Assembly: GCA_030622125.1 (NCBI GenBank)
Contig: JAUXGM010000145.1
Location: 1-5,303 of the forward strand
Reading direction: 5' to 3'
From: a bacterium
GTDB lineage: Bacteria; AUK180
Length of the DNA: 5,303 bases
Every line of letters begins with the position of its first letter. The first letter of the stretch is position 1. Positions 1 to 5,303 of the stretch are shown here, piece by piece. The notes under the pieces are model-generated. The model did not search any database and was not told the DNA's origin. It worked only from the letters and a program-made list of their open reading frames with translations. A program made the translations under genes and the position numbers.

Positions 1-1004
1 AGTTCCGCTAAGAAATAGAGGTTATAAACTTCATCACCAAACTCCCACATTGCCGGATCATCGGGATTGATGGTAACCAAAACACCCGCATCAACCAATT
101 GGTCAAGATGAAGATCCTCTATATTTTCAATAAAGAAATTATAATTTGAAATAGGATTTGATTCCAGTCTCACATTATTTTCAATAAAGAGTTCTATGAG
201 ATCATGATTTTTATAATACCTTTTGTATAGGGGAATTGCATGCCCGATGCCATTTGCTCTTAACAATGTTAAAGCGGTGTAAATATTTTTTAGATTTTCC
301 TTTTCACCACACATTTCCCCTGCGTGAACGGTTCTTCTAAAAGATGTATCAAAGGTTAATTTAAATGCCTCATAATGTTTTTCGGGAGGATTTTCCATTT
401 CTTCACCGGCAAGGTCAATACCACGGATTTTTTCGTTATCTTTATATTTTAAGAATTCTTTTACCAACTTTACGGATTGTTCGGAATCTATTTCCCTGCC
501 AATAGTAAGAATAAGTTTGACTTTAATTCCTGTTTCTTCCATACCTTTTTCAAACCCTTCAAGAGAATAACCGATCACTTTATCAATGCTCAATCCCTTT
601 TTCGTATGATACTGGGGAGCAAATCGAACCTCAGCATATTCGATATTTTGCGATTTTAAATACCTGCAATGTTCCACCGCAAGTTCGCTCAAATCACTTT
701 TTTCTTGCATTAAATTTATGGCAAGATTAAAAACATCAACCATTTTATATTTTCTCAATGCTCTTTGAAAAGACATTATCTTTTTAACGGAATCAAGTTT
801 TTGATCCTCCTTTGTTGCATAATGAATAAATTTGTTCTGAATATCATATTCGGGGAGCAATAATTCAATCCCTTTCCTTTTTGATAATTTATAAATTGCT
901 TCCGGCGGTACGGCTCCATCCCAATGGATATGTAGAATATTTACTTTTTCCTTTTTTAATTTTTCTAATAATTTTGGATTTTTAATTTTTAGTTTTCTTT
1001 TCAT
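1..1004 (-). CDS. Adenosine deaminase family protein (metal-dependent amidohydrolase), 3' end cut by the window edge
   Basis: This frame stays open for 334 codons from an ATG at 1004-1002 to the left window edge. Family members are about 330-350 residues, so only the last few are probably missing. The adenosine/adenine deaminase signatures appear in order: HIHWDGA (metal ligands His25 and His27), YAEVRFAPQYH (123-133), DLAGEE (197-202), TVHAGE (metal ligand His227, catalytic Glu230), NGIGHAI (His255), ESNPISN (281-287) and TINPDDPAMW (Asp315 and Asp316). The family deaminates adenosine, adenine or related purines hydrolytically with a bound metal, normally in the cytoplasm. Trp replaces the usual Leu in HxHLDG, and NPDDP replaces the more usual N-T/S-DDP, so the exact substrate cannot be fixed. 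The start is supported by AAGG six bases upstream. It overlaps the end of the preceding gene by 23 bp, which suggests translational coupling. The family is secure; calling it a true adenosine deaminase is not. Confidence 0.88.
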   Translation of the reverse strand, partial: MKRKLKIKNPKLLEKLKKEKVNILHIHWDGAVPPEAIYKLSKRKGIELLLPEYDIQNKFIHYATKEDQKLDSVKKIMSFQRALRKYKMVDVFNLAINLMQEKSDLSELAVEHCRYLKSQNIEYAEVRFAPQYHTKKGLSIDKVIGYSLEGFEKGMEETGIKVKLILTIGREIDSEQSVKLVKEFLKYKDNEKIRGIDLAGEEMENPPEKHYEAFKLTFDTSFRRTVHAGEMCGEKENLKNIYTALTLLRANGIGHAIPLYKRYYKNHDLIELFIENNVRLESNPISNYNFFIENIEDLHLDQLVDAGVLVTINPDDPAMWEFGDEVYNLYFLAE

Positions 1005-3054
1005 TTTCAACCTTTTTATTTTCATCTATCCAGATTATTCTTGAAAAATAATATTGTAACTTCATTTTGTTACAATCAAATTTTAACAAGGTGAAATAAG
1101 TTTTACCATAGATCTTCTCATCAGAACCAGCAAAAATGGCTGGAATAAAAATTCTTTTTCTTATTTTATTATTTTCTAAATTTATTATATAAAGTTTCGT
1201 ATATAAAAAATTAAAATATCCCGTAATCAAAAATTCATCATCTTGATTTACAAAAATGGGTGGAAGAAGATTGGTTGACACTCCATTTAAAAACCAGAAT
1301 CTATGGTTATAATAAAGGAAAAAATCTTTTTTACCTCTTCCTATAATACAATCGTTATTATAATGAGAAACTTTATAATCAGATATTTTTTTTGGACTAC
1401 TATCTTTCCAAAGAATTTTGCCATATTTATCATAAAATGTTATTTGTGAACCATCAATAAAAAAATAGGTAGAATGATATTTTTCATCTTTATCCCTCCC
1501 GTAATAACTTCCGTTATAATTATATTCATTTAATTTTTCCATTTTGTTTGAATAAAATGCAATTCTAATAATCTCGGAATATTTTTTAGCTTTTGTCTTG
1601 AAAATGTTTAACCTAAAAATATCAGCCTTTCTGTTAAATGCCGGTTTTTCATTTTCTTTTAGTAGTAATGTATATGTATTTCCATTGGTATACGAAAAGA
1701 TTTTATTCTTCTTTACTTTATAAGTTGTAAAATTATAACTAATATCTCTCAATTTTTTCTTCTTTTTTTTCTCAATTTTTCCTTCTTCTATTAACTCAAT
1801 TGTTTCTATGTTAAATATATAAAATTTATTACCTGCAACTATTTTTAATTTGTTTTTATCAATAGCCCAGGCATGAGAATATTTTGATTTAGAATTTCTT
1901 GAAAGGATCTGTTTCAAACTTAGATCTTCGTTCACCTTGTAAACTTCAATCTTTCCATCTTTAGAATGGTTAATTAAAAATTCGTTATAAACGAAAAAAT
2001 TACATCCTGTTTCAATATTAATCGGAATGTTTTGAAAACTTATTTTAGGCTGAGGTTTTGATAAGAAGAGTGGAACTATTAAAATAAAAATGAAAAAAAT
2101 TGTAATAATTTTAAAGAATGATTTTTTGAAAAAAACAAAAAATAAGACCAATGCAAAAATAAAAAACATCAAAAACAACATTATTTTTGAAAGATTGGGT
2201 AGAAAAAAACTTGCTATAAATATTGATATAACAAATATGATTAAATAAATGAAGGCGTGCAATCTCTCCTTATTACTTATTTTAATCTCTTTTTTAATTT
2301 TTCTTCTCTTTAATATTCTTTTGGCAAAATAAAACATTCCAATAAATGCAACTATTCCGACAATGATCATTGGAATATTTAAATTCTCAGGCAATGGAAT
2401 TTTAAAAATATATACTAATGCACCAACAGTATTGTTGAAAATGTGCACAAAAATATTTAACCATATATTATCAGTAAAAATATAAATTAATCCGAGAAAA
2501 ATACCCACTGCAAAAATCTCCAAAAATAAATTTAGAGAATGTAAGGAAGAAAAAATCAAAGAAGATAAAATAAGGGCTGGAAGAGTTCCAATTTTTCTTT
2601 CAAAGGATTTTAAAAGTAAGCCACGAAATAATATTTCTTCGGTTATAGGTCCGAATATTCCTATATATAAAATTATTTCCCAATTTGACAATTTAACCAT
2701 TTTTAAAAAATCAAAAAGGTATTTTGACTGATTTTCTAATTTGAAAGCAGTTTGTATAAATCCGTCAAAAACATAAATAACTATGTAGCCAAAAATTATA
2801 AAGAGTAAATAATAAAAAAGATATTTATTTATATTTTTGAATTTTAAATAGTCAAATTTATTAAGTTTAAATAATTTAAAAAAATTCTTAAAGAAATAAA
2901 GCAACAAAAGAAATGTTAAAAAAAGAAAAATCAAGTTTAAAATAAGTGGCGACGTTTTTATTATAAGTGATTTATAGATATAACCATTAAAAAAAATCTC
3001 ATAAATTACTAAACCAGTGATAAAAGGAATAATATTCCACTTATTCTTGACCAT
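982..3054 (-). CDS. CPBP-family intramembrane metalloprotease with a large C-terminal extracytoplasmic beta-rich domain
   Basis: This complete 690-residue membrane protein has two parts. Residues about 1-250 are very hydrophobic and hold the three CPBP (CAAX protease/Abi) motifs: EEILFR (Glu139, Glu140, Arg144), FSSLH (Phe168, His172) and HIFNN (His204, Asn208). All the expected catalytic residues are present, so an active intramembrane protease is likely, although its substrate is unknown. A strongly basic loop (245-265), probably cytoplasmic, is followed by three more hydrophobic segments (about 266-286, 291-309, 314-331). By the positive-inside rule this places residues 332-690 outside the membrane. 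That region is rich in short beta-strand-like stretches, including a propeller-like FYDKYGKILWKD (540-551), so a beta-propeller or PQQ-like fold is possible but unproven. Typical CPBP proteins are about 200-300 residues, so the C-terminal extension is unusual. The start is supported by AGGAGG six bases upstream, and the gene begins 16 bp after the YbjQ-like gene. It is visibly more AT-rich than the gene at 3769. Confidence 0.85.
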   Translation of the reverse strand: MVKNKWNIIPFITGLVIYEIFFNGYIYKSLIIKTSPLILNLIFLFLTFLLLLYFFKNFFKLFKLNKFDYLKFKNINKYLFYYLLFIIFGYIVIYVFDGFIQTAFKLENQSKYLFDFLKMVKLSNWEIILYIGIFGPITEEILFRGLLLKSFERKIGTLPALILSSLIFSSLHSLNLFLEIFAVGIFLGLIYIFTDNIWLNIFVHIFNNTVGALVYIFKIPLPENLNIPMIIVGIVAFIGMFYFAKRILKRRKIKKEIKISNKERLHAFIYLIIFVISIFIASFFLPNLSKIMLFLMFFIFALVLFFVFFKKSFFKIITIFFIFILIVPLFLSKPQPKISFQNIPINIETGCNFFVYNEFLINHSKDGKIEVYKVNEDLSLKQILSRNSKSKYSHAWAIDKNKLKIVAGNKFYIFNIETIELIEEGKIEKKKKKKLRDISYNFTTYKVKKNKIFSYTNGNTYTLLLKENEKPAFNRKADIFRLNIFKTKAKKYSEIIRIAFYSNKMEKLNEYNYNGSYYGRDKDEKYHSTYFFIDGSQITFYDKYGKILWKDSSPKKISDYKVSHYNNDCIIGRGKKDFFLYYNHRFWFLNGVSTNLLPPIFVNQDDEFLITGYFNFLYTKLYIINLENNKIRKRIFIPAIFAGSDEKIYGKTYFTLLKFDCNKMKLQYYFSRIIWIDENKKVENEKKTKN

Positions 3055-3060
3055 ATTAAA

Positions 3061-3066
3061 CCTCCT
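3061..3066 (-). promoter_or_regulatory. Ribosome binding site of the CPBP-protease gene
   Basis: AGGAGG on the minus strand lies six bases before the ATG at 3054-3052, inside the 16-bp gap after the YbjQ-like gene. It is a full-consensus site and fixes this start in preference to internal Met codons. Confidence 0.75.
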
Positions 3067-3070
3067 AATT

Positions 3071-3391
3071 TTACTTTACGATTACCGCTGTTCCATTTAC
3101 GGAAACCATTAGCATACTTCCATTTTTTCCAATCGTTTCATAATCAATATCAACTGATAAAATGGCATTTGCCGAAAGGTTTGCTGCTCTTTCCTCCATT
3201 TCCTTTAATGCAGATTCCCGTGCTCTAATTAGTTCATTTTCGTATGCACCAGATCTACCGCCGAATGTATCGGTCAAATTCGCAAAAAAATCCTTAACAA
3301 AATTTGCGCCGACTATCACTTCCCCGGAAACAATCCCTAAATACTTGACAACCTTTTTCCCTTCAATGGTGGGTATTGTAACTACCAACAT
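3071..3391 (-). CDS. ybjQ: YbjQ/UPF0145 family protein (DUF74)
   Basis: This complete 106-residue protein matches the YbjQ/UPF0145 family along its whole length, and E. coli YbjQ is about the same size. Visible family hallmarks are [19 protein letters not shown] near the N-terminus, GANFVKDFF (28-36), GGRSGAY (44-50), the helix [19 protein letters not shown] (51-69), DIDYETIG (81-88) and [14 protein letters not shown] (90-103). It has no signal peptide or membrane segment, so it should be a small soluble protein. Family members form symmetric oligomers and are sometimes called putative heavy-metal-binding proteins, but the physiological role is not established. The start is supported by AGGAGA five bases upstream (3397-3402). 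It is the first gene behind the promoter at 3441-3468, with a leader of roughly 43 nt, and probably heads an operon with the membrane protease and the deaminase. Confidence 0.93.
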
Positions 3392-3440
3392 AATAATCTC
3401 CTATCCAATAATATTTACTTTTCTTATTTTTAAGTGATGT

Positions 3441-3468
3441 ATTATACCACAAATTTTTTACATATCAA
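3441..3468 (-). promoter_or_regulatory. Sigma-70-type promoter of the ybjQ-protease-deaminase operon
   Basis: Read on the minus strand, TTGATA (3468-3463) is followed by a 16-bp spacer and a perfect TATAAT (3446-3441). A TGG just before the -10 box makes it an extended -10 promoter. Transcription would start near 3434, about 43 nt before the YbjQ-like start codon. Its -35 box lies 18 bp from that of the divergent tRNA promoter. Confidence 0.7.
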
Positions 3469-3486
3469 AATTATCGTCAAAATTAT

Positions 3487-3515
3487 TTGCAATTGAATTT
3501 GAAAATTGTTATAAT
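3487..3515 (+). promoter_or_regulatory. Sigma-70-type promoter of tRNA-Leu
   Basis: TTGCAA (3487-3492), a 17-bp spacer and a perfect TATAAT (3510-3515) with an extended -10 TGT (3507-3509) precede the tRNA. The expected transcription start near 3522 would leave a 5' leader of about 9 nt before the mature tRNA, to be removed by RNase P. Confidence 0.65.
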
Positions 3516-3530
3516 ACTTAAAATGTTTAA

Positions 3531-3614
3531 GCCGGGATGGTGAAATTGGCAGACACGCATGGTTCAGGACCATGTGAGGGCGACCTCGTGCAGGTTCAAG
3601 TCCTGTTCCCGGCA
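3531..3614 (+). tRNA. tRNA-Leu (anticodon CAG)
   Basis: The 84-nt sequence folds as a class II tRNA. The acceptor stem is GCCGGGA (3531-3537) pairing with TCCCGGC (3607-3613), with discriminator A3614. The anticodon stem is CATGG (3558-3562) with CCATG (3570-3574), around the loop TTCAGGA, giving anticodon CAG (3565-3567), which reads CUG. A long variable arm, GAGG-GCGA-CCTC (3576-3587), is typical of Leu and Ser tRNAs. The T arm has GCAGG, TTCAAGT and CCTGT. The CCA end is not encoded and must be added after transcription. A downstream T-rich stretch may help end transcription. Confidence 0.96.
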
Positions 3615-3632
3615 TATTTTTTGGTTTTTTCG
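3615..3632 (+). terminator. T-rich stretch after the tRNA, possible termination site
   Basis: Right after the tRNA come two runs of six T (3617-3622 and 3625-3630) separated by GG. There is no separate hairpin before them; the folded tRNA 3' half could serve. The second promoter begins within this stretch, so it also marks the boundary between the tRNA unit and the riboswitch unit. Confidence 0.35.
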
Positions 3633-3648
3633 TTAATTATGATATAAT
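3621..3648 (+). promoter_or_regulatory. Promoter of the TPP-riboswitch transcript
   Basis: A perfect TATAAT (3643-3648) with an extended -10 TGA (3640-3642) lies 16 bp after a weaker -35-like TTGGTT (3621-3626). Transcription would start near 3655, just before the aptamer, giving a 5' leader of about 114 nt. The -35 match is poor, so the extended -10 probably carries much of the recognition. Confidence 0.6.
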
Positions 3649-3659
3649 AAAATAAATTT

Positions 3660-3738
3660 GCAGGGGTGCGTAAGCTGAGAAGACAATTTTTGTCTACCCT
3701 TTGAACCTGATGCGGGTAATACCGACGAAGGAAGCTTC
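3660..3738 (+). ncRNA. TPP riboswitch aptamer (THI box)
   Basis: The conserved thiamine-diphosphate aptamer core is present in order: AGGGGTGC (3662-3669), GCTGAGA (3674-3680), ACCCTTTGAACCTGAT (3696-3711), CGGGTAATACCG (3713-3724) and GAAGGAAGC (3727-3735). Expected helices can be drawn: P2 from GGGG (3663-3666) with CCCT (3697-3700), an optional P3a arm from AGACAA (3681-3686) with TTGTCT (3690-3695), P4 from CCT (3706-3708) with AGG (3729-3731), and P5 from CGG with CCG around GTAATA. P3 is minimal (TGC-GTAA-GC), and I could not draw a strong P1. The aptamer binds thiamine diphosphate and in bacteria usually represses thiamine synthesis or transport genes. It precedes only the PurM/HypE-like gene. 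Confidence 0.93.
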
Positions 3739-3744
3739 ACAACT

Positions 3745-3764
3745 CCTCCTGCTTGAATAGGAGG
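3745..3764 (+). promoter_or_regulatory. Expression platform: hairpin that sequesters the Shine-Dalgarno site
   Basis: CCTCCT (3745-3750) is perfectly complementary to the Shine-Dalgarno AGGAGG (3759-3764), with an 8-nt loop between them. The hairpin would hide the ribosome binding site, which lies only four bases before the ATG at 3769. No T-run follows, so control should act on translation rather than by transcription termination. The anti-Shine-Dalgarno strand can alternatively pair with the 5' edge of the aptamer (3660-3666). Confidence 0.75.
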
Positions 3765-3768
3765 CATT

Positions 3769-4821
3769 ATGTCAAATTCAGAATTACCACTTGGTAAGAT
3801 TTCACCGGAGATATTCAGGGAAGTTATTTATCCGGCACTTGGAGCAAGATCAAAAGATGTTATTATTGGTCCTCAAAGTGGCGTCGATATCGGTGTTACA
3901 AGGATAGGAAACAAGGTTATTGCAACAACTACCGATCCGGTCTTTATTGTTAAAGAATACGGATTTGAAAAAGCAGCATGGTTTGCAATTCATATTCTCG
4001 TTTCAGATGTTGTAACAAGCGGATTGAAGCCGGATTTTCTAACAATTGATCTCAATCTTCCTGTTGAGATACAAAAACAAGAGGTTGCCTTGCTTTGGAA
4101 TACGATCCACCGAGAATGCGAAAAAATGGGAATTGCCATTATAAGCGGACATACCGGAAGGTACGACGGTTGCAACTACCCGATGGTAGGTGGTGCTACT
4201 GTAATTGCTGTCGGAGATGAAAATGAATACATTGCACCGACAATGGCAGAACCAAAGGATAAGATCGTTGTAACAAAGGGGTGTGCCATTGAAGCAGCGG
4301 GACTTTTTGCCGCAACTTTTCCACAAAAAATCAAGCAATTATTCGGTGAAAAGATATACCAAAAAGCAGATAGACTTTTTTATAAGATGTCGGTTGTAAA
4401 AGAGGCTGAGATCGCCAGAAAGATTGGATTGAGGGATAAGGGTGTAACATCAATGCACGATGCAACAGAAGGCGGTGTAGTTGGCGGACTTTATGAGGTT
4501 GCAAAAGCATCCGATGTCGGAATGATCATAGAAAAGGAAAAGATCATTGTGAAACCCGAAGTAAAAGCAATTTGTGATTATTATAAGATGGATCCCTATA
4601 TTTCAATAAGTGAAGGGACAATGCTCATAACGGTAAAGCCTGAAAAAGAAAATGAACTTGTAAGGAAACTTAAAGAAAATAATATTGATGCCTCAACGGT
4701 TGGTGAAATAACGGAAAATAAGGATGTAATTATCAAGGATAAAAATGGAAGTCATACTCTTGAACATCCACGAATAGACCCCTTCTGGGCTGCATTTGGA
4801 AAGGAATGTACTGGGAATTGA
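3769..4821 (+). CDS. AIR synthase (PurM/HypE/ThiL superfamily) protein, HypE-like, under TPP riboswitch control
   Basis: This complete 350-residue soluble protein resembles the PurM-fold ATP-dependent enzymes, closest in feel to HypE-like AIR synthase family proteins. The N-terminal half has the Gly/Asp-rich GPQSGVDIGV (34-43), TTTDPVF (53-59), HILVSDVVTSGLKPDFL (75-91) and SGHTGRYDG (126-134). The C-terminal half has MHDATEGGVVGGLYEVA (229-245), the equivalent of the family's HDxTxGG loop, and SEGTMLITV (281-289). HypE makes the cyanide ligand of NiFe hydrogenase using a C-terminal PRIC cysteine. Here the end reads PRIDPFWAAFGKECTGN, so that function is unlikely, and no other hyp gene is in view. 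ThiL (thiamine-phosphate kinase) and PurM (which makes AIR, the substrate of ThiC) share the fold, and the TPP riboswitch points to thiamine metabolism. The exact reaction is unknown. The start is supported by AGGAGG four bases upstream. It appears to be transcribed alone. Confidence 0.87.
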   Translation: MSNSELPLGKISPEIFREVIYPALGARSKDVIIGPQSGVDIGVTRIGNKVIATTTDPVFIVKEYGFEKAAWFAIHILVSDVVTSGLKPDFLTIDLNLPVEIQKQEVALLWNTIHRECEKMGIAIISGHTGRYDGCNYPMVGGATVIAVGDENEYIAPTMAEPKDKIVVTKGCAIEAAGLFAATFPQKIKQLFGEKIYQKADRLFYKMSVVKEAEIARKIGLRDKGVTSMHDATEGGVVGGLYEVAKASDVGMIIEKEKIIVKPEVKAICDYYKMDPYISISEGTMLITVKPEKENELVRKLKENNIDASTVGEITENKDVIIKDKNGSHTLEHPRIDPFWAAFGKECTGN

Positions 4822-4832
4822 CAGGAAAAAGC

Positions 4833-4860
4833 AGTGAATAGTGAATAGAAAATAGTGAAT
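4833..4860. repeat. 7-bp tandem repeat, four units of AGTGAAT
   Basis: Four consecutive heptamers are visible: AGTGAAT, AGTGAAT, AGAAAAT and AGTGAAT. The third is degenerate. They begin 11 bp after the stop codon of the PurM/HypE-like gene. Confidence 0.85.
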
Positions 4861-4871
4861 GGTAAAAGCCG

Positions 4872-4897
4872 TAATGGCACGGCATGCCGTGCCATTA
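4872..4897. repeat. Perfect 26-nt palindrome (GC-rich core)
   Basis: The 13-base half TAATGGCACGGCA (4872-4884) is followed directly by its exact reverse complement (4885-4897), with no spacer. The core GGCACGGCATGCCGTGCC is far more GC-rich than its surroundings. As RNA it would fold into a strong hairpin and could end or stabilise the transcript of the upstream gene, but no clear U-tract follows on either strand. It resembles dispersed palindromic elements found in many genomes. Confidence 0.85.
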
Positions 4898-4919
4898 TTG
4901 TCATTCAAAGGACCTTGCC

Positions 4920-4947
4920 GAAGAATCCACCTTTATTATTATTCTTC
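4920..4947. repeat. Inverted repeat, 7-bp stem
   Basis: GAAGAAT (4920-4926) is matched by ATTCTTC (4941-4947) across a 14-nt loop. The stem is AT-rich and could arise by chance, but it sits in a run of similar structures. Confidence 0.45.
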
Positions 4948-4962
4948 ATTTATATGGAGTTT

Positions 4963-4986
4963 ACCCCGTAAATTGAGTTGCGGGGT
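4963..4986. repeat. Inverted repeat, GC-rich 6-bp stem
   Basis: ACCCCG (4963-4968) pairs with CGGGGT (4981-4986) around a 12-nt loop. The preceding GGAGTTTA (4957-4964) recurs at 5222-5229 before another CCCG hairpin, so this and the structure at 5209-5259 may belong to one repeat family. Confidence 0.5.
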
Positions 4987-4994
4987 CATTATGA

Positions 4995-5011
4995 GGATTT
5001 TGAAAAAATCC
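4995..5011. repeat. Short hairpin, 7-bp stem
   Basis: GGATTTT (4995-5001) pairs with AAAATCC (5005-5011) around a 3-nt loop. Confidence 0.5.
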
Positions 5012-5027
5012 GTAATAATCTCTAAAC

Positions 5028-5048
5028 GAATCCGGGACACATCTCAAC
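5028..5048. repeat. 21-bp direct repeat, copy 1
   Basis: This 21-bp stretch, with core CCGGGACACATCTCAA, is identical to 5182-5202. The copies start 154 bp apart. This copy also forms the left arm of the hairpin at 5034-5079. Confidence 0.85.
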
Positions 5049-5079
5049 AAAAAAAATCAGTTTGATGAGATAATGTCCC
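5034..5079. repeat. Long imperfect inverted repeat overlapping direct repeat copy 1
   Basis: GGGACA, ATCTCA and CAAA (5034-5051) pair in order with TTTG, TGAGAT and TGTCCC (5061-5079), interrupted only by small bulges, around a 9-nt loop. On the plus strand CTTTTG follows, so it could act as a weak terminator. It could equally be an inverted end of a small mobile element. Confidence 0.6.
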
Positions 5080-5114
5080 TCTTTTGTTAGTTACAGAGAT
5101 TAATATTTCTTTAC

Positions 5115-5138
5115 TTATTCCCTTATTCCCTTATTGCC
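5115..5138. repeat. 8-bp tandem repeat, three units of TTATTCCC
   Basis: TTATTCCC (5115-5122) and TTATTCCC (5123-5130) are followed by TTATTGCC (5131-5138), which has one mismatch. Confidence 0.7.
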
Positions 5139-5181
5139 TTGTTTATACTGTTCTCGGGTGGTTTTATCGTTATCTAAGGAA

Positions 5182-5202
5182 GAATCCGGGACACATCTCA
5201 AC
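5182..5202. repeat. 21-bp direct repeat, copy 2
   Basis: It is identical to 5028-5048. It is followed within 7 bp by the nested hairpin at 5209-5259, whose left arm begins GGGACGCACCTT, a sequence resembling the repeat's own GGGACACATCTC. Confidence 0.85.
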
Positions 5203-5208
5203 TTTCTT

Positions 5209-5259
5209 GGGACGCACCTTCGGAGTTTATCCCGTATCTAATACGGGAAGGTACGTCCC
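5209..5259. repeat. Large two-part hairpin
   Basis: The outer stem pairs GGGACG and ACCTT (5209-5220) with AAGGT and CGTCCC (5248-5259), with one mismatch. The inner stem pairs CCCGTAT (5231-5237) with ATACGGG (5241-5247) around a 3-nt loop. A 10-nt stretch on the left side joins the two stems. TTGTTTT follows on the plus strand, so termination is possible. Confidence 0.7.
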
Positions 5260-5288
5260 GCTTGTTTTCTGAATTTAATATTTTTTTA

Positions 5289-5303
5289 CTAACCTCTAAC
5301 CTC
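5289..5303. repeat. 7-bp tandem repeat running off the right edge (CTAACCT)
   Basis: CTAACCT (5289-5295) is repeated at 5296-5302 and the window ends one base into a possible third unit. The unit length equals that of the repeat at 4833-4860. Confidence 0.5.

Follow-up and report, generated by a model that had tools for sequence, protein, structure and literature searches.

A TPP riboswitch-controlled protein of the PurM superfamily as a candidate hydroxyethylthiazole kinase

The TMP synthase ThiE receives hydroxyethylthiazole phosphate (HET-P) either from ThiG, a de novo synthase that acts with ThiH and ThiS, or from ThiM, a hydroxyethylthiazole (HET) kinase with a ribokinase-like fold (PF02110). 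E. coli carries both ThiM and ThiG. ThiL (TIGR01379), which acts two steps after HET kinase and has a PurM-type fold, adds phosphate at the same end of the thiazole side chain. Among other members of this superfamily, PurM itself carries out the ATP-dependent closure of the imidazole ring, and HypE (TIGR02124) is a carbamoyl dehydratase. A gene set comprising ThiC, ThiD, ThiE, HET kinase and ThiL has been classified as the HET-auxotroph variant 'Az' (PMC6593275).

The protein described here, termed X, is encoded by the sole gene downstream of a TPP riboswitch aptamer in a 5,303-nt stretch of bacterial DNA, which at its full length is called the window. In its pathway position and proposed reaction X resembles ThiM, since both are associated with ThiE and ThiD, with TPP riboswitches and with genomes that have ThiC without ThiG, although X belongs to the PurM superfamily and is unrelated to ThiM in fold. 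It also differs from ThiG in fold and chemistry and lacks the accessory genes, even though close relatives have ThiG at the corresponding place in the operon. We consider it probable, from sequence comparison and gene context, that X is an ATP-dependent supplier of HET-P for ThiE or ThiN, most likely a non-orthologous HET kinase in the role of ThiM. X represents a family of TPP-controlled thiamine enzymes that has no name in the curated libraries used, and our search, which left most subscription journals outside its reach, found no paper in which TPP riboswitches or HET kinase are connected with an AIR synthase-like protein.

Table 1. Features of the window at and around the gene for X
Feature	Position	Strand	Remarks
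tRNA-Leu gene	3531-3614		Ends 37 nt before the aptamer
TPP riboswitch aptamer (RF00059)	3652-3750	+	cmscan 63.1 bits, E 4.1e-11, full model 1-105
Candidate expression platform: CCUCCU...AGGAGG hairpin covering the Shine-Dalgarno sequence	3735-3771	+	From folding; putative function
Protein X, 350 aa, PurM (AIR synthase) superfamily, proposed HET kinase	3769-4821	+	ATG start; Pfam AIRS + AIRS_C
Perfect inverted repeat, 13+13 nt without spacer, possible transcription terminator	4872-4897	+	Just 3' of X

The aptamer, which the initial annotation had recognised as a TPP riboswitch, scores above the RF00059 gathering threshold of 54.3 bits and possesses a short P1 helix. Its tail can fold into a hairpin (-9.4 kcal/mol) that pairs the Shine-Dalgarno sequence, with equally low energies in 10 of 500 shuffled sequences. 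The left arm of this hairpin has an alternative partner in the 5' strand of the aptamer (GCAGGGG), for which 66 of 500 shuffles are equally low. Support from shuffling for these pairings in the window itself is therefore modest. However, both the hairpin and the aptamer-strand pairing can form at four related loci (L001, L002, L003 and L008) despite their differing letters, which suggests that the leader of X is a translational off-switch. Presumably, abundant TPP would bind the riboswitch and release the anti-Shine-Dalgarno arm from the aptamer strand, and the freed arm would then close the ribosome site and turn off production of X. Downstream of X, a scan for terminator-like elements matched positions 4881-4893, but no better than expected from shuffled sequence.

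The remainder of the window carries two genes on the minus strand. One (985-3054) encodes a 690-residue protein whose N-terminal part holds a CPBP (Rce1-like) membrane protease domain and whose long C-terminal part matches no Pfam family. The other (3-1025) is cut by the window end and encodes an adenosine deaminase-like protein that scores 189 bits against a TIGR01430 cut-off of 216.55, and may be a different deaminase. In addition, two identical 21-nt direct repeats (GAATCCGGGACACATCTCAAC) lie 154 nt apart at 5028-5048 and 5182-5202, where no ORF is listed.

Membership of X in the PurM superfamily is established by its Pfam matches to AIRS (40.5 bits, cut-off 24) and AIRS_C (80.5 bits, cut-off 23.1), which are the only domains found, with no match to the ThiM family PF02110. 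As the initial annotation had noted, the protein resembles HypE: this is its best NCBIfam model (94.2 bits), HypE is the nearest solved structure (Z 35) to the predicted model of X (pLDDT 89.9), and the DxTxGGV and SEG/NEG segments are common to both. However, the HypE score falls far below the cut-off of 251.6 bits, and the scores against ThiL (84.1 bits, cut-off 184.15) and SelD (54 bits, cut-off 125) are likewise insufficient. Eight relatives of X, recovered from species genomes by a homologue search, behave in the same way, with 82-111 bits for the HypE model and 60-83 bits for the ThiL model, all below the cut-offs. SelD and ThiL follow HypE in the structural comparison (Z 28-29). In a superfamily tree, X forms its own clade that is split from ThiL with 96/96 support, while HypE, SelD and PurM are each represented by a single E. 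coli row, so that the placement of these long branches is unsure. The window protein groups with those of L001-L003 (100/99) and is 66-71% identical to the X proteins of genomes G001, G002, G003 and G008.

Alignment of the X and ThiL profiles (hhalign probability 99.6) indicates which parts of the ThiL active site persist. Most of the acidic positions of ThiL are retained in X (D40, D56, D80 and D231, plus E234 in place of D), whereas the ThiL motifs GDD, GGEDYEL and GGD/N are altered to GVD, SISEGT and GHT, respectively. This combination suggests that X likely retains ATP-Mg chemistry and has a changed substrate side. Two cysteines, C117 and C269, occur in every one of the 23 aligned X proteins, and a third, C135, is present in 21 of them.

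We identified X in 26 genomes, which are all draft or metagenome assemblies (those with a named origin are MAGs), and therefore gene absences are to be read as soft. The protein is encoded by four of the six genomes in the small phylum nearest the window, by 17 of 340 genomes in an Elusimicrobiota-type phylum (that of G006, an Elusimicrobia MAG), and by three of 377 genomes in the phylum that includes the Myxococcales MAG G007. Single additional MAGs are labelled Bacteroidetes and Actinomycetota. A TPP riboswitch precedes X or heads its operon at 22 of 23 testable loci, of which 17 reach the gathering score and five more lie at or slightly under it. Three loci that start within the operon (L042, L043 and L047) were left out of this count, and the single testable locus where no riboswitch was found is L005.

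The gene neighbourhoods share this thiamine theme. At all loci of the Elusimicrobiota-type phylum, thiE precedes X, and the order within contig reach is thiC-thiD-thiE-X or thiD-thiE-X. L005 has the order thiE-X, and L007 has X-thiE-thiD followed by an NMT1/THI5-like gene of the pyrimidine-precursor type. In genomes G432 and G359, the gene after a divergent X encodes ThiN, which belongs to another TMP synthase family. These stand-alone ThiN genes (L058 8952-9539 and L059 6571-7155) lie under TPP riboswitches, and the adjacent X proteins are about 40% identical and lack the GCNYP motif. Both genomes also carry a separate thiM-thiE pair, giving two parallel TMP-forming gene pairs. Thus, the expectation that upstream THI boxes and neighbouring thi genes would mark the homologues was borne out, as was the thiamine-related role proposed for X. 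The initial description of X as a lone gene holds for the lineage of the window and for the Bacteroidetes locus L004, where X stands alone behind its own riboswitch, but in the other phyla X resides inside thi operons. In one relative of the window (G003), thiC and a ThiD2-ThiE fusion are encoded away from X. Fusion proteins adjoin thiC in relatives of the window (L112 1063-2094, L115 1063-2109 and L116 1441-2487), that of L112 being ThiD2-ThiE by Pfam and the other two similar. None of the genes flanking X was recognised as encoding a thiazole transporter.

The step performed by X can be narrowed by determining which thiamine genes accompany it. In the Elusimicrobiota-type phylum, 142 of the 340 genomes carry ThiE, including 113 with ThiG and/or ThiM, 17 with X and neither of these, and 12 without all three. 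Accordingly, ThiG or ThiM is present in none of the 17 ThiE-containing genomes with X, versus 113 of the 125 without X (Fisher p 1.3e-14, uncorrected for kinship). Thi4, another potential source of the thiazole, was not found in any of the 26 X genomes, these 17 included. Across the whole set, ThiG occurs in three genomes (G002, G005 and G008) and ThiM in two (G359 and G432, both with divergent X), and hence the exclusion of X with ThiG or with ThiM is not absolute. The co-occurrence of X and ThiG resembles the situation in E. coli, where ThiM and ThiG are both present.

Operon comparisons reveal the same exchange locus by locus. Genomes G150, G151 and G154 have thiC-thiD-thiG-thiH-thiE operons whose ThiC proteins share 77-78% identity with the ThiC encoded in the X operon of G006, and thiM sits between thiC and thiE in G115 and G133. 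On a ThiC tree, no fewer than three changes are needed to explain the distribution of X, and G148, a genome with ThiG, groups as sister to G160, which has X (100/99), indicating that the exchange was not one old event. This replacement of thiG and thiM suggests that X most likely does the job of one of them, which is to supply HET-P to ThiE. For the X protein of the window, the assignment of the step rests on the genomes of relatives. Among the four genomes nearest to it, G003 has the X-only pattern, G002 and G008 add ThiG, and ThiE was not found in G001. A further X genome in which ThiE was not found is G004. A second ThiE is encoded next to thiH and thiG in G002 and G008.

Several features favour a HET kinase as the form that this job takes. 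X has a ThiL-type fold, and the thiazole side-chain end that a HET kinase would modify is the one on which ThiL acts. Like ThiM, X comes as one gene that has no sulfur-carrier or radical-SAM partner, and at L007 it adjoins thiE and thiD, much as thiM is placed in operons for salvage. Moreover, the gene set that would result corresponds to a recognised HET-auxotroph variant (PMC6593275). We infer that X would phosphorylate the hydroxyl of imported or recycled HET by means of its PurM/ThiL-type fold (HET + ATP -> HET-P + ADP), and that the HET-P would pass to the TMP synthase, whether ThiE or ThiN.

The initial annotation had proposed two other roles, of which the first was a non-orthologous TMP kinase that replaces ThiL. 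X and ThiL share fold and pathway, X closes thiC-thiD-thiE operons as their last gene, and ThiL was not found in three of the 26 X genomes (G155, G208 and G224). However, the other 23 already carry ThiL, 22 of them above the curated cut-off, and the GDD, SDG and GG(E/D)(D/E)Y motifs are recognisable in those inspected. Second ThiL-like proteins below the cut-off (94-102 bits) are encoded in two X genomes, at L075 (G159) and L076 (G140). Given this co-occurrence, replacement of ThiL was rejected, and a TMP kinase function is quite improbable for a protein that has lost the GGEDYEL motif, particularly as it would leave the absence of ThiG and ThiM precisely in X genomes unexplained. The other role, an enzyme acting near AIR and ThiC, is not favoured because thiC is present in most X operons and the missing genes are thiG and thiM. 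TPP control and a kinase-like fold would also suit an enzyme of thiamine salvage outside the thiazole branch, such as a thiamine kinase. We regard this as improbable, since the operons that contain X are biosynthetic (thiC, thiD and thiE) and ThiE would be left without a known source of HET-P in most X genomes. Only a chance association with the riboswitch could reconcile X with a HypE function, to which its best profile and fold matches point. This is scarcely conceivable with riboswitches at nearly all testable loci, and HypE was ruled out by score, by the lack of a conserved C-terminal cysteine in the aligned X proteins (E. coli HypE ends in PRIC), and by gene context, with no hyp gene recognised among the listed ORFs flanking X. 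Hydrogenase maturation had already been discounted in the initial annotation, and these results agree.

A different proposal accepts that X provides HET-P, but holds that it builds the thiazole ring de novo through a PurM-like, ATP-dependent closure, either alone or with general sulfur carriers. One-enzyme synthesis of this kind would produce an identical phyletic pattern. It would also fit the position of X in place of thiG-thiH within otherwise similar operons, the precedent of imidazole ring closure by PurM, the conserved cysteines, and the presence of X alongside ThiM in G359 and G432. However, thiG is paired with thiH, whereas the X operons showed no gene for a sulfur carrier, a radical-SAM enzyme or an oxidase. 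Furthermore, X accompanies ThiG in three genomes, is flanked at L007 by salvage-type genes as ThiM is, and replaces other functions as one gene, which suits a kinase better. Overall, we judge de novo synthesis to be unlikely. Slightly more doubtful still is its most specific form, a single-protein route unlike those of ThiG and Thi4, in which a PurM-type ring closure would be driven by ATP and the conserved cysteines would possibly handle sulfur.

Annotation by similarity would tend to label X as hypE or as AIR synthase-like, and would mark its hosts as having no source of thiazole. As a HET kinase, X would add another enzyme family, unrelated to the first, for a known step of vitamin B1 metabolism, and the substrates of the PurM/ThiL fold would then include a thiazole that is not phosphorylated. 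Genomes with an apparent hole in the pathway would then become complete HET salvagers. If X instead makes the ring, it would represent a third de novo route to the thiazole.
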